DNA from: Bacteriovorax sp. Seq25_V
GTDB taxonomy: Bacteria > Bdellovibrionota > Bacteriovoracia > Bacteriovoracales > Bacteriovoracaceae
Assembly: GCF_000447795.1 (NCBI RefSeq)
Contig: NZ_AUNI01000020.1
Span: 310,001-374,000, forward strand
Direction of reading: 5' to 3'
DNA length: 64,000 bases
Shown here: in pieces, positions 1-64,000 of the stretch
Layout: every line of letters starts with the position of its first letter
Position numbering within the stretch: the first letter of the stretch is position 1
Translations under genes and position numbers: made by a program
The notes under the pieces: model-generated
The model's database searches: none
What the model was told of the DNA's origin: nothing
What the model saw: the letters and a program-made list of their open reading frames with translations, nothing else

Positions 1-127
1 TCTTGCTTGCGGTAAAGTGCCAAAGATTTGCCTTGTTTTTGGATATAACAACTTCATAAAGGTAACTTTTAAATACCATCGAACAATTTGTTATTAACTG
101 ATCTACTTTTTGTTTCTTATTATTCAT
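1..127 (-). CDS. Possible 5' end of an unidentified gene, cut by the window edge
   Basis: An open frame runs leftward from an ATG at 127 off the left edge, about 42 codons without a stop. The translation begins MNNKKQKVDQLITN and has a plausible composition. No Shine-Dalgarno sequence is visible close to the ATG, only an A/T-rich stretch, so this may be chance. I do not recognise a family from the fragment. Confidence 0.35.
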   Translation of the reverse strand, partial: MNNKKQKVDQLITNCSMVFKSYLYEVVISKNKANLWHFTASK

Positions 128-220
128 TATTAATATTATATAAAAAAAAAAGAATTTTTCCTCATAATTTTAAGAAGAAAACAATTCCTATTTTATAGAT
201 CGATGGATGTTTTTAGTCAG

Positions 221-1312
221 TTACTTAAGAAGTTTTGGAGAGCTTCCTCTATTTAAACCTTTTTTAAATTGAAACTTCTCACCAAGTGCACGACCTATAT
301 TTGATGCCATGGCATCTGTTTTCTTTGCTGAAGTGTAACTCGCGCGCACTTTGGGGTAGACGCGGTTTACATGAATAGTGAGTTCATTTTTTGTTAGAGT
401 TAATTCCTTACTTCTAGCTGTTTGATAAATATGTTCTTTCAAATTCTTTGATATAGTAGAACAGAAAGCTCGAGTAAAAGAATTCTTTGCAACAATGCCC
501 TTGAGTTTTGAATTTTCCTTTTTCAGATTCTTCCAGATTGATTCTATTGAAAGAGACAAGTAATTGGCCATATATTCAGCAACGGTTACATTAACTCTTG
601 ATCCAACGACTTCAAGATATCCTCCTCCACGTCCTTGATTAAATATAGGGTAGACTTGAAAGCTTTGAAGAACTTCGTAGAGACCATCATGGAGGGCATT
701 CTTTCTGGTGAAACTTGCAACTCTAATAACGTAAGTCTCTTCTGTATCTTTGGTATGCTCATCACATTGGACTATTGATTCAAGATTATGTTTGGCAATG
801 AGGTCGTTGGCCTTGATTGTTGCAAGATTTGCTTCATGCTCATTTGATGAGTTTGATAATTTTAAAAGCTTATTAATTTTTTCAAGAATCTTTTGGTCTT
901 TCTCTCGTTCTGGAATAACTTCTTCAAGCATGATTTTTGATTTTGAAAAATTTGGATCCCAGCCATATCGTTTAAATACTTCCCTAAACTCAATTCCGTG
1001 GGTTTTGACATCATCACCATGAAAGATATGGCATAGAAAGTGTGCTACTTCGTGTCGTAGGACATTTTTAATAATTTCATCATCTATTTTGAACATTAAA
1101 TTTTTATTCAGGGCAATCTGATAAATTGTTGGGTCATAGAAACCTAGTATTTTTTCATGTTCAAAGCATACAAAGTGCAAAGGGTAGTATGTACGATTGT
1201 ACAGTAATCTCTTTCCAGAGTAGGGAAGAGAGACTTCATTCGCTAAAATTTCTTTGGCAAGAGCTTTAACTTTTTTTAGAAATGTTTCTGTCGTACTTGA
1301 ATAAATAAACAT
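221..1312 (-). CDS. SprT-like zinc metalloprotease domain fused to DUF2786
   Basis: 363 aa. The N-terminal part carries an HEVAH zinc-protease motif (H87, E88, H91) followed about 14 residues later by a further His in a THGIEF context. This is the arrangement of SprT-like gluzincins, which in eukaryotes (Spartan) digest DNA-protein crosslinks. Residues about 140-180 match the DUF2786 helical domain found in phage and bacterial proteins, and the rest (about 190-363) is rich in Lys and Arg. There is no signal peptide, so it is probably cytoplasmic. It starts 16 bp after the redoxin stop and may be the second gene of that unit. Both domain calls come from motif recognition. Its substrate is unknown. 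Confidence 0.7.
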   Translation of the reverse strand: MFIYSSTTETFLKKVKALAKEILANEVSLPYSGKRLLYNRTYYPLHFVCFEHEKILGFYDPTIYQIALNKNLMFKIDDEIIKNVLRHEVAHFLCHIFHGDDVKTHGIEFREVFKRYGWDPNFSKSKIMLEEVIPEREKDQKILEKINKLLKLSNSSNEHEANLATIKANDLIAKHNLESIVQCDEHTKDTEETYVIRVASFTRKNALHDGLYEVLQSFQVYPIFNQGRGGGYLEVVGSRVNVTVAEYMANYLSLSIESIWKNLKKENSKLKGIVAKNSFTRAFCSTISKNLKEHIYQTARSKELTLTKNELTIHVNRVYPKVRASYTSAKKTDAMASNIGRALGEKFQFKKGLNRGSSPKLLK

Positions 1313-1328
1313 TAGTAAATTATTATAC

Positions 1329-1913
1329 TCAGTATTTTACTGAGCATCCGTAAGGTTTGGTTCTTTTAACTCTGACTTCGTTTCCTTGAGCAAGATCTTT
1401 TATCGCACTCTTTACGTAGTTCTCGGCAGACTTTATATCATCCTTATCTGCACTGGCAATGCTATCGATGGCACCCATATAAAGAATTTTACCAGTTTCA
1501 GAGATTATAAAAATCTCTGGTGTCGTCTTCGCATTATAAAGCCTTCCTACTTTTCCATCTGTATCAATTAGCATGGCATTTGCGTTCGACCTCTCATATT
1601 TTAAGCGGTCATGTGCATAAGCCGCATTTGGGATATATCCTTGCTTGTCTATGTTTGAAGAATTGATAGATAGCCATATAAAACCTTTAGATATTGCAAA
1701 TTTCTGTGTCTCTTGCATATTACTAGAGTCGTAATGCTTTCTAACAAATGGGCAACCATGGTTATACCATTCAAGAATGACTTTTTTTCCGCGATATTCT
1801 TTAAGTGAAACCAGTTTTCCCTGATCGTTTAAAACAGTGAAGTCTGGAGCATTATCGCCAGGAGAGATGGCCATTATTTTAAAAGAGAGTAGTAGTGTTA
1901 TTATTATCTTCAT
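1329..1913 (-). CDS. Secreted thioredoxin-fold (AhpC/TSA redoxin) protein
   Basis: About 194 aa from the chosen ATG at 1913. A longer frame upstream would start inside the sdh terminator, so it is rejected. The N-terminus is a short hydrophobic signal peptide. It is followed by the redoxin opening (GDNAPDF, then the K-L-V-S-L-K-E-Y-R-G-K strand) and a conserved Cys in a WYNHGCPFVRKHY context, the position of the peroxidatic or resolving Cys in thioredoxin-like families. The motif has a single Cys rather than CxxC, which suggests peroxiredoxin-like chemistry or loss of classic thioredoxin activity. It resembles the bacterial 'thioredoxin family protein' group of about 190-200 aa exported proteins. 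No clear Shine-Dalgarno sequence. Confidence 0.75.
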   Translation of the reverse strand: MKIIITLLLSFKIMAISPGDNAPDFTVLNDQGKLVSLKEYRGKKVILEWYNHGCPFVRKHYDSSNMQETQKFAISKGFIWLSINSSNIDKQGYIPNAAYAHDRLKYERSNANAMLIDTDGKVGRLYNAKTTPEIFIISETGKILYMGAIDSIASADKDDIKSAENYVKSAIKDLAQGNEVRVKRTKPYGCSVKY

Positions 1914-1931
1914 ATAGAAATCATAGCATAT

Positions 1932-1962
1932 AAAAAAGCCTAGCAAATAATTGCTAGGCCTT
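1932..1962 (-). terminator. Rho-independent terminator of the sdh operon
   Basis: Perfect 9-bp stem GCCTAGCAA / TTGCTAGGC (1938-1946 and 1951-1959) with an ATAA loop. Read leftward it is followed by a run of T, and it lies 33 bp after the sdhB stop. It also shows that the longer start of the next gene is unlikely. Confidence 0.85.
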
Positions 1963-1994
1963 TTATATGTTAATTTTTTGTTAACTTTAAAAAA

Positions 1995-2780
1995 TTAAAC
2001 AGTTGGTTTTGTTTTTGACGTAACAGCAGCTTTTAAGAATTCTCTATTCATTCTTGCGATATTAGAGATATCAATTCCTTTCGGGCATGATGCTTCACAT
2101 TCAGCTTCGTTAGTACAGTTACCAAATCCAAGGTCATCCATTTTCTTAACCATGTTTTGAACACGTTGAGCAGCTTCTTCTTTACCTTGTGGTAAAAGAG
2201 CAAGTTGAGATACTTTTGCAGAAACAAATAGCATTGCAGAAGCATTCTTACATGAAGCAACACACGCACCACAACCGATACAAGCAGCTGCATCCATTGC
2301 AAGGTCAGCGTTTTCTTTTGAAACTAGAATTGAGTTAGCATCTTGTGCGTTACCTGTATTAACAGAAACGAAACCACCTGCAGCGATGATATCATCAAGA
2401 GCTGATCTATCTACCATAAGATCCTTGTGCACAGGGAATGCTTTCGCTCTCCATGGCTCGATAACGATAGTATCACCATCGTGAAACTTTCTCATGTGTA
2501 GCTGACAAGTTGTTGTTTCAGACTCTGGTCCGTGAGCTTGACCGTTAATCATTAGAGAACACATCCCGCAGATACCTTCTCTACAGTCATGGTCAAACGC
2601 TACTGGATCAACACCTTTTGCAACAAGTTGCTCGTTAAGAACGTCAAGCATTTCAAGAAAAGATGCATCTGTTGATACACCTTCAATTGTATAGTCTTCC
2701 ATTCTACCTTTTTCTTTATTATTTTTTTGACGCCAAACTTTTAAGTGAAGCGTTAAACCTTTATCGTGAGTATTTCCCAT
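1995..2780 (-). CDS. sdhB: Succinate dehydrogenase iron-sulfur subunit
   Basis: 261 aa. The electron-transfer subunit passes electrons from SdhA flavin to quinone through three Fe-S clusters. The N-terminal plant-type ferredoxin domain shows the [2Fe-2S] motif [10 protein letters not shown] plus a distal Cys. The C-terminal domain shows [11 protein letters not shown] and [14 protein letters not shown] for the [4Fe-4S] and [3Fe-4S] clusters. Length and motifs fit the B-type (Bacteroidetes/Epsilonproteobacteria/Bdellovibrio style) SdhB. It is the last gene of sdhCAB, with a 10-bp gap after sdhA, an AGG-type ribosome binding site in that gap, and a strong terminator 33 bp downstream. Confidence 0.97.
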
Positions 2781-2790
2781 CTTCTACCTC

Positions 2791-4722
2791 TTACTTGTAA
2801 GATCTTTGAGTTAGAGCAACGTTTGTAAACTGTAGCTCTTCAATATTTCTAATTGGCTCAGCTTCGTCACCAGTGTATTCCCAAGCAGCAACATGACAGT
2901 ATTGCTCGTCATTTCTCTTTGCTTCGTTTTCATCTGTTTGTGACTCTTCTCTGAAGTGACCACCACAAGACTCTGGTCTCATTAATGCATCTCTTGCCAT
3001 TAGCTCACCAAGTTCTAAGAAGTCAGCTACGCGATTTGCTTTTTCAAGTTCAACGTTGATTCCTTCTGCAGTACCAGTAACTTTAACATCTTTCCAGAAT
3101 TCTGAACGAAGGTTTTTGATTGCAGCGATTGCTTTCTTTAACCCTTCTTCATTTCTTGCCATTCCAACGTATTCCCACATGATATTTCCAAGCTCTCTGT
3201 GGAATGTATCTACAGATCTTGTACCGTTGATAGAAAGAAGTTTTGAGAATCTTTCTTTAGATGCGTTTAGTGCCTTATCAAATTCAGGGTGATCAGTTCC
3301 AACTTTTTTACCCATCATCTTTTCTTCTACAAAGTAGTTACCAAGAGTGTATGGAATTACGAAGTAACCATCAGCAAGACCTTGCATAAGAGCTGAAGCC
3401 CCAAGTCTGTTTGCTCCGTGATCCGAGAAGTTTGCTTCACCAAGAGCGAAACAACCTGGAACAGTTGTCATCAGGTTATAGTCAACCCATAGACCACCCA
3501 TTGTATAGTGAACCGCTGGGTAAATTCTCATTGGAACTTTGTAAGGGTTATCATCAGTAATTCTTTCGTACATATCAAAAAGGTTACCGTATCTTTCTTT
3601 AATAGCTGCTTCACCGTCTCTCTGAATCGCTGCTGCGAAATCAAGATAAACTGCTACACCAGTGCTACCAACACCTTTCCCTTCGTCTACTGCTTCTTTT
3701 GCGTTTCTTGAAGCAACGTCACGTGGAACAAGGTTACCAAAAGATGGATACTTCCTCTCTAGGTAGTAATCTCTTTCTTCCTCTGGAATCTCATTTGGAG
3801 CTCTCTTATCACCTTGAGCCTTTGGAACCCAAACACGTCCATCGTTTCTTAGTGACTCAGACATAAGCGTAAGCTTAGACTGGAAGTCTCCGTGAACTGG
3901 AATACAAGTTGGGTGAATTTGCGTATAACAAGGGTTAGCAAACATCGCACCTTTCTTATAAGCTTTCCAAGCTGCTGAGCCGTTTGAGGCCATTGCGTTT
4001 GTTGAAAGGAAGAATACGTTTCCGTATCCACCAGTACAAAGAAGTACAGCATCAGCAGAGAATTTTTCGAATTCACCAGTGATAATATTTCTTGTGATGA
4101 TACCACGAGCTTTACCTTCAACAGTAACAAGCTCAACCATCTCTCTTCTTGTGTACATTTTTACTTTACCCTTACCAACTTCTTTTTGAAGAGCAGAGTA
4201 AGCACCTAGAAGTAACTGTTGACCAGTTTGTCCTCTAGCATAGAAAGTTCTTGAAACCTGTGCTCCACCAAACGAACGGTTAGAAAGAGTCCCACCGTAC
4301 TCACGTGCGAAAGGAACACCTTGAGCAGCACACTGGTCAATAATGTTATTTGAAACTTGAGCGAGACGATAAACGTTTGCTTCTCTTGCTCTATAGTCTC
4401 CACCTTTTACAGTGTCATAGAAAAGTCTCCAAACTGAGTCACCATCGTTAGGGTAGTTCTTAGCAGCGTTAACACCACCTTGAGCTGCAATCGAGTGAGC
4501 TCTTCTTGGAGAGTCTTGAATACAGAAACAAGAAACTTTGTAACCAAGCTCTGCAAGAGTTGCAGAAGCAGATGCTCCAGCAAGACCAGATCCAACGACG
4601 ATTACTTCAAATTTTCTCTTATTAGCAGGGTTAACAAGTTTCATATTGAAACGGTGGTTATCCCATAATGTTCTAATATCTCCTTGAGGAACTTTGCCAT
4701 CAAGTTTTTTAATGTCAGTCAT
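2791..4722 (-). CDS. sdhA: Succinate dehydrogenase flavoprotein subunit
   Basis: 643 aa. It oxidises succinate to fumarate with covalently bound FAD at the inner face of the cytoplasmic membrane (TCA cycle and respiratory chain). Visible features: the Rossmann FAD motif [12 protein letters not shown] near residue 42; the His flavinylation region [16 protein letters not shown]; the [10 protein letters not shown] substrate loop; and the [19 protein letters not shown]-binding segment. Length fits the B-type SdhA/FrdA group with a single cytochrome b subunit. Its start overlaps the sdhC stop by one base (TAATG), implying translational coupling. Fumarate reductase is possible by sequence; the aerobic context favours SDH. 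Confidence 0.97.
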
Positions 4723-5390
4723 TATTTAACTCCTTGAAGGTGGCAAAAAATAGGCAGTGCAGAGTAACCAAGAGTTACTAAAACACCAAATGCCTTAGAT
4801 GCACATTTGATTAAACAGTTGTATTTTGGGTGGTTAAAACCAATTGATTGAAAAGCTGACCAGAAGCCGTGACTAACGTGAATTCCTAGTGCGATCATAC
4901 AAAAGATATACCAAGCAACGTTTACTGGAGATATGAAATACTCAACAACAGTCTTGTATAGATCTCTCATTTCAACACCACCAACAGTTGCAGTATAAAC
5001 TGGCCCAAATTTAAAGTTGATAAGGTGGAATACTAAGAAAGCAAGAATGATGATACCAGTGTATGGCATTGTTGAAGAAGCGAAAGTCGCTCCACGTCCT
5101 GTCTTTTGTTTGATGTAATAATTTTGTGGTCTTGCTGCCTTGTTCTCGATTGTAAGCTTAAGCGCAAGTCCAATGTGCGTTAAGAAGATCGATGCAAGAA
5201 TAAATTCTGCAACGTAGATCAATGGGTTAGTAATAAGAGCATGTGCATACTTGTTAAATGCATCTGATCCAACATAAATGAGACAGTTACCAGCTAAGTG
5301 TGAAAGTAAAAAACCACACAGCATTAGTCCAGTAATTCCCATTACCTGTTTCTTCATCACTGAAGAATTTAAGTAAAAACGTAAAGACAT
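4722..5390 (-). CDS. sdhC: Succinate dehydrogenase cytochrome b558 subunit
   Basis: 222 aa integral membrane anchor with about five hydrophobic segments (near residues 15-35, 60-80, 105-125, 155-175 and 190-215). Conserved His residues lie in SHLAGN, FLTHIG, FHLINF and HVSHGFW contexts, as expected for the axial ligands of two b hemes in the B-type diheme family. It anchors SdhAB and passes electrons to the quinone pool. It is first gene of sdhCAB, has an AGGGGA ribosome binding site, and is preceded by a plausible sigma-70 promoter at 5442-5470. Confidence 0.95.
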
Positions 5391-5441
5391 AGGTCTGTTT
5401 CCCCTTGTGAATTAATATTTAAAAAAAATGAAATATGCTTA

Positions 5442-5470
5442 AGTATAGACCTATAATTATGAATGGTTAA
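5442..5470 (-). promoter_or_regulatory. Candidate sigma-70 promoter of sdhCAB
   Basis: On the minus strand, TTAACC, 17 bp, TATACT. The -10 box is about 50 bp from the sdhC ATG. The -35 box matches the consensus at four of six bases. Called by eye. Confidence 0.4.
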
Positions 5471-5635
5471 GCGATTTTTCTTAGGCAAATGCGTTACTAA
5501 AGTAAGACAAAATTTAGCCTATTTAAATAAATAACCTTCCATGTAGATAAAGAAGGGGCTTTAATCTTAAGTAATTGATTATTTAACCCGATTCGTGAAT
5601 TAATTATTTATAAAAAAAATGGATTTATCTTGTTA

Positions 5636-8407
5636 ATGCTTGAAGAAAGAACATTAAAAAACTTCTTACTGTTAAATATTACTGTCGCGTGTCTTTATTT
5701 TGTGTTCGGACGCCTAGCGGTATTATTGGCAATCCCTCCTGGGTACGCTACTGCGGTTTGGCCTTCTGCTGGAATTGCATTTGCATTCATGGTCCAGTTT
5801 GGGATGAGAGTTGCTCCTGGAGTTTTTCTAGGTTCCTACTTGCTTAATTTTGTTACAGTTCTCTTAAGCTTCGAGAATGTAACACTTAGTCAGGTTATGC
5901 TTCCTGCTGTAATAGGACTTGGTGCAGTTTCTCACCCTGTAATTGCGATAACTTTATTAGATATTTGGAAAATTAGAATCAAAGATTTAATAAACTTGAG
6001 AGAAATAATTGGCGTGATCATATTGGGGGGGTTCTGTGGATGTATCCTAAGTGCCAGTTTTGGAACTTTTGGTCTTTTTGCTTTTGAATTTATTACACTT
6101 GATGAATTTTCAAGAAACTGGTTCACGTGGTGGGCTGGTGATACGCTTGGTGTTTTAACTTTTTCTCCTATCACGCTTTTACTTTTTAATAATTATCGAA
6201 CAAACCGGTCCCGTATTTTTGCTGTAGGTATCCCGTTATTTCTTGCATTCGTGGTGTCTGTATTTATTTATATTAAGTCATCTTTTAGTGCACTCGAAGT
6301 AGAGAGAAAGGAGTTTAACTCAAAATCGTATGAGGTTGAACGGGCAATACAATATTCTATTAAAAACTACACTGATATTTTGATGTCAATTAAAGCTTTT
6401 TATGAAAGTTCTGAAGATGTGACACATGAAGACTTTCGTGATTTTACAAGATTCTTTTTTAAGCGAGAGAAAGGAATTCAGGCGCTAGAGTGGATCCCTG
6501 TTGTTCAGCATAAAGATAGATCAAGAGTAGAAAAACAAATCAGTGATAATTATGGTCGAGAGGTTTTTTTTACAAAGAGGGTCGCTGGAAAACTTGTTAA
6601 AGATTCAAACAGAGATTTCTACTTCCCAGTGTCATACGTTCAACCATATGAAGGGAATGAGGTTGTCCTTGGTTACAACTTAGGCTCTGATGAGAAGAGA
6701 CAAGATGCTTTGGAATATGCAAAAACAAATAATGAAATAGTTTCAACTCAGTTGATTAAACTTGTTCAAGACAATGAGCGAGTCCCGGCTATTATACTTT
6801 TTGTCCCTGTTTATTATAAGTCAAGTTTTGAATTTATTGGTTATGTTAATGGTGTATTCAAAATAAAGGATATATTACGCTCTGCCTTGTCCGAAATTGA
6901 CCTCAGTGGAGTTGAGTATATTCTTACACAAGACGAATCAGGTACGAATGATCCTGACTTTGTAGTAAAGTCTTTTAATCAAAACTTAGATTTGTCCAAG
7001 GATATCTTACTTGAGAATACATATCGATTTGAAATAGGAAAAAAGTCTTGGACATTCAAATCTTTAAAAACAAGAGCGTATGCTAGCCGCAATAAGAACT
7101 GGGGAGTATGGTTTTTATTGACATCATCACTTTTCTTTTCAAGTTTACTAGGAGTAATTTTATTAATCGTTAGTGGTCAAACTGAAAAAATTGGTCAAGA
7201 AGTTAGGGACAAGACTCTTGCTCTAAAGTCAATGAATGATGATCTTAGAGAATCTAACTTGAAGATTGAACAAATGTCTAAGTATAAGTCTGAATTTCTG
7301 GCAAATATGTCTCATGAGATTAGAACTCCTCTCAATGGGATCCTAGGAATGATAAATACAATTGATGAAGATCCTCTCTCTGAGAAACAGAAGAACAGTC
7401 TAGAGATCGTAAAAATCGCTTCTGAGAGCTTATATACCATCATTAATGATATTTTAGACTTCTCAAAAATTGAAGCAGGTAAGATGTCTGTAGAGCTACA
7501 TGGATTTGATTTTAGGAAGAACATAGAGGGGACTTTTGCTTTATTTAGAGGTAAGGCCGAAGAAAAAGGCGTATCTCTCAAATTATATATCGAGCCAAGT
7601 TGTCCTCGCTTTATTAAAAGTGACTCAGTTCGGATCTCACAAATTCTGACTAACTTACTAAGTAATGCAATCAAATTTACTGAGAAAGGAAATATTCTAG
7701 TACAAGTTTCAGCTAGTACTACAGAGAATAATTTGAAAAATATTTGTATTCTGGTTAAAGATAGCGGAATTGGTATCGATGCTGAAATTATTCACAATCT
7801 CTTTAACCCATTTACTCAAGCTGACAGTTCTATTACCCGTAAATTTGGAGGTTCTGGACTAGGTCTCGTTATATGCCAGAAATTAGCAAACCTTCTTGGG
7901 GGTCATATCTCAGTTGAGAGTCAGGTTGATATCGGATCAAGTTTTCAATTTGATTTAACAGTCGAAGAATTACAAAGCATTGATGCTAAATCGGAGCAAA
8001 ACTTTATAGCTGATAAACAAGCGTTTAGGTTTTTGAAAGTTCTCGTTGCTGAGGATAATCATATCAATCAAAAGGTCGTCACTTCTCTAATGAAGAAATT
8101 TGAAATTGATATTGATATTGCAAATAATGGTGCAGAAGCCATAAAGATGTCACAGACTAATAACTATGATTTGATTTTCATGGATATTCAAATGCCAGAG
8201 GTTGACGGTTACGAAGCGACTAAAGAAATACTTGCTGAGGGCATAAATAAAAATACTCCGATTATTGCAATGACTGCAAATGTTTTTAAAGAAGATCGTG
8301 ATAGATGCATGGACTATGGGATGAAAGACTTTATTGAAAAGCCGATCAAAATTCACGAGCTTAGAAGAGTATTGAGTAAGTCTCTTATGGGGGACTACGA
8401 TAAATAG
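5636..8407 (+). CDS. MASE1-CHASE hybrid sensor histidine kinase with receiver domain
   Basis: About 923 aa. The N-terminal ~215 residues form a multi-helix MASE1 membrane sensor (GRLAVLLAIPPGYATAVWPSAGIAFA is typical, given here as positions 25-50). A CHASE extracellular ligand-binding domain occupies about 240-440. A further membrane helix near 500 precedes a coiled coil. HisKA follows, with the phospho-accepting His near residue 560 in MSHEIRTPLNG, then HATPase_c with its N, G1 (DSGIGI) and G2 (GSGLGL) boxes, and a C-terminal receiver with DIQMPEVDG and the late Lys in EKPI. I chose the ATG at 5636; a TTG two codons upstream is also open. The ligand is unknown. A two-gene unit for a protease and a HAD enzyme follows closely. 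Confidence 0.9.
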   Translation: MLEERTLKNFLLLNITVACLYFVFGRLAVLLAIPPGYATAVWPSAGIAFAFMVQFGMRVAPGVFLGSYLLNFVTVLLSFENVTLSQVMLPAVIGLGAVSHPVIAITLLDIWKIRIKDLINLREIIGVIILGGFCGCILSASFGTFGLFAFEFITLDEFSRNWFTWWAGDTLGVLTFSPITLLLFNNYRTNRSRIFAVGIPLFLAFVVSVFIYIKSSFSALEVERKEFNSKSYEVERAIQYSIKNYTDILMSIKAFYESSEDVTHEDFRDFTRFFFKREKGIQALEWIPVVQHKDRSRVEKQISDNYGREVFFTKRVAGKLVKDSNRDFYFPVSYVQPYEGNEVVLGYNLGSDEKRQDALEYAKTNNEIVSTQLIKLVQDNERVPAIILFVPVYYKSSFEFIGYVNGVFKIKDILRSALSEIDLSGVEYILTQDESGTNDPDFVVKSFNQNLDLSKDILLENTYRFEIGKKSWTFKSLKTRAYASRNKNWGVWFLLTSSLFFSSLLGVILLIVSGQTEKIGQEVRDKTLALKSMNDDLRESNLKIEQMSKYKSEFLANMSHEIRTPLNGILGMINTIDEDPLSEKQKNSLEIVKIASESLYTIINDILDFSKIEAGKMSVELHGFDFRKNIEGTFALFRGKAEEKGVSLKLYIEPSCPRFIKSDSVRISQILTNLLSNAIKFTEKGNILVQVSASTTENNLKNICILVKDSGIGIDAEIIHNLFNPFTQADSSITRKFGGSGLGLVICQKLANLLGGHISVESQVDIGSSFQFDLTVEELQSIDAKSEQNFIADKQAFRFLKVLVAEDNHINQKVVTSLMKKFEIDIDIANNGAEAIKMSQTNNYDLIFMDIQMPEVDGYEATKEILAEGINKNTPIIAMTANVFKEDRDRCMDYGMKDFIEKPIKIHELRRVLSKSLMGDYDK

Positions 8408-8442
8408 TTAACAGAAGGACATTCCTGTGCTATTTCTAGGGG

Positions 8443-9285
8443 ATGAGAATTTTAACTATTGTCCTGTTACAGCTTTATTGTTTTGCTAATATATTGCCTA
8501 AGTCAAATATTCGAGCTCCAATCACTGAGTCCAAGTCACTTAACATGAGTGAGGAGCGTTTTCATTCTCTCATCGATAAAGTAATACTCTCTTATCAAGA
8601 CATTTTTAAGCTTTATGGTGCTAAGAATTTTAATGTATTTAGAGAATGGGAAAATTCTCAAGTAAATGCAGCTACGAGAAAGAAAAACGGAAACTTTGAG
8701 ATGATCGTTTATGGAGGTCTTGCTCGTTTTGAACCCTTGACTGATGATGGCTTTTTACTTGTTCTTTGTCACGAAGTTGGACACCTCATTGGAGGGGCAC
8801 CGACATACAAGCCTTTGAATGATGCAAGCTCAGAAGGGCAGGCAGATTATTTTTCAACTTCAAAATGTTTTAAAAAATTAATGAGCAACGAAAAAATTTC
8901 AATTAGCTCTAAAGATGATTATGATCCACTTGCTCTTTCTAAATGTGAAGAAAGTTATGATAAGAAAAGTCATGATTATAAAGTATGTCTTAGAGCGTCT
9001 AGAGCGATTGAATCTCTTTCTACAACAATTGCAAAATTGTCTGGATTAAAATCAGTCCCTCAGTTTGATACTCCTGACCCATATGTTAGACGTTTGATAC
9101 TATTTAATGGCTATCCGACAGAGCAGTGTCGAATAGACACAGCTTTTGCTGGATCTTTATGTCCAAAAGACTATTCAGACTTAAATGATATGGCCCTTTA
9201 TAATAAAGGGAATTGCTCTGTGCCCGGAGGGGATTTCTTAGGCCTAAGACCTCGCTGTTGGTATGTACCAAGGGAAGATAATTAA
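8443..9285 (+). CDS. Secreted zinc metalloprotease-like protein, unknown family
   Basis: 280 aa with a hydrophobic N-terminus (MRILTIVLLQLYCFA) that looks like a signal peptide. The motif HEVGHLIGG near residue 109 gives two zinc His ligands and the catalytic Glu. About 20 residues later SEGQADYF supplies a likely Glu third ligand, which is the M48/gluzincin pattern. Six or more Cys in the C-terminal half suggest periplasmic disulfides. The ribosome binding site (TAGGGG) directly abuts the ATG, so the start is not certain. It overlaps the next gene by one base, so they are co-translated. The substrate is unknown. Confidence 0.7.
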   Translation: MRILTIVLLQLYCFANILPKSNIRAPITESKSLNMSEERFHSLIDKVILSYQDIFKLYGAKNFNVFREWENSQVNAATRKKNGNFEMIVYGGLARFEPLTDDGFLLVLCHEVGHLIGGAPTYKPLNDASSEGQADYFSTSKCFKKLMSNEKISISSKDDYDPLALSKCEESYDKKSHDYKVCLRASRAIESLSTTIAKLSGLKSVPQFDTPDPYVRRLILFNGYPTEQCRIDTAFAGSLCPKDYSDLNDMALYNKGNCSVPGGDFLGLRPRCWYVPREDN

Positions 9286-9986
9286 TGATTTTAGAAAATA
9301 TAAAAGTTATTGCTTTCGATGCAGATGATACATTGTGGGTAAACGAGCCCTTCTTTAGAAGTGCGGAAGCTAAGTTTGAGCAAATTTTAGAAAAGTATCT
9401 GGGTCCAAGGGATGTGCAAAAAGCTTTATATGAAAATGAAGTGAAAAACCTTCATCTCTTTGGTTATGGCGCTAAAGGTTTTATGTTAGCAATGATCGAA
9501 ACAGCTCTTGAGCTGACAAAATATGAAATTGCTGGTGAAGATATTCAAAAGCTTATTAATATGGGCAAAGAAATTCTTTCTTATAAAATTGATCTCTATG
9601 ACCAAGTGCCAGAAACCTTAGACTATTTATCATCGAGGTTCAAAGTTATCTGTATCACTAAAGGTGACCTTCTTGATCAAGAGAGTAAAGTTGCTCGTAG
9701 TGGAATGGGTGACTTCTTTGATTCGATTCATGTTGTGAATGATAAGAAACCCGAAACATATTCAAAGATTATTGATAAACTCCAAGTAAAGCCTGAGGAA
9801 TTCATCATGATTGGAAATTCCTTGAAGTCAGATATTCTTCCCGTTGTCGAGATCGGGGGAAGAGCTATTTACATACCATGTGAGCAACCATGGGCCCATG
9901 AACTTGTTGCCGATGATCAAGTAGACAAGTCTACTTTTATTGAGCTCTCATCAATGAAAGAATTTCTTTCTAAAATTAAAGAGTAA
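9285..9986 (+). CDS. HAD-superfamily hydrolase
   Basis: 233 aa. All four HAD motifs are visible: motif I FDADDTLW near residue 14 (nucleophile and acid/base Asp), motif II CITKGD, a Lys in KKPETY, and motif IV MIGNSLKSDILP. The helical cap is inserted after motif I (C1 type), as in phosphoglycolate phosphatase and 5'-nucleotidase-like enzymes. It is cytoplasmic. Its start overlaps the upstream metalloprotease stop (TAATG). Phosphatase activity is likely; the substrate cannot be read from the sequence. Confidence 0.9.
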   Translation: MILENIKVIAFDADDTLWVNEPFFRSAEAKFEQILEKYLGPRDVQKALYENEVKNLHLFGYGAKGFMLAMIETALELTKYEIAGEDIQKLINMGKEILSYKIDLYDQVPETLDYLSSRFKVICITKGDLLDQESKVARSGMGDFFDSIHVVNDKKPETYSKIIDKLQVKPEEFIMIGNSLKSDILPVVEIGGRAIYIPCEQPWAHELVADDQVDKSTFIELSSMKEFLSKIKE

Positions 9987-10018
9987 GCTGTTGAATTAGT
10001 TCCTGACAGAGTTTTAGA

Positions 10019-10046
10019 TTGAAAATAATTGGGAATTAAGTATAAT
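10019..10046 (+). promoter_or_regulatory. Sigma-70 promoter of the bacterioferritin gene
   Basis: TTGAAA, 16 bp, TATAAT, placed 26 bp upstream of the bacterioferritin ATG. The -10 box is perfect and the -35 box matches five of six bases. No Fur box was recognised. Confidence 0.6.
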
Positions 10047-10072
10047 GTCTTTAAATAAAAAAAGGATAAATC

Positions 10073-10546
10073 ATGAAAGGTAATAAGACAATTATATCAA
10101 AGCTTAACCAGTTACTTACTCAAGAACTAACAGCTATGGATATTTACTTCCTTCATTCAAGAATCTACCAAGATTATGGTCTCACAAAATTATTTGAAAG
10201 AATTAATCATGAAATGACTGATGAGACAGGACACGCTTCTCTTTTAATGGAGAGGATTCTTTTTCTTGAAGGTATGCCTGAACTCGGAACGCGAGCTCCG
10301 TATACTTTAACAACTGATGTAAAAGAGATGATTCAAGTTGAACTCAATTACGAATATGAAAATAGTAAATTACTTAAAGAAGTTATTGCAACATGTGAAG
10401 CTGAAAAAGATTTTGGAACACGTGAAATTATTATGACTCTTTTAAAAGATACTGAAGAAGATCACATTAACTGGCTTGAAACTCAGTTAGGTCTTATTGA
10501 TAAGATTGGTATTGAGAGATACTTACAATCAGCTAGCCAACCATAG
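10073..10546 (+). CDS. bfr: Bacterioferritin, ferroxidase ligands kept, heme Met replaced
   Basis: 157 aa, the usual length for the 24-subunit iron-storage protein that oxidises Fe(II) and stores the mineral. Diiron ligands are present: E18, E51, H54, a Glu in the NYEYEN helix, and the late E and H in DTEEDHINWLE. The residue at position 52, normally the heme-coordinating Met between subunits, is Thr here (ETGH instead of EMKH), so the protein may be heme-free. It sits alone between a clear sigma-70 promoter and a terminator, with an AAGGA ribosome binding site. Confidence 0.92.
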   Translation: MKGNKTIISKLNQLLTQELTAMDIYFLHSRIYQDYGLTKLFERINHEMTDETGHASLLMERILFLEGMPELGTRAPYTLTTDVKEMIQVELNYEYENSKLLKEVIATCEAEKDFGTREIIMTLLKDTEEDHINWLETQLGLIDKIGIERYLQSASQP

Positions 10547-10556
10547 AAAATATAAG

Positions 10557-10579
10557 CAGCTCCTTTCGGAGCTGTTTTT
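10557..10579 (+). terminator. Terminator of the bacterioferritin gene
   Basis: 7-bp stem CAGCTCC / GGAGCTG with a TTTC loop, followed by five T. Confidence 0.85.
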
Positions 10580-10581
10580 AT

Positions 10582-13500
10582 TTATAATGATCTTAAGTGT
10601 TCCTCTAGTCTAAGACGAGGGATATTACCAAAATCGTAATAAAAGGCAAAGGTACTATCATTTAAATTTGATATAAAAAGCGAATAATCACTCTGTATCT
10701 GACTTACTGTCTCTGCAGAAACACTACTGCTCGTATTGTGAACTCTTCCGGAAGAAGTAGAAAAGGAACTTGAAGCGGTACAACCAGTGCCGACGACATG
10801 TGTGGCTCCTCCGTTTAAGGTTGAAGTTGTATAGGAATTCATTACTGATGATGTTGCACATCCTCCAACTATTCCACTTACGTTTGTTCCTGCTGAAGTT
10901 ATAATAGCAGAGATTATTGATGTTTGGATAACAGAAGTATTGCTAAGATATCCAAAAGCTCCTCCAACATATTCAGCTCCTCTTACTTCTGCTTCACTGA
11001 TTAGACCAAACCCAATCAGCCCTGTTCCTGTTCCAATAATTCCGCCTACATAATTTTGTCCTGAACCATCTATAAGTGATGATGAATCAATAAATATATT
11101 TTGAAGATTAGGGGCTGAAGGAGTTGTTCCTGCGTTGAAGTTACCGGTAATTGCACCTAGGTTATCTGATGCTGATGAAGTGAAAGTAGAATTAATAATT
11201 TTTATGTCAGATATGTAGATATTACTTGAGGGGTCAGCGGAGATAGCTCCTATTAAGCCAGTTCCATTAATTGCAGTATTTGAAGATACAGATGAGTTTT
11301 TTAAAATGATGTTCGCAATTAAAGACTCACCAGCAGTTAAACTTACTTGACTCGCAAGAATTCCCATTGGAGATGATGTTGAGCTTGATTGAAAATTAAT
11401 ATTTTCAAGAATTAACTTTCCTTTAATATTGTCACCGTTAACAATTGAACCCTCATATATTGTCCCAAAAAGACCACTTCCATAAGAACCGGAGTCGTAC
11501 GAGATGTTTCTAATTATTTGATTATTTCCATTGAATCTTCCACGTAATACTGGCCACTGATGAAATAATGAGGAGTCATTAGCAAAGTCAATAGTTCCAG
11601 TGAGAAGGAAGCTACTGTATGGAAGATGTGAGTTCACGTCGATATTCATCACATTTGCTATTGCATTCCATCGATCGACACCTGTTATTGAGTAAGGCTT
11701 AATTATTGCTCCAGCGGAATTTGGAAATAATTCCTGAAGAAGATCAGAATGGAGTTGAGGAATAACACCGGAAGCAGTTTTCCAGTAAGTTGGATCTGGT
11801 GATCCAGTATTAAAGTCAGATACTAATGCTAGGGTAGTGCCATAACCCTGGCATGATGTTCCTGATGCAATTGATGCTTGATTCATAAAGTAGCAATTCG
11901 CGGATACTGTAGTGTTTCCAGTACTTGCTGATCCTGCGACATCATAACCTCCTGCCAAGTTATCTGCAGTTGAGACAATATTACTTATGCTGATACCTGT
12001 AGTTGTTCCTACGAATAGGCCATTGTTGACGTTATTTGCAAATGATATAGATCCTGTAAACATCGAGTCTGAAATAGAACCACTTGTCGCATTTCCAACT
12101 AACCCTCCACTACCTGCACTTGAAGTGTTTGTAAGATCAGACTTAGAGTGTACCGAAACTAGTGTAGCCCCTGTGGTGCCCGCAATTCCGCCGATACTCG
12201 CTGTCGGGCAATTTATCACACCTCTTGTTCTTGCGTATTTTATATATGATGCTCCTGAGCCATTACCAACAATCCCGCCGCATGTTCCTTCTCCTGAGAG
12301 ATTAGTATCAGCATTTACAAATGTGTATACTGTCCCTGTACCAAGGTCTGTTCCAACTATTCCTCCTGCTGGTTTTGCTCCTCCAGTTATGGAAATTTTT
12401 GTATTTATTGACGTGATAATAGGAGCGCCGGCTGAAGTTAGTTTTCCAATTGCGCCACCAATATCTGGTTGAGTAGCCCCCGCTGGAACTTCGATTGATG
12501 CGTTAATATATGTTCGCATAAAGTTGTTTAGCTCGCTGGCAAAGCCAACAAATCCGCCAATCGATTGAGAGGGGCTTTGTATCTTTATTGATACAGTTTC
12601 GACATTTATATCGCTGACAAAACTTGAAGCAGAGTTGAATCCGAGTACGCCTCCAACTTTTGAAACTAGTGTAAAGGAGTCGTTTGCTAAAATTGAAGAG
12701 TTTGTTACTGATGATGTAGAGAGGTTTCCTGCAAACTGTCCTGCAATAAATCCAACGCCGGTAAGTGTTGGTGTCGAATTTCCAGAAAGCAGAATTTGGG
12801 ATGCATCGATTTTGATATCACTAAGCCCTGTATGATTTTGACAGATACCACAAAAAATTCCAAAACCGTCCATATTAGTGTCAATAGTTACATCAAGTGT
12901 AACTCTGGCCATTGAGATTTTTTCAAATTGTGCCGCGGCAGTACTTTGACCTATTAATATACCTGCCCCTTGAGTTGTGACAACTGTGAAGTCATAATCA
13001 GCTGTTACATCCGTGATATTTAGTTCACGAATTGTTCCTGCGACAGTTTTAAATAGTGCTTGGTTTTCAACTGGTCCAGTAGAAGTAAGTGTAAAGTTTG
13101 AAAGAGTAAAACCTTGTCCAACGAGTTCTCCACCTGAGCCGATATTTAGCAGATGTTGAGACATCTCTTCACCTTCAAAGTCGATGTTTTTTGCTAGAAC
13201 ATACATATTAGTGTCATTGCTAGCACTAAAGGCCTCAATAAATTGGGCCTTGCTACAGATCATATAGTAGCTACCTCCAACTGAGTTTAATAGAACGCTT
13301 TGTGTATTTCTTTCTGCCTGACAATAATCTACTTGTGCAAAGACATAGTTTATCTGATTAGCCGGCTGATATTTTAAACGAGTTTTATTATGTTGTTTTG
13401 AATTAAGAGCTATAACATTTCCTGTGCAACCAGATCCAGTGTACGCTTCATAAATAACTTGTAAGGGAGAAGCTTGGTCATTGAAAATTGGAACTTTTAT

Positions 13501-14115
13501 GGTCGTTGCAAGTTGTGGTGTCGAAGAGAAGTCAAAACAACGCGAACTTAATGCATTCGCTGTCGAAACAGAGCCATTCTCATCGAATTCAGGTATTTTT
13601 AATTTCATAGACTTTGCTCCGCCCATGAAACACTTTTTGGCTATATCGTTAATATCGGGGTCATCTCCCGCATTGATGTTTGTGCAGTTAAGAATTGTTA
13701 TTGGTGCAATTTGAAAATTACTCTCAAACGTAACTCTCTTTCCAAAAACATCATTTTTTTCACATTGATCTTGTGTAAGGATAAAATTAACACTCGTATC
13801 TTCTCCTGATAAATTGACTCCTTCAACTCGACCACATTTAGATGTTCCTTCCATAATATTAGAGGCTGATCCCCAAGCAATAGCGATGAAATCCCAGGTT
13901 CCATTGGTGAGTTCGAACTCATTAACTCCCGCTGTTAAGTTTTTTCCAACGTATTCATTTGTACGATTGTTCTTTCCAAAGACCATCAGACCACCTGTAT
14001 CATAGTCTGAATTCAAAAAGCTCAAGCCAAACTTGGCATTTGTAGAACTTTTAGGTGCTGAACATGAACTAATTAAAATAGTTAAAAATAATAAAATAGA
14101 ACCAAACAGTTTCAT
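10582..14115 (-). CDS. Giant GLUG-repeat lipoprotein
   Basis: 1177 aa. The signal sequence ends in a lipobox (ISSC, lipid on C18), so it is an outer-membrane or surface lipoprotein. Residues 20-260 form an N-terminal domain with paired Cys. From about 300 to the end the protein is built of GLUG-type repeats: many G-G-[IVL]-[VI/A]-G-x turns such as GGIVGTDLG, GGIAGTTG, SGGLVGNA and VGGIIGTG, spaced 20-40 residues apart. These predict a long parallel beta-helix like those of adhesins and passenger proteins. Composition is rich in Ser, Thr, Asn and Gly with few charges. It is a single gene, convergent with bfr. A surface binding role is inferred. Confidence 0.8.
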   Translation of the reverse strand: MKLFGSILLFLTILISSCSAPKSSTNAKFGLSFLNSDYDTGGLMVFGKNNRTNEYVGKNLTAGVNEFELTNGTWDFIAIAWGSASNIMEGTSKCGRVEGVNLSGEDTSVNFILTQDQCEKNDVFGKRVTFESNFQIAPITILNCTNINAGDDPDINDIAKKCFMGGAKSMKLKIPEFDENGSVSTANALSSRCFDFSSTPQLATTIKVPIFNDQASPLQVIYEAYTGSGCTGNVIALNSKQHNKTRLKYQPANQINYVFAQVDYCQAERNTQSVLLNSVGGSYYMICSKAQFIEAFSASNDTNMYVLAKNIDFEGEEMSQHLLNIGSGGELVGQGFTLSNFTLTSTGPVENQALFKTVAGTIRELNITDVTADYDFTVVTTQGAGILIGQSTAAAQFEKISMARVTLDVTIDTNMDGFGIFCGICQNHTGLSDIKIDASQILLSGNSTPTLTGVGFIAGQFAGNLSTSSVTNSSILANDSFTLVSKVGGVLGFNSASSFVSDINVETVSIKIQSPSQSIGGFVGFASELNNFMRTYINASIEVPAGATQPDIGGAIGKLTSAGAPIITSINTKISITGGAKPAGGIVGTDLGTGTVYTFVNADTNLSGEGTCGGIVGNGSGASYIKYARTRGVINCPTASIGGIAGTTGATLVSVHSKSDLTNTSSAGSGGLVGNATSGSISDSMFTGSISFANNVNNGLFVGTTTGISISNIVSTADNLAGGYDVAGSASTGNTTVSANCYFMNQASIASGTSCQGYGTTLALVSDFNTGSPDPTYWKTASGVIPQLHSDLLQELFPNSAGAIIKPYSITGVDRWNAIANVMNIDVNSHLPYSSFLLTGTIDFANDSSLFHQWPVLRGRFNGNNQIIRNISYDSGSYGSGLFGTIYEGSIVNGDNIKGKLILENINFQSSSTSSPMGILASQVSLTAGESLIANIILKNSSVSSNTAINGTGLIGAISADPSSNIYISDIKIINSTFTSSASDNLGAITGNFNAGTTPSAPNLQNIFIDSSSLIDGSGQNYVGGIIGTGTGLIGFGLISEAEVRGAEYVGGAFGYLSNTSVIQTSIISAIITSAGTNVSGIVGGCATSSVMNSYTTSTLNGGATHVVGTGCTASSSFSTSSGRVHNTSSSVSAETVSQIQSDYSLFISNLNDSTFAFYYDFGNIPRLRLEEHLRSL

Positions 14116-14222
14116 TTCTTCTCCTGATTACTAAGTAGTTATCGGAATTTATTCCAATAATCTAAGTGTTTTTAATTTAGTTGACCCTTTTGCTTTTTAA
14201 CTTGAAAGCTTTGTGTTACAAG

Positions 14223-15224
14223 ATGGGAATGAACGATCAATTTATTTTTTGTACAACAGTTATTGGTAATGAATCCCTTTTAAAAGAAGAGATTCGTCTG
14301 TATTTTCCTGATCTCACTTTAAGCTTTAGTGGTAAGGGACTTGTTACCTTCAAAAATAAAGGTGAAAAAATCGATGAGAGAATACTTGCAGACAAAAGTC
14401 CAGTATTTGCATTGCGATCAGGGATTCATATTCTAAAAACTGATGAGGACTTGTTGTTGGATGATCTTGCCAAGGTGACAGATCTGATTGCTCGGGAAAA
14501 GTTTGGCGTACACTACTTTAATATAAAAGGTGAGCCATTTTCACTTGTTGGCGAAGAGAAACTCGCATCAACATATTCGCAGCTTAATAATAGAGCGAGA
14601 CCTTACGAGTATATCGTTAATGTTATTGAGATCAGTCCTGGAAAGTTTTGGATTGGTCTTTCATTTGTAACTAATGCGACTAATCCGTATCCAAACGGGA
14701 ATACTGAAATAGTGTTGCCTCCTAACGCTCCATCTCGAGCTTATTTAAAAATTGCAGAAGCTGATAAGATTTTTAATCTAAATTTAAATTTTAATGATCT
14801 GGTTATTGAGTATGGTAGTGCTCCAGGGGGGGCGACAACTTATCTCTTAGATAAAGGATTAAAGGTTGTTGGAGTTGATCCAGCTTTAATGGATGAGAGC
14901 TGTGCTAATAATCCTAACTTTAAACATCTACAAATTCCTGTGCAAGATTTGTCTCAGGAGAAACTCCCAGATGCACCAGTTCAACTGGTTACAGTTGATC
15001 TTAACCTTAACCCAAAGCAATCTTTAAAAGAAGTTCTCCGTTTAACAAAGAAGCATGCTCACGATATCCGTGGAATTCTTTTTACTATTAAAATTGTTAA
15101 TGAGTTTCATCTGCAAAAAATGGGTGAGTACAAAAAACTCTTTATTGATTTTGGCGCTAGAGAAGTCATTGAGATGCAATTATCTTCACATAAGAAAGAA
15201 TACTTAATTTACGCTAAATTCTAG
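14223..15224 (+). CDS. RlmM-like SAM-dependent methyltransferase
   Basis: About 333 aa from the ATG at 14223; a second ATG two codons later is also possible, and the TTG-initiated extension is not convincing. The N-terminal half resembles the THUMP-type RNA-binding region of RlmM (23S rRNA C2498 2'-O-methyltransferase). The C-terminal half carries a FtsJ/RrmJ-like Rossmann fold: EYGSAPGGATTYLLDKG as the SAM loop, VVGVDPALMD as the acidic ribose ligand, and VTVDLNLNP further on. The K-D-K-E tetrad of RlmM was not traced in full, so rRNA methylation is inferred. Its 3' end overlaps the convergent desaturase by four bases. Confidence 0.65.
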   Translation: MGMNDQFIFCTTVIGNESLLKEEIRLYFPDLTLSFSGKGLVTFKNKGEKIDERILADKSPVFALRSGIHILKTDEDLLLDDLAKVTDLIAREKFGVHYFNIKGEPFSLVGEEKLASTYSQLNNRARPYEYIVNVIEISPGKFWIGLSFVTNATNPYPNGNTEIVLPPNAPSRAYLKIAEADKIFNLNLNFNDLVIEYGSAPGGATTYLLDKGLKVVGVDPALMDESCANNPNFKHLQIPVQDLSQEKLPDAPVQLVTVDLNLNPKQSLKEVLRLTKKHAHDIRGILFTIKIVNEFHLQKMGEYKKLFIDFGAREVIEMQLSSHKKEYLIYAKF

Positions 15225-16225
15225 ACTGCCACTGCATTTCTTCTTTTGATTGCACCCATAAAATTTGGAACAACCGTCTGCCTGTAGATATGGTCTGCAG
15301 GTAAATTGGCCATTAAGTGTTCATGTGCTTTCTTTAGATTGTGAAATGGGATCTCTTGCATCACATGATGTAGTGTGTGGTAACGAAGTCCCACTGGAGA
15401 CCAAATTTCAGTAAAAATACCACGATCAACAGTTATGCAATCAAGGAGATGATCTTCCCAAGAAAGAGATGCACGTTCCTTATTATTATAGACATGGTTG
15501 AACTTCGCACGGTACATATTTAAAAGAGAAGCCGTAAAAACCATTCCAAACCACATTGGAATTAGTTTCATTGGTAATAATCCCGTAAGAATAAGTGCGA
15601 GTCCTATAATAGTTGTGAGGCTACACATTAAATCATTTCTTACCATTTGATTTAGATCTTTATCGTTTTTTAAAGGTCTTTGGTACTTAAGATCGAATAC
15701 GAGCGTTGAGAAATTAGTATAAATATACTTTCTAAATTTTTTCCCAGTGAAAAGATAGACTATTGGAATGATGGTGAATCTAATAATTTGAAAGAAAGGA
15801 AGAAATACTGATGCAAAAATAGGGGCGATAATAGTTAAAAAATTATCTGGTTTTACATATTGGTATTCTGGATCTTTCTTAGTTGAGAATGTATTGCGAC
15901 CATGATGGAAGGCGTGTGTATCATAAAGGTATGCAGGGTAGTTATTCATGAATCCGAAGAGTATGTTATAAGTTGTTCTTAGACCTTTAACTTTTCTTTG
16001 AAAGTGCGCCACTTCGTGAATCATTAAAGTTCCCTTATAGATAAAAACAAGTGAAATAAGATAATTTATCCACATGAGGTAACCATCGGTATAACCGGCT
16101 ATGAGAAAGCAACCCCAGCCAATTAATGCACAGTGAATTAGTGTGAAGTAGAACCTAAGGGGGTTTACTTTTTTAAACTCACTTGTAAGATCCCATATAA
16201 CTTGTACATCATGATATACTTTCAT
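15221..16225 (-). CDS. Membrane fatty acid desaturase family protein
   Basis: 334 aa with about four hydrophobic segments. The three His boxes of membrane diiron desaturases/hydroxylases are present: HEVAH near residue 71, HAFHHGRN near 105, and HTLHHV near 280 with a further His in EIPFHN. The domain matches the FA_desaturase family, which introduces double bonds or hydroxyls in acyl chains or related lipids using O2. It is the second gene after an acyltransferase-like protein (8-bp gap), so the two probably act on the same lipid. The exact substrate is not visible. Confidence 0.85.
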   Translation of the reverse strand: MKVYHDVQVIWDLTSEFKKVNPLRFYFTLIHCALIGWGCFLIAGYTDGYLMWINYLISLVFIYKGTLMIHEVAHFQRKVKGLRTTYNILFGFMNNYPAYLYDTHAFHHGRNTFSTKKDPEYQYVKPDNFLTIIAPIFASVFLPFFQIIRFTIIPIVYLFTGKKFRKYIYTNFSTLVFDLKYQRPLKNDKDLNQMVRNDLMCSLTTIIGLALILTGLLPMKLIPMWFGMVFTASLLNMYRAKFNHVYNNKERASLSWEDHLLDCITVDRGIFTEIWSPVGLRYHTLHHVMQEIPFHNLKKAHEHLMANLPADHIYRQTVVPNFMGAIKRRNAVAV

Positions 16226-16233
16226 TTATTATC

Positions 16234-17280
16234 CTAATAAGTAATTCCATTCTTTTCAACATCTTCCCACTTTATTGTTTTTACAGTAGTTACTAATGAA
16301 GTTGTCGAATTTAATTCTTCACAGATTTCATTATACATTTTTTCAAGAAATTGCTTAGTTTCATCTATGTTCGTGACTATTGATGGGTGAAGTTGACATG
16401 AAATACCAAGTCTTCCATCCCATGTCATTATACACACTGAAATTGGGCAATATTTAATAGAGGGAGGAAAAACCAACCACTGGTATTGCTCTTTATTCTT
16501 AATTCTAAAATCTTCAAAAGGTTGTTCGCCTAGATTTGAGCAAAGTCCTAAATAAGGGCTTTTCGCATTGGCCCCAATCTTTCTTAGTCTTTTTTCTCCA
16601 ATTAACTTTGGCGCATTGGCAACTATCTTGCCTCCCCAGATTATTCCTGATTTCATCTGCTCTTTTATTTGTTTATGTATGTTTTCTGGCTTTTGATTTC
16701 CTTGCGTGATAATACTTAAAGCAGTTGCATGATTGCCTTTCTTATATTTCTGTTCGTATGAGTCTCTAATGTTAACTGGCACCATCCAAACTTTCTTTTC
16801 TGTTGGGTTCACAAATATTTCACCAGCAACTTTATCTAACGCCCAAAGAATCAGAGTGTTTGTATTGATATTACGCTTCTCACATATCTTTTTTATTAGG
16901 GTTGTCTGTTCGTTGGTAAAATAGAAGTAAGCAAGTCCTGGTGATGTACCAGTTATTTCTTTCCTTTTAATTTTCCAATTATAATCGACAGGACTCTGAC
17001 GCTTGAGATGTTTATAGGCCAATATCAGTCTCTTTATTTGTGAAGGTTTCTTATGGGCCTTAACAATCGGGAAGCGATCAATATTGATATTGTTATCAAT
17101 TTCAAGAAGCTCTGTAATTGCACTAAGTCCATCGGCCAGATCGTGAGACTTCAGGAAAATCTTCTTCTTTGTATTCTCTCGATTTTCCTTGATGAAAATA
17201 ATATCGATACACTCGCCAAGTTCTTTCATAATTTTGAACTTGATTCCAGACCAGTCAATTTCATCTTGTGATTTATTCAT
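16234..17280 (-). CDS. Condensation/WS-DGAT-like acyltransferase, unknown substrate
   Basis: 348 aa with no signal peptide. The sequence KSHDLADGLSAI near residue 45 resembles the HHxxxDG catalytic motif of CoA-dependent acyltransferase folds (NRPS condensation domains, wax-ester synthases, alcohol acetyltransferases), with the second His and the DG kept. A later WMVPVNIRD strand and the C-terminal SVCIMTWDGRLGIS match the 'PVNxR' and 'Y-x-G' segments of the WS/DGAT group. It is coupled to the fatty acid desaturase, so transfer of an acyl chain to a lipid or alcohol is plausible. The assignment is by motif and could be wrong at family level. Confidence 0.6.
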   Translation of the reverse strand: MNKSQDEIDWSGIKFKIMKELGECIDIIFIKENRENTKKKIFLKSHDLADGLSAITELLEIDNNINIDRFPIVKAHKKPSQIKRLILAYKHLKRQSPVDYNWKIKRKEITGTSPGLAYFYFTNEQTTLIKKICEKRNINTNTLILWALDKVAGEIFVNPTEKKVWMVPVNIRDSYEQKYKKGNHATALSIITQGNQKPENIHKQIKEQMKSGIIWGGKIVANAPKLIGEKRLRKIGANAKSPYLGLCSNLGEQPFEDFRIKNKEQYQWLVFPPSIKYCPISVCIMTWDGRLGISCQLHPSIVTNIDETKQFLEKMYNEICEELNSTTSLVTTVKTIKWEDVEKNGITY

Positions 17281-17354
17281 AAATGCTGTTTAGCAAGTTA
17301 ATGGATTTTATGCAAGGTAAGTAATTGAAAATGTAATAAATATAAACAAGGAAA

Positions 17355-17393
17355 GGGGAGGTAACTATCTAAAAATAGATATAATACTTCCCC
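17355..17393 (-). terminator. Imperfect hairpin downstream of the yqeY unit
   Basis: A long imperfect stem starts GGGGA...TCCCC and holds an inner CTATCT/AGATA pairing. It lies 17 bp past the YqeY stop. There is no strong T run, so termination is uncertain. Confidence 0.35.
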
Positions 17394-17409
17394 GTTATTG
17401 ATTTTGTGA

Positions 17410-17826
17410 TTACAGGTTGGCCTTTACAAGCTCAGTTGCTTTTTTGCCATCAAATTGGCCTTTTGTTCGCGCCGATAACTCCTTCATCACGCTTCCCATA
17501 TTTGGCTTTTCTTGAGATGCCTTAATCTCATTGATCATTGCAATTACCTCTTCTTCACTTAGTTGCTTTGGAAGAAACTCCTCCATCACTATTACTTCTT
17601 CTTGAAGCTCAAGTGCTTGTGGTGATCCAGCCGGGTATAGTGAAATAGAATCCTTTATTTTCTTGGCATGTGAAATAACAATATCCATTTCTGGTACAGG
17701 CTTCTTTGCCGTATCATTTTCAATGAATAATTTTTTAAGATAACGAAGAACATTCAGTCTAATTTTATCCTTTGCCTTCATTGCTGTTATAATTTCTTTA
17801 CTTACGCGATCTTTTAATTCAGACAT
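17410..17826 (-). CDS. GatB/YqeY-domain protein
   Basis: 138 aa, close to the 147-150 aa of YqeY proteins. Family hallmarks are MKAKDKIRLNVLR near the start, the helix EEVIVMEEFLPKQLSEEE in the middle, and the end segment NMGSVMKELSARTKGQFDGKKA. The domain is shared with the tail of GatB, where it contacts tRNA. The role of free YqeY is not settled. It lies 14 bp downstream of the CpaF-like ATPase, so they are probably co-transcribed. Confidence 0.9.
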   Translation of the reverse strand: MSELKDRVSKEIITAMKAKDKIRLNVLRYLKKLFIENDTAKKPVPEMDIVISHAKKIKDSISLYPAGSPQALELQEEVIVMEEFLPKQLSEEEVIAMINEIKASQEKPNMGSVMKELSARTKGQFDGKKATELVKANL

Positions 17827-17840
17827 AAATACTCACTTTT

Positions 17841-18773
17841 TTATTTGTTATAGACTAACTCAATACTTGGTTTTTCTCCATCAAAAATAACTTTTCCAAT
17901 TTTTGTTACTTTTCTTTTTCCGTTTTCTAATTTCTCTTGGAAAACAATATAATCAAATGCAGTGGAGATTGAATACCTAATATCGTCCAGTGTTTTAGCA
18001 TTGTAATCATTCAGTGCAAAAATTTCAATTCTTCTTAGGGCATCAAAGATATTGTCCGCACCAATTAGAGAGACAGAGCTATGTCCCTCATTGATAAGAT
18101 TTATATAATCCACGACTTCTGATCCATGAATATCGTCTAGAACAATATAGTCAGCTCTCATTCTTCTTACAGCTTCGATTAGTTTTCTGACTCCCTTTGA
18201 ATTTGAAGATTCTGCAATTAGGCGAGCAGTCATTTTTCTGTCGATAATGAGATTTCTAATTTTTTCGATTGTTATGACACGATTTGGCAGAGGGATAGAG
18301 TTTACGACAAGATTTAAAAGTGTTGTCTTTCCTGAACCGACAGGTCCTGCAATAATGATATTCTTATTTTCCTTTAGAAGTCCTTCTATAACATTTTTTC
18401 CTTCTTCATCTATTGCTCCATGTTTTAAATAATCCTCCCAGCCGAAAGTTTTTTGTGGAAGTTTCATGAAGTTAAGAATTGGACCAGTTTTATTAATTGT
18501 GCTTAAGATGATATTAACACTACGATAATCATCAAAGCTCAAATTGAGCGTTTCAGTTTCTTCTGTGATTTTGACTTGGAAATAATTAATAAGTGATAGA
18601 GTGAAATTTTCTAATTCTTCTCTATTTGAAAAAATATCTTTTAACTCAACAATCTTGCTATTTTCTGTGTAGTAGATATCCTTGTACGAATCGATAAATA
18701 TCTCATCAACATTTGGATCGTTAAAGATAGAATATAATTTCCCAAGAACTTTTTCTAAGTTTGTATCTTTCAT
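17841..18773 (-). CDS. Orphan CpaF/VirB11-like secretion ATPase
   Basis: 310 aa. Walker A is GPVGSGKTTLLNL near residue 141. The Walker B-like strand is RADYIVLDDIHGSEVVDY near 210, followed by GHSSVSL, where CpaF/VirB11 proteins usually have GHxGSxxTxH. The architecture (N-terminal alpha/beta domain, then a RecA-like domain) fits the T2SSE family that powers type II/IV secretion and Flp pili. It is shorter than usual CpaF (over 400 aa), lacks neighbouring pilus genes, and lacks the final His of the GHxGS motif. It could be a repurposed or regulatory ATPase. Confidence 0.75.
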   Translation of the reverse strand: MKDTNLEKVLGKLYSIFNDPNVDEIFIDSYKDIYYTENSKIVELKDIFSNREELENFTLSLINYFQVKITEETETLNLSFDDYRSVNIILSTINKTGPILNFMKLPQKTFGWEDYLKHGAIDEEGKNVIEGLLKENKNIIIAGPVGSGKTTLLNLVVNSIPLPNRVITIEKIRNLIIDRKMTARLIAESSNSKGVRKLIEAVRRMRADYIVLDDIHGSEVVDYINLINEGHSSVSLIGADNIFDALRRIEIFALNDYNAKTLDDIRYSISTAFDYIVFQEKLENGKRKVTKIGKVIFDGEKPSIELVYNK

Positions 18774-18851
18774 TTTGTTTCTCCCGTTATTGCTATTCTT
18801 TATGATCGTCTTTTTTTGGATCGAAGGATACTAGGGGTTCTCCTAGGATGA

Positions 18852-19217
18852 TTATAACCATCTGTTTTTTAATGCATTTGCGAGACATTCTGTTCTATTT
18901 GTACTCTCTGTTTTCTTAAAAAGACTTGTGAGATGATATTCAATTGTTTTAGGAGATATTCTCATCGCACTAGCAATTTCCTTATTTGTAAAACCACCAG
19001 CTACATAGGAGAGAACTTCTTGCTCTTTGGGAGTGAGCGGTGACGATGTCGACACAGATATTTCATTACAAAGACTTGCTAGCTCATTGATTTTTGAACC
19101 CAAGTCATAAATGGCGGCGCGAAGATTTTGAATACTTGCAGACTCAATTCGCATGTAAGAATTTACATCCTTTTGCAGACTTTCTATCATGTCTTTGATT
19201 ATCATATCAGTTTCCAT
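18852..19217 (-). CDS. LuxR-type helix-turn-helix transcription regulator
   Basis: 121 aa. The C-terminal half is a classic GerE/LuxR domain: LTPKEQEVLSYVAGGFTNKEIA, then MRISPKTIEYHLTSLFKKT, with the recognition helix around KTIEYH. The N-terminal ~55 residues form an amphipathic helix without a receiver or ligand-binding domain, so it resembles stand-alone LuxR-like proteins that may dimerise through a coiled coil. It is upstream of the CpaF-like ATPase in the same direction and divergent from a small secreted protein. Confidence 0.85.
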   Translation of the reverse strand: METDMIIKDMIESLQKDVNSYMRIESASIQNLRAAIYDLGSKINELASLCNEISVSTSSPLTPKEQEVLSYVAGGFTNKEIASAMRISPKTIEYHLTSLFKKTESTNRTECLANALKNRWL

Positions 19218-19339
19218 ATATATAATAATAACTAAATATCTGAAAATAAGTAGGATAAAAAATATTTACCTAATAAAAATATGATTTGGCTTACAGATTA
19301 ATTACTGATAATTTTCAAAAAAAAATCAGGAGCCACGTA

Positions 19340-19654
19340 ATGAAAAAATTATCTCTAATTATGATTTCGCTATTTTCTCTCAACATATCTGCACTTGATT
19401 GTTCTAAGTATGAAGCTCAAATTTTTGGTACAGTTCTTGAGTCAGCGACTACAGTTGATAATAGAGAGTTTAACTGTCAGTACAAGGTTGAGGTAGAAGA
19501 GCTTTTTCCTCACGTTTTCTGCTCTCTTGATTCATTTGAGATCGAAAATAATCTTGTTTTTGATTACTCGTTAAGTGGAAAGTGTCTTAAAGCTGGAGAG
19601 TCATTCTCTGGTTACATTGTAAAAGATGGATTAGGAATTATTTTTCTCGATTGA
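19340..19654 (+). CDS. Small secreted protein of unknown family
   Basis: 104 aa from the ATG at 19340, chosen because AGGAG lies at 19328-19332 and a signal peptide (MKKLSLIMISLFSLNISA) follows directly. The mature part begins at LDCSKYEA and contains four Cys, consistent with two disulfides in the periplasm. I do not recognise a family. It is divergent from the LuxR-type regulator gene (122 bp between starts), which could control it. Confidence 0.7.
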   Translation: MKKLSLIMISLFSLNISALDCSKYEAQIFGTVLESATTVDNREFNCQYKVEVEELFPHVFCSLDSFEIENNLVFDYSLSGKCLKAGESFSGYIVKDGLGIIFLD

Positions 19655-19669
19655 TTAAACTGTAAGGCC

Positions 19670-20518
19670 CTACAGTTTAGTAATATGTTTTACTATTTCT
19701 TGTAAGGCCTTCGAGTTTTTGTTTTCAACTCGATAAATTAAACATAGCTCATCTTTAAAAACTGGCGCGTTTTTAACTTTTTCTAATTGACCACTACAAA
19801 CTTCTTCTGTTACCAAACTCGGTAAAATCGCATAACCACAGCCTTCGAGGCAGAGCTTTGTCGCAGTTTCTAAGCTAGACGTATAAAGACGTTTATAATC
19901 GATATACTCTGTTTTTCTAAGCTTTGACATAATTGTTTGAGACTGCATTAAGTCTGGATCAGAAATTAAAATTTTATTTATTTTACTCTCAGGCATACCT
20001 TTGGATTTAAACAGTGTAACATTGTCATTTTTTAATTTTCTAATGATTAAATCAGGATGTTTAATCGGATTGATCACAATTCCTATATCAATATTATAGC
20101 TAATAACTTCATCTGTGATGATACGTGAGAGAGCGTGTTCGATCTTAAGATCCAGATGTGGACTATTTCTTAATAAGTTTGGAAGGATGTAAGGCAATGT
20201 GTAAAGTGAAACAGATGGATGGCATCCGATTGTATACTGACCCCTTATCTCATCATTTTCTTGATTAATAGATTTTTTTAAATTTTCCCACTGCTCAATT
20301 AGTTGTCTCGATTCCTTTAAGAAGAGCTTGCCGGCTCGTGTCAGTTGAACCCCACTTTTTGAACGAATCAAAAGCTCATGGCCAAGAGTTTGTTCTAGTT
20401 TTTTAATTGATTGAGTAAGTGTAGGTTGAGTGATCCCAAGTCTTGTTGCTGCTTTCGAGATATTCTCTGTTGCCGCTACTTCCAAAAAATAAATGATTTC
20501 ATTGTGACTTGCTAACAT
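19670..20518 (-). CDS. LysR-family transcription regulator
   Basis: 282 aa. The N-terminal winged helix is typical: FLEVAATENISKAATRLGITQPTLTQ, then IKKLEQTLGHELLIRSKSGVQLTRAG. The periplasmic-binding-protein-like effector domain occupies about 90-282. A Cys pair in LCLEGCGYAILP may lie near the effector pocket. It is transcribed divergently from a small secreted protein gene (start 20608), the classical layout for a LysR target, with an A/T-rich intergenic region. The inducer is unknown. Confidence 0.92.
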   Translation of the reverse strand: MLASHNEIIYFLEVAATENISKAATRLGITQPTLTQSIKKLEQTLGHELLIRSKSGVQLTRAGKLFLKESRQLIEQWENLKKSINQENDEIRGQYTIGCHPSVSLYTLPYILPNLLRNSPHLDLKIEHALSRIITDEVISYNIDIGIVINPIKHPDLIIRKLKNDNVTLFKSKGMPESKINKILISDPDLMQSQTIMSKLRKTEYIDYKRLYTSSLETATKLCLEGCGYAILPSLVTEEVCSGQLEKVKNAPVFKDELCLIYRVENKNSKALQEIVKHITKL

Positions 20519-20607
20519 AAAAAAAACCTATGATTAGTATTAGTTTATATAATTATATTTTATAAATGAATTTTTGTAACTTGTTTTCACCAGAAAAGGA
20601 GAGGGTT

Positions 20608-21090
20608 ATGAAAAAAAGTATGTTATTTTTTAGTTTGTTTTTAAGTTTTCAAGCATCTTCATCAGAGAGATTTTCTCGGATATTGTTAGATGAAACACAT
20701 CAATCTGCCGTTACGTTAAATACAGAAACTGTTCGCTGTTCTGCTGTGGGATATGGTTTTCCCGAACTGAAGGTTACTTTAGAATCTTTGAAGTGGGCAA
20801 CAATCTTTGATCATTCTAATCAAGATGGACTAGGCCCTTGTATCACTGCGGGAACAATGCTCTGTGAAGATTTTACTGTCCCAGATGTATTAATTGATTC
20901 TCAAAATGAAACTGAAAATATTGCAGTAAGAGTTACTCTAACAGAAAGCTTTACAATCAGTGATCAGAAGTGTTTTAGGTCATTAGATGAGGATGTTACT
21001 ACAACAATAAGAGGTATCCCATTCACTCATAGAAGATCAGCATTTTTAGGAGAACTTAATGTAGATGAATGTAAATCACTTATTAAGTAA
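20608..21090 (+). CDS. Secreted protein of unknown family next to a LysR regulator
   Basis: 160 aa from the ATG at 20608, chosen because AAGGAGAGG precedes it and a signal peptide (MKKSMLFFSLFLSFQASS) starts there. The mature protein has five Cys and a beta-rich pattern. No family was recognised. Being divergent from the LysR gene it may be the regulated target. Confidence 0.65.
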   Translation: MKKSMLFFSLFLSFQASSSERFSRILLDETHQSAVTLNTETVRCSAVGYGFPELKVTLESLKWATIFDHSNQDGLGPCITAGTMLCEDFTVPDVLIDSQNETENIAVRVTLTESFTISDQKCFRSLDEDVTTTIRGIPFTHRRSAFLGELNVDECKSLIK

Positions 21091-21104
21091 AAAAGGAGAC
21101 AGGC

Positions 21105-22331
21105 CTAGGCCTGTCCTCTTAACATGAATTCCCAATATAGTACCGGAAGTAAATATCTCTTAATAAGCCACATTGAGTAACGTTCTTTTGCAGGATTAAA
21201 TGGAAAACTTGGAAGAAGAACATTGTCATATCCAAATTCGGCCATGATTACTTTTCCTTCATCAGTTACGAGTGGACATGAGCTATATCCATTATACTCT
21301 TTTGGCATCTTTATTTCACCATCGGCCATCAAGGATAGAAGGTTAGATACCACTACTGGAGCTTGCTTTCTAACCGCAGCTCCTGTCTTTGCTGTTGGTA
21401 GACCTGCTACATCTCCAAGAGAAAAAATATTTTTATATTTCTTGTGTTGAAGCGTGTGAATGTCCACGTCAAGCCATCCTTTCTGAGGTCCATCTTCATG
21501 AATGAGGTCTGACTCTAGAATGAAGTCATGGGCCGTCATTGGTGGCGTCACATGAAGAAGGTCGTAATCAAGTGTTACTTCATTAAGTACGTCACCATTT
21601 CCATTAATGATATTATAAGTGGCCTTCTTGTTTTTTAGATCGACTTTTTTTAGGTCATGGCCAAACTTGGTCTTAATGTTCTTTCTTGCGATAACCTTGT
21701 TTAATTCAATTGAAAAGATATCAATTCCAAAAATTGACTGTTTCGCAGAAGTAAAAATTGTTTCAAACTTTCCTTCTCCAAGATTATCTTTAATTAAACT
21801 CTGTGCGAGATACATAATTTTTTGAGGAGCTCCTCCACATTTAATGGCAGTGTTTGGCATTGTGAAAATGGCCTTGCCGCCCTTGAATGTATTAAGTTCT
21901 TTGAAGAAGTGATCTACTGTATTGTAATCATAGATTGAACCAATTCCTGGGTGATCAAGACGCCCATCAAGTCCTTCAATAAGGTCAGGTCTAAGTCGTA
22001 GACCTGGAGCAACGATTAAAAAGTCGTAATTAATTTTAGAGTTATTCGTCTCAATATAATTTTGAGATGCTTGGATTTTTGTAACAAACTCTTTTATCCA
22101 GTTTACATTTTCTGGCATGACATCAGCTTCTTCGCGTTCTGTGACTTCTTTGTTAATGATCCCTGCGCCTGCGAGTGTCCACATTGGCTGATAGTAGTGT
22201 TTCTTTGCAGGTTCTATAATTGCAATGTCAAGAGCTTGATCTTTCCTTAGAAGTTGAGCGGCCACAGTAATTCCTGCTGTTCCTCCACCAATAATGACAA
22301 TTTTATGAGACAAATTTTTCAATTCTTGCAT
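21105..22331 (-). CDS. sqr: Type II sulfide:quinone oxidoreductase
   Basis: 408 aa. An FAD-dependent membrane-associated enzyme that oxidises sulfide and passes electrons to quinone, leaving a persulfide on an acceptor. The N-terminal FAD motif is IVIIGGGTAGITVAAQLL. Two redox-active Cys are seen: C165 in AIKCGGAPQKIMYL and C352 in YSSCPLVTDEGK. These two motifs are the signature of the type II (mitochondrial SQOR-like) group. The second FAD motif is FSLGDVAGLPTAKTGAA. It overlaps the upstream exporter gene by 29 bp and lies in the sulfide module with a persulfide dioxygenase. Confidence 0.93.
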   Translation of the reverse strand: MQELKNLSHKIVIIGGGTAGITVAAQLLRKDQALDIAIIEPAKKHYYQPMWTLAGAGIINKEVTEREEADVMPENVNWIKEFVTKIQASQNYIETNNSKINYDFLIVAPGLRLRPDLIEGLDGRLDHPGIGSIYDYNTVDHFFKELNTFKGGKAIFTMPNTAIKCGGAPQKIMYLAQSLIKDNLGEGKFETIFTSAKQSIFGIDIFSIELNKVIARKNIKTKFGHDLKKVDLKNKKATYNIINGNGDVLNEVTLDYDLLHVTPPMTAHDFILESDLIHEDGPQKGWLDVDIHTLQHKKYKNIFSLGDVAGLPTAKTGAAVRKQAPVVVSNLLSLMADGEIKMPKEYNGYSSCPLVTDEGKVIMAEFGYDNVLLPSFPFNPAKERYSMWLIKRYLLPVLYWEFMLRGQA

Positions 22332-23112
22332 TATTTAACTCCTGAGTTGAAGTGTAAAACTTATCTTTATTTTTATAGAGAATGAAAAATCCCATCACAA
22401 CTAAGAAAATAGCAAATGCTTTTTTTAGCTTAGCCTGTGAAACATATTGAATAAGATTACTTCCAATAATTATACCAATACTTGCGAAAATGATGAAAGT
22501 CCCAAGAAATGACCATGGTACCTCTACGAGATTTAAATAACCTACAAAGCCAGAGATCGAATTTAGGGCGATAATAAAAAGAGAAGTTCCTACTGCTTGT
22601 TTCATTCGTATATTAGCCAAGAGAACAAGTGCCGGAACAATAATGAAACCACCTCCAACTCCAACTATTCCTGTTACGATACCAACGAAGATTGCCTGTC
22701 CAGCAATCAGAGCATAATTTATTTTTTTCGACTCATCGATTTCTTCTTCTTTTCTTCCCTTGAACATAAAGAAGCTGGCGATAAGCATAATAATAGCAAA
22801 GAGAATTAGCTGAGTTGCCCCTGACATGAAAACAGAAAGCTTTGCCCCTCCAAATGTGCCCATCATGGCGAATGGTGCAAAAATTAGTGCAACCTTGAGG
22901 TTAATATTTCCTTTTCTATAGTGTCCAATAGAACCTATTAAACTCGTGGCACCGACAATGGCCAAACTTAGTGCAATTGATGTTTTAGGATCCATCTTTA
23001 CGACATAGACAAGAATTGGAACTGTTAAAATAGACCCGCCACCGCCTAAAAGACCTAGACTCAATCCAATGAGTGTTGCGAGTAGGTATGCTAAAATCAT
23101 AAAATCTCCCAT
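22303..23112 (-). CDS. TauE/SafE-family sulfite (sulfur anion) exporter
   Basis: 269 aa with about eight hydrophobic segments. It shows the two internally repeated Gly-rich motifs of the family: GLSLGLLGGGGSILTVP near residue 15 and GIVTGIVGVGGGFIIVP near 150. The neighbours SQR and persulfide dioxygenase generate sulfite or thiosulfate, so export of these anions is the natural role. It has a GGGAG ribosome binding site. It is the first gene of the leftward tauE-sqr unit, whose promoter carries an FNR-like box (23160-23173) about 42 bp upstream of the inferred transcription start. Confidence 0.9.
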   Translation of the reverse strand: MGDFMILAYLLATLIGLSLGLLGGGGSILTVPILVYVVKMDPKTSIALSLAIVGATSLIGSIGHYRKGNINLKVALIFAPFAMMGTFGGAKLSVFMSGATQLILFAIIMLIASFFMFKGRKEEEIDESKKINYALIAGQAIFVGIVTGIVGVGGGFIIVPALVLLANIRMKQAVGTSLFIIALNSISGFVGYLNLVEVPWSFLGTFIIFASIGIIIGSNLIQYVSQAKLKKAFAIFLVVMGFFILYKNKDKFYTSTQELNNARIEKFVS

Positions 23113-23159
23113 TTATAGGTTACATGATAAATATTAGCTTATGGAGGGCATCTTTTTAT

Positions 23160-23173
23160 ATGATGATGATCAA
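23160..23173 (-). promoter_or_regulatory. FNR-like operator upstream of tauE-sqr
   Basis: On the minus strand TTGAT-CATC-ATCAT, one base from the FNR consensus TTGAT-N4-ATCAA. Taking TAATAT as the -10 box, the site is centred near -42, the class II activator position. It lies between the regulator's stop and the exporter's start. Confidence 0.6.
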
Positions 23174-23176
23174 TGT

Positions 23177-23833
23177 TTAATTATTTTCTTCGAGATCTTG
23201 AGCAAATAAGTACAATCTCTCATAGTCAATGACTTCAATACTGCGTCCATCTTTTTTTATCAATTCTTGCTCTTCAAGAACTGTAAGAACTCTAGAAACG
23301 GTTTCAGTCTTCGCCCCACAGTATTCGCCAATTTCTTTTCTCGTCCATTTGTAATCTGGATACTTCGTTCTAAGGAAGGCGAGGGTTTGCACGATCCTTG
23401 CAGTCACCTTACTTGAAGCAAGAGAGCTGAACTTATTCTCTGCAATTCTCAACTCTTTTGCCAAAATCTGGGCGATATAGACAAGTAGCGTGTTATCTCG
23501 AGCTATAATTTTTGAAAAACACTCTTTAGGGATGAAGGTGATTTCACTATTTACGAGGGCCGTAGCATTGGCATGATAGGCTTCATTTGCCATCAACGAA
23601 CGATGCCCAAAGAAGTATTTAGGGCTGAAAACTCGAAGTAGAGTTTCACTACCCGATACTGAGAGGCGAGTGAGCCCAATATAGCCCTTATTGATAAAAT
23701 AGAGGCCCAAGGGGGCATCTCCTTCATTATAAATAATGTCACTTTTTTTGAAATTGAATGTGGTCACTTCTTGGCATTCTTCTTTAGTCAAAAGCTTAAG
23801 AAGATCAAAGTTTTTATCAAATTGGCTAAACAT
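23177..23833 (-). CDS. Crp/Fnr-family transcription regulator of the sulfide module
   Basis: 218 aa. The N-terminal cyclic-nucleotide-binding-like beta barrel spans about 15-120, a dimer helix 120-145, and a winged helix 150-218. The recognition helix reads TETVSR (E177, S180, R181), the E-x-x-S-R triad that in FNR reads TTGAT half-sites. This agrees with the TTGAY-N4-RTCAT sites found at both neighbouring promoters. The N-terminal Cys cluster of oxygen-sensing FNR is absent (Cys only at 20, 105 and 172), so the signal may be a thiol/persulfide, heme or other ligand. It lies between the tauE-sqr and persulfide dioxygenase genes. Confidence 0.88.
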   Translation of the reverse strand: MFSQFDKNFDLLKLLTKEECQEVTTFNFKKSDIIYNEGDAPLGLYFINKGYIGLTRLSVSGSETLLRVFSPKYFFGHRSLMANEAYHANATALVNSEITFIPKECFSKIIARDNTLLVYIAQILAKELRIAENKFSSLASSKVTARIVQTLAFLRTKYPDYKWTRKEIGEYCGAKTETVSRVLTVLEEQELIKKDGRSIEVIDYERLYLFAQDLEENN

Positions 23834-23878
23834 TCAATTATTTTATGGTTAAAATAAATAAAAAGAAAGTCTTTTAGT

Positions 23879-23892
23879 TTGACGATGGTCAT
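23879..23892 (+). promoter_or_regulatory. FNR-like operator upstream of the persulfide dioxygenase
   Basis: TTGAC-GATG-GTCAT, an inverted repeat matching the site at the divergent tauE promoter in geometry. With TAAATT as the -10 box it is centred at -41.5. It is also 46 bp from the regulator's own ATG, so autoregulation is possible. Confidence 0.6.
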
Positions 23893-23948
23893 GGTTTTTA
23901 ACAGCTCCATTTGTTAAATTAAATTAGAACTTTTAAAAAGGGAAAATT

Positions 23949-24806
23949 ATGAAAGTTGAATCATTCTTTGATAAAAATACATTTACTGTGACTTATGTTG
24001 TTTATGATGAGCAATCTAAAGATGCTGTAGTAATTGACTCCGTCTTAGACTTTGACTCACATTCTGGAACAATTACCAATGAATCTTATCTTAAGGTAAA
24101 AAATTATATTCTTGATAATGGATTAAAACTAAAAAAAGTTCTTGAGACACATGCTCATGCAGATCACCTAACAGCGGCACCTCTTTTTAAGAAAGATTTT
24201 CCAGAGGCCGCCCTAGTTATTGGTAAGGCGATCACTTTAGTACAGCAAACTTTTGCACCAGTCTTTAATCTTGTCGATCTCGATACAGATGGATCTCAGT
24301 TTGATATTTTAATGGATGAGGGAGATGTTCTGGAAGCTGGAACAATTAAGATCGAAGCAATCTCAACGCCTGGTCATACTCCAGCATGCTTAACTTATAA
24401 AATTGATAATATGATCTTCACTGGGGACGCTATCTTTATGCCAGATATGGGAACTGGTCGCTGTGACTTCCCAAAAGGAAGTGCTGAGGATTTGTATAAT
24501 TCTATCCAAAAGCTATATAAGCTCAGCGATGACACAATTGTTTATGTTGGTCATGATTATGCTCCAAACGGAAGAGAGTATAATTGGCAGACAACTATTG
24601 GAGAGCTGAAGGCAAACAATATTCAATTAAAGGCCTCAACATCTAAAGAAGAGTTTATTGATTTTAGAAATAAGAGAGATGCCACTCTTGCTGCTCCAAA
24701 GCTTTTACTTCCAAGTATTCAAGTTAATATCGATGCTGGACATCTTCCAAAAAGTGAAAGTAATGATAAACAGTACCTTAAGATACCCCTAAATCTTAAG
24801 TTCTAG
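23949..24806 (+). CDS. Persulfide dioxygenase (ETHE1/Blh-like MBL-fold)
   Basis: 285 aa. Metallo-beta-lactamase fold with the HAHADH metal motif (H68, H70, D72, H73), then STPGHTPACLTYKI, FTGDAIFMPDMGTGRCDF and the late His in VGHDYAPNGREY. The MGTGR(C/A)D-F block is typical of ETHE1-type enzymes that oxidise glutathione persulfide to sulfite with O2. The length is greater than human ETHE1 and fits the bacterial Blh/type III group. It is divergent from the Crp/Fnr gene and follows an FNR-like box. It would process the persulfide made by SQR. Confidence 0.9.
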   Translation: MKVESFFDKNTFTVTYVVYDEQSKDAVVIDSVLDFDSHSGTITNESYLKVKNYILDNGLKLKKVLETHAHADHLTAAPLFKKDFPEAALVIGKAITLVQQTFAPVFNLVDLDTDGSQFDILMDEGDVLEAGTIKIEAISTPGHTPACLTYKIDNMIFTGDAIFMPDMGTGRCDFPKGSAEDLYNSIQKLYKLSDDTIVYVGHDYAPNGREYNWQTTIGELKANNIQLKASTSKEEFIDFRNKRDATLAAPKLLLPSIQVNIDAGHLPKSESNDKQYLKIPLNLKF

Positions 24807-25417
24807 ATCCTGCTATTGATACTATGAGTACTGATAAGAAATTTTAAAATATCAGTACTCGTCACAATCCCTGTTAATTTATAATTTGAATCTGCGACAG
24901 GGATACAGCTGATATTTTCATAGAACATCAGGCGCGCAATTTCTTGTATCGTTGAATGTTCGCTTGCAAAAAACACTTTCTCTGTCATGATTTCTTGAAC
25001 CTCGTTATTGAAATTCAGTCCTCTTGATAGACTTTTTAAAAAATCTCGATCCGAGATTATTCCAATAATTTGATTGTCATTGTTTTCAACTAAAATATGA
25101 CGAAAGCTGTAGCTTTCAAAAAAACTTTGTAACTCATCAAGTTTAGAATCTGATTTAATTGTCAAAATTTTTCTTGTCATAATCTCATTCGCTCGAACTT
25201 GAATAATCGAAGGAGATGCTTTTGTAGAGTTTTTGAGATAACTACCTATGGCCGATTTTTTGGGAGAGTTTTCAGAGAATGAAGAGCGATCTTCAAAATC
25301 TGCAAGAGGTCTCACTTCATGTGCTGAATTGACCTCTTGAGGTTTTTGTATCATTGGTCGTTTCACCTCTAGTTGAAGAGGTGAGAATTGCCCTTTAAAT
25401 GATACAAGTAGAGACAT
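24803..25417 (-). CDS. Tandem CBS-domain protein
   Basis: 204 aa. Residues 1-70 are polar and probably unstructured. From about 75 to 200 a Bateman pair is clear: EIMTRKILTIKSDSKLDELQ with NQIIGIISDRDFLKSL, then IMTEKVFFASEHSTIQEIA with YKLTGIVTSTDILKFL. Such modules bind adenine nucleotides and sense energy state. Its start overlaps the yceI stop by one base (TAATG), so the two are co-translated. Its 3' end overlaps the convergent persulfide dioxygenase by four bases. The partner is unknown. Confidence 0.88.
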   Translation of the reverse strand: MSLLVSFKGQFSPLQLEVKRPMIQKPQEVNSAHEVRPLADFEDRSSFSENSPKKSAIGSYLKNSTKASPSIIQVRANEIMTRKILTIKSDSKLDELQSFFESYSFRHILVENNDNQIIGIISDRDFLKSLSRGLNFNNEVQEIMTEKVFFASEHSTIQEIARLMFYENISCIPVADSNYKLTGIVTSTDILKFLISTHSINSRI

Positions 25418-25953
25418 TAACAGCCTGTGAAGTTAACTTCTAGTTCGATATTAACATCGTTCCAAGTCTTACCTTCGTGTAGTGCCTTACATGCATTATT
25501 GATACTTGTTAGGTGTTTACTCATGCTGAAATCGAAAACATCAATCGTACCTTTCGCATTTAATTTGGTTCCATCAAGTGTGTACGCTAGAGGAACTGTT
25601 CTCTTTTGCCCGTTGATTGTCATTTCTGTCGTAATCATTTTTTTTGATACTCCAGTAACAACACCGTCAATCTTTGTCCCCATAAAGAAGAACTCTTTTA
25701 GTTTTGCATCTCTTCCTGGGTTTGCTGTATTTACAGAAGCTGTATCTACACTAAATTTTGAGCCTTTTAAAAGAGTATCAAATGCTGTCTTGTTTTTCAC
25801 TGGTGTAATTGTAATCTTATCAAATGAACCTTTAACTCCAGCTTTGGCAGGAGTTTTAAATGCTGTCCACTGAATCTTAGCTGCGCTTGCATCAAAATTT
25901 AAACATTGTGCTGATGCTGTGAAAGTGGTAAGTAATGCTGCAATTAAAAACAT
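25417..25953 (-). CDS. YceI-family periplasmic lipid-binding protein
   Basis: 178 aa with a signal peptide (MFLIAALLTTFTASA). The mature protein matches the YceI lipocalin-like barrel: FDASAAKIQWTAFKTPAKAGVKG, then FSVDTASVNTANPGRDAKLKEFFF. Family members bind polyisoprenoids or amphiphiles. Two C-terminal Cys are unusual for the family. The start codon is only 18 bp from the ATG of a small divergent gene, leaving no room for a normal promoter between them, so one of the two starts may be wrong. Confidence 0.85.
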   Translation of the reverse strand: MFLIAALLTTFTASAQCLNFDASAAKIQWTAFKTPAKAGVKGSFDKITITPVKNKTAFDTLLKGSKFSVDTASVNTANPGRDAKLKEFFFMGTKIDGVVTGVSKKMITTEMTINGQKRTVPLAYTLDGTKLNAKGTIDVFDFSMSKHLTSINNACKALHEGKTWNDVNIELEVNFTGC

Positions 25954-25971
25954 ATATGCTCCCTATTAATT

Positions 25972-26211
25972 ATGAATGAATACTATCCTCAGGAATTTTA
26001 CATAGAACTTACAAGTAATGACAACCTTCTTGGTCGAATCACTGTGTTAAAACAAGCAAAGTCCTTCTCTATAGAAATTGATATTGTCTTGAAAGAGTCT
26101 CGTAAGATATTTAAGCATGTAGGGAGTCATTTTAATTTGTCTGACCATCAAGAGTCCATAGATTTTGGTATGATGAAGTTAAGTCAGTTTCTTGATAGTG
26201 TCAGAAAATAA
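25972..26211 (+). CDS. Small hypothetical cytoplasmic protein
   Basis: 79 aa with no signal peptide and no Cys. Mixed alpha/beta composition with a C-terminal amphipathic helix. No family was recognised. It starts 18 bp from the yceI ATG on the other strand and has no clear Shine-Dalgarno sequence, so expression would need a promoter within yceI. It could still be real because its codon use looks coding. Confidence 0.45.
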   Translation: MNEYYPQEFYIELTSNDNLLGRITVLKQAKSFSIEIDIVLKESRKIFKHVGSHFNLSDHQESIDFGMMKLSQFLDSVRK

Positions 26212-26227
26212 ACCTGTATGCGCCCAG

Positions 26228-26247
26228 TGTCAGTCAAAGTACTGACA
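26228..26247. promoter_or_regulatory. Palindromic upstream site (candidate enhancer)
   Basis: Perfect inverted repeat TGTCAGT-CAAAGT-ACTGACA. It lies about 100 bp upstream of the inferred start of the sigma-54 transcript, the usual distance of an enhancer-binding-protein site. Confidence 0.5.
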
Positions 26248-26289
26248 ATAGTTAAACCATTGGTGTGTGTAATATCAGATAGTTAGCTA

Positions 26290-26315
26290 TTGGCATGTGT
26301 GTGCCAAAGTTGGCA
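26290..26315. repeat. Overlapping inverted repeats covering the -24 region
   Basis: TTGGCA (26290-26295), TGCCAA (26302-26307) and TTGGCA (26310-26315) make two overlapping palindromes. The last copy includes the -24 element of the sigma-54 promoter, so a repressor or activator could compete with the polymerase. Confidence 0.5.
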
Positions 26316-26326
26316 CGGCTCTTGCT
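26310..26326 (+). promoter_or_regulatory. Sigma-54 (-24/-12) promoter
   Basis: TTGGCACG-GCTC-TTGCT matches the sigma-54 consensus YTGGCACGRNNNTTGCW at every fixed position, with GG at 26312-26313 and GC at 26324-26325. The predicted start is near 26337. No open reading frame of useful size follows before the terminator. Confidence 0.75.
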
Positions 26327-26336
26327 TATATAAATA

Positions 26337-26430
26337 CGTGTGTGTGTTGGAGATAGAAAAAAGGATTTTTTCGACTCCGTCAAAATGTCTCTCAAAAAAG
26401 CCCGCTAATTTCTTTAGCGGGTTTTTTTTT
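26337..26430 (+). ncRNA. Putative small RNA of about 94 nt, sigma-54 dependent
   Basis: The segment between the sigma-54 promoter and a strong terminator (stem 26401-26408/26414-26421, nine T) carries no credible reading frame; the only ATG gives seven codons. It can form a hairpin of AAAAAA/TTTTTT framed by GGAG and CTCC (26350-26377), so an internal anti-Shine-Dalgarno-like CTCC is paired. I recognise no known RNA family. Promoter plus terminator is strong evidence for a transcript; its function is open. Confidence 0.65.
26401..26430 (+). terminator. Strong terminator of the putative small RNA
   Basis: 8-bp stem CCCGCTAA / TTAGCGGG with a 5-nt loop and nine T. Confidence 0.9.
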
Positions 26431-26491
26431 ATTTAAACTAGGTCTAAATATTTTGGTGTTTATTGGTTGTTAGCTCTGAAAAATTTGTGGC

Positions 26492-27400
26492 CTAGTTTGA
26501 ATAAAAAAACTGGTGAATTAATGAGCAAATCGCTCGAGCCCCTGTTGTTCCAAGATCATCAAAAAGAGGATTGTACTCGTAGAGTCCTAAATAATGTTTT
26601 GGATAAATCTCTTTATATCTTGAAAGAAGCTCTCTTAGAAAAGCCAGAGTTATACCGTCATGGTTAACGGCACTTACTGCTTTCATTTCACTTCCGTCTA
26701 TTGCATCAATATCGATACTAATAATTATAACTGCGTTTTCGCTAAAACTAGAAAATAAGTTTTCTATAAACGATTTATTTTGATTCATATTTTGAGTTTG
26801 TGACTTAAGCTCTTTCATCGTCACAATATTCATTTTTATATCTTGATAATTTGAAGAGGCATTTGCAAAATCGTGAATACCGATTTGTATCAACTCAAGT
26901 TTCTCGCCAAGTTCATCAGCTAATTGCCTAAACGGGGTACCAGAGTGATGGACTTGATCTTTACGTGTGTCGAGATGAGCGTCTATATTGATAACACCTA
27001 TTTTGGAATTAGTGGCAGCGATGGCCTTAATAAAAGGATAAATCCCATCGTGGCCAGATCCAATGTGAATGGTAGAGTCGCCTTTGTTTAGAAGATTTTT
27101 AATCAACTCTGTTTGCTCAACTTGAAATCTGTCAAAGTTCTCATCCTCGTTGGTAACAGTTTCAGAATGAAAAATATTTTTATTCGTGTTTGTATTTGCC
27201 ATCTTTGAAAGCGTGGCCATAATCGCACGTGGTCCATAAAGACTTCCGTTGCGTCCACCGTTTCTAATCACTCCCGTATCACTTGAGCTTGTGATGAGAT
27301 GAACATTTTCTTTGATATTTTTATTTGTGTTATTAATTTTTGCTTTGATTGAATCATCAACTCGTGACGATAAATTTTTATTAACTTCTTCCCATCTCAT
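26492..27400 (-). CDS. Ureohydrolase (arginase/agmatinase/formimidoylglutamase family)
   Basis: 302 aa. The binuclear manganese motifs are visible in order: IGSGHDGIYPF (normally GGDH or GGHD), INIDAHLDTR, and SIDIDAIDGSEMKAVSA. The layout and the ALVSxxHxGTPFR-like segment HHSGTPFRQLADE fit formimidoylglutamase (HutG) best, but agmatinase and arginase share the fold and no hut genes are nearby. It is cytoplasmic. An AGGA ribosome binding site lies 8 bp before the start. It is divergent from the GYF-domain gene with only 24 bp between the starts. Confidence 0.82.
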   Translation of the reverse strand: MRWEEVNKNLSSRVDDSIKAKINNTNKNIKENVHLITSSSDTGVIRNGGRNGSLYGPRAIMATLSKMANTNTNKNIFHSETVTNEDENFDRFQVEQTELIKNLLNKGDSTIHIGSGHDGIYPFIKAIAATNSKIGVINIDAHLDTRKDQVHHSGTPFRQLADELGEKLELIQIGIHDFANASSNYQDIKMNIVTMKELKSQTQNMNQNKSFIENLFSSFSENAVIIISIDIDAIDGSEMKAVSAVNHDGITLAFLRELLSRYKEIYPKHYLGLYEYNPLFDDLGTTGARAICSLIHQFFYSN

Positions 27401-27424
27401 ATATATTTCCTATACAATATTGCT

Positions 27425-28867
27425 ATGAATAAACAATGGTACATTAACCAAGATGGTAAAAACAAGGGCCCATTTTCGGCCAGTGAATTACTAAAACTTG
27501 CTCAGGCAGGGGAGATAAAGGAATTTACTCTTTGCTTAAGAAAGGGCATGCCTTCTTGGATTCCTTTTTTTCAGGCTCAAGGTCTACTTGAGGCTGAAGT
27601 TGTACCACCACCTTTGCCTGATTTTCCGGACCTTCCGCCATTACCAAGTATAGAACCTGAACTTCCAAATATCCCTATGGATCTCGAGGAAGAGTCAGGT
27701 CTTGATCCGCTCGACGATGCTCTTCTTGAGTATGAAGATGGGGAAGCTGAACTTTTAATTGATGAAACTTCTGGAAACGAAGAGGGTGAAGATGAGGCCG
27801 TGAATGAGTTCGAAGCCGAGGATGATTTCGAAGCTGAGATAGACTCTAATGAATCTCATCATGAAGAAAAACGATCATTTCCAGTTTATACTTTCGCAGT
27901 AGGTGTTGTCTTTTCTCTTCTCTTTGTTGTTTTTTCTTTTCTCGTACTTGTTCCATCAGAATCAAGACCTACATTGTTTAAAAATGTCTCTATCGATGTG
28001 CTTGATCAGCTACAAACGAAACAACAGGGGTCTAAGTTCTACGTCAACCTTGGTCTTGATAAGAGTAGTGAAGTTATTTATGGAAGTTCTAATCTAAGCT
28101 CAGATGCTATTGTAAGGGCCGAGTTTAAAAGAATTGGCGTTGATAGCTATACAGACAAAATCTCATTTCATTCCTCTGCAACTCTTAAAGAAGGCGTTGT
28201 TAAATTTGATGATTTCGACTTCATTGAAGGTGAAAGAATTGTGCAGGGACTTTATCATGTAAGATTTCTTGCGAAGGTAATTGATCCTTGGCATAAGCTT
28301 AAAAACTTTGTCTTGAAAAAACCAAATGAGTTTTACTTCGAAAATGACTCTTACCTTATCCCTGCGAGTTTATCTGAATATAAGAAGCAAATTCAAACAA
28401 TTCAGGCGAATAAGAAAATACACGAAAAGGAAATACTGATTTCTCTTGATCAGAAACTGCAGACTGTTGACTCTATTTTAACCTCATTGTCACTTCATTA
28501 TCGTCTATCTTTGAACTTTAACACAGGTAAAGAATGTCGTAGTGAGTTTGAAAAGCGCTATCAAATGCAAGCAGGTCCACTTTTACAAAGTATTATTCTT
28601 GAAGATTATGAAAAGCTTTATGTGACTTCTGTACAACGTGCAGTTCTACAAGAAATTAGTGAGCAGATCCATGGTGTTGCAAAAGATATTGCGGCCATGA
28701 GTTCGGAGCTTTCTGCAGATATTAGTAAGTATACAAAAGTAACTTCAAAAATTAGATTAGCTAAAAGAGAAGCGCTCACCGTTTATATCGATGAGCATAA
28801 AGAAAAGATTCAAAAGATTAGAGATTCGATCAAACTTCAACTAGAAGAAGTTAAATCTGCGATATAG
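27425..28867 (+). CDS. GYF-domain inner-membrane protein with acidic linker
   Basis: 480 aa. Residues 1-55 form a GYF_2/DUF4339 domain (WYINQDGKNKGPFSASEL, then RKGMPSWIPF), which binds Pro-rich peptides. Residues 56-150 are Pro-rich then strongly acidic. One membrane helix spans about 153-176. The periplasmic part (180-480) has a beta-rich section followed by long helices from 330 onward (coiled-coil-like) with one Cys. So a cytoplasmic peptide-binding module faces in and an uncharacterised domain faces out. Paralogous architectures occur in deltaproteobacteria; the function is unknown. No clear Shine-Dalgarno sequence; the 3' end overlaps the convergent hydrolase by 17 bp. Confidence 0.75.
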   Translation: MNKQWYINQDGKNKGPFSASELLKLAQAGEIKEFTLCLRKGMPSWIPFFQAQGLLEAEVVPPPLPDFPDLPPLPSIEPELPNIPMDLEEESGLDPLDDALLEYEDGEAELLIDETSGNEEGEDEAVNEFEAEDDFEAEIDSNESHHEEKRSFPVYTFAVGVVFSLLFVVFSFLVLVPSESRPTLFKNVSIDVLDQLQTKQQGSKFYVNLGLDKSSEVIYGSSNLSSDAIVRAEFKRIGVDSYTDKISFHSSATLKEGVVKFDDFDFIEGERIVQGLYHVRFLAKVIDPWHKLKNFVLKKPNEFYFENDSYLIPASLSEYKKQIQTIQANKKIHEKEILISLDQKLQTVDSILTSLSLHYRLSLNFNTGKECRSEFEKRYQMQAGPLLQSIILEDYEKLYVTSVQRAVLQEISEQIHGVAKDIAAMSSELSADISKYTKVTSKIRLAKREALTVYIDEHKEKIQKIRDSIKLQLEEVKSAI

Positions 28868-29750
28868 GGGATTCTTTTACAAAGAGTTCGCTGCAGTAAT
28901 AACCTTTCTTTGGGTCTTTACTAACTTTTGCTCCCCAGAACTTTGTGTCATGTTCAAAAATCAGCTTTAAATCTTTTTCAATAATCATATCGAGAAATTC
29001 TACTTTGTTTTCTGTTGTAATCCCTGGACTAATATCGTAGCCCATGACCCAAGGAATACTAACGTGATTTGATGTTGGAATTAAGTCAGCAAGGTAGATG
29101 AATTCATCAGTATAAGGATGAGCAAGAAAAGGTGTGTGACCATGAGAACACTTAAAGTAGAGATTTTTATCATCACTTATTTTTAGTACCGTACCTTCTT
29201 CTCCATCGAGCCAATTTATTTTTCCTGCTTTGTTAGCTTCGTCAATAATTGGGGCAAATGTATCATAGTGAAAAGAGCCAGCATCTCTTTGTGTTGGATT
29301 CTTTGAATATTCCCAGTGTTTAGAGTGAAGGTGAATTGTGGCATTTTCAAAAACACTTACAAGTTTATCATCAACATTTTTAGTCAAACCGCCAATGTGG
29401 TCGAAGTGGAGATGACTGATGACAAGGTCAGTGATATCTTTGGTACTAAGACTTAAAGCTTTGAGTGTTTCTTCAAGAGGGTCTCTTTTTTGTCTTACAT
29501 CAAATCGGCTATCAAATTTATCACCATGATAATCACCAATTCCTGTATCAACTAAAATGTTTTTGTCAGCTGTTTGGATAAGCCAAAGCCTAAGGTCTAG
29601 ATCAATTCTGTTGAGTTCGTCAGGTGGTGAGACTTTCTCCCAGAGTGGGCGAGGAATAATCCCATACATTGCGCCACCGTCGAGTCTAAATAAACCTGGA
29701 CTGATGCAAAAGTTTTTGATTTCACAAGAGTTCTTATTTTTTTCACTCAT
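28851..29750 (-). CDS. MBL-fold metallohydrolase (quorum-lactonase-like)
   Basis: 299 aa from the ATG at 29750; another ATG three codons upstream and a longer frame are possible, with GGAG between them. The HLHFDHIGG metal motif, TGIGDYHGDKF upstream, the middle His in FKCSHGHTPFLAHP, ADLIPTS and the late FEHD give the full metallo-beta-lactamase set. The N-terminal FRLDGGAMYGIIPRPLWEK matches the AttM/AiiA-like and glyoxalase-like group. No signal peptide. The substrate (lactone, thioester or ester) cannot be read. Confidence 0.85.
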   Translation of the reverse strand: MSEKNKNSCEIKNFCISPGLFRLDGGAMYGIIPRPLWEKVSPPDELNRIDLDLRLWLIQTADKNILVDTGIGDYHGDKFDSRFDVRQKRDPLEETLKALSLSTKDITDLVISHLHFDHIGGLTKNVDDKLVSVFENATIHLHSKHWEYSKNPTQRDAGSFHYDTFAPIIDEANKAGKINWLDGEEGTVLKISDDKNLYFKCSHGHTPFLAHPYTDEFIYLADLIPTSNHVSIPWVMGYDISPGITTENKVEFLDMIIEKDLKLIFEHDTKFWGAKVSKDPKKGYYCSELFVKESPISQI

Positions 29751-29937
29751 ATCTATCATTTCTCCAATAGTTTCGAATATAATATGCCGATACGGTAGCA
29801 ACATTATCGATATTAAACAATAAATTCCAAAAAAAACGGCAATTTATGAAGCGTTGCTCCTAGGAAGATAGGGGTTCGAGGTCTATCATAAGGCCAGTTA
29901 CATCCATTTAAAAGTTCAATTAAATAGAGGAGAACTT

Positions 29938-31110
29938 ATGAACGTACATGAGTACCAGGCCAAAGACCTAATGAGAAAAGAAGGTCTTAAGGTTCTTAAT
30001 GGTCATGTTGCTAAAACTGTTGATGAGGCGGTTGAAGCGGCAAAGAAACTCGGTGGAAACATCTGGGTTGTTAAAGCACAAATTCACGCAGGTGGGCGTG
30101 GTAAAGCTGGTGGTGTTAAGCTTGCTAAGACTCTTGATGAAGTTAAAGCACACGCAACAGAGATCTTAGGTAAGACTCTTGTAACTCACCAAACTGGTCC
30201 TGAAGGTAAGAAAGTTTTAACACTTCTTATTGAAGAAGGTTGTGACATTGATCACGAGTACTATGCAGGTGTTGTTCTTGATAGGAACACTGGAAAGATC
30301 ACAATGATGGCATCAGCGGAAGGTGGTGTTGAGATTGAAAAGATCGCAGAAGAAACTCCAGAGAAGATCATTAAAGTTGCTGTAGAGCCAGGTGCAGGAT
30401 TTACTCCATATGTAGCAAGAAAACTTGCTTACGGTATTGGTTTAAAAACTAAAGAAGAAGTATCTGAAGCATCAAAGTTCTTTAAAGGGCTTTATGATAT
30501 GTACGTTAAGTATGATTGCTCAATAGCTGAGATCAACCCTCTTGTTAAAACTAAGCAAGGTGAGATTCTAGCTCTTGATGCTAAACTTAACTTTGATGAC
30601 AATGCTCTTTTTAGACATAAAGAAATCGAAGCTCTAAGAGACGTAACTGAAGAATCGGAAAAAGAACTTGAAGCTTCTGCTTTTGGTCTTTCTTATATCG
30701 AGCTTGATGGAAATATTGGTTGTCTAGTAAACGGTGCTGGTCTTGCGATGGGTACAATGGACATCATTAAGCTTCACGGTGGAGCTCCTGCTAACTTCCT
30801 TGACGTAGGTGGTGGGGCAACTAAAGAAGCTGTTCAAAAAGCATTTTCAATTATTCTTTCTGATCCAAACGTAAAAGCTATTCTAGTTAATATCTTTGGT
30901 GGGATCATGAAGTGTGACATTATTGCAGAAGGTGTTATCGCTGCTGCAAAAGAATTAAGTTTAAAAGTTCCTCTCGTTGTAAGACTTGAAGGTACAAACG
31001 TTGCTCTTGGTAAGAAAATTCTTAATGAGTCTGACCTTGATATCATTGCTGCAGACGATTTAGCAGATGCTGCTAAAAAAGCAGTAGCAGCGGCAAAAGG
31101 AGATGCGTAA
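29938..31110 (+). CDS. sucC: Succinyl-CoA synthetase beta subunit (ADP-forming)
   Basis: 390 aa, the family's usual length. It forms the ATP-grasp part of succinyl-CoA ligase (TCA cycle, substrate-level phosphorylation). Typical start [16 protein letters not shown], Gly-rich [14 protein letters not shown], the EINPLV loop, [17 protein letters not shown] and the C-terminal [15 protein letters not shown]. Strong AGAGGAG ribosome binding site. It overlaps sucD by one base (TAATG). It shares the TCA function of the sdh operon but is not linked to it. Confidence 0.97.
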
Positions 31111-31985
31111 TGGCCATTTTAATTAATAGAGATACTAAGTTAATCACTGTTGGTTTCACTGGTAAGCAAGGTACATTTCACTCTCTTCAATCTAGAGATT
31201 ACGGAACTAACTTTGTTGGTGGTGTAACTCCAGGTAAGGGTGGAACTGTCCACGAAGGTTTTCCTGTTTTTAATACAGTAAGAGAAGCAATTGATAAAAC
31301 TGGTGCAAACGCGGCCATGGTTATGGTTCCTCCTCCATTTGCAGCTGATTCAATTCTTGAGTGTATCGACGCAGAAATTCCTCTAATCATCGCGATTACT
31401 GAAGGGATTCCTATTATTGATATGATTAAAGTAAAAGCAGCGCTACAAGGTTCTAAGTCGAAACTAATTGGACCAAACTGTCCAGGTGTTATCACTCCAG
31501 GTGAGTGTAAGATTGGAATTATGCCAGGTCATATTCATATGCCAGGTAAAGTTGGTGTTGTATCACGTTCAGGTACTCTTACATATGAAGCGGTTTTCCA
31601 ATTAACTCAAAGAGATATTGGTCAATCAACATGTGTTGGTATCGGTGGTGACCCTGTTAACGGAACTAACTTCATTGACGTTCTTGAACTATTTGAAAAA
31701 GATCCAGAAACAGAAGCAGTTATCATGATCGGTGAGATCGGTGGTTCAGCAGAAGCTGACGCTGCAAGATGGATCCAAAAAAATATGACGAAGCCAGTTG
31801 TATCGTTCATCGCAGGAGCTTCAGCTCCAGCAGGTAAGAGAATGGGTCATGCAGGTGCTCTAATCTCTGGTGGTGATGATACTGCTGAAGCTAAGTTTAA
31901 AATCCTAGCTGAGTGTGGAATTACTGTATGTCGTTCACCTGCTGAGCTTGGTGAAAAAATGGAAGCTGTTCTTAAATCTAAATAG
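31110..31985 (+). CDS. sucD: Succinyl-CoA synthetase alpha subunit
   Basis: 291 aa. It binds CoA and carries the phosphohistidine. Visible: the CoA-binding N-terminus [14 protein letters not shown], the GPNCPGVI loop, and the active His in [18 protein letters not shown]. Start coupled to sucC. An inverted repeat follows about 20 bp after the stop, and ndk is next with its own ribosome binding site. Confidence 0.97.
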
Positions 31986-32003
31986 TTATTTTTGATTTGA
32001 GCC

Positions 32004-32031
32004 GGGATACTTGCCATTTTACGAGTATCCC
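32004..32031. repeat. Inverted repeat between sucD and ndk
   Basis: GGGATACT / AGTATCCC, 8-bp arms around a 12-nt centre. No T run follows, so it may be an operator or an RNA processing/stabilising hairpin rather than a terminator. Confidence 0.45.
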
Positions 32032-32078
32032 ATTATAGCTGTAGATAATTAGATTTTATTCGTTAAGGAGACAATACA

Positions 32079-32501
32079 ATGGAAAGAACGTTTAGTATTA
32101 TTAAGCCAAATGCGGTACTTGATAACAACATTGGGAACATCATTAAGAAATTTGAAAGCGAAGGGCTAAGAATTGCTGCTGCAAAACTTACTCACCTTTC
32201 AAAAGAAAAAGCAGAAGGATTCTATATTGAGCACAAAGAAAGACCATTCTTTGGTGAACTAGTAGCATTCATGACTTCAGCTCCAGTTGTATTAATGGTT
32301 CTTGAAGGTGAAAACGCTGTTGAGAAAAATAGAAAAATTATGGGAGCAACTAACCCAGCTGAAGCTGAGGAAGGAACTCTAAGAAAGCTTTACGCAAAAT
32401 CAATCGGTGAAAACGCTGTTCACGGATCTGATTCAGCTTCTGCTGCAGAAAGAGAAATCAATTACTTCTTCGACAAGAATGAAGTTCTTCCAAGATACTA
32501 A
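32079..32501 (+). CDS. ndk: Nucleoside diphosphate kinase
   Basis: 140 aa, the standard bacterial length. It balances NTP pools by a ping-pong phosphohistidine reaction. Start [13 protein letters not shown] is typical; the active His is in [10 protein letters not shown], followed by [17 protein letters not shown] ribosome binding site. The last 25 bp, which encode the C-terminus and stop, are repeated exactly at 32679-32703. Confidence 0.97.
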
Positions 32502-32505
32502 TTTT
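32481..32505 (+). repeat. 25-bp direct repeat, copy 1 (ndk 3' end)
   Basis: Begins GAAGTTCTTCCAAG and includes the ndk stop. An exact second copy lies at 32679-32703, 198 bp downstream. Confidence 0.9.
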
Positions 32506-32531
32506 TAAAATTATATTTTGAAATACAATGA

Positions 32532-32557
32532 GGCCCTGCTTAATGCAGGGCCTTTTT
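32532..32557 (+). terminator. Terminator of ndk
   Basis: 8-bp GC-rich stem GGCCCTGC / GCAGGGCC, five-base loop, five T. Confidence 0.9.
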
Positions 32558-32592
32558 GCTTCATTCTTGGAGAAGAAGGTACTTCTGAGATA

Positions 32593-32677
32593 CTTCGCCG
32601 ATGAAAAGTGACAGTGTCACTTTTCAACTTGTAATGAAGATGTAAAACGAAATACTTTGCCTTAGAGTTCGGCGAAG
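32593..32677. repeat. Outer inverted repeat enclosing a large palindrome
   Basis: CTTCGCCGA (32593-32601) pairs with TCGGCGAAG (32669-32677). The enclosed 67 bp contain the perfect 25-nt palindrome at 32602-32626. As RNA the region could fold into a branched structure. Confidence 0.55.
32602..32626. promoter_or_regulatory. Perfect 25-nt palindrome, candidate operator
   Basis: 12-bp arms (first arm TGAAAAGTGACA) around a single central G. Its length and symmetry suggest a dimeric repressor site. No gene starts close to it. Confidence 0.55.
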
Positions 32678-32678
32678 G

Positions 32679-32703
32679 GAAGTTCTTCCAAGATACTAAT
32701 TTT
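32679..32703 (+). repeat. 25-bp direct repeat, copy 2
   Basis: Exact copy of the ndk 3' end, including its stop codon, with no ndk frame before it. It bounds a segment of about 173 bp. Confidence 0.9.
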
Positions 32704-32711
32704 ATGTCCAG

Positions 32712-32805
32712 GATGGATGGTATGTCGACGGGAGGCAGGAGCCGAAGTCGACGATGGCCCGATGGACGGTATGTCGACGAGAGGCAGGAGCCGAAGTCGA
32801 CGATG
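32712..32805 (+). repeat. GC-rich tandem repeat, two 45-bp units, period 49 bp
   Basis: Units at 32712-32756 and 32761-32805 differ at two positions. Each holds GTCGAC, four bases, GGC-AGGA-GCC, three bases, GTCGAC, so each can fold into a hairpin like REP/BIME elements. G+C content is well above the flanks. Confidence 0.8.
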
Positions 32806-32911
32806 TGCGAATGTCCTCGTTCTAAGTTCACAATCTGCGTTTACTATCTATTTATTAGATTGAGTTCATTCTATTTATCTATTTTACGTTGCAGTCTGAT
32901 ATTTGTATAAA

Positions 32912-32937
32912 CCCCTAAGTCAAGTTCTTAGGGGGGA
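32912..32937 (+). promoter_or_regulatory. Hairpin that masks the ribosome binding site
   Basis: CCCCTAAG (32912-32919) pairs with CTTAGGGG (32927-32934); the right arm is the G-rich Shine-Dalgarno stretch GGGGGGA, and the ATG is at 32941. Folding would hide most of the site, so translation may be controlled. Confidence 0.6.
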
Positions 32938-32940
32938 CAT

Positions 32941-33417
32941 ATGAAATTTCTTTTTACACTTCTATTTTCTGTATCAATCTTCGCTGCAAATATTAAATGT
33001 GAGTCATTCTATCAAATTGAGCAAGATTTTGGGCTAGACGTTGAAATGTCGTTTACACTCAAAAGTTTTGGAGATGGAGAGTATCACATTAAAGATAGAA
33101 ATATTTCATTTGCTGTTGATGCTGATGAAGGAAGTCCTTGGTATGAATTTAATGGTTCGTCTGAAAAGGTAATCACTAATAACAAGAGTTATAAACCAAG
33201 AAAGTATAAAGGCCACGTACAGTTTGATTATACATCTGGTCTTGATGAAGTGAATGGTGAAGAAGGATTTTTTGGGTATACAAGTTTTCTTTTACCAATC
33301 TCCTCAATATCTGATCTTCATGTTGGCAGCGAGTTTAAGGCCATACTAATAATGTCTTGGGTTTCAGATCATTGGGGAGCAAGTAGAACTCTTGGTTGTC
33401 AGGTTACTTCGTTGTAG
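32941..33417 (+). CDS. Small secreted protein of unknown family
   Basis: 158 aa with a signal peptide (MKFLFTLLFSVSIFAANI). Mature part beta-rich, with one Cys near the start and one near the end. No family was recognised. The Shine-Dalgarno sequence lies inside a hairpin. The 3' end overlaps the convergent thioesterase gene by 14 bp. The GC-rich repeat island lies upstream. Confidence 0.7.
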   Translation: MKFLFTLLFSVSIFAANIKCESFYQIEQDFGLDVEMSFTLKSFGDGEYHIKDRNISFAVDADEGSPWYEFNGSSEKVITNNKSYKPRKYKGHVQFDYTSGLDEVNGEEGFFGYTSFLLPISSISDLHVGSEFKAILIMSWVSDHWGASRTLGCQVTSL

Positions 33418-33922
33418 CAATAAAGTCTTTCTCACCTTGAATTAATTCTTTTAAATACTCGGGCATCTCAAGATTAACGTCAGTGATGCCCATTTTTTCT
33501 AAGACATACTTCGGCTCAATCAGCTTACCTTTTAACATTCCAACTTTAACAATTGCCTTTGCGCAAAGCTTTCCCTTGTGAATGAAATCCTGTTCAACAT
33601 AGAACCATTTGTCGTCAAACGAAATAAGTTTAGTGACAAGAGAAAACCTCGCAAAAGGTGGAATTTCTCTTCTAAATACAATATTCACAGAGGCCGCTAC
33701 AGCCTGCCATTTATACTTTAAAGCCGCTTTAAACAGTCCCGAGCGCACGGTTGCATCCATTCGACCTATATCCATAAAACCGAGGTACTTTGCATTGTTG
33801 AGGTGTAAGTTAAAATCAATATCAAGAGGCATGACAACGAAATTTAATTTGAACTCTTCAAGAAAGGATTGCTTTGGAATAAATATCCATCTGAGAATAT
33901 GATGTGGAGTCCTAAAATTCAT
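33404..33922 (-). CDS. Hotdog-fold acyl-CoA thioesterase-like protein
   Basis: 172 aa. The segment FVVMPLDIDFNLHLNNAKYLGFMDIGRMD is the hotdog 4HBT/THEM6-like motif, with the Asp and Asn of the active site and the long helix start (positions about 28-58). A later strand reads AVAASVNIVFRREIPPFARF. No signal peptide. Such proteins hydrolyse acyl-CoA or acyl-ACP, and THEM6-like members are poorly characterised. Divergent from the sulfite-oxidase-fold gene. Confidence 0.8.
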   Translation of the reverse strand: MNFRTPHHILRWIFIPKQSFLEEFKLNFVVMPLDIDFNLHLNNAKYLGFMDIGRMDATVRSGLFKAALKYKWQAVAASVNIVFRREIPPFARFSLVTKLISFDDKWFYVEQDFIHKGKLCAKAIVKVGMLKGKLIEPKYVLEKMGITDVNLEMPEYLKELIQGEKDFIATTK

Positions 33923-33989
33923 TTATATGCGCCTTGATTTTTAAATAATTATTTGTTCCAATATTTCTAAATAAAATAAAGGAAGTTTA

Positions 33990-34466
33990 ATGTTGAAAGT
34001 TCTATTTTTGTTTACTTTTCTTTGTTTGGCAAATGCAGCAAGTATTGTGCCTCGTGAGAAAATCAAAGTTTCTGGAAAAATCAAAGAAGGAATTAGCAAA
34101 GAGTTTCAAGTTAACTATCTTGAAAAGTTTGGTATTCAAAAAGTTAAAATTAATGACCCTTACACAAGTGATAAGGAAATTGATTTTGAAGGACTTTCAA
34201 TTGATGATATTTTTAAAGTTTTTGCTCCAGAGGCAAAGACTGTCGATGTTACAGCAATCAACCTTTATAAAATTAAAATTGAAAAAGGCAGTCCTGTCGC
34301 AAAGAATCTTTATTTTGTTTTCAAAGAAGATGGCAAGTATATAACTGTTGAGAGAATGGGACCCCTTCGAATTGTTCGAAGTGGTCTTGGGGTGATATCC
34401 AAAGACAATCTCGTTCTAGAAGGTGCTCCTTGGGTTTGGATGGTAAGCGAGTTAAAATTTGAATAA
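33990..34466 (+). CDS. Secreted sulfite-oxidase-fold (oxidored_molyb-like) protein
   Basis: 158 aa with a signal peptide (MLKVLFLFTFLCLANA). The mature part follows the pattern of small 'molybdopterin-dependent oxidoreductase' domain proteins: IDFEGLSIDDIFKVFAP, then VDVTAINLYKIKIEK, YITVERMGPLRIVRS and the closing WVWMVSELKFE. The molybdenum-binding Cys of true sulfite oxidases is not present, so it is likely a binding rather than a catalytic protein. It overlaps the following histidine kinase by 8 bp, which suggests it acts as that kinase's periplasmic input. Confidence 0.6.
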   Translation: MLKVLFLFTFLCLANAASIVPREKIKVSGKIKEGISKEFQVNYLEKFGIQKVKINDPYTSDKEIDFEGLSIDDIFKVFAPEAKTVDVTAINLYKIKIEKGSPVAKNLYFVFKEDGKYITVERMGPLRIVRSGLGVISKDNLVLEGAPWVWMVSELKFE

Positions 34467-35838
34467 AGAAGATTATCAAATTCTCGATAGTGATCATGAT
34501 AATATTAATAGAAAGGCAAAAATTCTAAGTGCCCTTGTATTTCTCATCATGATTTTAATTTTTTTTATCATAGGAAATTTGAATTCCTATGATAGTAAGA
34601 CAAATATCTATAATAATAGATTGTACTCACGCGTTCATTTGCAAGTCTCAAATGCTCTATATGATTCTAATTTTTTAATGGAAAAGTATCTTCGAACAAA
34701 TAACTTCGCAGTGCTTGAAGACTCTTTAACTAGGTTGAAGTCAGCACTAGCTCTTTTTAGATCAAGTGCTGATCATGACTTCGGTGACATTGAGGGGAAT
34801 CCTTCTCTTCGTAATATTGTTAATTCTAAAAATACGATCAAAGAAATCATCGATCAGTTTGAAGCAGAGGTAAGTAGAGTTCAGGCCGGTGATGAGGTAA
34901 ATGTTGTCGAACTCTATAATATTGAGTACCGCATCTCGACATTAATAAAAGAAATCCTGACAATGGAGGCTACATATTGGAGGGAGCGCCTTGTTGATTT
35001 TCACTATATTCAAAAGGGCCAAAGAAATAATAAATATTTTCTGATCGGACTTGGAATATTGACTTTAACTTTAGTAATCACTCTTCTTATTTTAATCGCT
35101 CGAAGAAAGCGTCTCGAGAAAACAGTTAAAGACGGTCAATTAAGAATTATTAATGCCTCGAAAATGGCATCTCTTGGTGAATTTTCAGCTACAGTTGCTC
35201 ACGAAATTAACAATCCTTTGTCCATCATTCTTTGGCGTCTTGCAAACCTGGAAAAAAGCATTATCTCAGATGGATATGATGAAAAAATTATTAAAGGTAT
35301 TGCAAGCGTCAGAGAACAGTCTCGTCGAATTGATCGCATTATTAAAGGTATTAAATTACTCGCTAAAAATTCAAACGACGTTGATAACGAAAGATATGAT
35401 ATCGATGACTGTATTTTTGAATTTAAAGAACTTGTTGAGCACCGCTTACATATTGAAGGTATTAACTTATACATCGACAGTCAGGTGACATCGAGAAATT
35501 GTCTCTTTGGAAAATCCGTCCAGTTGATTCAAGTCCTGACGAATTTATTAAATAACTCAGTTGAGGCAATCCTTAATGATGATGAAAAATGGATAAAGCT
35601 TACCATTAAGGAAGATCATGAAGTTATTACTATTTCTTTTATGGATTCAGGTCATGCTAGCAATATTAAAAACTCGGATAAAGTTTTTGAGGTCTTCTAT
35701 TCGAGTAAAAAAGATAGAGGAACTGGACTTGGACTCGGTATTTCTAGGCAAATTATCGAAAGCTTCAATGGGACATTAAAGTTCAATGTGAACTCTGTTA
35801 ACACAGAGTTCCTCATTACACTTCCAAAGTTTTCTTAA
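34459..35838 (+). CDS. Membrane sensor histidine kinase
   Basis: 459 aa, read from a TTG at 34459 because the first ATG lies inside the first membrane helix. Helices at about 23-42 and 195-215 enclose a helical periplasmic sensor of about 150 aa. HisKA follows with the phospho-accepting His near residue 248 in TVAHEINNPLS, then HATPase_c with N box (LLNNSVEAI), a weak G1 (MDSGHASNI) and G2 (RGTGLGLGIS). No receiver is attached and no response regulator is adjacent. Coupled to the upstream secreted protein. Confidence 0.88.
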   Translation: MNKEDYQILDSDHDNINRKAKILSALVFLIMILIFFIIGNLNSYDSKTNIYNNRLYSRVHLQVSNALYDSNFLMEKYLRTNNFAVLEDSLTRLKSALALFRSSADHDFGDIEGNPSLRNIVNSKNTIKEIIDQFEAEVSRVQAGDEVNVVELYNIEYRISTLIKEILTMEATYWRERLVDFHYIQKGQRNNKYFLIGLGILTLTLVITLLILIARRKRLEKTVKDGQLRIINASKMASLGEFSATVAHEINNPLSIILWRLANLEKSIISDGYDEKIIKGIASVREQSRRIDRIIKGIKLLAKNSNDVDNERYDIDDCIFEFKELVEHRLHIEGINLYIDSQVTSRNCLFGKSVQLIQVLTNLLNNSVEAILNDDEKWIKLTIKEDHEVITISFMDSGHASNIKNSDKVFEVFYSSKKDRGTGLGLGISRQIIESFNGTLKFNVNSVNTEFLITLPKFS

Positions 35839-36197
35839 TTACAAGAGCTAATTTTCTTTCTTCTGATGTGAACCCATTTCGCGTTCCAGCTTTTTCTTGG
35901 ATTAATTTGTGTAAATCCACCTAGAGGCTCAGTTCTACCTGGTTGAATGATAACTTTTCCATTATTAAAAAATTCATTCTTAATATTGTGCCCTTCTGTG
36001 ATTAAGCTTACGATACAAACAGGGAAATCTTCATCATTTGTAGCTCTAACAACTTTTCCACGATTAATCTTGCCATCCATTAAGTAAGCTCTTTCAAACT
36101 CAACATTTTCAAGCTTTAAAAATGAAGAATAGATTGATGTTGTATATTCTGTTGCTAGTGTAGATAGAGTGATAAACGAAATGAGTAGTAGTTTCAC
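35835..36197 (-). CDS. Small secreted protein of unknown family
   Basis: 120 aa with a short signal peptide (MKLLLISFITLSTLA). Beta-rich mature part with two Cys, one near the middle and one three residues from the end. No family was recognised. Its 3' end overlaps the histidine kinase by four bases (convergent). Downstream in the same direction from the Cys/His protein at 36261-37439, with a 63-bp gap. Confidence 0.65.
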   Translation of the reverse strand: MKLLLISFITLSTLATEYTTSIYSSFLKLENVEFERAYLMDGKINRGKVVRATNDEDFPVCIVSLITEGHNIKNEFFNNGKVIIQPGRTEPLGGFTQINPRKSWNAKWVHIRRKKISSCN

Positions 36198-36260
36198 AAT
36201 ATGTCCTTTTGTTTACTTTTAAATATCATTTAATACAAAAGGGATATCGTCAATTATTAT

Positions 36261-37439
36261 TTATGGAAAACATGCCTTTGAAGAGCCGCCAATTCCCCAG
36301 CGCGACAATTCACTATCATTTGGATTTGAGGAGAGCTTTCCATAGTAAAGGGCCATAAAATAGTCTCTGAGATCGTACTTGGCGCCCTGAATAGTCATTG
36401 GACATCTAAGAAAAGTGATATTTTTAGAATCGGTACTTGTGTCCTTACCAAGAATGTATTCAAGTATTTTATAATCTTCATCTTCTACAGTTGCATTTGT
36501 TTTTCTAATTTTTTTCCAAGCATTCATAAGTCGATAAAAGGCCGCCTTGATATTTCCATCTCTTGTGGGAGTTGAATAAAGTTCTATTTGAGAACCAGAA
36601 AGGCATCGACCCTGAACTTCGATTCTTTCAAGCGCAGAGTCAATGGCAAATTTTCGAGCATCGAGCATACGACAGATATTATCAATCCTTCTTGTTATAG
36701 ACTTTGCAATTGTATCTTTTTCAACTGCGTACATATCAGTTACATAACTAAAAAACTTATCACCTAGCTTATTTGCTAATGGATACTGCTCAAGAGAGAA
36801 AGATTCTGTCTTTTCAAATTGCTTAACTAAGTTGTAAGGCATTGGTCGTTTAAATCCCCACGGAGCTTCGCTCGTCATGTGTCCTGGATGCCCCTGGGTT
36901 TCAGCAAGAGGACGAATAAGAGCTGGAGTTGTAGAAGAAAATAGGCGAAAGTGCCCTGTTCCTAAAAAAGACTTTATGATGGCCGCGTGATTACTCTTAT
37001 CACTCGACGATATATAAATATCTCCAGGTCTAAGCTTGTCTAATTTTAGAGCTGCACTATTATAGCGGGCCAGGGCGTATGTCCCACCACTTTTTGAAAT
37101 CAGCTTGATAAAACTTTTGATTCTTTCTAACTCAGACAAATCGTCAAACTGTGCCGTTGTATTAGATAGAATGTGGCCTTCCGAAAACTTGATACTGAGT
37201 GAGAGCTTATTCTCGTAACTATAAATTATCATTAGTGCAAATACAGCATCAGCACAGTCTGTTTCAATACCGTAGTATGGGCCATCCTTATTTGAAAAGA
37301 TGTCATGCTTAAGTTCAGTTTCGATCCAATGAGAGTAGCCTTTAAGGTCTTCTAGCTCCCAGTCACGTGTTGATTCCCAGACACTCGCAAGAGTGTTTAA
37401 TTGAAAACAAAGAAATAGGAAGAAGCTTAATAAGCGCAT
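36261..37439 (-). CDS. Exported protein with a Cys/His pattern of NlpC/CHAP-like hydrolases
   Basis: 392 aa with a signal peptide (MRLLSFFLFLCFQLNTLA). In the N-terminal half GIETDCADAVFALMI has a Cys at the start of a helix, and about 100 residues later LRPGDIYISSSDKSNHAAII carries a His after the 'PGD' turn. This is the order and spacing of NlpC/P60 or CHAP amidases (Cys helix, RxGD, then His). The C-terminal half is helical with four Cys and no recognised family. Peptidoglycan cleavage is an inference from the motif only. Confidence 0.55.
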   Translation of the reverse strand: MRLLSFFLFLCFQLNTLASVWESTRDWELEDLKGYSHWIETELKHDIFSNKDGPYYGIETDCADAVFALMIIYSYENKLSLSIKFSEGHILSNTTAQFDDLSELERIKSFIKLISKSGGTYALARYNSAALKLDKLRPGDIYISSSDKSNHAAIIKSFLGTGHFRLFSSTTPALIRPLAETQGHPGHMTSEAPWGFKRPMPYNLVKQFEKTESFSLEQYPLANKLGDKFFSYVTDMYAVEKDTIAKSITRRIDNICRMLDARKFAIDSALERIEVQGRCLSGSQIELYSTPTRDGNIKAAFYRLMNAWKKIRKTNATVEDEDYKILEYILGKDTSTDSKNITFLRCPMTIQGAKYDLRDYFMALYYGKLSSNPNDSELSRWGIGGSSKACFP

Positions 37440-37791
37440 GAGCCTTATTATCTTAAAATACTAAAGCTTGGTAGCAAGACTATACATTTTACTATACTAA
37501 TCGCCGCTAAACATTAAGTATTGGTATAAAGTGACAATATTCATAGGAATTGAATGATCGTTCTATCATGAACTTGCTCGAAGGCGAGGTTAATTTTCAA
37601 TAAATTCAGGCTATTGGCGCGTTAAGATTCGCCTTCTAATCAGCGATTATTATTGTCTATCAAATAATTCTTATATGTCTATTTTGGGTTAATTTTTCAC
37701 GTCTAAACTATGAAAATATTTCAAGCTCCATTGTATGCATTGCTGCTTTGCGATATAACTGTGTTGGTATAACGACCCTTGGAGGTATGTA
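37440..37791. other. Divergent intergenic region upstream of carD
   Basis: 352 bp without a gene. It contains an 8-bp inverted repeat GAAGGCGA / TCGCCTTC (37580-37587 and 37629-37636). A possible sigma-70 promoter (TTGTAT, 17 bp, TATAAC) lies just upstream of carD. Confidence 0.5.
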
Positions 37792-38280
37792 ATGTTTAAC
37801 ATTGGCGAATACGCGGTTTGTCCTGGTCACGGAGTTGGGCAAATTGTCGATATTGAAGAAAGAGTGATGGGGGATGCAACCTTATCATTTTACATCATTA
37901 AAGTGATCGCCAACGGTATGACTGTAATGGTTCCTACAAATAGTGAAACAGGAATCAGGCAATTAGTCGAAAATAGTCAGATTGAAGAAGTATTTGAACT
38001 CTTACATGATCACGACGTGAAAGTTGATAACTCAACTTGGAATAGAAGACACCGTGATTATATGGCAAAAGTTAAGACGGGTTCTCTTCTTGAAATAGCC
38101 GATGTACTTAGATCACTCTTCTTATTAAAGAATAAGAAAAATCTCTCATTCGGAGAGAAGAAAATGCTTGAGCAATGTAGAGATTTACTAGTTCAAGAAA
38201 TTGCACTGACAAAAGGTGAAGAAAAAACTGATGTCAAAAAGAAAATTGAAAACGTATTTGAGGCAACTCAAGCACAATAA
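37792..38280 (+). CDS. CarD-family transcription regulator
   Basis: 162 aa. The N-terminal Tudor-like RNA-polymerase-interacting domain is clear: FNIGEYAVCPGHGVGQIVDIEE, then FYIIKVIANGMTVMVPT. The C-terminal helical part (WNRRHRDYMAKVKTGS..EIADVLRSLF) matches the CarD DNA-binding domain. CarD binds the polymerase beta subunit and stabilises open complexes at many promoters. The length is the family's usual one. GGAGG ribosome binding site, own terminator. Confidence 0.95.
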   Translation: MFNIGEYAVCPGHGVGQIVDIEERVMGDATLSFYIIKVIANGMTVMVPTNSETGIRQLVENSQIEEVFELLHDHDVKVDNSTWNRRHRDYMAKVKTGSLLEIADVLRSLFLLKNKKNLSFGEKKMLEQCRDLLVQEIALTKGEEKTDVKKKIENVFEATQAQ

Positions 38281-38283
38281 AAA

Positions 38284-38309
38284 AGCGGTCCTAAGACCGC
38301 TTTTTTTTT
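38284..38309. terminator. Bidirectional terminator between carD and the DUF4360 gene
   Basis: AGCGGTC / GACCGCT with a CTAA loop. Nine T follow on the plus strand and a T-rich run follows on the minus strand, serving both convergent genes. Confidence 0.9.
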
Positions 38310-38338
38310 GAGTGTGTATCGGAATAGAAGGCGAATTC

Positions 38339-38974
38339 TTAGAATACACCATCAAAGAAATCATCGTCCTGAGCTTGGTTACATCTTTTCCATGCTAAGT
38401 GATAAACAAGTCCACCATTGATATCTGCTGAGTCAACAGTCGTTAAGGCTTCCATTCTTCTATTTGTATTTCTAACCATTAAAGAAGAGTTGATACGAAG
38501 GTTCACGTCAGCTCCACATTTTGACCAAACAGTAGCGTTAAGTCCTAATTTGTTTGAGATGATGTAATCTTCATCTAGCCCACCTCTAAAATCTTTTTGT
38601 ACTCTTGGTCCTCTCATCCCTGCAAAGAAATATTCTGCCGAAAATCTTGACATTGCTCCTCTTGGAAGAGAGTTAAATCCCCTGTAGTCAATATCGATGA
38701 TTGAAACACTAAATCCTTGAGGAACGTGAACAGGAATCGCAATTGAACAGTTCTTTCTATCGAGTGACTTTCCTGTGCTACCACCTGCCTCTACGATATA
38801 TTCATCAAAGATAATTGATAGAGACTTACTATCTGGCGAAAGTGTTGCTGAAGCTGAACCAGCTGGACAACCTGAACCACCGTAACCTGGTTCACCTAGT
38901 CTTAGATCATCATTTGCTAGTGCCATGTTTGAAATACTTGCAAGAGTTAAAAGTCCTAGTAATAATTTTTTCAT
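38339..38974 (-). CDS. Secreted DUF4360 protein
   Basis: 211 aa from the ATG at 38974, chosen because GGAGGG precedes it and a signal peptide (MKKLLLGLLTLASISNMALA) starts there. The mature part fits DUF4360: GYGGSGCPAGSASATLSPDSK, then LSIIFDEYIVEAG, RKNCSIAIPVHVPQGFSV and IDYRG. Four Cys. DUF4360 is best known from fungal and some bacterial secreted proteins and has no assigned function. Divergent from a second DUF4360 gene across a region with repeated CACGTG palindromes. Confidence 0.82.
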   Translation of the reverse strand: MKKLLLGLLTLASISNMALANDDLRLGEPGYGGSGCPAGSASATLSPDSKSLSIIFDEYIVEAGGSTGKSLDRKNCSIAIPVHVPQGFSVSIIDIDYRGFNSLPRGAMSRFSAEYFFAGMRGPRVQKDFRGGLDEDYIISNKLGLNATVWSKCGADVNLRINSSLMVRNTNRRMEALTTVDSADINGGLVYHLAWKRCNQAQDDDFFDGVF

Positions 38975-39044
38975 AAAACATCCCTCCAAAAGATTGTTAA
39001 TTGAGATCTCCCATCGCTTTCGCGTTTCTCTCTTGAACCCAGAA

Positions 39045-39171
39045 TGCACGTGCAAATAAAAAAAGAAAATAGCAAACAAGTTTTTTGTACACTTTCTAGA
39101 ACACGTGGTATGGCCAAATAGAGGCCATAAACGTGTTTTTAGTAATTTCCACTTGGTAGTGCACCACGTGG
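39045..39171. promoter_or_regulatory. Cluster of CACGTG palindromes and a long hairpin between DUF4360 genes
   Basis: CACGTG occurs at 39047-39052 (inside the 10-bp palindrome TGCACGTGCA), 39102-39107 and 39165-39170 (inside CCACGTGG). Between them AACACGT/ACGTGTT and TATGGCC/GGCCATA form a long stem at 39100-39137 followed by T. Candidate shared operator of the two divergent genes. Confidence 0.5.
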
Positions 39172-39271
39172 CGCAGATACTTCTAAGTTTTAACGTTCTT
39201 GCTTTATATCTTACTAGTGTTGTTTTAATTTGATTTCAGGGAGCTAATTTTAGCTAGAGAGAGGAGAAAAT

Positions 39272-40087
39272 ATGAGGAAAATGAAAACAGCATTATTAAT
39301 ACTAGGTACTCTATCAACGTTGTCAGCGAAAGCCTTGGAGGTGCAATTTGACAGCATTAAATTACAGGGAAGAGGTTGTTCAGATCAAAATAGCGCAGTT
39401 GTTTTTTCACCTGATAGAACTTCTGCTTCTCTATTGTTTGATCAAATGATTGTTGAAGTACCATTCTCTGGAAGTGATGATTTTGGAAGTGGAATAGAGA
39501 AACTAATTGACAGAAAGGTGTGTAATATTTCTGTTTCTCTTGATGTTCCAGAAGGAGAGAGAATAACAGGTATTGAGTTTCAGACTGATTTTAGAGGGAT
39601 GACATTTGGAGAGTACGGTACAGAGACAGAGTTTGATTCGCGTATTATTTCTTGGAAAGACTCTTCTGGAGGAACTCGAAATGATTCAGATGTAATTGTT
39701 AATCGTGTCTACTCTGGCGATTTTGATGAGGAATTAGATCTTTCTCGAAATGCTTTTATTAATATCAACTCTTCATGTAACACAAGTTCTAGAGCAAGTA
39801 AGGTTGATTTTTTAATAAGAAATTTTATTCGTGCAGAGGTTATTAATCGCCGATTAGGAACACCGACAGCAATGCTTGCTATTGATTCCAGTGATATGCG
39901 TGGAAACTTCAAAATAAAACTACACAAGGAAAAATGTAGTGATAGAGGTCGTCCAACGCGTCCAACAAGACCTACTCGCCCAGGTCGTGGAGATAGAGAT
40001 GATGATAAGATTGAAATGTGTCGTCGCCTCGGTGGTATTTGGCATGATAAACAACGAACATGTATCTCAATATTCGGACGTCGATAA
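39272..40087 (+). CDS. Secreted DUF4360-like protein with RPT-repeat linker and Cys tail
   Basis: 271 aa with a signal peptide (about 22 residues). Residues 25-215 repeat the DUF4360 pattern: GRGCSDQNSAVVFSPDRTS, then LLFDQMIVEV, RKVCNISVSLDVPEG and DFRGM. Next comes a basic Pro-rich linker with three RPT-type units, then a Cys-containing tail MCRRLGGIWHDKQRTC, which looks like a small knob. Paralogue of the divergent gene at 38339-38974 with the extra linker and tail. The ATG follows GAGAGGAG. Function unknown. Confidence 0.78.
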   Translation: MRKMKTALLILGTLSTLSAKALEVQFDSIKLQGRGCSDQNSAVVFSPDRTSASLLFDQMIVEVPFSGSDDFGSGIEKLIDRKVCNISVSLDVPEGERITGIEFQTDFRGMTFGEYGTETEFDSRIISWKDSSGGTRNDSDVIVNRVYSGDFDEELDLSRNAFININSSCNTSSRASKVDFLIRNFIRAEVINRRLGTPTAMLAIDSSDMRGNFKIKLHKEKCSDRGRPTRPTRPTRPGRGDRDDDKIEMCRRLGGIWHDKQRTCISIFGRR

Positions 40088-40154
40088 GACATTCGGGTGT
40101 CACTTTGACCACTTTCAATAATATGAATACTGTAAATTTCTATCACTTTCATAC

Positions 40155-40178
40155 AATGGGCCATAATTTTGGCCCATT
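40155..40178 (+). terminator. Likely terminator after the second DUF4360 gene
   Basis: AATGGGCCA / TGGCCCATT, 9-bp arms around a 6-nt loop. T content after the stem is modest. Confidence 0.55.
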
Positions 40179-40254
40179 TATTGTGTGGCGGTGGCCCTTC
40201 TTGAGAAAGTTTAATATTTTGAACTTAAGCAGACTTAGGGAGAAAGGGGCTGTC

Positions 40255-41016
40255 ATGAGTGTAAACTTTCAGTTACAAAGTGTTGTTAATAGTTATTTTG
40301 AGCGCTATCCTCATATGAGTATCAACGCTCTATCACTTAAAAGTGGAGTAGCTGCGACAACTCTTAGAAGAGTAATACAAGGTACGATAAAAGGAGATCC
40401 AGCTCCTCACACCGTTTTAAATATCGTAAGTGCCATCAAAAATGAGAATAAACTTGATAAGATTGTAAAGGCCTACGAAGGTCCAATTCAAGAATATTTA
40501 ACTCAGGCGTTCGGTAATTTTCTTACAGAAATCGATACTAATTATGATCTTGATTTAAACGATGTTCTTAGAGATCAGATCACATACTTTGTTTATAAGT
40601 TAAGTGCGAATAGAGTCGGAACTGATCTTGTTGATATTGATGGAACTTTTGGAAAGCTTGGTATTGATAAATTAAACTATCTTGTTTCTAAAGGAATTGT
40701 TGTTCAAAAAGATGAAAGATATCACGCGGTAAAGAAGAACTTTTCCCTTGATGTAAATATCGCAGCAGGACACTTACCGTCTCTTGTGAGATTTTATAAG
40801 CCACATCAAGTTGGAAATGGGAAAAATCTCTTTTATACATTGAGTGAATCAATCAGTGAAGATGGAATTAGAAAAATAAAAGAAATTCAAAAAGAAGCAG
40901 TAAAGAAGATACATGCGATTATGCAGTCTCCATTCTATGAAGGTGATATTCCATTCTTTACGTTAGACTTATGTGACACACTTGATCTTGGTAATCAAGT
41001 AGAGGTAATCCAATGA
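40255..41016 (+). CDS. TIGR02147-like regulator
   Basis: 253 aa from the ATG at 40255, chosen because AAAGGGG precedes it; the long N-terminal extension is discarded as it crosses the terminator. The first ~75 residues look like an XRE-type helix-turn-helix (MSINALSLKSGVAATTLRRVIQGT). The rest is mixed alpha/beta. Size and layout resemble the TIGR02147 family that is expanded in Bdellovibrio relatives. The family match is by general similarity only. Overlaps the next small gene by four bases (ATGA). Confidence 0.6.
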   Translation: MSVNFQLQSVVNSYFERYPHMSINALSLKSGVAATTLRRVIQGTIKGDPAPHTVLNIVSAIKNENKLDKIVKAYEGPIQEYLTQAFGNFLTEIDTNYDLDLNDVLRDQITYFVYKLSANRVGTDLVDIDGTFGKLGIDKLNYLVSKGIVVQKDERYHAVKKNFSLDVNIAAGHLPSLVRFYKPHQVGNGKNLFYTLSESISEDGIRKIKEIQKEAVKKIHAIMQSPFYEGDIPFFTLDLCDTLDLGNQVEVIQ

Positions 41017-41369
41017 AAAATTTATTAAAAGTAATATTCTCTTTTTTTATGTTCGTAAATATTGTTCTTGGTGGTGAAGTAACAGGGGCAGGTAAAGAGA
41101 TCGAAACAATTCTTGTTAAAAATGGTCTCTCAACAGCGAAGTTAAAATCTTTAGGACTTAAGCTTGGAGAGGTTACAGGCGCTGGTAAGATTCATATCGA
41201 TACACTTGAGATGATTGTAACTTCAAAGAAAGTAATCTCAATGAATGATATTGTTCATACAGAATTTAAAAATCCAAGTGCTGGTCAGACTGTCTCTGAA
41301 GTTGAGTACTTTGATACATCTCTTGAAGTCATTAAGAAGGCACAGATTAAAGCATTTATTATCAGATAA
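41013..41369 (+). CDS. Small secreted protein with duplicated GEVTGAGK motif
   Basis: 118 aa with a signal peptide (MKNLLKVIFSFFMFVNIVLG). The octapeptide GEVTGAGK appears twice, near residues 21 and 52, separated by about 31 residues, so the mature protein may be a two-unit repeat. No Cys. Start overlaps the regulator's stop, so the two are co-translated and may be functionally linked. Family unknown. Confidence 0.7.
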   Translation: MKNLLKVIFSFFMFVNIVLGGEVTGAGKEIETILVKNGLSTAKLKSLGLKLGEVTGAGKIHIDTLEMIVTSKKVISMNDIVHTEFKNPSAGQTVSEVEYFDTSLEVIKKAQIKAFIIR

Positions 41370-41406
41370 TCTTTTCAAACTCTTGTCTTGGGCCTAGAAT
41401 AGGTCC

Positions 41407-43404
41407 ATGGCAAGAAAAAATCCTTTCAAATTAAAATCAGAATTTAAACCTTGTGGTGATCAGCCTCAAGCTATTGAGACCCTTGTTAATAAATTTAATA
41501 AAGGGGAAAAGGAGCAAGTACTTCTCGGTGTAACTGGTTCTGGAAAGACATTTACCATGGCCAATATTATTCAGGCCCTAGGAAAGAAAACTCTTATTCT
41601 TGCCCATAATAAAACTCTTGCGGCCCAGTTATATGGAGAGTTTAAAGAATTCTTCCCTGAAAATGCTGTTGAGTATTTTGTTTCTTACTATGATTACTAT
41701 CAACCAGAGGCTTATGTTCCTGGTTCAGATACTTTTATTGAAAAAGATGCGTCTATCAATGACGAAATTGACAAGCTTAGACATAGTGCTACCCGCTCAT
41801 TACTTGAAAGAGATGATGTCATTATTATTTCAAGTGTTAGTTGTATCTATGGGATTGGTTCACCTGATGAATACGAATCAATGAAAGCAACTCTCTTCGT
41901 TGGGGATATTATCAATCGTGATGAATTCTTAAAACAACTCGTTTCAATTCAATATGAAAGAAATGACATTGACTTTTCCCGTGGTAAATTTAGAGTTCGT
42001 GGAGATATTGTTGAGGTTTTCCCGGCCCATGAGGATTCAAATGTGGTTCGTATTGAATTTTTTGATGACGAAATCGAGTCAATTGCCATTGTCGATCCAT
42101 TAAGGTCGACGGTAATCACATCACTTAATAAGGTTACTATTTATCCGAAGTCTCATTATGTTGTTGGGACTGAGAAGTTAGATGGAGCAATTGAGACAAT
42201 TAAGGAAGAACTTAGATCTCAACTACAGTTCTTTGAAGAGAACCAAAAGCTTGTGGAGAAGCAAAGATTGGAACAGAGAACATTACTAGATCTCGAAATG
42301 TTAGAGGAGATGGGTTTTTGTTCAGGGATTGAAAATTACTCGAGACACTTAACTGGGCAAAAAGCAGGTGATCCACCTCCGACACTTGTTGATTACTTTA
42401 AAAAAGACTTCCTTATGATTATCGACGAGTCTCATATTACAGTTCCCCAAGTCGGAGGGATGTATCGTGGAGACCGCGCTCGTAAGGAAAACCTTGTCAA
42501 TTATGGATTTCGATTGCCTTCCGCCCTTGATAATAGGCCATTAAACTTTACAGAATTTATCTCAAAGCTCGATGATACTCTTTATGTTTCAGCAACACCT
42601 GGAAATTATGAGCTTGAAAAAACACATGGCGAATATGTCGAGCAGATAATTCGTCCTACAGGACTTCTTGATCCGATCATTGATGTTCGCCCGGCCGATA
42701 ATCAGGTTGACGACCTGCTTGTTGAAGTTCGTGCCACAGTAACTAAAGGGGAGAGAGTTCTAATTACGACTCTAACAAAGAAGCTTGCCGAGGAGTTGAC
42801 CTCTTTCTACGCCTCTGTGGGTGTAAAAGTTAAGTACCTTCACAGTGATATCGATACTATTGAGAGAATGGAGATTATCCGTGACCTACGTCTTGGCGAG
42901 TTTGATGTTCTCGTTGGGATTAACCTTTTAAGAGAAGGCCTTGATATTCCTGAAGTATCGCTGGTTGGAATTCTTGATGCTGATAAGGAAGGTTTTCTTC
43001 GTTCTGAGCGATCTCTTATTCAAACTATTGGTCGAGCTGCTCGTAATAGTGAAGGGCGAGTGATCCTTTACGCTAATAAAGAGACCAATAGTATGGCAAA
43101 GGCCATAGGGGAAACAAGGAGGCGTCGTGAGGTTCAGCACCAATTCAATCTTGATAATGGAATTACTCCTAAAACGATTAAAAAAGATGTTAAGGGGGGA
43201 GTTATCGAGACTTTACGAGGTAAGAATAAAGGTAAGTCTCGCATTGCTGCTAAGGATATCGCTCTTGATCGAGAGTCTATTGAAAAGAGAATCAATGAGT
43301 TAAAGCAAGCAATGAAAGAAGCCTCTAAGGACTTACGTTTTGAAGACGCGGCTAAGTTTAGAGATGAAATAAAAAGTCTTAACGAAGCTTATCTGTTAAT
43401 TTAA
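41407..43404 (+). CDS. uvrB: UvrABC nucleotide excision repair subunit B
   Basis: 665 aa. DNA-damage verification helicase-like subunit. Walker [13 protein letters not shown] near residue 41. The beta-hairpin region [17 protein letters not shown] follows. Walker B is [13 protein letters not shown]. Later come the VSATPGNYE motif, the C-terminal helicase motifs ([28 protein letters not shown]), and the C-terminal UVR domain ([25 protein letters not shown], positions about 620-645). Full length. Uses ATP and UvrA/UvrC. No LexA-type SOS box was recognised in the 37 bp upstream. Confidence 0.98.
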
Positions 43405-43593
43405 ATCATCCATGTATATGAAAAATATTTACAATTATTAAAGAAATTCCATCTTTCTTATATTTTTTAAAAAATCTAATAAAAATCATGAACCTTTTTC
43501 ATTATCCTAGTATACAACTTTATTTCTATTTTATATAAGCAGCGAATCAAAAAAACATTTTATTTATCTCAATCTTTTTGTAAGGAGTGTTGA

Positions 43594-44520
43594 ATGAGAA
43601 AATTAATTATAGCAATTGCTATGACTTTTGCGGCGTTAAATGCAAGTGCCGTTAATCTTGCGTTTAAATTTGAAGTAACATCTTCAGGTAACTCAATGTA
43701 TGCATGTAATGCTGGTCTAAAGCATGCTGATCCTGCTGGACGTGTATGTTATGACAGACAAACTCTTAACTCATGTAATCCAGTTCTTTGTAAAGATGGA
43801 CAAGCTTGTGACTGTGTTTGTACAGGTGGTTTCACTCTTCCAAATAATGGAAGAGATGATGGAGAGTACAGATTAGATTTCTTCAACGCTTCATATGCAA
43901 ACTGGACAGACAATGGTGAAGCTCCAACAAATATTCAGTATGTAAGAAAAACAGCTGGGAAGAATTCTGCTCAAACTGCAATCAATGCAGCAGATACATT
44001 CTCAACTCAACTTTTAAGCCTAGATTTTAATCTTGGTTCTGAAAGATATGGTGCAGAGTACTTTGTTGACGTTTGTTTCAGAGCAACTCAAATTGATTAC
44101 CCATCTTCAAATACATATGCAAACGGTGACAAGCTTAACTGGGCAATTGATCGTGGTGTAACAATTACTGATCTATCTTCTGATCTTGGTGATTCAACTC
44201 ATGTTTGGGATCTTGATGAAACAGACGTTATCTATTCTTTAGCAACTTATGAAACAAGTTCAGCTCTTCAAGTTAAAGCAACTCTTTACTGTAAAGATAA
44301 AGATGGGTCTTTAGTATTTAACGAAGAAACTGCATATACAACTTTTGATGCTGCTCAAAAGATTAAATTTGCTTCAAGAAGCACAAAAGCTGATCTTAAA
44401 GGTTGTATCGTAAGATATACATTCAAAGAAACTAATGTTGACGGAATTTCAAGTGTAAGAAAGTGGAAAGCTCAAAAAGCTAGAATCTGTACTTATACTT
44501 CTGTAAACGAAGCAGAGTAA
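43594..44520 (+). CDS. Exported Cys-rich protein, first gene of an unknown cluster
   Basis: 308 aa with a signal peptide (MRKLIIAIAMTFAALNASA). N-terminal Cys-rich part: YACNAGLKHAD, VCYDRQTLNSC, VLCKDGQACDCVC. Middle: a conserved block LNFNLGSERYGAEYFVDVCF-like (here LDFNLGSERYGAEYF at positions about 147-161), shared with the protein at 46180-47415. About 12 Cys. No known family. AAGGAG ribosome binding site, about 190 bp of A/T-rich promoter region upstream. A terminator lies before the next gene, so this gene may be expressed more strongly than the rest of the cluster. Confidence 0.75.
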   Translation: MRKLIIAIAMTFAALNASAVNLAFKFEVTSSGNSMYACNAGLKHADPAGRVCYDRQTLNSCNPVLCKDGQACDCVCTGGFTLPNNGRDDGEYRLDFFNASYANWTDNGEAPTNIQYVRKTAGKNSAQTAINAADTFSTQLLSLDFNLGSERYGAEYFVDVCFRATQIDYPSSNTYANGDKLNWAIDRGVTITDLSSDLGDSTHVWDLDETDVIYSLATYETSSALQVKATLYCKDKDGSLVFNEETAYTTFDAAQKIKFASRSTKADLKGCIVRYTFKETNVDGISSVRKWKAQKARICTYTSVNEAE

Positions 44521-44529
44521 TTCGAGTAA

Positions 44530-44561
44530 GGCCAACAAACTAATGTTGGCCAACTTTTTTT
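44530..44561 (+). terminator. Terminator inside the cluster, after its first gene
   Basis: GGCCAAC / GTTGGCC with an 8-nt loop, then AAC and seven T, 12 bp before the next ATG. Confidence 0.8.
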
Positions 44562-44572
44562 ATAAGGTTTAA

Positions 44573-46180
44573 ATGAAAATTTTTATACTACTCTTACTTT
44601 CATATTATACTCTAGGTTGTGCGAATCTAAGTACTCCTGAGAATATCAATATCGCTATCGATCCTCAAAATGGGACTCATTATTTCTATAATGATTTAAG
44701 ACTTGTTTTCGATCGCCCAAATGTTAGTGCTTCAAACTGTGAAAAAGTAGCTAAAGAGAACAAGTATCTTATGTTTTCTGTAGGTTTAGAAAACTTCATC
44801 CTTTCGGATGAGTTTATGACTTACTCAATAAATGATTATCTCTCAATGTCTGGAGATATGTGTAAAATTGATAATAATCCTTCATCGTTTATTCCAACGA
44901 AAGAAGATAGAAATAAAAGACTCATTAAGAGACGTAAGTTTTTAAATCAGTGTGTTGTCTTTCAATTAACTGACTTTTCAAGAACTGGAATTGATGTTCC
45001 CTCTGAGCAACCAGGTTGTAAAATTACTGAAATTTCTCAAAATGCTGTTAATTTTGAAGGAAGCTTTTGTTTTGTAAAACCAAAGGTTGATAGCTCTATT
45101 GTCTTTACTGTTGATATTAAAGATGAGTGTAAAAGCTTTGACTATTACAAAGAAAATAAAATTGAACTTCAAGATATTCTTGGGAATATCACAGTTTATA
45201 AGTCTGGAGATGCTACAGGGAAGTCAATTGACTTAACATCTCTTAAACAAATGGACTTTAGAATATCTGTAAACTCGCCAAAAGACCTGATCCCAACAAA
45301 TGTTGATTACGGCGATGATCGTCCGACATGGCCTACGACATGGAATGTAAGTGATTTATATCTAGGGGAACCAAAAATTCTTACAGGTTCTGATCTTTTT
45401 GACGAAATCACTGTCCCTGTTTTTGCTAATAATAACTGTCCACTTACTTGTAAAGAAGGCCTATGTGCTTCAAGTTGTACATATTCGCAACCTGTGACTG
45501 GAGAGTTTCTTCTATATGAAGTTAATGGGAGTAAAAAAGAACTACTCGCTTCATGGTTTGATGGTGGAATTGTTCCTGCTAATTGGGCCGGTTATGTGAA
45601 TGGAGTAGGTGTAAAAATTCAAAAGGAACTTCTGCAAGAAGGGAAAGACTACGTTCTTGAGTATGATATTAGTGATCAAGAACTTAATTATATGAGCTTA
45701 AAGGGAAGAATTACTAAACAAATAAAAATGAATGCTAATAATATTCCTGAGCTTAGACGTGGAGGGCTTGGTATAAGAGAGATTCCACAAATTGGTACAA
45801 TTGGAGAAATAAAAAAATTACCAATGATTGACTCTATTGTTGGTATTTACTTTTCTGGTAGTGGGTTTAATGGTGTAAGAAACGCTTTGAACTCGATTTC
45901 TCGCACTTTTAAGAGTTCTTTCTGGCCCCCTTACTTTGATAAGGTATGCACAGATAGCAAATGTATCGATCAAAAAAAGAGCAAGTTAAAGCTTTCTCTA
46001 GGATTCAAATTATTAAAGAAAAACAAAGGTTTTAAAATTAGTGATGTCAATTTTTCAAAAACATCAAATTTTTCTAAAGATATTCATATTTCAGATTATA
46101 AGTTTCCAAAAATTAATTGTGGATTGGTTCAAGACGATAGCGATGGGCCAGACTTTGATGACGTGGTATTTGATTTTTAA
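44573..46180 (+). CDS. Lipoprotein of unknown family in the exported cluster
   Basis: 535 aa. Signal sequence with lipobox TLGC (lipid on C16). The body is beta-rich with about 15 Cys, including a dense CPLTCKEGLCASSC patch near residue 290. The C-terminal quarter has a Gly/Ile/Lys-rich run and a hydrophobic stretch around IVGIYFSGSGF. No family was recognised. It ends one base into the start of the next gene (TAATG). Likely anchors the system to the outer membrane; this is inferred from the lipobox. Confidence 0.75.
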   Translation: MKIFILLLLSYYTLGCANLSTPENINIAIDPQNGTHYFYNDLRLVFDRPNVSASNCEKVAKENKYLMFSVGLENFILSDEFMTYSINDYLSMSGDMCKIDNNPSSFIPTKEDRNKRLIKRRKFLNQCVVFQLTDFSRTGIDVPSEQPGCKITEISQNAVNFEGSFCFVKPKVDSSIVFTVDIKDECKSFDYYKENKIELQDILGNITVYKSGDATGKSIDLTSLKQMDFRISVNSPKDLIPTNVDYGDDRPTWPTTWNVSDLYLGEPKILTGSDLFDEITVPVFANNNCPLTCKEGLCASSCTYSQPVTGEFLLYEVNGSKKELLASWFDGGIVPANWAGYVNGVGVKIQKELLQEGKDYVLEYDISDQELNYMSLKGRITKQIKMNANNIPELRRGGLGIREIPQIGTIGEIKKLPMIDSIVGIYFSGSGFNGVRNALNSISRTFKSSFWPPYFDKVCTDSKCIDQKKSKLKLSLGFKLLKKNKGFKISDVNFSKTSNFSKDIHISDYKFPKINCGLVQDDSDGPDFDDVVFDF

Positions 46181-47415
46181 TGAATAAAATTTATTTTAAA
46201 CTCACATTCATTTTTCTTCTTTCTCTCTCTGTAGTTGCAAGAATTAATTGTCCTGACTATAAGGCCGTTGTCTGCCATGCAGGAAGTGAAATCAACCCTC
46301 ACTATGTTGAGGTATGCGTATCATTTTCATCTTTATACGGTCACCTTGCTGAACATGAGAATGACTACTACGGTGAGTGTGGACTTAGAAATGTGAAAAA
46401 ATCCTATGTATGCAATGCTGGAATGAGACATCAGGATGTTGATAATCAAATTTGCATCAACAAAGATGAAGGTGAACCACGTTTTGTTTCTCAATGTGAG
46501 CCAGGTGCTGCAAACTGTGTTTGTACTTCAGCAAAAGACTTATACTTATTTGATTATTTCTCTGTTGAGTTATCAACTTATAACCCATTGACTGAAGTTA
46601 GTTCAAATACAGAAGTTAAAAATATCAATGCAGGAAAGGCTACCTTCAATGTCGCAACGACAGATCCTGCATACACAAGAATTACAGAAGATAACGGACT
46701 TTCATTTAAACTAGGTTCAGAACGCCTTAATGGTGAATATTTTGTTGATACATGTTGGATGAATACAACTGGTCTTGAGCAATATAGCCTAGATTTTACA
46801 ATCAATTCTAGTGTTATAGCTGAAAGTAGTAATGGAATTTCTTATCCAATTCACTCGGGCCTACATTCTCGATTCCTTCTTTATTGTGATCAGAATTTTG
46901 ATGGGAATTTTGACTACTCAACAGTATCGCTTGTTGACGGGACTTCATATCTACCATTTGGAACAGGACAACAAGCGTCTTTTGATTATGCAGTATCAAA
47001 CTCTGAGTTTTGTTTTATTCGTCAATCTTTTAAGGAAATCTATCCAGACAGAATGAGAGACTGGGATTTGAAAAATATTACAGTCTTAAATAACGTTGAA
47101 TCACACGAAGAAGTTATCACTGATGGGCCAATTCGAATTTGTCATGTTCAAGAAATTACCAACGGTAATAATAATGGAACGAATGGTTCATATGGCTCAA
47201 TGATTGAAACTGTTAAGGTTGGGGCGAGCTTTCAGACTATTGATAATAAGAAGATTTATGAGTGTACAAACTTAAGGTTTAACAATTCTGATCATCTAAA
47301 GTCATATATCAAATATGGGAAGGATGAGAAAGACTTTAGAGATGTTCATCAACATGATTATGTAGGAATTTGTAATAATATTTGTGGCCCAATTCATGGG
47401 AATGGCGCCAATTAG
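46180..47415 (+). CDS. Exported Cys-rich paralogue of the cluster's first gene
   Basis: 411 aa with a signal peptide (MNKIYFKLTFIFLLSLSVVA). Repeats the motif order of the protein at 43594-44520: VCNAGMRHQDVDNQIC, NCVCTSAKD and LGSERLNGEYFVDTCW. It has extra N- and C-terminal Cys-containing parts; the N-terminal one ends in YYGECGLRN, and the C-terminal one has HQHDYVGICNNICGP. The pair of paralogues in one cluster suggests two subunits of one structure. Coupled to the lipoprotein start (overlap of one base). Confidence 0.75.
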   Translation: MNKIYFKLTFIFLLSLSVVARINCPDYKAVVCHAGSEINPHYVEVCVSFSSLYGHLAEHENDYYGECGLRNVKKSYVCNAGMRHQDVDNQICINKDEGEPRFVSQCEPGAANCVCTSAKDLYLFDYFSVELSTYNPLTEVSSNTEVKNINAGKATFNVATTDPAYTRITEDNGLSFKLGSERLNGEYFVDTCWMNTTGLEQYSLDFTINSSVIAESSNGISYPIHSGLHSRFLLYCDQNFDGNFDYSTVSLVDGTSYLPFGTGQQASFDYAVSNSEFCFIRQSFKEIYPDRMRDWDLKNITVLNNVESHEEVITDGPIRICHVQEITNGNNNGTNGSYGSMIETVKVGASFQTIDNKKIYECTNLRFNNSDHLKSYIKYGKDEKDFRDVHQHDYVGICNNICGPIHGNGAN

Positions 47416-47425
47416 GGAGAATAAC

Positions 47426-47959
47426 GTGAAAATGATTTTAAAAAGTCTATTAATGCTTGGTTTAGTTGCTCAAATGTCATTTGCTGGTGATGTTGATGAT
47501 TTATTTGGAAGTGGAGAAGATCAATTTGAATTTGACCGTTTCTCTGATGAGTCGATCCTATTAGAAATCGACAGAAACGCTGCTATTTCTTGTGACAAAG
47601 GTCTTTGTACACTTCACTCAATGGAAAGTAGATACGGTGGGTTTGAAGTTTCTTTCAATGTTGGACAAGGTACTGGTATGTCAACAAATGGAAAGGATGG
47701 AGTTAATATTTACACTGGTGGTTATGGGACATGTGATACTTGTGACTCTTTAAACTGGGGATTCCAAGTAAAATATTCTCGTGGAAAATGTACTCAAACA
47801 GTTAAAGTACCAAAATCAGTATATTATGCTGTAAACCGTTATATGTATGGTCTTCTTACTGACGAAGGTGGAACAAGAAGAGGTTTTACTCCTGCTGATG
47901 AAGCAATGATTATGTTCTACACTACTATCATGAACAATGTTAAAGGTTGTACAAAGTAA
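47426..47959 (+). CDS. Exported Cys-containing protein of the cluster
   Basis: 177 aa from a GTG at 47426, chosen because AGGGAG lies 6 bp upstream and a signal peptide (about 20 residues) follows; an ATG two codons later is also possible. An acidic segment (GDVDDLFGSGEDQFEFD) is followed by a Cys/Gly-rich part (ISCDKGLCTL, TGGYGTCDTCDSLNWG). No family was recognised. Starts 10 bp after the previous stop. A hairpin follows the gene. Confidence 0.72.
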   Translation: MKMILKSLLMLGLVAQMSFAGDVDDLFGSGEDQFEFDRFSDESILLEIDRNAAISCDKGLCTLHSMESRYGGFEVSFNVGQGTGMSTNGKDGVNIYTGGYGTCDTCDSLNWGFQVKYSRGKCTQTVKVPKSVYYAVNRYMYGLLTDEGGTRRGFTPADEAMIMFYTTIMNNVKGCTK

Positions 47960-47968
47960 TAAATAAAT

Positions 47969-48009
47969 TATGTGGTAAGTAGGGGGATTTACCCTCTACT
48001 TATTACATA
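47969..48009 (+). terminator. Long hairpin after the fifth-from-start exported gene
   Basis: TATGT...ACATA and TAAGTAG...CTACTTA pair around a G-rich/C-rich core (47969-48009). There is no T run, so it may stabilise or process the mRNA rather than terminate it. Confidence 0.4.
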
Positions 48010-48048
48010 GTTGAACAATCTATCTCGATAATCTGGTATAAATCGGCA

Positions 48049-50706
48049 ATGATAAAAATAATAATTTCTCTATTAATTCTAAGCAATATCTTTGCTGCGT
48101 CAGATTTCCATTCTTGGGATAAGGACCTGGCCGATCTGAATTTGGACGTCAATCCAATCGAGCTTAGAAACAGAGCAGGGTGTGCAAAGGATTCAGAGTT
48201 TCCTACACAGTCAGTATTTTTATTAGTCGATAATACTACAATTGGAAAAGCCGCTTACCGTCTTGCTTCACTTACTCGTAAAGATCCAGAAGAGACAACA
48301 AAGCTTGCAATTAAAGCATACCGTAAAAAACTTATCACTTTAACAAATACTATATTTGAAAAGCTTTCTAATAGAGAGTTGCCACTTCTTCCAAACCTAA
48401 CGAGCTCGCTCCATGTACCAAGCCGTTATAAGCAAATTGTACAAGGTTGCTTCGAGCAGGAAGATTGTCCAGAGTTAAATGAATATCTCGAAAAGCTTTG
48501 GGCAAATAGCAAACTTAATGTTCCTGCAGTTAGAAAAATTGTTAATAATTATAAAACAGATAACTTTCATAGCGAAGAGAGCTATCACAAGCTTGATGAG
48601 GATACACGTTTAAGCTGTAACCTTCTAAAAAAATTCTCTCCAATTCAAGCTCATTTATTTGGAACTAAACCTGATCGTGAAGTACTTCAAAAAATTGCAT
48701 CTCGACTCGGTGATACTGCTAAGTACTTTGGTTCGTGTGATGATGAGAGTATCGAGAATCTTAAAGTCGCTGGTTATCAATTGGATATTAGACATCTTGA
48801 TGATTCTCAGTGGAATAAGATTGGTTTTGATTTTTGGAACAGTCTAAAAATCTATCTTTCTTGGGCCTTTAAAAGCACTACTGTCGTCGATTTTGATTAC
48901 GAACTAATAATTCAATCAACTCAAACTGAGGATTCAATTCTTCTAGTTTCTAATGGGTGTAAGAGTATTGAAGTACCAGAGTGTAGTAATGACTACCTAT
49001 CAAAGTCAGTCCTTGCTCAAATGGCGAAAGATGACTTCAAGAAAACAGCTCTTGAGTTGGATGTCTTAAGCCCTGTTGTTAGTGGTGCTCAGGATATCAT
49101 GCTCGAAAATCCATTTACAGCAGTTAATACTGATATTCTTGACCTTGCAACTCGTGAAGACGCAAATAAGTGGATTGAGTCTCTATTTAATAATTTTTCT
49201 GGTACGAAGGCATATATTAAGAATAAACTTACTGTCGCACTAAGCTTCTATACAATCTTAACGAAGAGATTAAGTGTTTCAAAACTTAGTAATGATTTAA
49301 ATCGTTATTACAGTGTTTCTAACTTTGATGATGATAAAATAAAAAATGATATCTACTATATGTGTAGTGAAGCAAAGTTTGTTTCGAGTGAAACATTTAG
49401 TTTTGTAAAAAAGAATATTACATTAATTAAAGATACAAACTTTATTGACTCAATGAAGCTATTTTTCAATGAGAATAGTCTTGAGGATATTGTCAATGAT
49501 TATGAAGCACTTCTTACAGATGTTAACGCATTTTGTGACTCCCTCGATGGAGAGCAGCTATTTGGGGGAGAGTTTGAAGTTGACCGTTCAGGGTTTAAGC
49601 AGTGGTACCTAGACAAGAACTATAAGGTAAAGAATCTAAAGTCTACGAGTGAAGAAAAATTAGCAGAGCTTAACTTAAAGCCATATATTAGTTATGGTGC
49701 TTCTGGTAAAGTGATCTGCCATTCCCCTAGCTCGTGTGTAAGAGAGTCAATCTCACATATCTTAGAAATAACTCGTGCAACATACTATGCTTCAACTTTT
49801 TGGAAATCAAAACATAAAGCAACAAGCTCTGATGTATTTAATCCTTATAGTGAAAGGGTTGCATGTAAGGTTTATGATCCGTGGTTTAAGACTCGTGCGA
49901 CAATAACTAACTTTACATCTGACATCTCTCAGGCAATTGTAAGTAGATTTACTCCAGGTGTACTATACTCTAAGTTTTCTTTACAACCAGGGCACGTTGA
50001 AAGCTTTAACTCTATGGTTAAAGACGGGAAAATCCTTTTCAATAAGAACTTTAAAAAAGAAAAAGTGATGATGGAGCTTGTTTCTGATTTTGGACCTTTA
50101 TTGGGTGTTCCTTGTGCAGTCTCAATTGCTGGAAAGTATTCTAATGGATACAATAACCTTTACCAGTTCAATGGGGTTTCAGTAGGGGCGTGTACTGCAA
50201 AAGACAGTTCTCAAATTATTGTAAATTCTGCATCTGATATTTCGACTCCTGATGGAGATGTGAAGTCGGGATGTTTTGCTTGTCGACTAAACTTCGAGTC
50301 AGTATCAAACACTTTGACTTATTTTAACTATGCAATTGGACCTGTTTACTACCTCGTTCGCTCTGTAGTAAGACTTGTAAAGGGATTAAGTGATCCTGAT
50401 AATATTGCAAGAGATTGGGAAATTGATCTAAATCATTTAAAAAATACTTATAGACGTTTTGGATATATTCCAAAATCTTGTGTAAAAAAACTTACAAAAG
50501 GTAAAGCCTGCCTTGGAAGTTCGAGAGAAGAGAAAGCCGTTTCAATCCTAAATTCTAAGTACAATGTAACAATCTTAGCTGAATCTAAGACTGTGTTTGG
50601 TAATTATAGATTTAAAATTAGAGAGTGTCATAAGCCAGTATCTGTAAACTTTAGAAATGAAGACTCTTTTGAAATTAAGTCTGATTGTAAGCTGGAAAAG
50701 AAATGA
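48049..50706 (+). CDS. Large exported protein of unknown family
   Basis: 885 aa with a signal peptide (MIKIIISLLILSNIFA). Largely helical with about 20 Cys spread along it and a weak hydrophobic segment near 785-805. No enzymatic motif was recognised. It is the longest protein of the cluster and could be its structural core. No Shine-Dalgarno sequence is visible at the ATG. Its stop overlaps the next start (ATGA), so the last two genes are coupled. Confidence 0.72.
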   Translation: MIKIIISLLILSNIFAASDFHSWDKDLADLNLDVNPIELRNRAGCAKDSEFPTQSVFLLVDNTTIGKAAYRLASLTRKDPEETTKLAIKAYRKKLITLTNTIFEKLSNRELPLLPNLTSSLHVPSRYKQIVQGCFEQEDCPELNEYLEKLWANSKLNVPAVRKIVNNYKTDNFHSEESYHKLDEDTRLSCNLLKKFSPIQAHLFGTKPDREVLQKIASRLGDTAKYFGSCDDESIENLKVAGYQLDIRHLDDSQWNKIGFDFWNSLKIYLSWAFKSTTVVDFDYELIIQSTQTEDSILLVSNGCKSIEVPECSNDYLSKSVLAQMAKDDFKKTALELDVLSPVVSGAQDIMLENPFTAVNTDILDLATREDANKWIESLFNNFSGTKAYIKNKLTVALSFYTILTKRLSVSKLSNDLNRYYSVSNFDDDKIKNDIYYMCSEAKFVSSETFSFVKKNITLIKDTNFIDSMKLFFNENSLEDIVNDYEALLTDVNAFCDSLDGEQLFGGEFEVDRSGFKQWYLDKNYKVKNLKSTSEEKLAELNLKPYISYGASGKVICHSPSSCVRESISHILEITRATYYASTFWKSKHKATSSDVFNPYSERVACKVYDPWFKTRATITNFTSDISQAIVSRFTPGVLYSKFSLQPGHVESFNSMVKDGKILFNKNFKKEKVMMELVSDFGPLLGVPCAVSIAGKYSNGYNNLYQFNGVSVGACTAKDSSQIIVNSASDISTPDGDVKSGCFACRLNFESVSNTLTYFNYAIGPVYYLVRSVVRLVKGLSDPDNIARDWEIDLNHLKNTYRRFGYIPKSCVKKLTKGKACLGSSREEKAVSILNSKYNVTILAESKTVFGNYRFKIRECHKPVSVNFRNEDSFEIKSDCKLEKK

Positions 50707-51233
50707 GATATATTTTATTAGTTTTAGTTTCATTAAGTGTTGAGGCCATGAGCGTTGAAGTTTCATGGAATGATAATTTTTCAAAATCTCTAACACTATA
50801 CTGTGAAGGTAATAATGAATGCCTAACATATTTTGATGAAGTAACGGTTATTGAGGAAGAGTTGTGTAATGATTGCTTTTCAACTGACATGACTTCATCA
50901 TTTATTTTTAATGGTATTGGTGAATCAATTACAACTGGAGAATTGGCAGTACCTCTCGATTTTTTTGATCTTTTAAAGTCTAATAACTTTGTTTCGATTG
51001 ACTATGATAGTCCTTATGATTTAGTCACAGGGCAAAGTCGCATTAAGAAGAAGTTGGCATACCGTAATCTTTGTGATGACTCTTCCGCTGATCCCGTTCT
51101 TTTTTTTGAAAAAGATGATTTTGGTAGAATCTCAAATCCAAGATTTATACTATGTGCCGACGGAGTTTATAATTTGGATCTTTTCTCTATTGATGTGAAC
51201 GATGACTTTTTTGGTATTCCTGAATTCTACTAA
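50703..51233 (+). CDS. Exported acidic protein, last gene of the cluster
   Basis: 176 aa with a signal-peptide-like start (MRYILLVLVSLSVEAMS). The mature part is very acidic and has six Cys (LYCEGNNECL, LCNDCF). No family was recognised. Overlaps the 885-aa gene by four bases. Its 3' end overlaps the convergent protease gene by 47 bp. Confidence 0.7.
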   Translation: MRYILLVLVSLSVEAMSVEVSWNDNFSKSLTLYCEGNNECLTYFDEVTVIEEELCNDCFSTDMTSSFIFNGIGESITTGELAVPLDFFDLLKSNNFVSIDYDSPYDLVTGQSRIKKKLAYRNLCDDSSADPVLFFEKDDFGRISNPRFILCADGVYNLDLFSIDVNDDFFGIPEFY

Positions 51234-51729
51234 TTCTCTGAATTACTTCATTAGTTTTATTTTCTCCATATAGGATTTCTAGAAGTTCATTTTCGAATCC
51301 GTACTTGCATGCAAATAAGTCCGCTTCAAATTGTTTATCAAGAACCGATAGCATTGATTGATTATGCCCAAAGTAGATGTGTCCTAGTTCATGAAACAAA
51401 ATGGCAAAAGCAATCGTGTTATCCACAGATCTCACCATACCGATAAACTCAGGATAAAGAATAATGAATTGTTTATTATTATGTGCAGCAAGGGTGGATG
51501 CATACTTTCCCGTAGAATAGAGAAAGCAAAGTTCTTTTTGCTTATTGAGTTTAGTGAAGTCTTCGGGGGTTAATAATTCCATGGATTCTTTGAAGAATCT
51601 ATAGAGTATTTTATCTTGACGTATCCACTCGTGTTCAGCTCTATTAAGAAGAAGTTCTTTGGTTGTCAGCTTAGTTATGTTTTTAGATTTCAACTTTACA
51701 AAGATCATGATTAAATATCGGATAATCAT
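51187..51729 (-). CDS. ImmA/IrrE-like zinc metallopeptidase
   Basis: About 180 aa from the ATG at 51729; an ATG seven codons later and a TTG upstream are also open. LFHELGHIYFGHN is the HExxH motif with an extra His, followed by QFEADLFACKYG, the E-x-x-A zinc/third-ligand element of the ImmA/IrrE family, which cleaves repressors in phages and stress systems. No signal peptide. No adjacent repressor gene is present, so the target is unknown. Confidence 0.75.
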   Translation of the reverse strand: MIIRYLIMIFVKLKSKNITKLTTKELLLNRAEHEWIRQDKILYRFFKESMELLTPEDFTKLNKQKELCFLYSTGKYASTLAAHNNKQFIILYPEFIGMVRSVDNTIAFAILFHELGHIYFGHNQSMLSVLDKQFEADLFACKYGFENELLEILYGENKTNEVIQRISRIQEYQKSHRSHQ

Positions 51730-51806
51730 CAGTTCAATCAACTATAATAATCACTTGATATTATTTGGGAAATACTTACCTAAGAGTCCTTTGAAGTCGA
51801 GATTTC

Positions 51807-52199
51807 TTGTATGATAGTTATATTGGAGTTTTTATTAGAGATTTAATCCTATTTATCTTATTGTTTTTGTCGGTTACAGCTTCTCACGCATACGAGAAGG
51901 CCGATGCTTTTATTGTTGAAGCACTCTCTGGATATTACAAGGTTCTTTCTCCTGTTACTATAAATAAGAAAATAAGTCTTATCGTGGTCAACAAGACGTT
52001 ACATAAGCTTAGAGGCAAATTACAAAGAAATGGACAAGAGGATTTGGCTTTTTTAACAACGGCTCCTGGTAAGTCGACATCGATTGAGTTTGAGTTCGAT
52101 AAATCGAAAAAATATCATTTCATTCCGCTCTCTCCTGCATTCCAAGAAGTAGAATTAAAAATAGGTGAAAAATCATATGAAGTTCCTGCGCAAAGATAA
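51807..52199 (+). CDS. Small exported protein upstream of a phosphoesterase
   Basis: 130 aa read from a TTG at 51807. GGAG lies about 8 bp before an in-frame ATT 9 codons later, so the exact start is doubtful. A hydrophobic signal segment (RDLILFILLFLSVTASHA) is followed by a small beta-rich domain of about 100 aa without Cys, resembling cupredoxin-like or immunoglobulin-like sandwiches. Overlaps the next gene by 23 bp. Function unknown. Confidence 0.55.
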   Translation: MYDSYIGVFIRDLILFILLFLSVTASHAYEKADAFIVEALSGYYKVLSPVTINKKISLIVVNKTLHKLRGKLQRNGQEDLAFLTTAPGKSTSIEFEFDKSKKYHFIPLSPAFQEVELKIGEKSYEVPAQR

Positions 52200-53313
52200 A
52201 ATTGAAAAAACGATTCTCGTAATTTCTGATATCCATCTTGGTGCTGGAGAATACGTTGATGGCCAAAAGAACTATCTCGAAGATTTTCATTCAGATGAAG
52301 AGCTCATTGATTTTTTAGAATATTTTTGTGAAGGAAAGTATGCTAGCCGCGAGATTGAGTTGATCATCAACGGTGACTTTTTTGATCTTCTGGCGGTTCC
52401 TTTTGTCGAATTCTATGATGATGAGTTCTGGTCAGAGAAGGCTTCTTTAAAGAAGTTAGAAATGATTTTAGAGGCCCATGAGGATGTCATGGAAGCACTT
52501 GCAAAGTTCATTGAAAAGAAGAATCGCAAAATTACGATGATTGTAGGAAATCATGATGCAGAGCTTGTTTTTGAGTCTCTTCAGAAAATGGTACTTTCTA
52601 AAATCCCAGATGATAGAGTTGAGAGATTCACCATTCTTTTAAATGAGCATATCGAATATCGTCCCCATGAAAAGGTCTGTGTTAAACACGGGCATGAGTA
52701 CGAGCTTGCACACCACTTCAATAGTGAGGACAATATAATTGAGGACAGTGACGGGGAGAAGTATTTTAATCCACCTTGGGGATCATATTACGTCACACGA
52801 GTCATCAATAAATTCAAAGAAGAGCGTTATCATGTTAATGCTGTGAGACCTATTAATAAATTTTTAATCAACGGCTTAATTTACGATACATTTTTTACTG
52901 CTCGCTTCATCCTCGCTAATATGTTCTACTTTGTGATGGTTCGAACGATCTTCTTATTCAAGTCGAGCAAAAATCTCACAGATCTCTTAAATCACTGTTT
53001 AAAAGAGCTTGAGCTCTTTAAGGATTATGAGTCCCTGACTTATGATTTTCTGAGTAAGAGTAACGATACGCAAGTTCTAATTGTTGGGCACACACACGAA
53101 CCTATTTGTCGTAACTATGCCAATGGTAAAACTTTTATCAATACCGGGACATGGACGCGAATGTATCACCTTGATTTCGGGAAAGATTCTTCAAGTGTTC
53201 AGCTTACTTTTGCAAAGATTGATGTTGTAAAGAATAAAGAGGGAAGTTATCTGAGATCGAATTTGAATTCATGGCAGGGAACTAGTAAGCTCCCATACCA
53301 TAACTTTAATTAG
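52177..53313 (+). CDS. Calcineurin-like metallophosphoesterase
   Basis: 378 aa from the ATG at 52177, chosen because ATAGGTGA lies upstream at good spacing. All motifs of the family are in order: VISDIHLGAG, INGDFFDLL, IVGNHDAEL, VKHGHEYE and IVGHTHEP. About 100 residues between motif 4 and 5 form a helical insert with hydrophobic segments (TARFILANMFYFVMVRT), so it may sit on the membrane, as in UDP-diacylglucosamine pyrophosphatase (LpxH) relatives. The substrate is unknown. Confidence 0.85.
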   Translation: MKFLRKDKIEKTILVISDIHLGAGEYVDGQKNYLEDFHSDEELIDFLEYFCEGKYASREIELIINGDFFDLLAVPFVEFYDDEFWSEKASLKKLEMILEAHEDVMEALAKFIEKKNRKITMIVGNHDAELVFESLQKMVLSKIPDDRVERFTILLNEHIEYRPHEKVCVKHGHEYELAHHFNSEDNIIEDSDGEKYFNPPWGSYYVTRVINKFKEERYHVNAVRPINKFLINGLIYDTFFTARFILANMFYFVMVRTIFLFKSSKNLTDLLNHCLKELELFKDYESLTYDFLSKSNDTQVLIVGHTHEPICRNYANGKTFINTGTWTRMYHLDFGKDSSSVQLTFAKIDVVKNKEGSYLRSNLNSWQGTSKLPYHNFN

Positions 53314-53314
53314 T

Positions 53315-53821
53315 TTATTCTGTTTCAGCGTAGCAGAGCTCAAGATACATTGGCCCATGCGCAGAAGTTAGAGGAATCAGTATAACAGTAGTTCCCTCTG
53401 GGTATTTGATTGTGTGGTTACTACCTTCAATGATCGAAGGGATTGCCATATTTGAGGTATATCCCATTCCTGCAAGATCACGTTTTGCATTCCCCATAAT
53501 CATATTACAGATTTCACCTCCAACATCTCTGATATCTTCGTTAAATTCTGTATATTCTTCCATTAACATTGCTCCAGCTACTTTCAAGTATGTGGCATAT
53601 GGAAATGAGATAACAAGCATAGCACGATAGTCACGCTCTACACCATCTTTACTTAAAGTCCCTGATAGACCAAGTACGGCGGATACATCACCTTGTGATA
53701 GGTTACCTTTCTTTACTTGTGGTTTTCCTGGTTCTAGTTTGGTAAATACCATTGTTTCAAAAACATTTTTTGCAGCATCAATAAATGGTTTTGAAAACTC
53801 TAAAAAATTTGCATTCGACAT
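53315..53821 (-). CDS. cheX: CheX-family CheY phosphatase
   Basis: 168 aa. The CheC/CheX/FliY fold, with the single catalytic motif E-x-x-N in GGEICNMIMGNAK near residue 102; this is the CheX pattern that removes phosphate from CheY. The GNAKRDLAGMGY segment is typical. Last gene of the leftward sigma-28 operon, 18 bp after the degenerate HPt gene and next to CheY, its natural partner. Confidence 0.88.
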   Translation of the reverse strand: MSNANFLEFSKPFIDAAKNVFETMVFTKLEPGKPQVKKGNLSQGDVSAVLGLSGTLSKDGVERDYRAMLVISFPYATYLKVAGAMLMEEYTEFNEDIRDVGGEICNMIMGNAKRDLAGMGYTSNMAIPSIIEGSNHTIKYPEGTTVILIPLTSAHGPMYLELCYAETE

Positions 53822-53839
53822 TACTTCTCCATTTGTCTC

Positions 53840-54343
53840 TTATAAACCTAAACTAGACATTAGATCATCAATTGAACTTTGATCAAGTACGCTATCATCT
53901 TTGTATGCTACAGAAGACCTTTCGATATTCTTAAATTTATCTTGTAGCCATTTAAGTCTCGTCACAAAAGCTTGTGTATTCATAGACTTTAGACCATTAT
54001 CATTTCCAGTTTTTAGCTGATCTACCATTCGTCCCAGAAGGTCATGAGCGTCGAAAAGAATTGCTACAACGACTTCAAGTAGGGCATGATCTCTAATCTG
54101 GCTTGACTTATAACCAATGGCCTTTCCAAGATCGCAGAAAGTTGCGATTTCATCAGCTCCAATTGATTTAGCCGCACCCATGATACGATCGATCACTTGT
54201 CCAAACTGTTCGAGTTTTGCTGTTTTCGTTGGATCTTCTTCGAGTTCTTCAAGACAGGCTTCAAGCTCATCAAGAAGTTCTAATGATTCATCACAAAACT
54301 CAATAATAATTTCCTTCATTGAAGGATCGTCTATAAGGCCCAT
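53840..54343 (-). CDS. Degenerate HPt-domain protein
   Basis: 167 aa. Helical. The N-terminal ~105 residues match a CheA/HPt four-helix bundle (FCDESLELLDELEACLEELE, then QVIDRIMGAAKSIGADEIATFC). In HPt domains the second helix has H-x-x-K-G with the phospho-accepting His; here the aligned residues are D and M, so it cannot accept phosphate in the usual way. It may act as a docking or sequestering partner of CheY. Sits between cheX and cheY, 8 bp from the latter. Confidence 0.75.
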   Translation of the reverse strand: MGLIDDPSMKEIIIEFCDESLELLDELEACLEELEEDPTKTAKLEQFGQVIDRIMGAAKSIGADEIATFCDLGKAIGYKSSQIRDHALLEVVVAILFDAHDLLGRMVDQLKTGNDNGLKSMNTQAFVTRLKWLQDKFKNIERSSVAYKDDSVLDQSSIDDLMSSLGL

Positions 54344-54351
54344 AGTTATCC

Positions 54352-54750
54352 TTACTTATTAAAAATTTTATCAATCTTTTCTTTAAGTACTTGCGCCGAG
54401 AAAGGCTTTACAATGAAGTTACTTACTCCGGCCTTTACTGCGATAACAACGTTACCTTGTTCAGCTTCTGCCGTAATCATAAGAAATGGTAGTTTCTTAT
54501 ACTCTTCAGATGCTCTTAATTTCTTTAGTAAATCAAGACCTGTTAACTGTGGCATGTTCCAGTCTGAAACGATAAACTCATACGGTTCACCAACTTCAGT
54601 TGCTTTTTCGATCATTGGTAGGGCCGTTGCACCATCGTCGGCTTCAGTGATATTCGTAAAACCAATTTGACCAAGCATGTTCTTGATAATTTTTCTCATC
54701 GTTGCCATATCATCAATAACTAAAATTTTCATGTTCGCTTTTAGCGCCAT
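54352..54750 (-). CDS. cheY: CheY-type response regulator
   Basis: 132 aa stand-alone receiver. All active-site residues are present: the acidic pair in LVIDDMATMR, the phosphorylation Asp in VSDWNMPQLTGLDLL, the Thr in MITAEAEQG, and the Lys in IVKPFSA. Length and the 'SDWNMP' form match flagellar-motor CheY. Expected to be dephosphorylated by the neighbouring CheX. It is the only member of the operon with a complete receiver. Confidence 0.93.
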   Translation of the reverse strand: MALKANMKILVIDDMATMRKIIKNMLGQIGFTNITEADDGATALPMIEKATEVGEPYEFIVSDWNMPQLTGLDLLKKLRASEEYKKLPFLMITAEAEQGNVVIAVKAGVSNFIVKPFSAQVLKEKIDKIFNK

Positions 54751-54761
54751 TTCTCTTCTCC

Positions 54762-55811
54762 TTAAGCAGCTTCACTTATATTTTCAGTACTTATTAAGTT
54801 TATTAGGTTTTCATATATTTTATCGCCAAACTCGAATTCAAGTCCAGCGCTAAAGGTTTTATTTTTCATTCTTTGAATAACTGAGCGAATTGGTAGCTTA
54901 GAACCTGTGATTTCACCTTCTGAATATTCTAAAATATGAGATACTGCACCTAAAATGAGTGCCATTGTATCGATAAATTCACTATGTTTTTGTCTGGGAT
55001 ACCCAGAACCATCATAGCGCTCATGATGTTGAAAGATAATATTCTTGCACCTTTCACTGATTTCAATCCCACTTTTTAGTAGGAGATGGTGAGAATAGCC
55101 AGGATGTTTTTTAATCTTATCCTTTTCTTTATCAGAAAGCTCGTTAGTTGGTCTGTGTGATAGTGAGTGATCAAGTTGCGTATATCCGAGATGAGCAAAA
55201 AATGCAGCACATACGATATCTGCCAACGTTTCTTGGTCATTCATATTCATATTTTTCGCCAAATAATAAGATATAGCCACAATTCGGTTGGTTCTATTGT
55301 CTTCCGTCAACAATTCTTCTGCCAAGTATCCGGCCAGAGAAACAGTGTGTGAGATATTTAGCTGAAATATTTCTATTTCTTTTTTGGCACTTAAAATCAT
55401 TGGTAAAAATGAATCCGCATCAATACAATTATTCATTCCTGATTTTAGGTCATACTTTGGAATTTCACCACTTTCTGATTCATATTCTTCTAGTGCTAAT
55501 GCCTTGAGTTTCTCATTTCTCTTAATTTCTATTTCTGATAGCTCTCTAGCCTGAAGGGAGGGAACTTCACTTTCATCAATCTCTACAGAATGAAGAAAAG
55601 TTCTTTTCTGTTTTTTATCGACAGCAAGGGAGCCACCTTTTTCAGTGATAAATGAAATAAACTCTCTATGATCATCTGTTAATGGGCTATTTGCATATAA
55701 GAATACATTGTATAATTTTGATTGTGGATTATAGACATAGAGGTGAAAAGGGAAGAGCTGTCCTTCTCTAAGCATGTCGACTGTGATATTAAAATACTCT
55801 TGTGTCTTCAT
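54762..55811 (-). CDS. Degenerate HD-GYP domain protein
   Basis: 349 aa. The N-terminal ~130 residues have a PilZ-like or DUF3391-like alpha/beta pattern. From about 145 an HD-GYP core follows. Its HHERYDGSGYP motif is intact and the central KKHPGYSHHLL is present. The HD pair is lost: the expected L-H-D-I-G-K reads F-A-H-L-G-Y, and the later Asp of V-A-D reads V-S-H. Loss of metal ligands argues against c-di-GMP hydrolysis and for a binding role. Its first base is also the last base of the scaffold gene's stop codon. Confidence 0.82.
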   Translation of the reverse strand: MKTQEYFNITVDMLREGQLFPFHLYVYNPQSKLYNVFLYANSPLTDDHREFISFITEKGGSLAVDKKQKRTFLHSVEIDESEVPSLQARELSEIEIKRNEKLKALALEEYESESGEIPKYDLKSGMNNCIDADSFLPMILSAKKEIEIFQLNISHTVSLAGYLAEELLTEDNRTNRIVAISYYLAKNMNMNDQETLADIVCAAFFAHLGYTQLDHSLSHRPTNELSDKEKDKIKKHPGYSHHLLLKSGIEISERCKNIIFQHHERYDGSGYPRQKHSEFIDTMALILGAVSHILEYSEGEITGSKLPIRSVIQRMKNKTFSAGLEFEFGDKIYENLINLISTENISEAA

Positions 55812-58585
55812 TAACTTGCCTTTTTAAAGAATTTACCAAATATTGATTTGATGATTCCTTCTTCCTCATTATTATTTTGTGAACTTATTGCTTTTGGTTT
55901 ATTGTATTCCCCAGTGAGTCCAGCCTTGTGAGATTCCTCGAGGAAAATACCACGTGTAGTTTCAAAAATTACTTCGATTGATTTAGAGATATCTTCTTTA
56001 GGAGAGTTCTCAAAATAGCAAGTAATATAACCAAGTTTGTTAGCACCTTCATAAATAGGGAAGAAAAACAAATTCTCCTCAGTGTTAAATTTCTCATTTT
56101 CCCACTTTGGTAGATTCATCAAATCCCATTCATCTTTATGTGTTTCTTCTTTATCGGTAATTTTCTCTAGTACATTTTCTTTAGATTGGTAAATTTTTTC
56201 AAATTTTCCATTAGCTTTATTTAAAGAGTAGAAAGTCGAATACCCTTGATACTTATTTTTGATTGAGTCAGTAATAAACTTAAAAAGATCCTCTTTGTTT
56301 AAGTTCTTGTCGCTATAGAGGTTTAGTACTTTAATCGCAATTTCAATTCCATTAGACTTTGGAGTGTAAATGGTCTCCTCTTCTTTATCCACCTTGTTCT
56401 TTAAAGCAACAATCTCAGCTTCTGAAAGAGAGTCGAGATAATCATCTTCATAAATACCTCTCAGAAACTCTTTGTCTGCGTTCTCACTATAGTATTTAGG
56501 CCCTTCTGATTTTTTACCACTGGAGGATCTATTAATAGTAATTGCTTCAAATTCTGAATGTAGCTTTCTATAATCAATTGTTTGTTCACCAAGATCAACT
56601 TTTTCTTTGAAAGTGATATCTAGCTGAGATTTATTCTTCTTTTCTTGACCATAATTTTCAGTTCCATCTTTTTTCTTATTAATGTCCCAGTCGTATTCTT
56701 GATGCTTGATCCCTTTTCTTGAATCAAGATTTGTTTCTATTCTTTCTGTGTGCGCGGAATACTTTTTTGCATCTTGTTCATGCTCGAGATCAAGATCCAT
56801 GCTTGAGTTTCTGCGACCAAAATCTTTTTCGGTAGAACTTTTCTTATTGGCCTCTTTTTCACTCTCTTCACTGTCAAAGGCCAGGTCGAGATCTTTTTCT
56901 TTCTTTACGCTAGAAAAGTCATCCTCATCCTCTGATATGCTTTTATCATCTCTTGTGCTACTGTCATTTTCTAGCTTGAGGTTAATTCCTGCTCGAGAGT
57001 TTTCTTGATCGTCTTTATCTTCTTCAAGATCAAGGCCTTCTTCTCGTTCTTTATCTGTTTGAAGTTTTAATTTCGTGCCATAGAGGTCACTCTCATCTTC
57101 ATCATCATTTTCAAGATCAAGACCCTTCTCAAGATCGAGGTGAGTGTGATCAGATTCCTCATCTTCATCTGCTGATATATCATTGCTGTTTCGAGCGTCA
57201 ATTTCCTCTTCTTCGATTACAGTAACAGTTTTTGAGACATTTCCGCGTATATAGTTATCAATCTCATTATCATTTTTCTTTTGGTCTTCTTCGTCTTCTT
57301 CAAAGCCTAAGTCGATATCATTCTTGCCTTCATGTTCAGCACGACGTTTTTCGTTTGTATGTTCAGAATCTTCACTTTCACTTTCTCTTTCTCTATCAAG
57401 CTTCAACTCTGCTTGTGTTTTGATGCTTTTCTCTTCTTCATCGTCAAGATCTAGCATCGTTTCTGATGATTTGTTCCTTTTTCCGTAAAGGTCGTCATCA
57501 TCTGTGTGCTGCGATGATTCTTCTAATTCAGAATCATTTTCAGCTGATAAATCGAGTCCAAACTCTAATTCAGTTTTGTTCTTTCTGCGTTCCTCGAGTT
57601 CTTCTTCCTCTTTTGATAAGTCTTTATCATCTTCATCAAAATTCATATCAAGCATGCTACTGTTGAGTTTTCCCTTGTAGTACTTATCATCAGCCTTTGC
57701 TTTATCCTTATCTTCTTTTTCTCTTCCTGTTTTATCTTCTCCGGTCTCTAGTGTTAGAGAGCTTTTCTTTGATGGATTTCCATACTCATCATATTCCATC
57801 TCGTTAGATCGACGTTCCTTTGTTGGTTCTTCAAAGTCTAGTGTCACTTCATTTTTATCTTTCTTTTTACTTCTTAGGTATGAGTCGAGATAACTACCTT
57901 CACTCATTTCTTTATCTTTTTCTTTGTCTTCGTCAAAAGCTAAGTCTGTATTGTGAACTTTTCCTTCCCATTCTGTTTCAATCTTTCCTTCTTTATAACC
58001 AGGCCTATTTTCTTCGCTCTCATCAGCATCAATTTCTAGTTCTGTGCCAAGTTTTCCTCGAAGGTTGTAATCAATATGATTATCACTTTCAGAAATAATT
58101 CCTTTTTCTACACGTTGTTTTTGTTTTGTATCAGTACCTTCATCTTCACTATGAGCAAATTTAACTTCCTCATTTTGTTCTTCGTCTTCTTCACCTGCTA
58201 CAACAATAGAGCGTAGTAGAAGTTTAACTTTATAAAGAAGAGTCTTTGGTGGTACAGGTTCTACTACACATTCAGTAAGGCCAATCTTAGAAAACTTATC
58301 AAGTGTCTTTCTAGGAATTGATTTTGCTGATAGAAGAATTACTTTTGAATTTAATTTATGTATAGCTCTTCTGTTTGGTTGAAGAACTGAAGCACATTTT
58401 TTTGGATTAGAAAATATTGTTAGAGACTGTCCAATTGTCGGAAGTAATTGGGATACTTCCATTACATCGTCTACTTCATAAATTTCAACTCCATCCTCAT
58501 CGGCTGTTTCCGCAATGACTTCTTTCAGCTTCTTCAAAGAATCTGATAAGGGATGGACGAATATTAATGGTTTTGTGCCGCTCAT
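55811..58585 (-). CDS. Large acidic repeat protein with pseudo-receiver and C-terminal domain
   Basis: 924 aa. Residues 1-128 look like a receiver fold (KPLIFVHPL start, EPVPPKTLLYKVKLLLRSI end), but the Asp cluster is missing and the conserved Lys of 'KP' is Glu, so it is a pseudo-receiver. Residues about 170-665 are highly charged and built of about 16 degenerate units of 25-35 aa with a core close to Y-x-x-G-K-x-x-x-x-L-D-L-E-x-D-E. Residues about 745-900 form a globular alpha/beta domain that could be GAF-like. The transcript is almost leaderless from a perfect sigma-28 promoter. No homologue was recognised; a scaffold role is inferred. Confidence 0.8.
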   Translation of the reverse strand: MSGTKPLIFVHPLSDSLKKLKEVIAETADEDGVEIYEVDDVMEVSQLLPTIGQSLTIFSNPKKCASVLQPNRRAIHKLNSKVILLSAKSIPRKTLDKFSKIGLTECVVEPVPPKTLLYKVKLLLRSIVVAGEEDEEQNEEVKFAHSEDEGTDTKQKQRVEKGIISESDNHIDYNLRGKLGTELEIDADESEENRPGYKEGKIETEWEGKVHNTDLAFDEDKEKDKEMSEGSYLDSYLRSKKKDKNEVTLDFEEPTKERRSNEMEYDEYGNPSKKSSLTLETGEDKTGREKEDKDKAKADDKYYKGKLNSSMLDMNFDEDDKDLSKEEEELEERRKNKTELEFGLDLSAENDSELEESSQHTDDDDLYGKRNKSSETMLDLDDEEEKSIKTQAELKLDRERESESEDSEHTNEKRRAEHEGKNDIDLGFEEDEEDQKKNDNEIDNYIRGNVSKTVTVIEEEEIDARNSNDISADEDEESDHTHLDLEKGLDLENDDEDESDLYGTKLKLQTDKEREEGLDLEEDKDDQENSRAGINLKLENDSSTRDDKSISEDEDDFSSVKKEKDLDLAFDSEESEKEANKKSSTEKDFGRRNSSMDLDLEHEQDAKKYSAHTERIETNLDSRKGIKHQEYDWDINKKKDGTENYGQEKKNKSQLDITFKEKVDLGEQTIDYRKLHSEFEAITINRSSSGKKSEGPKYYSENADKEFLRGIYEDDYLDSLSEAEIVALKNKVDKEEETIYTPKSNGIEIAIKVLNLYSDKNLNKEDLFKFITDSIKNKYQGYSTFYSLNKANGKFEKIYQSKENVLEKITDKEETHKDEWDLMNLPKWENEKFNTEENLFFFPIYEGANKLGYITCYFENSPKEDISKSIEVIFETTRGIFLEESHKAGLTGEYNKPKAISSQNNNEEEGIIKSIFGKFFKKAS

Positions 58586-58596
58586 AGTGCTTTTTT

Positions 58597-58623
58597 TATC
58601 GGCACAAAAGCTTGTTTTTTTAA
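58597..58623 (-). promoter_or_regulatory. Perfect sigma-28 promoter of the signalling operon
   Basis: On the minus strand TAAA, 15 bp, GCCGATAA, the exact FliA consensus. The predicted transcription start (about 58590) is only about 5 bp from the ATG at 58585, and no Shine-Dalgarno sequence is present. Confidence 0.8.
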
Positions 58624-58683
58624 GTTTTTTAATAGCAGATAAATATTGTCCAACATTATTTTTAAAATTTTTTAACTTTGTGC

Positions 58684-58710
58684 TAAAGCTTATAAAAGTA
58701 CTGCCGAAAA
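58684..58710 (+). promoter_or_regulatory. Sigma-28 promoter of flagellin
   Basis: TAAA, 15 bp, GCCGAAAA; one mismatch in the -10 box. About 125 bp of leader follow before the flagellin ATG. Confidence 0.8.
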
Positions 58711-58721
58711 ATATTCATGAA

Positions 58722-58803
58722 TGGTCGGCATGACCAGTAACTTTTAACTAACAAAAAAGGTTATTAAGAGCAGTAAGCTCATTGGACATACAAGGTTGTA
58801 TGT
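58722..58803 (+). promoter_or_regulatory. Structured flagellin 5' leader
   Basis: Three small hairpins: TGGTC/GACCA (58722-58736), GAGC/GCTC (58768-58780) and the perfect ACATACAA/TTGTATGT (58786-58803). They could stabilise the mRNA or mediate regulation. Confidence 0.5.
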
Positions 58804-58842
58804 ACTAACTCCAGCACGGGGAAAGTGATCAAGGAGGCATCA

Positions 58843-59676
58843 ATGGGTTTACGTATCAACACGAATGTTACATCTCTAGCAGCACAAAGAACACTTGGAA
58901 ACAACAGCGCTGATCAAGCACAAACACTAGGTAAGTTATCTTCTGGTACAAGAATTGTACGTTCAGCAGATGACGCAGCAGGTTTAGCGATTTCTGAGAA
59001 GTTAAAGGCGCAAGTTAGATCAACAAATCAAGCAGAAAGAAACGCGAATGACGGTATTTCAATGATTCAAACTGCAGAAGGTGGTTTAAATGAAATTTCG
59101 AACATTCTTATTAGACTAAGAGAACTTTCAGTTCAGTCAGCTTCGGATACTGTAGGAGATACAGAGAGAAAGTTTACTGATCTTGAGTATCAAAACCTTA
59201 AGCAAGAAGTAGAGCGTATTTCGCAAGTTACTGAATTTAACGGTAAGAAACTTCTAAATGGAGAAGGTGATACTTATGATTTCCAAATTGGTATCAATAA
59301 CGACGCTTTCCAAGATAGAATTTCTTTTGATACACAACTTCTAAACTCATCAATTGGAAGTCTTGGTGTTGATGGTCTTGCGGTTTCAACAAAGGAAGAC
59401 GCACAAAATGGTCTTGCAGCAATTGACAATGCAATTCAACAAGTATCAGGACAAAGAGCGGAGCTAGGAGCGAAGCAGAACAGATTAACTTCAACTGTTC
59501 AAAATTTACAGATTAGTTCTGAAAACTTATCTGCAGCTAACTCTCGTATCAGAGATACTGATTATGCTTCAGAAACAGCTAAGAAGACTAAGCTTGATAT
59601 TCTTACAAATGCTGGTACTTCGGTTCTTGCTCAATCAAATGCACAAGGACAACAAGCACTAAAACTTATTGGTTAA
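58843..59676 (+). CDS. fliC: Flagellin
   Basis: 277 aa from the ATG at 58843, chosen because AAGGAGG lies 5 bp upstream; a longer frame is discarded. Short flagellin with the conserved D0/D1 N-terminus (MGLRINTNVTSLAAQRTL, then RIVRSADDAAGLAISEKLKAQ) and C-terminus (SRIRDTDYASETAKKTK...NAQGQQALKLIG), and almost no variable D2/D3 centre. Likely one of several flagellins forming the filament, secreted by the flagellar export apparatus. Expressed from the sigma-28 promoter at 58684-58710; strong terminator after it. Back to back with the signalling operon. Confidence 0.96.
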   Translation: MGLRINTNVTSLAAQRTLGNNSADQAQTLGKLSSGTRIVRSADDAAGLAISEKLKAQVRSTNQAERNANDGISMIQTAEGGLNEISNILIRLRELSVQSASDTVGDTERKFTDLEYQNLKQEVERISQVTEFNGKKLLNGEGDTYDFQIGINNDAFQDRISFDTQLLNSSIGSLGVDGLAVSTKEDAQNGLAAIDNAIQQVSGQRAELGAKQNRLTSTVQNLQISSENLSAANSRIRDTDYASETAKKTKLDILTNAGTSVLAQSNAQGQQALKLIG

Positions 59677-59709
59677 TTAAATCAATACTTAAACTTTTTA
59701 AAAGGTATC

Positions 59710-59736
59710 GGCCCCGAGAATTCGGGGCCTTTTTTT
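59710..59736 (+). terminator. Terminator of flagellin
   Basis: Perfect 8-bp stem GGCCCCGA / TCGGGGCC, loop GAAT, seven T. Confidence 0.95.
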
Positions 59737-59945
59737 ATGTGTGCAACTAAAAATTCTCAATTTTAAATTCTGTTTAGAACTGTAAGTTTCTTTTAACACT
59801 TCGATTCAATCATTTGTCTAGCTTAAGCCTTTGTATTCATAGAACTAGTTCAGTTAAATAGTAAATTTTATATTTTTTAAGTTTGTTAACCTATGGGTTG
59901 ATTCGATAATGTTGATATAAATCAGGAAATTGTCGGAGTAACATC

Positions 59946-61520
59946 ATGCTTAAGAAAAGAAAGCTTAGCTTAAATGCAAAAATTTTGAATATGGCCTTGA
60001 TTCCTTTTATCTTGTTTCTTCTCGCTTTTATGTATTATGGATATAACTCAACTAGAAAGGCACTGATTCTCGAGAAGAAAAATACTATTCATGACGTTAC
60101 AACGACAGTGATCGCGCAATTTAAATCACTTGAAGAAAAAGTTTTAAGTGGGGAGATTTCTGAGGCGCAGGCTAAGGTTATTGCTAAGCACTTTGTTAAA
60201 ACCATTCGCTATGGGCGTGATGGAGATGACTATTTATGGATTAATGATTTAACACCATTTATGGTGGCCCACCCTTCGAAAGCTTTAGAAGGGACGGATG
60301 TTACAAAATTTGTAGATAAAAAAGGAAAACCATTATTTCTTGATATTGTTAAACTCGTTAAAGAGCAAAACAATGGTTATATTTATTATTCTTGGATTTC
60401 TAAATCAGATAAGAATAAATTTGTTGATAAGCTCTCATATGTCGAACTATATAAGCCATGGGGATGGGTTGTTGGTACAGGTATTTATCTTGAAGATGTT
60501 GAAGCATATATTTTAAAAACATTCTTGCAACAAATTATTTTTGGAGTTATTGGAATTACTCTTATGGGAATATTCTTTTTCATCATCTTGAAAAAAGGAG
60601 TTTCAAATCCACTTCTTCAAATGGCACAACGACTTAGAGAATCGTCAAAGAATGTAACGAAAGGCTCAGAAGATACTTTTGAAACATCAGATATTCTTTC
60701 AAAAGCGACTACTGAGCAGGCCGCGAGCTTACAAGAAACAGTTGCCTCTGTTGATGAGATATCTTCTATGATTGGCAGAAATAGTGATTTTGCTGAGCAA
60801 TCGAAAATGACAAGTGATGCTTCTCAACAACATGCTATTCAGGGTAAACAAACTGTCGACCAAATGGTTCAAACAATAGAGATGATTGGTAAGCATAATA
60901 ACGAGGCCATGGAGCAGATGGAATCGAGTAATCAAAAAATTGCAGGCATTTTAAGTATTATCAAAAATATCGAAGACAAGACTAAGGTTATTAACGATAT
61001 TGTTTTCCAGACAAAACTTCTATCATTTAACGCTTCTGTCGAAGCAGCTCGTGCTGGTGAAAGTGGAAAAGGTTTTGCTGTTGTTGCTGAAGAAGTCGGA
61101 AATCTGGCCAATATGTCAGGTAAGGCGAGTGATGAGATTAAGCAACTTTTAGATGAATCAATCAAAAGTGTAGAGTTGATTGTTAGTGATACTTCTTCAA
61201 TGGTTAAGAATGTTATTGACCAAGGTAAGAGTACTGTCGAAGCTGGGAAGGCCAAGGCCGTGCAATGTAAGGAAGTTCTAGATGAGATCGTTAAAAATGT
61301 AGATGAAGTAAATATCAAGATTTCAGAAATTGCGAGTGCTTGTCGTGAACAGTCTCAGGGTGTTAACGAAATCACTAATGCGATGAGATTACTTGATGAT
61401 GTTACGAGTCAAAATAATAATGCTGCAAGTATTGCGGCTAGAAATGCTCAAGAATTAAAAGCTGAGGCAAATAATTTAGATCAGGTCGTTGATCAAGTAC
61501 TAACACTAGTTGAGGGGTAG
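59946..61520 (+). CDS. Methyl-accepting chemotaxis protein with a Cache sensor
   Basis: 524 aa. Helix at about 12-32, periplasmic single Cache domain 35-185 (RYGRDGDDYLWINDLTPFMVAHP and WGWVVGTGIYLEDVE are typical), second helix 190-215, then a cytoplasmic signalling domain with the hairpin tip IVFQTKLLSFNASVEAARAGE and GFAVVAEEVGNLA. The tip reads K-L-L-S instead of the common N-L-L-A. No C-terminal tether pentapeptide. GGAG ribosome binding site. The ligand is unknown. Adjacent flagellin and CheY/CheX genes put it in a motility neighbourhood. Confidence 0.93.
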   Translation: MLKKRKLSLNAKILNMALIPFILFLLAFMYYGYNSTRKALILEKKNTIHDVTTTVIAQFKSLEEKVLSGEISEAQAKVIAKHFVKTIRYGRDGDDYLWINDLTPFMVAHPSKALEGTDVTKFVDKKGKPLFLDIVKLVKEQNNGYIYYSWISKSDKNKFVDKLSYVELYKPWGWVVGTGIYLEDVEAYILKTFLQQIIFGVIGITLMGIFFFIILKKGVSNPLLQMAQRLRESSKNVTKGSEDTFETSDILSKATTEQAASLQETVASVDEISSMIGRNSDFAEQSKMTSDASQQHAIQGKQTVDQMVQTIEMIGKHNNEAMEQMESSNQKIAGILSIIKNIEDKTKVINDIVFQTKLLSFNASVEAARAGESGKGFAVVAEEVGNLANMSGKASDEIKQLLDESIKSVELIVSDTSSMVKNVIDQGKSTVEAGKAKAVQCKEVLDEIVKNVDEVNIKISEIASACREQSQGVNEITNAMRLLDDVTSQNNNAASIAARNAQELKAEANNLDQVVDQVLTLVEG

Positions 61521-61523
61521 TTC

Positions 61524-61931
61524 TTAATCGATGGACTTAACAATGACTCCATTCTCTTTCAAGAGTTTGGTAAAAACACCATCTCCTTCGATTAAGTTTC
61601 CAGTGAAGGTTCCATCATAGATTTTCCCACAACCACACATTGGGGACTTACTTTTTAGTAAGGCCTCCGTGGCATTAGAAAGCTTTGCTATTTTAAGGGC
61701 CTGCTCAGCTCCTAAGTTATATTTATTTGTTACATCTTTCCCGTCACGTGTAATTATTTTTTTTTCGATGAGTTCTGCAGGTGTTCTTGGAGTAGGTAAA
61801 CCTCCGAGCTGTTCCGGACAGACTGGAATGGCCTCACCTCTTTCAACAATTTCAATGATTTCTGCCCTTTCTTGAGATTTGCAATCGTATCGACACTCAA
61901 CTCCAGCAAGGCAGGCGCTTACTATTTTCAT
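61524..61931 (-). CDS. DUF523 (TudS-like) protein
   Basis: 135 aa, the family's length. SACLAGVECRYDCKS, PVCPEQLGGLPTPRTPAE and SPMCGCGKIYDG hold the conserved Cys that bind a [4Fe-4S] cluster in TudS, a desulfidase acting on thiouracil. TudS function is known for one branch; whether this one shares it is inferred. Cytoplasmic. Convergent with the chemoreceptor gene (3 bp between stops). Confidence 0.88.
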   Translation of the reverse strand: MKIVSACLAGVECRYDCKSQERAEIIEIVERGEAIPVCPEQLGGLPTPRTPAELIEKKIITRDGKDVTNKYNLGAEQALKIAKLSNATEALLKSKSPMCGCGKIYDGTFTGNLIEGDGVFTKLLKENGVIVKSID

Positions 61932-62051
61932 TTGTGCAACTTACCATATTTACGCATAGTCTCAAGGCATTCTAAATTTTTTTCACTACAATTATATGCA
62001 CATTGTTAAATAAATTTAGGTGTGTTACAAGTTTCTCAACACGGGGACACA

Positions 62052-63272
62052 ATGAACAATATTTTAATCGGATTGCTTTGCATTCTAATATTTTCATCAT
62101 GCGGTGGTGGCGACAAGATTGATCTTAGTAAGCCAAGCTCACCTGGAACAGCGAAGATTTCAACTTCAGTATTAGCTTCTAATATTGAGTTTTCTTGTGA
62201 AGATTCAAAATGCCCAAGCGCATATGGTCTTGTTATCAAGAATCTAAGTAATGACCTTATTGCGAACTCTAATGTCTGTTCTGGTTTTTTTATCAGTAAA
62301 AAAGACATTATAACTTCTAGAGAATGTATCGGAAGTTTTATCGAAAAATGTTCAACAGGAATAGCTGTTAAAGACATTAAGGGTAATGCAGCTCTTTGTA
62401 AAAATATAACTCACGGATTTGTAAATACGAATGGAGAAGAAGATCTCTTTGTTCATATTGAGCTTGCAGATGAGCTTGATGTTGAGCCTGTGACTTTATC
62501 TAAGGAGTCATTTAAGACAACATCATCATACGAAAGATGGAATGTTGTGAGAAGTTACGAAAACGATAAGTATCATTTAGAAAAAACAAAATACTGTCGT
62601 ATGACAAAGAATAATATTCGTTTCCCATTTCAACAAAATGGAGAACAGCGAGAAATTATCCTTACAAATTGTCCTCCAGGAGCAGAGAGTCTAGGGGCAG
62701 CGATTTTAGACTCAAATGGAAATGTTGTAGGTCTAGCAACTGGTATTGTAGAGAAGACAGATATTTTTAATAATCTAATGGGGACAAAGAAGGGGAGAAA
62801 TCTGCTTATTGCGACTCCGTTAAACTGCCTAGCTTATCAAAGATCCGATTTATTTCCTGAAATTAAATTGACTCGTGAGCAAGAAGCCCTGTGCTCTCAG
62901 CCTATTGGAAGTGTGACTTCTTCTTCGATGTATAACTTCTTTATCTCGACACTTTTTTATGGAACTTCAGGTGGGCTTGAAAAAAATAAAATTGTTGTGA
63001 CTCAAAATAATTGGGAGCAGACGGAATTTTATAAAATCTCTCACCCTGAATGTATTGGCGATGAAAGAGATCTTGTGGATTTTAACTCCTGTCAATTCTA
63101 TCCATTAATAACTGCTGATTATGAGCTTTATCGTACACGTGTATCACGTTGCTACACTGATAAGTCTATAAAATTTAAAATTAAAAGTAATCAATACTAT
63201 TCTCTATTTGAAGTCGGTGTGATGAATAATGGGGCAGAAGTCTCTAGTCTTTATATCTCAAAGTGTAATTAA
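62052..63272 (+). CDS. Lipoprotein with an inactive-looking S1 (trypsin-like) fold
   Basis: 406 aa from the ATG at 62052. Lipobox SSC (lipid on C17) after a hydrophobic start. The segment NVCSGFFISKKDIITSRECIGS aligns with the 'CTGSLIxxxWVLTAAHC' region of S1 proteases, but the catalytic His is Glu (T-S-R-E-C). An Asp sits in DLFVHIEL and a Ser in GAESLGAAIL, the places of the other triad members. About 10 Cys. So a probable pseudoprotease, possibly a binding protein. The C-terminal 130 residues are an unassigned domain. Confidence 0.6.
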   Translation: MNNILIGLLCILIFSSCGGGDKIDLSKPSSPGTAKISTSVLASNIEFSCEDSKCPSAYGLVIKNLSNDLIANSNVCSGFFISKKDIITSRECIGSFIEKCSTGIAVKDIKGNAALCKNITHGFVNTNGEEDLFVHIELADELDVEPVTLSKESFKTTSSYERWNVVRSYENDKYHLEKTKYCRMTKNNIRFPFQQNGEQREIILTNCPPGAESLGAAILDSNGNVVGLATGIVEKTDIFNNLMGTKKGRNLLIATPLNCLAYQRSDLFPEIKLTREQEALCSQPIGSVTSSSMYNFFISTLFYGTSGGLEKNKIVVTQNNWEQTEFYKISHPECIGDERDLVDFNSCQFYPLITADYELYRTRVSRCYTDKSIKFKIKSNQYYSLFEVGVMNNGAEVSSLYISKCN

Positions 63273-63275
63273 AAA

Positions 63276-63295
63276 AAGGCCATTTACATGGCCTT
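63276..63295 (-). terminator. Terminator of the small secreted protein gene
   Basis: AAGGCCAT / ATGGCCTT with a 4-nt loop; a T run follows on the minus strand. It also lies just after the convergent lipoprotein gene. Confidence 0.75.
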
Positions 63296-63300
63296 GATAA

Positions 63301-63516
63301 TTAGTAATCAGATCCTGATTCAGAAGAGTCTTCTGTTGACTCTGTTGTTTCAGTTGTAGAGTTTTGGTTTTGGTACCATTGAGATTGGTCTCCAGAAACT
63401 TCTGATTCTGTTGTCGTCTCAACAGCAGTTGTATCTTCCATATCTGAGTCTGTGTCTGCATAAATATTTACAGAAAGAAGTAGAAGAAGTGTTGAAAGTA
63501 AAAGTGATTTTTTCAT
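63301..63516 (-). CDS. Small secreted Ser/Thr/Glu-rich protein
   Basis: 71 aa from the ATG at 63516, chosen because GGAGG lies just upstream and a signal peptide (MKKSLLLSTLLLLLSVNIYA) follows. The mature ~51 residues are Ser/Thr/Glu/Asp-rich, without Cys, and probably disordered. No family was recognised. Confidence 0.65.
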   Translation of the reverse strand: MKKSLLLSTLLLLLSVNIYADTDSDMEDTTAVETTTESEVSGDQSQWYQNQNSTTETTESTEDSSESGSDY

Positions 63517-63656
63517 GTGGCCTCCGGTCAATTGTCTCAATTATTAAGCACAATACTTAACATTTATCTAATTAAGAATTTTCTACCTTTTTTAGATTTT
63601 GGTAAAATCGTTTTTTTGGCCGAGTATGATTAGGTTTAAACTAATTATGGTAGAAA

Positions 63657-63679
63657 GTAGGCCACAGAGCGTGGCCTAC
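63657..63679 (-). terminator. Terminator-like hairpin after the aldehyde dehydrogenase
   Basis: GTAGGCCAC / GTGGCCTAC, 9-bp perfect arms, loop of five. Short T run in the leftward direction. Confidence 0.65.
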
Positions 63680-63689
63680 AATGAATTAT

Positions 63690-64000
63690 CTAAAATAGGG
63701 CATCAAACCACATTTTGCCTTCACGTGTATTACAATCAGATTCCCAGATATGCTTAACTTCGAGGTAGGCAAGGATTCCTTCTACTCCCATCTCCCTTCC
63801 AATTCCTGATTCTTTAAGACCACCAAATGGCATCCCCGGGTTTAGAAGGTGATACTCATTTATCCAGATTGTTCCGGCCTCAAGCTTAGAGGCAATCGAA
63901 TTAGCTTTGTTTTCGTCTTGTGTCCAGATCGCTGCTGCTAGCCCATAGATTGAGTCGTTTGCAAGGGCTATGGCCTCTTCTTCAGTTTTAAACTTTGTAA
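63690..64000 (-). CDS. Aldehyde dehydrogenase, C-terminal part (cut by window edge)
   Basis: About 103 codons, open to the right edge, ending at a TAG at 63690-63692. The C-terminal ALDH pattern is clear: EEEAIALANDSIYGLAAAIWT, then LEAGTIWINEYHLLNPGMPFGGLKESGIGRE and a last helix ILAYLEVKHIW (spans shown as consecutive blocks). The catalytic Cys lies upstream, outside the window. NAD(P)-dependent oxidation of an aldehyde; the substrate cannot be read, though the INEYHLLNPGMPFGG form suggests a betaine-aldehyde or 5-carboxymethyl type. Confidence 0.9.
   Translation of the reverse strand, partial: TKFKTEEEAIALANDSIYGLAAAIWTQDENKANSIASKLEAGTIWINEYHLLNPGMPFGGLKESGIGREMGVEGILAYLEVKHIWESDCNTREGKMWFDALF

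Follow-up and report, generated by a model that had tools for sequence, protein, structure and literature searches.

What is the function of an operon in which signalling proteins that lack their ancestral catalytic residues surround an intact CheY and an intact CheX? Such an operon is found in Bacteriovorax sp. Seq25_V, within the 64,000-nucleotide stretch of DNA analysed here (the window), where five ORFs (genes A to E) are read leftward at positions 53315–58623 (Table 1). A and B overlap by one base, the gaps between the following genes measure 11, 8 and 18 nt, and a Shine-Dalgarno-like GGAG or AAGGA precedes C, D and E. An earlier interpretation, here called the sequence-only reading, had described this set of five leftward genes as a flagellar co-expressed, non-enzymatic scaffold that controls CheY or a motor and is not a standard chemotaxis operon. 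We recovered all five ORFs, and the last statement agrees with our search, as none of cheA, cheW, cheR and cheB is present at 50703–61931 of the window. The che cluster of the genome is located on a different contig. For each of the five genes, dN/dS is far below 1, indicating purifying selection; a decaying operon is thus ruled out.

Table 1. Positions of the genes, protein segments and promoters in the window.
Feature	Position	Strand	Description
Gene A	55811..58585	-	924 aa; pseudo-receiver followed by a long region that is acidic and disordered and by an alpha/beta (possibly GAF-like) domain at the C-terminus
A residues 1-126	58208..58585	-	receiver fold without phosphorylation residues
A residues 131-667	56585..58195	-	acidic, mostly disordered
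A residues 747-887	55925..56347	-	alpha/beta domain (predicted structure)
A C-terminal segment, IIKSIFGKFFKKAS	55814..55855	-	Phe/Leu/Lys-rich; conserved in five-gene orthologues
Gene B	54762..55811	-	349 aa; pseudo-HD-GYP; Pfam HD_5 3.8e-18
Gene C	54352..54750	-	132 aa; CheY, all signalling residues present
Gene D	53840..54343	-	167 aa; helical bundle of CheA-P1 type that lacks the His, then a disordered linker and a terminal helix resembling CheZ/FliM
D residues 45-56, ExxGQxIDRIMG	54176..54211	-	helix at former phospho-His position
D residues 154-167, DQSSIDDLMSSLGL	53843..53884	-	CheZ/FliM-like CheY-binding helix (by sequence)
Gene E	53315..53821	-	168 aa; CheX, ExxN active site
Sigma-28-type promoter of operon	58596..58622	-	-10 GCCGATAA, 10 bases upstream of the ATG of A
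Sigma-28-type promoter of flagellin gene fliC	58684..58710	+	TAAAGCTT-N11-GCCGAAAA

The five-gene operon is divergent from the adjoining flagellin gene fliC (58825–59676, forward strand). Regarding its expression, a perfect sigma-28 promoter had been claimed upstream of A. This holds for the -10 box, which matches perfectly and is conserved in place: a CGA[TA][AT]A box is found at the same place upstream of the ATG of A in 13 of 19 loci, compared to 1.0% for other ATGs. It does not hold for the -35 box, which reads TAAAAAAA and agrees with the consensus, which we take to be TAAAGTTT, in TAAA only; the sigma-28 pattern TAAA...-N11-GCCGATAA is present upstream of A with this partial -35. TAAA-N15-GCCGATAA has a single match in the window, and shuffled sequences average 0.03 matches. 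The distance between the -10 box and the ATG implies a transcript that would be leaderless or nearly so. A FliA encoded in the genome (278.8 bits), the sigma-28-type promoter of the operon and the divergent fliC with such a promoter of its own together point to the flagellar co-expression that had been proposed.

Both proteins that had been considered intact carry their key residues. The alignment of C to E. coli CheY shows that Asp13/14, Asp63, Thr93 and Lys115 are all present. C scores 142.5 bits on the E. coli CheY model, which is below the cutoff of 189, and is the most E. coli-CheY-like receiver in the genome; the neighbourhood of the other motor CheY (C15:282095, 108 bits) was inspected and is neither chemotaxis nor flagellar. 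E is a CheX (Pfam 77.5 bits, cutoff 27) with an ExxN active site (Glu103, Asn106), like the CheX proteins of Borrelia and Thermotoga and the proteobacterial structures 3iic, 3h2d and 6vpw. CheX pairs with CheY in spirochetes, as E does with C here. E differs from them in having D, B and A as neighbours and not CheA/CheW.

A and B have lost the residues of their families. As had been read, A begins with a pseudo-receiver: residues 1–126 are modelled by AlphaFold with a pLDDT of ~90 and match REC domains (Foldseek and VIA, Z up to 14.4); the acidic pair, the phospho-Asp and the Lys are all absent, and KP is replaced by an invariant Glu109. The sequence of the disordered region is poorly conserved, but its length is kept (449–538 aa between fixed ends). 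The C-terminal domain may be GAF-like by the order of its helices and strands only; no Pfam match, GAF included, was found for it in 17 orthologues, and the matches listed in the fold search with A were filled by the receiver domain. The terminal segment is a possible membrane or partner anchor. We also considered an amphipathic helix that binds the membrane at this end, but the hydrophobic moment of the segment falls among the values of random 20-mers, so that this is no more than a suggestion. B was correctly described as an HD-GYP protein without its HD pair, which is Ala206-His207 in the alignment and CH, SH, HH or HN in other five-gene orthologues. B shares with HD-GYP phosphodiesterases the domain and the HH...GYP half (HHERYDGSGYP), but differs in that the HD pair, the first His and the last, C-terminal metal Asp are gone. 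Neither A nor B appears to be catalytic, and the two look like partners; only for them is the proposed non-enzymatic scaffold reasonable.

The sequence-only reading had made conserved five-gene synteny in relatives its own test. A survey of GTDB yielded 54 related loci, and the complete order A-B-C-D-E is present in 22 of them. The CheY-D-CheX core (C-D-E) is more widespread than the full set and occurs without A and B; CheX adjoins in most loci, and D and CheX co-occur across the family (Fisher p 5e-6). In two other genomes (L098, L100), D closes a cheB-cheY-cheR-cheA operon, directly after cheA. FliM-bearing relatives such as G003 contain neither D nor a close CheX.

To what extent is D a degenerate HPt domain? 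The AlphaFold monomer of D is a single-chain CheA-P1 bundle, and its top structural matches are CheA P1. Both the four-helix HPt fold (against 3kyj, CheA3-P1: Z 14.5, 129 residues, 2.6 A) and the sequence profile (E 8.4e-7 against CheA P1) are shared with CheA P1/HPt; the fold-search matches listed for D are CheA P1 and other HPt chains, with CheZ absent among them. The loss of the phospho-His that had been observed is complete, with Asp52 at this position in 55/55 orthologues and Lys instead of the partner Glu in 55/55. D further differs from CheA P1 in that it stands alone, has Met at the position of the Lys in HxxKG and carries an added CheZ-like tail. CheA3 P1 by itself has no phosphatase activity (PMC3591291). 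D has an invariant set of its own, as G48, Q49, I51, D52, R53, M55, G56, K74, Y78, K79 and Q82 are found in all 55 proteins. Nearly all of these share a GQxIDRxMG helix; ExxGQ occurs in 51/55, with the Gln in 55/55, and is weak in the CheZ active-site profile scan. The CheA P1 of this lineage has Phe-Arg where D has Gly48-Gln49. In distant D-like proteins, IDR is retained, but the Gln can be changed: it is Asn in L047, a paralogue encoded in this genome, and Ile in L144.

The comparison of D with CheZ (PF04344), the CheY-P phosphatase of Proteobacteria and Campylobacterota, points to two sites. CheZ consists of a helical bundle, a linker and a C-terminal helix and has a DXXXQ site (PMC7750401); D shares the bundle, the flexible linker and the terminal helix, and in both cases cheY adjoins the gene. 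Most D proteins end in a linker and a helix QxxIDDLMxSLGL, and the pattern xQxx[VI]DDL[LM]xSLG[FL] at the very C-terminus is common to D and CheZ. The FliM of the genome starts with MAQVLSQDEVDALLNAV, which resembles the tail of D, and CheZ and FliM engage one CheY face in a similar manner (PMC3774744). With a CheZ-tail profile, 41 of the 55 D tails score higher than any of the 782 other C-termini encoded in these loci. A good tail is lacking in about ten divergent members of the D family, among them the two found directly after cheA. The second site is the helix ExxGQxIDRIMG, which resembles the CheZ active-site helix DLTGQVIKRMM, so that [DE]xxGQ[VI]IxRxM describes both. BLASTP of D against E. 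coli CheZ gave two matches only, one in the active-site helix and one in the CheY helix at the C-terminus, and hhalign picked the same two sites (p 0.0011 for the tail and 0.043, reversed CheZ 0.21; these values are indicative only, as related sequences are treated as one profile). Pfam CheZ is the second commonest weak match after Hpt (11/45 D members, best 0.0011), although on D itself the model reaches 12.6 bits, below its cutoff of 30.7, and aligns at the tail only. The likeness at the active site comprises eight residues, and in the CheZ active-site profile scan D proteins rank from third to some hundreds among 813 ORFs. The scan alone thus does not separate D from other ORFs, and we therefore keep phosphatase activity as possible only. 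A search of the PDB with the tail alone gave nothing relevant, in a library whose minimum length exceeds the 15-residue CheZ peptides. D is also unlike CheZ in its CheA-P1/HPt fold, its 167 aa, the Asp and Lys that replace His and Glu and the lack of a CheZ domain match above the cutoff; CheZ is a two-hairpin dimer, whereas D is predicted, as a monomer, to fold differently. The search of 35 relatives detected the E. coli control but no true CheZ.

Based on its invariant residues, the match of its tail and its position after cheA, D appears to be a component of chemotaxis with a role of the CheZ type, and the view of D as simply a degenerate HPt is not upheld. We prefer to read D as a stand-in for CheZ that is specific to this lineage, not as a dead phosphotransfer domain. 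We consider it probable that D is a CheA-P1-derived CheY-P-binding protein that does a CheZ-like job beside CheX and is expressed with flagellin. The operon would then be a flagellar class III output module centred on CheY, with C as a motor-type CheY that receives its phosphate from a CheA encoded elsewhere. The ancestor of D would have been a P1 (HPt) domain of CheA that gave up phosphotransfer and acquired, at its C-terminus, a helix of the type with which CheZ and FliM hold CheY-P. By this tail, D may bind CheY-P and bring its P1-like helix close to the active site of CheY; it would therefore compete with FliM and, alongside the intact phosphatase E, contribute to signal termination. It could do so by hydrolysis via Gln49, comparable to Gln147 of CheZ, or by merely holding CheY-P. 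The pair of A, with its pseudo-receiver, long acidic tether and C-terminal domain, and B would be non-catalytic and probably positions or tunes the module.

Phosphatase chemistry driven by Gln49 is plausible. A more far-reaching proposal, which we regard as tentative, is that D represents an independently evolved class of CheY-P phosphatases, that is, a P1 domain with Asp and Lys for His and Glu, a catalytic Gln fixed at one turn's distance and a CheZ/FliM-type tail, that replaces CheZ in Bacteriovoracia and works beside CheX. There is a somewhat better chance, still short of even, that the tail binds CheY-P without catalysis and D serves as a buffer, a FliM competitor or a tether that passes CheY-P to CheX. 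The similarity of the tail is strong while that of the active site is weak, most loci have the gene for a real phosphatase, CheX, right beside D, and Gln49 is not retained in the most distant relatives, all of which is consistent with binding only. A plain tether, however, gives no reason for keeping a helix invariant where the phospho-His once was, and Gly48-Gln49 is fixed in 55/55 although the CheA P1 of the lineage differs there.

The remaining explanations give D or the whole module another role. That the entire set including D is a non-enzymatic scaffold controlling CheY or a motor appears unlikely: the ancestral catalytic residues are indeed gone from A, B and D, and A combines a length-conserved disordered region with a conserved terminal segment, but E is an intact CheX and the conserved features of D indicate a specific CheY-P-binding role. 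Since C-D-E occurs without A and B, a scaffold is not the core. We give little credence to D as a decoy substrate, in which a P1 mimic blocks the CheA kinase domain and lowers CheY phosphorylation. The P1 fold and the place directly after cheA in two genomes fit a decoy, but the CheZ/FliM-like tail and the fixed pairing with cheY would be left unexplained, and D no longer has the P1 residues that contact P4, including the Lys51-type residue (Met55). Equally improbable is a non-flagellar output such as pole marking, gliding or prey contact, with CheY as a general receiver. By domain plan, A recalls the FrzS-type polar proteins of Myxococcus (PMC1974792), long proteins with an N-terminal receiver fold without phosphorylation site, although its acidic disordered region and C-terminal alpha/beta domain set it apart; the FliM-bearing relatives without D and close CheX also fit such an output. 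It is at odds with the divergent flagellin gene and the sigma-28-type promoter, with C being the most E. coli-CheY-like receiver and with the match of the D tail to the FliM motif.

Chemosensory systems are generally described with either CheZ or CheC/CheX phosphatases (PMC10782961). Here, CheX adjoins a protein that has the fold of the phosphodonor domain of CheY and copies the CheY-binding tail, possibly also the catalytic helix, of CheZ. If our reading of D as a CheY-P-binding protein is true, the phosphodonor domain of CheA has been recycled as a signal terminator or CheY-P trap, which would supply the missing CheZ function of these predatory bacteria.

The sequence-only reading described the five leftward genes A–E as a sigma-28-driven and mostly catalytically degenerate set around an intact CheY/CheX pair. 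All five open reading frames are present, and Pfam assigns E to CheX (77.5 bits, cutoff 27), C to response regulators and B to HD_5, with a sub-threshold Hpt match for D. The residue claims, which we verified on alignments of relatives, also held: the N-terminal receiver fold of A is without the acidic pair, phospho-Asp or Lys; the HD pair of B is AH here (CH, SH, HH or HN in other five-gene orthologues); the phospho-His of D is Asp in 55/55 relatives; C retains all CheY residues and E retains ExxN. Among B orthologues, the last metal Asp and, in most, the first metal His are gone, and HH...GYP is retained. Furthermore, A contains a disordered region of conserved length (449–538 aa). Purifying selection acts on each of the five genes (pN 0.07–0.36 with pS near saturation, window compared to the related locus L056), and they are thus not decaying copies.

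Coordinates of the five genes and associated features (L-numbers, loci outside the window)
Feature	Locus	Coordinates	Strand	Length (aa)
A, pseudo-receiver protein	window	55811-58585	-	924
B, pseudo-HD-GYP	window	54762-55811	-	349
C, CheY	window	54352-54750	-	132
D, CheA-P1-like	window	53840-54343	-	167
E, CheX	window	53315-53821	-	168
TAAA-N15-GCCGATAA	window	58622-58596	-	
-10-box-to-ATG region	window	58586-58622		
-Ala-Ala end of B	window	54762-54770		
metallophosphatase-like gene	window	52165-53313		
repeat protein of che cluster	L048	4709-5887		392
CheA of che cluster	L048	8012-10573		
intact HD-GYP	L048	10629-11375		
PilZ-like-looking protein	L084	7616-8443		
PilZ-like-looking protein	L102	492-1391		
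D-like protein and cheY/CheX-fusion pair	L143	5562-6098 and 8736-10111		
D-like paralogue	L047	7564-8007		

B orthologues of the five-gene operon end in -Ala-Ala, which may resemble a ClpXP-type degradation tag; the same ending is found in the CheA of the che cluster and in an intact HD-GYP protein close by. In most five-gene loci, cheX is followed by a convergent metallophosphatase-like gene with no evident functional link.

The promoter is the only match of its kind within the window (0.03 expected). It had been called a perfect sigma-28 promoter, which applies to the -10; the -35 matches only TAAA. A CGA[TA][AT]A box lies at equal distance from the ATG of A in 13/19 relatives, compared to 1.0% before AT-rich ATGs generally. 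The divergent flagellin gene has the promoter TAAAGCTT-N11-GCCGAAAA, and the host genome encodes FliA. Because the -10 ends about 10 bases before the ATG of A, the operon message probably has no leader or almost none. The spacing suggesting a leaderless first message is conserved across relatives.

We conclude that D is predicted to belong to the CheA P1 fold: its sequence profile matches CheA P1 (E 8.4e-7), and its AlphaFold model (pLDDT 84) aligns with the CheA3 P1 domain at Z 14.5 over 129 residues. Compared to CheA P1 of the same lineage, Arg is replaced by Gln49, His by Asp52, Thr by Arg53 and Lys by Met55, and Lys74 replaces the Glu located 22 residues past the His. These five residues are invariant in 55/55 D proteins, and the His/Glu to Asp/Lys swap looks like a compensated salt bridge. 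In the model, a disordered linker (142–153) leads to a terminal helix (156–164). A P1 fold as such gives no reason to expect phosphatase activity, since CheA3 P1 on its own lacks it (PMC3591291).

In CheZ, a linker connects a helical bundle to the C-terminal helix that binds CheY, and the active motif is DXXXQ (PMC7750401). Both CheZ and CheX reach into the active site of the receiver with Gln or Asn and an acidic residue (PMC3035606), and CheZ and FliM bind a common CheY face in a similar mode (PMC3774744). The tail of D, DQSSIDDLMSSLGL, is like both the final residues of E. coli CheZ, SQDQVDDLLDSLGF, and the N-terminus of host FliM, LSQDEVDALLNAV, a start retained in other relatives. With a profile built from seven CheZ tails, 41/55 D tails score above all 782 other C-termini of the same loci. 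When D is compared with E. coli CheZ by BLASTP, only two segments match, the C-terminal helix and GQVIKRMM, which contains the catalytic Gln147; family alignment with hhalign returns the same two sites (p 0.0011 and 0.043; reversed CheZ 0.21), the active-site similarity being short and not outstanding alone in a profile scan. In a Pfam scan of 45 D proteins, CheZ was the second commonest weak match after Hpt (11 members, best 0.0011). CheZ itself was not found in 35 relatives, with a positive E. coli control. In two marine relatives, a PilZ-like-looking protein beside D ends in DEFDDLGF; these are the only non-D C-termini in these loci scoring well with the CheZ-tail profile.

When the D alignment was used for a pattern-based scan of the species genomes in GTDB r220, 54 loci were obtained, all in Bdellovibrionota and nearly all of them in Bacteriovoracia. 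The five-gene synteny proposed as a check is found in full A-B-C-D-E order in 22/54. C is immediately upstream of D in 40/52 loci; E is immediately downstream in 33/52 and anywhere in the locus in 42. The A and B genes of some Halobacteriovoraceae lie beside C-D on the opposite strand. D and CheX co-occur in the host's family (both 25, D only 0, CheX only 3, neither 8; Fisher p 5e-6), and G003, a genome of the same genus that is nearly complete, has neither D nor the close CheX. FliM is nearly universal in the family, and D is therefore not required for having a flagellum. A more distant Bdellovibrionota genome encodes a D-like protein (motif AQRIDRIMG) some 2.6 kb away from neighbouring genes for CheY and a receiver-CheX fusion, an arrangement that hints at an older CheY-CheX-D association. 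On another contig of the host genome, a tail-less D-like paralogue whose motif is GNAIDRIYG, the Gln of D being Asn here, neighbours genes unrelated to chemotaxis.

In L100 and L098, D begins at the cheA end and is the last gene of the operon MCP-cheB-x-cheY-cheR-receiver-cheA-D, a link between D and chemotaxis that does not depend on the five-gene set. The gene order is homologous to the host che cluster, which has no D at the corresponding place, and the tails of these two D proteins are degenerate. Between cheB and cheY, the che cluster of L048 encodes a protein with repeated ELSPAALESLRELQG-like motifs; L098 and L100 have similar proteins at the same position.

CheA genes are located on contigs C9 and C11. 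In the model that we propose, C would be phosphorylated by CheA encoded elsewhere and then switch the motor; from protein contact onward, we infer all steps. D may hold CheY-P through its tail and P1-like face, in competition with FliM, and CheY-P would then be either hydrolysed via Gln49 or presented to CheX. A and B would form a conserved non-catalytic pair. The sequence-only reading thus stands as an observation; its non-enzymatic scaffold is supported in part, with D read instead as a predicted CheZ-like protein, lineage-specific and built on the CheA P1 fold. No description of the module or of D was found in the open-access literature searched, which does not prove that none exists. We conclude that the five-gene module is a new variation on the theme of CheY-P output and termination.
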